Positions 1 to 10,413 of a stretch of 10,413 bases of DNA are shown piece by piece. Both the position numbers and the translations under genes were made by a program. Each line of letters starts with the position of its first letter. Positions within the stretch are counted from its first letter, which is position 1. Source of the stretch: a bacterium (GTDB taxonomy: Bacteria; UBA9089; CG2-30-40-21; SBAY01); assembly GCA_040757115.1 (NCBI GenBank), contig JBFLYA010000135.1:1-10413 (forward strand), written 5' to 3'. Below the pieces are notes generated by a model. That model did no database searches. It was not told the DNA's origin and worked only from the letters and a program-made list of their open reading frames with translations.

Positions 1-17
1 TTAGAGATTAGATTTTA

Positions 18-53
18 CTAATTCGCTAATTCGCTTAATTCACTAATTCACTA
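18..53. repeat. 8-bp tandem repeat (CTAATTCG/CTAATTCA)
   Basis: Four tandem units lie at 18-25, 26-33, 34-42 (one base longer) and 43-50, with a partial unit at 51-53. The first two units end in G and the next two in A. The array lies upstream of hdrC and is not coding. It looks like a decaying simple-sequence array of the kind scattered between genes. No inverted structure, spacer pattern or promoter is visible in it. Confidence 0.8.
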
Positions 54-56
54 AAT

Positions 57-84
57 GGAATTTGGAATTTGTGATTTGGAATTT
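57..84. repeat. 7-bp tandem repeat (GGAATTT/GTGATTT)
   Basis: Four consecutive heptamers are seen: GGAATTT at 57-63, 64-70 and 78-84, and the variant GTGATTT at 71-77. The array directly follows the 8-bp array. An open frame runs through it into hdrC, but the peptide it would add is repeat-derived and unlike HdrC, so it is treated as non-coding leader. Confidence 0.75.
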
Positions 85-156
85 CATAGCCATATCTATG
101 TCAAATTTCGATTAATAAGTGCTATATTTACTGACTATTTCTATAGGAATCGGGTG

Positions 157-690
157 ATGATGAACAATAACCTATTAACAACCATAGAAAAAGAATCAGG
201 CCAAAATGTGAATCTATGCTATCAGTGTAAAAAATGCACCTGTGGCTGTCCGATGCTTCCGGAAATGGATTTGACCCCCACCCAGATTATCCACGCCTTA
301 GTTTTGGGAATGAATGACTTAGTCTTAAAAAGTAAGACTATCTGGTTGTGTGCTTCTTGCGAGACCTGTATCACCCGCTGTCCACAACAGGTTGACCTGC
401 CTAAAGTTATGGATGCCTTAAGAATGGTAGCTATGAAACAACGAATAAAGCCTGCTCTCCCCGAAATCCCCTTTTTCTATAATTGCTTTATTAAATCTGT
501 GCGGTTGTTTGGGACAAGTTTTGAATTGGCTCTGGGTGGGATAGTAAAACTAAAGACAAAGGGGATTCAAAAGGAATTGCCACTGACCATTGAACTCTTA
601 AAAAGAGGGAAATTGAACCTTTTCCCATCAATAAGGGAAGTTTTGGGGATTAATAAAATATTTAGCAGGACAAAGAAGGCCGAAGGTTGA
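157..690 (+). CDS. hdrC: Heterodisulfide reductase subunit C (HdrC-like iron-sulfur protein)
   Basis: A 177-residue protein with two [4Fe-4S] ferredoxin-type motifs in HdrC order. Cluster 1 uses C21, C24, C27 and C31 (CYQCKKCTCGCP, with an extra Cys at 29). Cluster 2 uses C65, C68, C71 and C75 (CASCETCITRCP). In the family, HdrC wires electrons from HdrA to the catalytic HdrB subunit in a soluble cytoplasmic complex. The start is ATG 157 (a second ATG follows at 160), 8 nt after AGGA at 145-148. The frame is open back to 55, but that extension is repeat sequence and lacks HdrC homology. The length fits stand-alone HdrC, and no membrane segment is evident, unlike HdrE-linked or DsrMK-type relatives. 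hdrB follows after a two-gene toxin-antitoxin-like insertion rather than directly. Confidence 0.93.
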   Translation: MMNNNLLTTIEKESGQNVNLCYQCKKCTCGCPMLPEMDLTPTQIIHALVLGMNDLVLKSKTIWLCASCETCITRCPQQVDLPKVMDALRMVAMKQRIKPALPEIPFFYNCFIKSVRLFGTSFELALGGIVKLKTKGIQKELPLTIELLKRGKLNLFPSIREVLGINKIFSRTKKAEG

Positions 691-740
691 AGGGAAAAGG
701 TATTAATCTTTTGCTTTTGAGGGAATAAGGAGATGCCTGT

Positions 741-1061
741 GTGAATATCAAATTTGTCCAGGAGTGTATTAATAATAAAGACTTTTATATAACATATCAT
801 GCTTTCCTAATGATGAATGAACGAGAGATTAAACGCTTTGAACTAATTAGATCTCTTTATAAAGGAGAAATTATCGAACGAAATCCTGAGAGTAAACCAT
901 ATCCTTCATTTTTAGTCCTTGGATGGTTAGAGTCAGGTGACCCTTTGCATATAAAATGTTCCCATTCACCTATTGGAAAGCGATTAAGGATAGTTACAGT
1001 GTATGTCCCATCGGATGAAAAATGGGAGAAAGATTATAAGACAAGGAAGAAAAAGAGGTGA
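741..1061 (+). CDS. DUF4258 family protein, probable toxin of a TA pair
   Basis: A 106-residue protein with the DUF4258 pattern: H20 followed by NER at 26-28, GEIIE at 42-46, a proline-rich stretch and FLVLG around 54-61, PLH at 68-70, VTVYVP at 85-90 and W95, ending in a basic KKKR tail. DUF4258 proteins are small and are commonly paired with a zinc-finger or MqsA-like partner; a RelE/MqsR-like RNase role is inferred, not shown. The start is GTG 741, set by AAGGAGA at 727-733. The ATG at 733 stops after three codons. The stop overlaps the ribosome binding site of the next gene, so the two are translationally coupled. The pair sits between hdrC and hdrB. Confidence 0.82.
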   Translation: MNIKFVQECINNKDFYITYHAFLMMNEREIKRFELIRSLYKGEIIERNPESKPYPSFLVLGWLESGDPLHIKCSHSPIGKRLRIVTVYVPSDEKWEKDYKTRKKKR

Positions 1062-1067
1062 TTAACA

Positions 1068-1325
1068 TTGAGTAATGAGAAAGAATTATGTGATTTCTGT
1101 GGGGGAGAACTTTTAAGTGGCAAGAAGAATTTGGAATTCAAGGTAAAGAATGAAATAATTCTATGTCGGCATATACCAGCTAAGATATGTACAGAATGTG
1201 GAGAGGCTTATCTTGATGCAGAAACATCTGAGAAGGTAGAAATCTTTCTCAAGAATGCTAAGCAACTGAAACCTTTGGAATATATTCCGATGGCAGTCTA
1301 TGAATCATCGTTAGTATTAAGATAA
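1068..1325 (+). CDS. YgiT/MqsA-type zinc-finger protein, probable antitoxin
   Basis: An 85-residue protein with two knuckles, C8-x2-C11 (CDFCGG) and C41-x2-C44 (CTECGE), plus C33. This is the zinc-binding N-terminal half of MqsA/YgiT antitoxins. The C-terminal helix-turn-helix DNA-binding half of full MqsA (about 130 residues) is missing. That is usual for the short YgiT-type partners of DUF4258, so autoregulation through this protein is uncertain. The start is TTG 1068: no in-frame ATG precedes the zinc motif, and AGAGGTG at 1054-1060 is well placed 7 nt upstream. The gene begins 6 nt after the DUF4258 stop. Assignment as the antitoxin rests on family pairing. Confidence 0.8.
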   Translation: MSNEKELCDFCGGELLSGKKNLEFKVKNEIILCRHIPAKICTECGEAYLDAETSEKVEIFLKNAKQLKPLEYIPMAVYESSLVLR

Positions 1326-1366
1326 TAAATTAGATTCATCATTTCGGAGAAAAGGAGTATTTATAG

Positions 1367-2206
1367 ATGCAATACGGCTACTATCCTGGTTGTTCTATCC
1401 ATTCAGGCTCAAAGGAATATGGAGACTCTTTGAGGCGGGTAGGCGAGCCATTTAATATCATATTAGAAGAGATAAAGGGATGGACTTGTTGTGTGCCGGT
1501 TGCTCCTCATTGCTGTTCATCATCGGTTTCTATTGCCCTGGCAGCAGCTAACCTGGCTAAAGCAGAAGAGCAAGGCTATAGCCAGGTAGTAGCCCCTTGT
1601 GCCGCTTGCTTTAGTCGATTGAAAGTCGCTACCTATGAAATCAAGCAGGATAAACAACTACAGGAAACAGTGTCTCAAGCATTGGGTTATGAATTCAGAA
1701 ACTCTGTGGCAATACTCCACCCATTAGAACTATTCCCCCCAAAGCTTGATCATTGCCTCATCACCAGAGACCTCTCCAGGATAAATGTGGTCTGCTACTA
1801 CGGCTGTTTATTAACCCGCCCACCTAAGGTTAAGCAATTTGATTATGCTGAAAATCCTCAAACGATGGATAATATTTTAACTGATATTGGTATGAATGTC
1901 CTTGATTGGTCATATAAAACCGATTGTTGTGGGGCATCTTATACCCTGCCTAAAAAAGAGATTGTATTTCGATTAACCAAACAATTATTAGATAATGCCA
2001 GACAAAGCGGTGCAGATTGCATCTCTGTTGCCTGTCCCTTATGCCATCTTAATTTAGAATTAGTTCAGTGGGAGTTAAAGGAGTACCATCTGCCGGTGTT
2101 CTATTTTACTCAACTAATCGGACTGGCATTTGGGCTAACCGAGAAGGAGTTGGGCTTGAACAGGCATCTAATAAAGGTAGATAAGGTGTTAGGGAAAATA
2201 AAATAA
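1367..2206 (+). CDS. hdrB: Heterodisulfide reductase subunit B (HdrB-like, two CCG domains)
   Basis: A 279-residue protein with two CCG cysteine motifs (Cx31-39CCx35-36CxxC). Motif 1 is C9, C41-C42, C78 and C81, with spacings of 31 and 35. Motif 2 is C147, C187-C188, C223 and C226, with spacings of 39 and 34. In structurally known HdrB these ligate two non-cubane [4Fe-4S] clusters that reduce a disulfide such as CoM-S-S-CoB; the bacterial substrate is unknown. Motif 1 reads CCVP where the family usually has CCG, and it has an additional C49-C50 pair; motif 2 keeps CCG. The start is ATG 1367 after AAGGAG. It would act with HdrC and HdrA in the cytoplasm. Its own terminator is not seen, and the next gene starts 13 nt after the stop. 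Confidence 0.93.
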   Translation: MQYGYYPGCSIHSGSKEYGDSLRRVGEPFNIILEEIKGWTCCVPVAPHCCSSSVSIALAAANLAKAEEQGYSQVVAPCAACFSRLKVATYEIKQDKQLQETVSQALGYEFRNSVAILHPLELFPPKLDHCLITRDLSRINVVCYYGCLLTRPPKVKQFDYAENPQTMDNILTDIGMNVLDWSYKTDCCGASYTLPKKEIVFRLTKQLLDNARQSGADCISVACPLCHLNLELVQWELKEYHLPVFYFTQLIGLAFGLTEKELGLNRHLIKVDKVLGKIK

Positions 2207-2218
2207 GAGGATAATTGT

Positions 2219-2494
2219 ATGAAGAGTGGATTAAAAGTGTCTCGGGAAGTAATATTGTCCTTTGTTGAAGGTTATAGAAAGGCTAATGAAGTAATTATGG
2301 CAGAGAAGAGAAAATGGTTATCCCATTTGTCAAGTCAAGATTCTCTTCGCATTTACGATAACCTTTGCAATTTCTGGGAACAAAATTCTCATAAGGAAGG
2401 CATAGAAAAATTAGAAAGACAAAAAATCTCCTTTTTACTTAAAAAAAGAAGTATGTTTAACCATGTTAGTGGTTATAAACAGGGTGCTAAATGA
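2219..2494 (+). CDS. Unrecognised 91-residue protein, probable partner of the downstream nucleotidyltransferase
   Basis: I do not recognise a named family. The protein is mostly helical in appearance, charged, and free of cysteine clusters (a single Cys). It has no signal peptide or membrane segment. Visible features are an N-terminal helix-like stretch (residues 5-30), a RKW motif followed by LRIYDNLCNFWE in the middle, and a basic C-terminus. ATG 2219 follows AGAGG at 2206-2210, which overlaps the hdrB stop. The stop overlaps the next start as ATGA (2491-2494), which is tight translational coupling. The small first gene plus coupled nucleotidyltransferase layout suggests a two-gene toxin-antitoxin or related cassette; which partner would be the antitoxin is inference only. 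Confidence 0.65.
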   Translation: MKSGLKVSREVILSFVEGYRKANEVIMAEKRKWLSHLSSQDSLRIYDNLCNFWEQNSHKEGIEKLERQKISFLLKKRSMFNHVSGYKQGAK

Positions 2495-3087
2495 ATCTAC
2501 AAATTAAGGCTGCTGTAGAGATTCATCAATTCTTTACCAAAGTAGATATACCTTATGCCATTATAGGAGGCATTGCCCTCCAACATTGGGGAGAGCCACG
2601 CTTTACCCGTGATGTAGATGTTACTATTCTGGTTGATTTGGGGCAAGAAGAGGCAACATTAAAAAAGACATTATCTGTCTTTTCCCCTCGAATTTCTGAT
2701 GCATTAGAGTTTGCTCTTAAACATCGTGTCTGTTTAGTTCAAAGTAGAGAAGGGATAGAAATAGATATTTCGTTAGGTATCCCTGGGTATGAGCAGGAAG
2801 TTGTAAAACGCGCAGTAGAATGCGATCTTGAAAGTGGAATTGTGCGGATATGTTCGGCAGAAGACCTCATTATTCATAAGGCAGTAGCAGGAAGACCTCA
2901 AGATTTACTTGATATTGATGGGGTAATTATCCGCCAAGGAAAGAGGTTAAATGTTGCGTATATCCGCCGGTGGCTTAAGAAATTTTCCCGCTTGTTGGAA
3001 ATGGAAGAAATACTCCAGAGATTTGAGGAAGCCTGGAGACGATTTGGAAAAGGGGGTAGTGTCAAAAATAAATATGAACAGGGGTGA
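2491..3087 (+). CDS. Nucleotidyltransferase-fold protein (AbiEii/MenA-like)
   Basis: A 198-residue protein with the polymerase-beta-like nucleotidyltransferase signature. GG at 26-27 (IIGGIAL) is followed by the D41-x-D43 metal pair (TRDVDV) and a third acidic residue, D92, in EIDISLG. A C-terminal stretch with AEDLIIHK (about 123-130) and RPQDLLDI (about 135-142) is typical of AbiEii-type and related MNT-like proteins. Such enzymes transfer nucleotides to RNA or protein targets and often act as toxins or antitoxin-like modifiers. All three catalytic acids are present, so it is probably active. It overlaps the 91-residue gene by 4 bp (ATGA), and its TGA lies inside the ribosome binding region of hicB. 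Confidence 0.8.
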   Translation: MNLQIKAAVEIHQFFTKVDIPYAIIGGIALQHWGEPRFTRDVDVTILVDLGQEEATLKKTLSVFSPRISDALEFALKHRVCLVQSREGIEIDISLGIPGYEQEVVKRAVECDLESGIVRICSAEDLIIHKAVAGRPQDLLDIDGVIIRQGKRLNVAYIRRWLKKFSRLLEMEEILQRFEEAWRRFGKGGSVKNKYEQG

Positions 3088-3091
3088 GAAA

Positions 3092-3343
3092 ATGAGAAAG
3101 ACAATTCTATTTCCAATAATAGTTGAATGTTTAGAAGAAGGTGGGTATTATGCTGAATGCCCTATTCTTCAAGGATGTCATGTAGAAGGGGAAACCTATT
3201 TAGAGGCGATAGAGAATATCCAGGATGCAATAAAAATATTCCGTGATTCTTATCAAGAATTGGGCAAAAACATTCCTTCACTTCCAATCTATGAAGGGAA
3301 GGTAGTGGTTACTTCGGGTATTCCTATGTTACAGGAAGTATAA
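3092..3343 (+). CDS. hicB: HicB family antitoxin
   Basis: An 83-residue protein with the HicB-like partial RNase H fold: FPIIVE near the N-terminus, GGYYAECP (17-24), LQGCHVEGET (26-35) and a following helix EAIENIQDAI (38-47). It lacks a C-terminal ribbon-helix-helix or HTH DNA-binding domain, so it is the short form. ATG 3092 is preferred over the in-frame ATG 3074 because GGGGTG at 3081-3086 is correctly spaced, and because 3074 lies inside the preceding gene. HicB neutralises HicA by binding it. Gene order is hicB-hicA with no gap. Confidence 0.88.
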   Translation: MRKTILFPIIVECLEEGGYYAECPILQGCHVEGETYLEAIENIQDAIKIFRDSYQELGKNIPSLPIYEGKVVVTSGIPMLQEV

Positions 3344-3577
3344 ATGAGTGACAAATTTCCTGCAATAACTGATAAAGATGTTATAAGTCTCCTTCGCAAG
3401 ATTGGATTTGAATTCTATCGAACAGCAAAAGGTAGTCACGAGGTATGGCGGAGAAAAAGCGATATGAGGCATACTATTATCCCAAGACACAGAGGGAAGA
3501 TAATAAAAAGAAGGACTCTAAAAACTATACTGAATGATATTGGATTAACCATAGAAGAATTTAGGAGATTGGTTTAA
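3344..3577 (+). CDS. hicA: HicA family mRNA interferase toxin
   Basis: A 77-residue protein with the HicA double-stranded-RNA-binding-like fold. The catalytic histidine lies in KGSHEVW (H32), followed by the RHTIIPRHRGKIIKRRTLKTIL-type core across residues 42-63, and GLTIEEF at the end. Family members cleave mRNA and tmRNA independently of translation and are held by HicB. The ATG directly follows the hicB TAA. The key His is intact, so the toxin is probably functional. Its stop is 3 nt before the broken hdrA copy. Confidence 0.9.
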   Translation: MSDKFPAITDKDVISLLRKIGFEFYRTAKGSHEVWRRKSDMRHTIIPRHRGKIIKRRTLKTILNDIGLTIEEFRRLV

Positions 3578-3580
3578 AAA

Positions 3581-3760
3581 ATGGCAACGGAAATAAAAAA
3601 TACAAAAATCGGTTCTTGTTTAGTGCTCGGTGGTGGAATTGGTGGTATGCAAGCCGCACTTGACCTTGCCAATAGCGGGATAAAGGTCTATCTGGTAGAT
3701 ACCAGACCCAGCATCGGTGGTGTGATGGCTCAGATTGATGAAGATTTTCGGATAAAATAA
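3581..3760 (+). pseudogene. Truncated 5' copy of hdrA (59 codons)
   Basis: This short frame encodes the HdrA N-terminal FAD-binding segment. [14 protein letters not shown] (about 17-30) and [15 protein letters not shown] (36-50) align without a gap to residues 1-50 of the intact HdrA. It then reads QIDEDFRIK and stops; in the intact gene the same position continues into the DKTFPTNDCAMC region. DNA identity with 4571-4636 is about 64% over the first 66 bp (3581-3646), but about 94% over 3647-3730 versus 4637-4720, including a perfect 41-bp run (3680-3720 versus 4670-4710). It retains only a dinucleotide-fold fragment and no cluster or domain boundary, so it is almost certainly non-functional as an enzyme. 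It lies directly between hicA and the UPF0175 gene. Confidence 0.85.
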
Positions 3761-3779
3761 AGAGGAGGTATGATGAGAA

Positions 3780-4064
3780 ATGATTAGGATGGAAAAAGAA
3801 AGAATATCTGTAAATATTCCCTTAGAAATTTTACCTATAGTTGCAAAAAGGAGAAAAGATGCATCTACAAAAATTTTTGAATATTTGATACTAGAACTCT
3901 ACCGACTGGGTGAGATATCTAGTGGAAAGGCAGCTCAATTCCTTGAGATGGAACGAGTTGAGTTTATAAGATTTGCTTGCCGACTGGGAATCCCATTTAT
4001 TGATATGGACGAAGAGGAACTTTTAAAGGATTACACTAATGCCCAAAATGCAAGAGAAAAATAA
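3780..4064 (+). CDS. UPF0175 family protein, probable antitoxin
   Basis: A 94-residue protein with the UPF0175 pattern: a ribbon-helix-helix-like N-terminus (ISVNIPLEIL, about 9-18) and then LYRLGEISSGKAAQFLEM (40-57), a helix-turn-helix-like segment. It ends with CRLGIPFIDMDEEELLKDY (67-85), where the acidic DEEEL tail is typical. UPF0175 proteins usually accompany DUF3368 PIN-like genes and are thought to act as the DNA-binding antitoxin. AGGAGGT at 3763-3769 serves ATG 3780; the ATG at 3773 stops after four codons and ATG 3789 is a possible alternative. It overlaps the DUF3368 gene by 26 bp. Confidence 0.85.
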   Translation: MIRMEKERISVNIPLEILPIVAKRRKDASTKIFEYLILELYRLGEISSGKAAQFLEMERVEFIRFACRLGIPFIDMDEEELLKDYTNAQNAREK

Positions 4065-4527
4065 AAAAATAGTAATTTCCAATTCAAGTTGTTTAATTAT
4101 TCTTAAAAGAATTGGGAAAATAGAGCTCCTATCAGATCTCTATACAAGGATAATTATACCTCCTGCTGTAGAGCATGAGGTATTTGAATTTGAGTCTAAA
4201 CCAAAATGGATTGAAACGGTTGAAATAAAACAATCTCTTGTAACAAAAATATTAGAAAAAACACTTGGTAAAGGAGAAAGTGAGGCTATTAATTTATGTT
4301 TAGAATTAAATGCACATCTTTTAATTATTGATGACCTTGCTGCGAGAAGAACTGCTTACGGATTAGGAATAAAATTTACAGGGGTAATGGGAATTCTTTT
4401 GGAAGCGAAAAGAGTAGGATTAATAGAGGAGATAAAAGGATTTTTAGACGAGATGAGAAAATACGATTTTAGAGTTTCTAAGACAATATATGATTCAGTA
4501 TTAAAGATTGCAAAGGAAAAAATATGA
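4039..4527 (+). CDS. DUF3368 PIN-like nuclease, probable toxin
   Basis: A 162-residue protein of the DUF3368 family. IVISNSSCLIIL (11-22) replaces the first PIN-domain Asp with Asn15, as is common in this family. IIIPPAVEHEVFE (38-50), GKGESEAI (77-84) with E80/E82, LLIIDDLAARR (94-104) with D98/D99, and GVMGILLEAKRVGLI (115-129) follow. PIN proteins are metal-dependent RNases, but the Asn at the first metal position makes catalysis less certain. ATG 4039 has AAAGGA at 4025-4030. It overlaps the UPF0175 gene, so the pair is coupled. The stop is 43 nt before the true hdrA start. Confidence 0.86.
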   Translation: MPKMQEKNKKIVISNSSCLIILKRIGKIELLSDLYTRIIIPPAVEHEVFEFESKPKWIETVEIKQSLVTKILEKTLGKGESEAINLCLELNAHLLIIDDLAARRTAYGLGIKFTGVMGILLEAKRVGLIEEIKGFLDEMRKYDFRVSKTIYDSVLKIAKEKI

Positions 4528-4570
4528 GATAATTAAACTATTGTTCAAGTCTGGTTTTTCGGGAGAAGAA

Positions 4571-7500
4571 ATGACTAAAGTAACTCAAAACTCAAAAACA
4601 GGCGTTTGTTTAATCATTGGTGGCGGTATTGCCGGCATGCAAGCCGCACTTGACTTAGCCAATAGCGGCATAAAGGTCTATCTGGTAGATACCAGACCCA
4701 GCATCGGTGGCGTGATGGCGATGCTGGATAAAACCTTCCCGACTAACGATTGTGCTATGTGCACGATGGCTCCCAGACTGGTTGAGATTGGCAGACATAA
4801 GGATATTGAAATAATTACCCTGAGCGATATAGAGTCTATTTCTGGGCAGGCTGGCAATTTTACGGTTAGATTGAATAAGCACGCAAGATATGTGCGTGAA
4901 GACAGATGCACTGGCTGCGGTGAATGTGAGACGGCCTGTCCTGTAGAAGTGCCGGATGAATTTAATTGCTCGCTTAACCAGAGAAAGGCAATCTATCGTC
5001 TTTACCCTCAGGCAGTCCCCAACTGGTTCACCATAGACAAATCCGAACATAAATCACCCTGTCGCCTCGCCTGCCCGGCCGGTTGTGATAATCAGGCATA
5101 CATCGCCTTGATCAGTCAGGGAAGATTTAAAGAGGCAATGGAGGTTATTCGCCGCAGAATCCCCATTCCCTCGATATGCGGCCGTATTTGTAACGCACCC
5201 TGTGAGAGTAAATGTAATCGCAAGGATGTTGACGAACCCTTGAGCATCCGGGCATTAAAACGCTTTGTAGCTGATTATGAAAGAGTAAATGGTAGCTGGA
5301 AACCCTCTAAGGTTGAGGTGAAATACCCTGAGAAGATAGCCGTAATTGGCTCTGGTCCTGCTGGACTAACCTGTGCCTATAATCTGACTCAACGCGGATA
5401 CCCGGTAACCATATTTGAGGCTTTACCGGTGGCAGGTGGTATGCTGCGGGTGGGTATCCCGCAATATCGTTTACCCGCAGAGATTATTGAGTATGAAATC
5501 GAACAGATAAAAAACTCAGGGGTGGAGATACTAACTAATACCCCGCTGGGTCCAGATTTAACCCTGAATGACCTCTTTGATAGAGGCTATAAAGCTATCT
5601 TTATCGCTATTGGTATGCATCAGAGCAAGAGATTGAATATTGAGGGAGAGGATTTAGCCGGGGTTATCCACGGAACCTCCTTTTTGCATAGTGTCAAGCG
5701 GCATAGAGAGATAGACCTAACTGGTAAGGTGGTAGCGGTTATCGGCGGCGGCAATGTAGCTATTGATGTTGCCAGGGTAGCCCTGCGACTGGGAACAAAA
5801 GAGGTGAATATCCTCTATCGCCGCTCTAAAGAGGAAATGCCTGCTATCCCGCAGGAGATTGAGGATGCCGAGCATGAGGGTATAAAGATAGAGGTTTTAA
5901 TCGCACCCAAACGCATTCTTACGAAAAATGGTAAGGTTAAGGGGATTGAATGCACCCGGATGAACTTGACCGAATTCTTTGATAAAAGCGGCCGGAGAAT
6001 AGCTGAGCCAATTGAAAACTCCACCTTTGTTCTGGATGCAGATACGGTTATTATCGCAGTAGGGGAAGTGGTGGACTATTCAATGGTTCAAGCCGCAGAT
6101 GGGGTATTAATAACTGAGCGGGGCTTTTTAAAGGTTGATAGAACCACATTAGCTACAAATGTGCCTGGGATATTTGCTGGTGGTGATGTAATCGGGTTGT
6201 CTGGCATGGCAGTGGATGCAATTGCACATGGACACGAGGCAGCAGAATCCATCCATCGCTATCTGCAAGGGATGGATATGTCCGAAGGACGAGAAAAAAA
6301 GACCGAAGCAGAAGCAAGCCTGCCTCAAAGGGAGATTAAGATAGAGCAGAGACAACCAATGCCTAAATTGCTACCAGAGGAGCGAATAAAGGGCTTTGAA
6401 GAGATCGAATTGGGCTATTCTCAAGAGCAGGCAGTCAAAGAGGCAAAACGCTGCCTCAACTGCGGTGGCTGTTCTGAATGCCTGATGTGCGTAACCGCGT
6501 GCAAGGCAGAAGCAATAGAGCACCAGCAGAAGCAAGAAGCCATTAATCTGGAGGTAGGTGCGGTAATCATAGCCCCTGGTTATGAAACCTTTGAGGCAAA
6601 ACTGGCGGGTGAATACGGTTATGGCAGGTATCCCAATGTGGTCACCAGCCTGGAGTTTGAACGGATAATGGGTGCATCAGGGCCATTTAGAGGAGAGATA
6701 TTAAGACCATCAGATAAAACACATCCGCACAAGATCGCATTTATTCAATGCGTTGGCTCAAGGGATACGGAAAGGCCCTGGTGCTCTTCAGTTTGCTGTA
6801 TGTATGCCACCAAAGAGGCACTAATCGCTAAGGAGCATCTGCCTGATTTGGAATGTAAGATATTCTATCGGGATGTGCGAGCCTTTGGCAAGGGCTATGA
6901 GACATATTATGAACGGGCGAAAAAAGAGGGGATAGCGTATATTAATCAGACGCCGTCAACCCTCAAGCAAAACCCTCAGACAAAGGGTCTGGTTATCCGC
7001 TATGGACTTTCTGGCGAGATAATCGAGGAGGAGTTCGATTTAGTCATCTTGTGTGTAGGTATCACACCACAACCAGTAAAGGCTATTGCCCAGCGGTTGA
7101 ATCTGCGGCTGAATGAGTTTGGGTTTATCCAGACCGATGCCTTCCTAAAAACAAATCTGGAGGGAATTTTTGCGGCGGGTGTAGCCACAGGACCAAAGGA
7201 TATTCCAGAGAGTGTAATGGAGGCAAGTGCCTGTGCCTCTGAATGTCTGGGTCTGTTGTCTGAGGTTAAAGGGGCATTAGTCAAGAAGCAGGAGTATCCT
7301 CCACAGCGGGATGTGAGCCAGGAAGAGCCGAGGGTGGGTGTCTTTGTCTGCCACTGCGGCACCAATATCGCAGGTGTGGTAGATGTCCCCAGCGTAGTTG
7401 AGTATGTACGGACATTACCCAGTGTAGTCTATTGTGAGAACAGGTTATATACCTGTTCAAGCGACAGTTGCGAGCGGATAAAGGAGGTTATTCAGACAGA

Positions 7501-9031
7501 GGGGTTAAATCGGATAGTAGTAGCATCCTGCACCCCACGCACGCACGAGCCGCTCTTTATGGAGGTCTTAAGAAATGCCGGGCTTAATCCCTACCTCTTT
7601 GAAATGGCTAATATCCGCGACCAAAACTCCTGGGTGCATAGACAAGAACCACAAAAAGCCACCCAGAAGGCAAAGGACCTGATTAGAATGGCTCTGGCTA
7701 AAGCCCGTATGAATGAGCCGTTGTATCCAAGCTATTTAAAGGTCAACAAATCTGCCTTAGTCATTGGTGCTGGCATAGCTGGATTAACCGCAAGTATCGA
7801 AATAGCCCGACAAGGTTATCAAGTTCATTTGATTGAAAAGAACCAGGAAATTGGCGGATATAACCAAAGGATTAAATATCTTCTTGGAGCAGAAAGAAAT
7901 AAATTATGGGAGAAAGTAGTTAGTGAGGTCAAAAATCACCCAAAGATAAAGTTGTATCTCAATACCCAGCTGGTAAATATCGAAGGAAGCGTAGGAAACT
8001 TTAAAACACAATTGGCGGTTAATGGAACGACTGCAGAAATAGAACATGGTGTAGTTATCGTAGCTACGGGCGCAATAGAATACAAACCAACTGAATATCT
8101 CTACGGTCAAGACGAACGCATAATAACACAACTTGAATTAGAGGAGCGATTAGCGAATCTCGAACCCCGAGCCCCGAGTCCCGAGCCCCGAGTCCCGAAT
8201 ACCGTAGTGATGGTACAATGTGTTGGTTCACGCGAAGAAGAGCGAATGTATTGCTCACGGGTATGTTGTCAGGAGGCAATTAAAAACGGATTAAAGATAA
8301 AAGAACTCTATCCGCAGGCAAATGTCTATATTATATATCGTGATATTCGTGCTTATGGATATTATGAGGAATATTACCGCCAGGCAAGGGAAAAGGGAAT
8401 TAAATTTATCCAGAGGCAGGATAATGAAAAACCGCAAGTTGAGTTGAGAAATGGTAAGATAAATGTTTCTGTCCGGGACATGCTTTTGGGGATGAGAATA
8501 GATATACCCGCAGATTTAGTTGTTCTTTCTTCTGGCACGCAAGCCAATGAATCAAACAAGGATATTGCTCAGAAATTAAAGGTGCCGTTAAATGAACACG
8601 GCTTTTTCTTAGAGGCACATATGAAGTTAAGGCCTGTAGATTTTGCTACTGAGGGAATTTTTGTTTGCGGCACTGCCCATGGACCAAAAACTATCCCTGA
8701 ATCCATTATCCAGGCGATGGCGGCGGCGGCAAGGGCATCGGTGATACTCTCTAAGGATGAACTGGAGATAGACCCAAGGATAGCTGAGGTAATAGAGGCT
8801 AATTGTGATGGCTGTGCTTATTGTGTTGACCCCTGCCCGTATAAGGCAATTACCTTAGTTGAATATGAGAAGGATGGAGCTATCAAAAAGACGGTTAAGG
8901 TAGATATTGCCAAATGCCATGGCTGTGGGGTATGTATGGCTACCTGTCCAAAGAAAGGGATATTTGTGAGAGGGTTCAGGCTTGAGCAGATTGTAGCACA
9001 GGTAGAGGCGGCATTGGAGGTAGGAGTATAA
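4571..9031 (+). CDS. hdrA: Giant HdrA-type flavoprotein: HdrA/QmoA half with GltD/NfnB insertion, fused to a second HdrA half (HdrL-like)
   Basis: A 1486-residue protein. Residues 12-50 hold an FAD fold (GGGIAG) and 61-64 NDCAMC; 113-124 is a [4Fe-4S] motif (CTGCGECETACP). Residues 164-215 are the cysteine-rich GltD/NfnB linker (CRLACPAGC, CGRICNAPCESKC). FAD site VIGSGPAG (258-265), NAD(P) site VIGGGNVAIDVA (390-401) with YRR 416-418, and FAGGD (535-539) complete that insertion. CLNCGGCSECLMC (628-640) and CVGSR (727-731) close half one. Half two starts near 923 with the HdrA N-terminal cysteine domain (CHCG 927-930; C955, C962, C967, C987), then FAD fold VIGAGIAG (1064-1071), CVGSR (1217) and two ferredoxin motifs (C1412-C1422, C1449-C1459). 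It resembles bacterial HdrA-like fusions called HdrL. Expected role: flavin-based electron bifurcation among NAD(P)H, ferredoxin and HdrBC. Start ATG 4571 follows GGGAG at 4561-4565; an upstream in-frame TTG is unsupported. Confidence 0.93.
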   Translation: MTKVTQNSKTGVCLIIGGGIAGMQAALDLANSGIKVYLVDTRPSIGGVMAMLDKTFPTNDCAMCTMAPRLVEIGRHKDIEIITLSDIESISGQAGNFTVRLNKHARYVREDRCTGCGECETACPVEVPDEFNCSLNQRKAIYRLYPQAVPNWFTIDKSEHKSPCRLACPAGCDNQAYIALISQGRFKEAMEVIRRRIPIPSICGRICNAPCESKCNRKDVDEPLSIRALKRFVADYERVNGSWKPSKVEVKYPEKIAVIGSGPAGLTCAYNLTQRGYPVTIFEALPVAGGMLRVGIPQYRLPAEIIEYEIEQIKNSGVEILTNTPLGPDLTLNDLFDRGYKAIFIAIGMHQSKRLNIEGEDLAGVIHGTSFLHSVKRHREIDLTGKVVAVIGGGNVAIDVARVALRLGTKEVNILYRRSKEEMPAIPQEIEDAEHEGIKIEVLIAPKRILTKNGKVKGIECTRMNLTEFFDKSGRRIAEPIENSTFVLDADTVIIAVGEVVDYSMVQAADGVLITERGFLKVDRTTLATNVPGIFAGGDVIGLSGMAVDAIAHGHEAAESIHRYLQGMDMSEGREKKTEAEASLPQREIKIEQRQPMPKLLPEERIKGFEEIELGYSQEQAVKEAKRCLNCGGCSECLMCVTACKAEAIEHQQKQEAINLEVGAVIIAPGYETFEAKLAGEYGYGRYPNVVTSLEFERIMGASGPFRGEILRPSDKTHPHKIAFIQCVGSRDTERPWCSSVCCMYATKEALIAKEHLPDLECKIFYRDVRAFGKGYETYYERAKKEGIAYINQTPSTLKQNPQTKGLVIRYGLSGEIIEEEFDLVILCVGITPQPVKAIAQRLNLRLNEFGFIQTDAFLKTNLEGIFAAGVATGPKDIPESVMEASACASECLGLLSEVKGALVKKQEYPPQRDVSQEEPRVGVFVCHCGTNIAGVVDVPSVVEYVRTLPSVVYCENRLYTCSSDSCERIKEVIQTEGLNRIVVASCTPRTHEPLFMEVLRNAGLNPYLFEMANIRDQNSWVHRQEPQKATQKAKDLIRMALAKARMNEPLYPSYLKVNKSALVIGAGIAGLTASIEIARQGYQVHLIEKNQEIGGYNQRIKYLLGAERNKLWEKVVSEVKNHPKIKLYLNTQLVNIEGSVGNFKTQLAVNGTTAEIEHGVVIVATGAIEYKPTEYLYGQDERIITQLELEERLANLEPRAPSPEPRVPNTVVMVQCVGSREEERMYCSRVCCQEAIKNGLKIKELYPQANVYIIYRDIRAYGYYEEYYRQAREKGIKFIQRQDNEKPQVELRNGKINVSVRDMLLGMRIDIPADLVVLSSGTQANESNKDIAQKLKVPLNEHGFFLEAHMKLRPVDFATEGIFVCGTAHGPKTIPESIIQAMAAAARASVILSKDELEIDPRIAEVIEANCDGCAYCVDPCPYKAITLVEYEKDGAIKKTVKVDIAKCHGCGVCMATCPKKGIFVRGFRLEQIVAQVEAALEVGV
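8154..8202. repeat. In-frame 7-bp tandem repeat inside hdrA
   Basis: Seven consecutive heptamers with consensus CGAGYCC (units such as CGAGCCC and CGAGTCC, each present twice in the centre) lie within the hdrA coding sequence. They encode a Pro/Glu/Arg-rich stretch (LEPRAPSPEPRVPN, residues 1197-1210) just before the conserved TVVMVQCVGS strand. The array is more G+C-rich than the surrounding gene. Six of the units (42 bp) keep the frame as 14 codons. It falls in a variable loop, so the enzyme probably tolerates it. Confidence 0.85.
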
Positions 9032-9045
9032 AAAGGAGTAAGCAG

Positions 9046-9468
9046 ATGAATGATAACCAAGCATTCGAACCATTAATACTGACTTTTTGTTGCAACTGGT
9101 GTTCTTATGCCGGGGCAGACCTGGCAGGGATATCAAGATTACAGTATCCCCCTAATAACCGTATTATTCGGGTGATGTGTTCTGGAATGATTCACCCTAA
9201 TTTAGTCATCGATGCCTTAACTAAGGGTGCGGATGGTGTCCTTATCTGTGGCTGTCATATTGGTGATTGCCATTATCTTGAAGGAAATCTTAAAGCCCAA
9301 AGCAGGGCAGAGGCTATCCAGTTAATGCTGGATGACTTTGGAATTGAACAGGAGAGATTTAGGTTAGAATGGGTCTCTGCGGCTGAAGGACAAAGATTTG
9401 CTCAGGTGATGACAGAATTTACTGAGACGATAAAAAAATTAGGACCAAGCCCATTTTCGAGGAATTAA
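9046..9468 (+). CDS. mvhD: MvhD-type [2Fe-2S] electron-transfer subunit
   Basis: A 140-residue protein with the full MvhD (methyl-viologen-reducing hydrogenase delta) pattern. FCCNWCSYAGADLAG (14-28) with C15, C16 and C19 is followed by RIIRVMCSG (39-47, C45), and GADGVLICGCHIGDCHYLEGN (61-81) with C68, C70 and C75. The family passes electrons between a partner dehydrogenase (hydrogenase or formate dehydrogenase) and HdrA via a [2Fe-2S] cluster. ATG 9046 follows AAGGAG at 9033-9038, 14 nt after the hdrA stop, so it is co-transcribed with hdrA. No mvhG/mvhA or fdh gene follows; the electron donor may be NAD(P)H through the HdrA insertion, or genes elsewhere. Confidence 0.93.
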   Translation: MNDNQAFEPLILTFCCNWCSYAGADLAGISRLQYPPNNRIIRVMCSGMIHPNLVIDALTKGADGVLICGCHIGDCHYLEGNLKAQSRAEAIQLMLDDFGIEQERFRLEWVSAAEGQRFAQVMTEFTETIKKLGPSPFSRN

Positions 9469-9487
9469 TTAGGGATAGAGGATAATA

Positions 9488-10117
9488 ATGTTGGTTTTTG
9501 TTGATGAGTCTGGAGATACAGGATTCAAAATAGATACTGGCTCAAGTAAATATTTTGTTGTCTCTTTGGTTGTATTTGAGGATGAAGATGAGGGTTGTGC
9601 TTGCGATAACAGAATTTCGCTTTTGAGGAGAGAATTAGGATATTCAGAATTTTTTGAATTTCACTTTCAAAATAACTCAAAACGAATACGAACAAATTTT
9701 CTCCAGGCAGTAGCACCGTATAATTTCTTTTATTTTGGTATTGTGTTGAATAAAAACCCAAACAGATTATATGGAGAAGGATTTAAGGTTAAAGAGTCTC
9801 TTTACAAATACACCTGTGGACTGGTATTTGAAAATGCCAAACCATACCTGAAGGAAGCGATTGTTATTATTGATAAAAGTGGTTCATCCCTATTTCGTTA
9901 TCAATTGGCTAATTATTTAAAGAAAAAGATAAATACTAAAGAAATAGGTGTGATTAAAAAGGTAAAAATGGAATCATCAAAAAGTAACAATCTATTACAA
10001 TTGGCTGATTATGTAGCAGGGGTAATAAATAGAAAGGTTCAAAGGAAACAAGACGCTGTCTTTTATCATAAGTTTATAGCTACAAAGGAGATGTATGTTC
10101 AAGTGTGGCCAAAATAA
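9488..10117 (+). CDS. DUF3800 family protein (predicted RNase H-like)
   Basis: A 209-residue protein with DUF3800 hallmarks. The N-terminal VFVDESGDTG has D6, E7 and D10. FEFHF (56-60) contributes E57 and H59, VIIDKSG has D129, and NNLLQLADYVAGVINRK (167-183) has D174. These acidic positions match the spacing expected of an RNase H-like two-metal nuclease, though activity is unproven for the family. No signal or membrane segment is seen. ATG 9488 follows AGAGGA 7-8 nt upstream. The coding sequence is more A+T-rich than hdrA and mvhD, in line with an accessory gene. A convergent minus-strand RNA unit ends exactly over its stop codon; DUF3800 genes are known to lie near candidate structured RNAs (the DUF3800 RNA motifs). 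Confidence 0.88.
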   Translation: MLVFVDESGDTGFKIDTGSSKYFVVSLVVFEDEDEGCACDNRISLLRRELGYSEFFEFHFQNNSKRIRTNFLQAVAPYNFFYFGIVLNKNPNRLYGEGFKVKESLYKYTCGLVFENAKPYLKEAIVIIDKSGSSLFRYQLANYLKKKINTKEIGVIKKVKMESSKSNNLLQLADYVAGVINRKVQRKQDAVFYHKFIATKEMYVQVWPK

Positions 10118-10179
10118 AAACCTGAGTTCCTACCCTTTCTGGGACGCCCACCATAAAGGTGACTAATCAGAACTCAGGT
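10111..10179 (-). terminator. Intrinsic terminator formed by the small RNA's closing stem
   Basis: Read on the minus strand, the 10-bp outer stem is followed at once by TTTTTATTTT (10120-10111). On the plus strand the same stem is followed by GTAATTCC with no T run, so termination is predicted only leftward. The tail overlaps the DUF3800 stop codon (10115-10117). Confidence 0.7.
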
Positions 10180-10185
10180 AATTCC
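10111..10185 (-). ncRNA. Candidate small structured RNA beside the DUF3800 gene
   Basis: With the minus-strand promoter at 10192-10220, transcription should start near 10185 (GG) and end in the U-rich run at 10120-10111, giving about 75 nt. The outer stem is a perfect 10 bp, ACCUGAGUUC (10179-10170) with GAACUCAGGU (10129-10120). The 40-nt interior can fold as two hairpins: UCACC/GGUGG (10162-10158 with 10152-10148; loop UUUAU), and CCC/GGG (10143-10141 with 10135-10133). Alternatively it folds as one arm pairing ACCUUU with AAAGGGU (one bulge), capped by UGGG/CCCA. No start codon or ribosome site makes a plausible peptide. It converges on the DUF3800 gene and resembles the idea of DUF3800 RNA motifs, but I cannot confirm a family match. 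Confidence 0.7.
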
Positions 10186-10186
10186 A

Positions 10187-10204
10187 TATATATTATAATA
10201 TATA
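10187..10204. repeat. 18-bp perfect A/T palindrome overlapping the -10 element
   Basis: TATATATTATAATATATA is its own reverse complement, centred between 10195 and 10196. It contains the minus-strand -10 hexamer and a mirror TATAAT on the plus strand (10194-10199). It could be an operator or a bidirectional -10, but A/T-only palindromes also arise easily by chance. Confidence 0.6.
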
Positions 10205-10220
10205 ATTATATGTTTGTCAA
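10192..10220 (-). promoter_or_regulatory. Consensus sigma-70-type promoter with UP-like A tract
   Basis: On the minus strand, TTGACA (10220-10215) and TATAAT (10197-10192) both match consensus exactly with a 17-bp spacer (10214-10198). Immediately upstream is an A-rich run (complement of 10226-10240, A8-T-A6), placed as an UP element would be. The -10 lies inside an 18-bp perfect A/T palindrome (10187-10204). It drives the small RNA at 10111-10185. Confidence 0.82.
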
Positions 10221-10301
10221 GAGCATTTTTTATTTTTTTTAGTTAGATTAGAATAGGTTTCTGCCACAGAGCAACAAAGATTTGCTGTAACTATTCACCC
10301 T

Positions 10302-10333
10302 GTAGGAAAGTAGGAGAGTAGGGAAGTAGGAAA
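10302..10333. repeat. 8-bp tandem repeat (GTAGGAAA-like)
   Basis: Four tandem octamers lie at 10302-10309, 10310-10317, 10318-10325 and 10326-10333: GTAGGAAA, GTAGGAGA, GTAGGGAA and GTAGGAAA. The array is purine-rich and lies in the spacer upstream of the possible last gene. Its GGAAAGGG end could incidentally act as a ribosome site for ATG 10344. Confidence 0.75.
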
Positions 10334-10386
10334 GGGAAAGAAAATGAAAATGAATGAGAAGTTAGATGATTTAGACAACTTGTAGT

Positions 10387-10413
10387 ATGGCAAAAAAACC
10401 ATCATTTAGTGAT
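10387..10413 (+). CDS. Possible start of a further gene, cut by the window edge
   Basis: ATG 10387 opens a frame of nine codons (MAKKPSFSD) that runs off the window. It begins 2 nt after the TAG of a 13-codon frame (ATG 10344, MKMNEKLDDLDNL), which could be a leader peptide or chance. No clear ribosome site sits before 10387, so the call is weak. Between the small RNA promoter (10220) and here, the spacer holds the A-tract, the octamer array and nothing else I recognise. Confidence 0.25.

Follow-up and report, generated by a model that had tools for sequence, protein, structure and literature searches.

A DUF3800-IX small RNA gene and the compact DUF3800 gene that it faces are linked by position and by descent

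Background

The closest described relative of the locus reported here is an RNA family, DUF3800-IX of Rfam (RF02968), which is reportedly one of the DUF3800 motifs from the '224 candidate structured RNAs' survey. The locus lies near one end of a stretch of 10,413 nucleotides (the window) and shares with the family its sequence, its structure and its DUF3800 neighbourhood. Because the RNA is already in Rfam, the pairing of DUF3800 and RNA is not new; an earlier note on this DNA, which gave it as known that DUF3800 genes co-occur with structured RNA motifs, was right on this point, and the RNA is one of the catalogued motifs. The window is thus a further member of a catalogued, functionally unexplained RNA-protein pairing. 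RF02968 covers a core of 67 nt only, to which we add a conserved promoter, a 5' leader (GGAAUU or ACAAA) and a terminator overlapping the stop codon of the gene.

On the protein side, an RNase H-fold DUF3800 domain is common to the window protein and to the DUF3800 proteins of Cas12a2 and type VI-F loci (PMC10910872, PMC12669027). The latter are accessory proteins beside CRISPR effectors, associated with TPR domains in Cas12a2 loci (PMC10910872, PMC12669027), whereas the window encodes a stand-alone protein of 209 aa with its own small RNA. Type III toxin-antitoxin systems (ToxIN and its kin) also combine a nuclease with a small structured RNA, and the likeness would hold if the RNA of the window inhibits. 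They are defined by a tandem-repeat RNA upstream in one operon; in the window the RNA is free of tandem repeats and convergent instead of upstream, and the protein is predicted to have an RNase-H2 fold rather than the ToxN fold. OMEGA-type systems (TnpB, IscB) carry a variable guide beside a scaffold, and no hypervariable segment was seen in the RNA (A5). The toxins of type I systems are small hydrophobic peptides, unlike the 209-aa DUF3800 protein, which is predicted to be globular.

Results and Discussion

Anatomy of the DUF3800-RNA locus

The 209-residue DUF3800 gene described in the earlier note belongs to PF12686 (58.4 bits, E 1.7e-15; gathering cut-off 21 bits). On the opposite strand the note had described an A-tract, TTGACA, a 17-bp spacer, TATAAT, a 10-bp stem and a U tail over the DUF3800 stop, and all of these, the perfect consensus promoter among them, can be read in the window. 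The features are as follows.

9488..10117, plus strand: DUF3800 (PF12686) gene, 209 aa; predicted RNase-H2-like fold, with D6, E57, D129 and D174 conserved
10215..10220, minus strand: -35 element TTGACA of the small-RNA promoter, kept in relatives
10192..10197, minus strand: -10 element TATAAT, 17-bp spacer from the -35 element, kept in relatives
10205-10210, minus strand: extra TATAAT within the promoter spacer
about 10185-10186, minus strand: predicted transcription start of the small RNA
10180..10185, minus strand: conserved 5' leader GGAAUU (group A leader), outside the Rfam model
10116..10179, minus strand: DUF3800-IX small RNA (RF02968) with closing stem, three-way junction and two hairpins; 48.0 bits with Rfam, 63.7 bits with our own model, covariation
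10170..10179, minus strand: 5' arm of the closing stem, ACCUGAGUUC
10120..10129, minus strand: 3' arm of the closing stem, GAACUCAGGU
10111..10119, minus strand: terminator U-tail, UUUUAUUUU, overlapping the last DUF3800 codon (AAA) and the TAA stop at 10115-10117

The gene and the small RNA are convergent (head-on), with the end of the RNA overlapping the DUF3800 stop, and a transcript reading past this stop is fully complementary to the small RNA. The A-tract lies upstream of the -35 element. The two arms of the closing stem form a perfect helix of 10 bp which doubles as the terminator.

The window also holds other features. A 44-nt direct repeat (80%; 9359-9402 and 10243-10286) flanks the DUF3800-RNA unit. 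Its first copy lies in an intact FlpD-like gene, while the second, a remnant of a broken FlpD gene, directly precedes the RNA promoter; the repeat could mark a past duplication or insertion. Positions 10287-10413 belong to a dispersed repeat beginning GTAACTATTCACCCTG, of which the genome contains at least 8 other copies of at least 72 bases (91-100%) and many shorter parts. Between 741 and 4527, TA-like pairs (DUF4258/MqsA-like, AbiEii-like, HicB/HicA and UPF0175/DUF3368) are set among Hdr-type genes. The earlier description of the locus as rich in TA modules is borne out by these HicAB, UPF0175/DUF3368 PIN, AbiEii-like and DUF4258/MqsA-like genes.

The RNA family and its covariation

When the window was compared with all 4227 Rfam families (cmscan) a single match was returned, RF02968 "DUF3800-IX RNA", spanning the full model (1-67) with 48.0 bits (E 5e-08). 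The scan proposed in the earlier note yields a score above the gathering cut-off of 36.8 bits. Pairing was seen in 83.3% of the cells of a MAFFT alignment made from 23 relatives, as against 65.5% after shuffling, and two-sided changes were found in 109 cells compared with 44.7 in shuffles. None of 500 shuffles reached the covariation score of this alignment, so that the covarying stem which the note had expected next to related DUF3800 genes is indeed present. The MAFFT alignment, which is not fitted to the model, showed two-sided changes at 17 of the 22 pairs; for 38 model-aligned copies (36 distinct) the figure was 19 of 22, in an alignment which is fitted to the structure and so leans towards it. 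The three-helix structure of DUF3800-IX is thus conserved, with covariation, across 36 distinct sequences.

A hairpin repeated through the genome, away from DUF3800, would have spoken against a specific pairing. Our own covariance model (R1) found one copy of the RNA in the 4.3-Mb genome, that of the window adjoining DUF3800, among the best 150 of 607 candidates, which were the ones scored. A search of the same genome with RF02968 gave no match, although the window itself scores 48 bits; it was an insensitive first look and is not counted as absence. An 84% match elsewhere (C106:4359) was rejected, since it comprises a similar strong promoter only and the RNA is absent.

The promoter is conserved along with the RNA. 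Across 35 IX copies the mean of the best promoter matches was 10.0 of 12 letters, compared with 7.3 in mononucleotide shuffles, and matches of at least 10 letters occurred in 24 of the 35 copies but in 1.3% of shuffles. The end of the -10 element lies 5-6 nt before the leader in most IX relatives, which locates the likely 5' end of the RNA.

Pairing of gene and RNA among relatives

Relatives of the protein (E<=1e-12) were detected in 14 of 379 Patescibacteria genomes, and in 13 of these 14 the RNA adjoined the gene. Wherever a patescibacterial genome had both the gene and a IX RNA, the RNA was convergent at the 3' end of the gene (13/13). The same arrangement was found in 12 of 13 newly found loci, the remaining one having a different RNA. 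One RNA (L047) scored 30.3 bits with Rfam, below the cut-off, and 49 bits with our own model. In the fourteenth genome, G070 (locus L043), the RNA differs in sequence, while promoter, closing stem, terminator and position are alike. The RNA also accompanies the relatives that were detected by sequence in Portnoybacteria, Microgenomates, Doudnabacteria and one Manganitrophaceae genome; four of these five new loci matched RF02968, L026 among them falling just below the cut-off at 36.0. L027 lacked an Rfam match and its RNA was found by our own model, which had been built from sequences that included it. No relatives were found in the viral contigs and phages searched. The earlier note had taken protein and RNA to form one unit, and this part of its proposal stands, given the 13/13 convergent arrangement and the agreement of RNA classes with protein clades described next. 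Its further suggestion of an RNA antitoxin or RNA-guided system is unproven; neither a guide-like variable segment nor a type III repeat array was seen.

When the five RNA classes were mapped onto a maximum-likelihood tree of 49 DUF3800 proteins, they required 4 changes, the minimum possible, as against 23.5 with shuffled labels; assignment to classes preceded tree building and used the letters of the RNAs, judged by eye for the V-like class, and six rows labelled 'other', five of them long branches, were left out of the count. IX-A (GGAAUU leader) and IX-B (ACAAA leader) each occupied one side of a branch. Proteins of the phylum of the window, of Patescibacteria and of Nitrospirota are mixed within IX-A. 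As this group spans phyla, the protein and its RNA seem to have crossed phylum borders jointly; the agreement of RNA class with protein clade extends over at least three phyla.

A common anatomy of compact DUF3800 genes

Two further full DUF3800 genes in the genome of the window (C71 and C86) both lack an Rfam RNA. Each is nevertheless faced by TTGACA, 17-18 nt, TATATT or TATACT, and an RNA whose 10-bp closing stem and U-tail lie at the 3' end of DUF3800. Since this layout resembles that of the window, the anatomy of the unit (convergent promoter, stem and U-tail) was scored at 113 DUF3800 gene ends, mostly from Nitrospirota, Patescibacteria and the phylum of the window, and at 148 other gene ends from the same loci. 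A score of at least 40 was reached by 31 of 43 compact proteins (190-235 aa), by 10 of 65 longer ones (235-500 aa) and by 6 of the 148 controls, a background of 4%. The p-value of 5e-20 for compact genes against controls is descriptive, because the threshold and the length bins were set after the case scores had been seen and some cases are related. Several compact genes below the threshold have an RNA that is clear by eye or by model (L042, L044, L092, L102, L103, L114, L118, L145, L149). The promoter-RNA-terminator anatomy is accordingly near-universal for compact DUF3800 genes (31/43 by the strict score), including those whose RNAs have no Rfam family.

Some of the RNAs fall in RF02964 (V) or RF03075 (VIII). 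Others form classes of their own. N1 (AGUAARUCCUCGU...ACGRGG) lies beside DUF3800 genes at five Nitrospirota loci (L123, L127, L132, L140, L142), all of which were scanned against Rfam and gave no match. N2 is represented by two loci, L144, scanned without an Rfam match, and L149, read by eye only. No unit was visible in a single reading of a DUF3800 gene on a Leptospira plasmid. Plasmid relatives from Mucilaginibacter and Adhaeribacter were set aside as belonging to the longer proteins. We did not find the general anatomy, the clade-matched and unclassified RNA classes or the RNase-H2-like fold in the literature searched, and part of this may stand in the original motif survey.

RNAs that outlive their gene

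In five of the 379 Patescibacteria genomes (G025, G042, G101, G139, G150) the RNA was present and the gene was not detected, while no genome had the gene without an RNA unit (5 versus 0, p 0.06). Compared with G087, G101 has lost the DUF3800 gene: the flanks are about 94% alike and the RNA is identical over 106 bases, the identity beginning at the former stop codon. G139 retains just the final DUF3800 codons (EIYVQIWPK*), and in G002 (L018) an IS66-like transposase gene interrupts DUF3800 and the RNA is kept. The genome of the window itself contains, on contig C20, two 52-aa DUF3800 remnants, each with a DUF3800-V RNA; they lie in a 1.15-kb stretch that occurs twice, about 10 kb apart, with 94% identity (L021, G000:C20). 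RNA outliving protein resembles the behaviour of an antitoxin. This retention is suggestive only, because an RNA of about 75 nt is a smaller mutational target, the p-value is 0.06 and the promoter in G101 is weak (7/12). For the last reason the G101 RNA may be decaying, which weakens its retention as proof of selection.

Some candidates were discarded. A 29-bit RNA match in G365, which falls within a long ORF (L078 516-2390), was put down to chance, and a second RNA copy in G002, at a contig end and with an equal score, is probably an assembly overlap. Second copies without a facing DUF3800 3' end occur in L016, where the copy is nearly identical to the first, and in L042 and L048. Direct RNA repeats flanking the gene in these three loci might be read as a mobile element, which we rejected as there was no target-site duplication and there were no common ends; in L042, moreover, the leaders of the two RNAs are of different groups.

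A second structured RNA, with a closing stem, CGCAAG and an ACTAG motif, adjoins an orphan DUF3800-IX RNA in L074 (1324-1394) and L079 (66-133), and has no Rfam match. In L074 it is preceded by TTGACA-17-TAAAAT, and both RNAs are situated in the gap that splits a type ISP restriction-modification gene in two. Genes also lie downstream of three DUF3800-less IX RNAs, in the same direction (L076 691-1443, L079 253-1461, L073 903-1424): two encode Fic proteins and the third is an unknown frame of 174 residues.

The DUF3800 protein

An AlphaFold2 model built from 18 aligned relatives had a pLDDT of 87 and a pTM of 0.87. The top three Foldseek matches of the predicted fold are RNases HII. In VIA-align it reached Z 12.2 to RNase HII 1eke (163 residues, rmsd 3.2); ranks 1-20 were all RNases H2/H3, whereas RNase H1 and other RNase-H-like proteins scored Z 6-7. 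RNase HII/RNase H2 structures are therefore the best solved matches (Z 8 to 12), and the likeness extends to a DE motif after the first strand. The differences are an identity of 11-17% and a match of the third and fourth acidic residues by order only. Residues invariant in the 18 aligned proteins include D6, D10, E57, D129, Q171 and D174; some IX-B proteins have D at position 7. D6/E7, D129 and D174 could be metal ligands, as judged from their order along the fold rather than from superposition. A profile search of PDB sequences returned no solved RNase H2, for which reason we call the protein RNase H2-like and do not file it as an RNase H2. The model thus predicts an RNase-H2-like fold. An RNase H fold had been reported for DUF3800 before (PMC10910872, PMC12669027); our comparison adds that, among RNases H, those of type 2 are specifically the close ones. 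PADLOC gave a weak match (22 bits) to the candidate defence protein PDC-M04A.

What the RNA may do

Anatomy, covariation, co-inheritance and fold establish by computation that a separate, strongly promoted and structured RNA gene is tied, through its position and its descent, to a protein with a nuclease fold. The reading we prefer, to which we assign a probability of about 0.42, is that protein and RNA make up a two-component unit which moves horizontally. The RNA would be the dedicated partner of the RNase-H2-like nuclease, acting most probably as its inhibitor and less probably as a cofactor that activates it. A constitutive promoter of the sigma-70 type would drive an RNA of about 75 nt (DUF3800-IX), which would fold into a closed three-way junction with the closing stem as terminator, and the convergent gene would supply the predicted RNase-H2-fold nuclease. 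The abundant RNA would keep the nuclease inactive; if its supply dropped, for instance through phage host shut-off or loss of the locus, the nuclease would be freed. The pair would be inherited and transferred as a compact two-gene unit. Within this scheme, the RNA probably binds the DUF3800 protein in trans as a dedicated partner. That the abundant RNA inhibits the predicted nuclease, as an antitoxin would, is put forward tentatively; the layout is unlike that of known type III systems, which we count against it, and the association of DUF3800 with CRISPR loci fits a cofactor or processing role of the RNA equally well (PMC10910872, PMC12669027).

Were the RNA instead to serve the nuclease as a scaffold, or as a cofactor that activates it, the pair would be an RNP effector, perhaps in defence. 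The RNase-H fold, a strongly conserved, structured RNA that has a strong promoter and tracks the protein, the DUF3800 proteins adjoining Cas12a2 and type VI-F effectors (PMC10910872, PMC12669027) and the weak PDC-M04A match would all suit such a role. The core of the RNA is fixed, however, and variation is confined to covarying stems and the loop of the second hairpin; the lack of a guide-like variable segment argues against sequence-guided targeting. Some RNAs also persist without the gene, and on balance we think this role somewhat unlikely. Regulation in cis, either as antisense to read-through mRNA in a type I-like manner or by convergent transcription, is suggested by the head-on layout and by the complementarity of a read-through transcript to the RNA. 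Antisense pairing, though, needs neither a covarying three-way junction nor fixed unpaired bases, second copies of the RNA occur without a facing DUF3800 3' end (L016, L042, L048), and the protein differs from the small hydrophobic peptides of classic type I systems, all of which makes control in cis improbable. Finally, the stem and U-tail at the end of the RNA are terminator-like, and one might see in them a mere intrinsic terminator, or an unrelated sRNA that lies beside DUF3800 by chance. The Rfam match, the conserved promoter, the clade-matched RNA classes and the background of 4% at other gene ends already refute this, short of a systematic artefact, and leave it barely credible.

Returning to the RNA as partner of the nuclease, we raise as a conjecture, at somewhat less than even odds, that the compact DUF3800 proteins all belong to a single, widespread class of RNase-H2-like toxins or defence nucleases under RNA control, in which every clade has a structured RNA of its own. 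The Rfam DUF3800 motifs and the unclassified RNAs would then be variants of a single promoter-RNA-terminator gene evolving with the protein. The common anatomy of the Rfam DUF3800 motifs, their presence beside nearly all compact DUF3800 proteins, their diversification along with these and the RNase-H2-like protein that they face unite several orphan motifs in a single protein-RNA system that can be tested, and that may be a novel type of nuclease under RNA control among poorly cultured bacteria.
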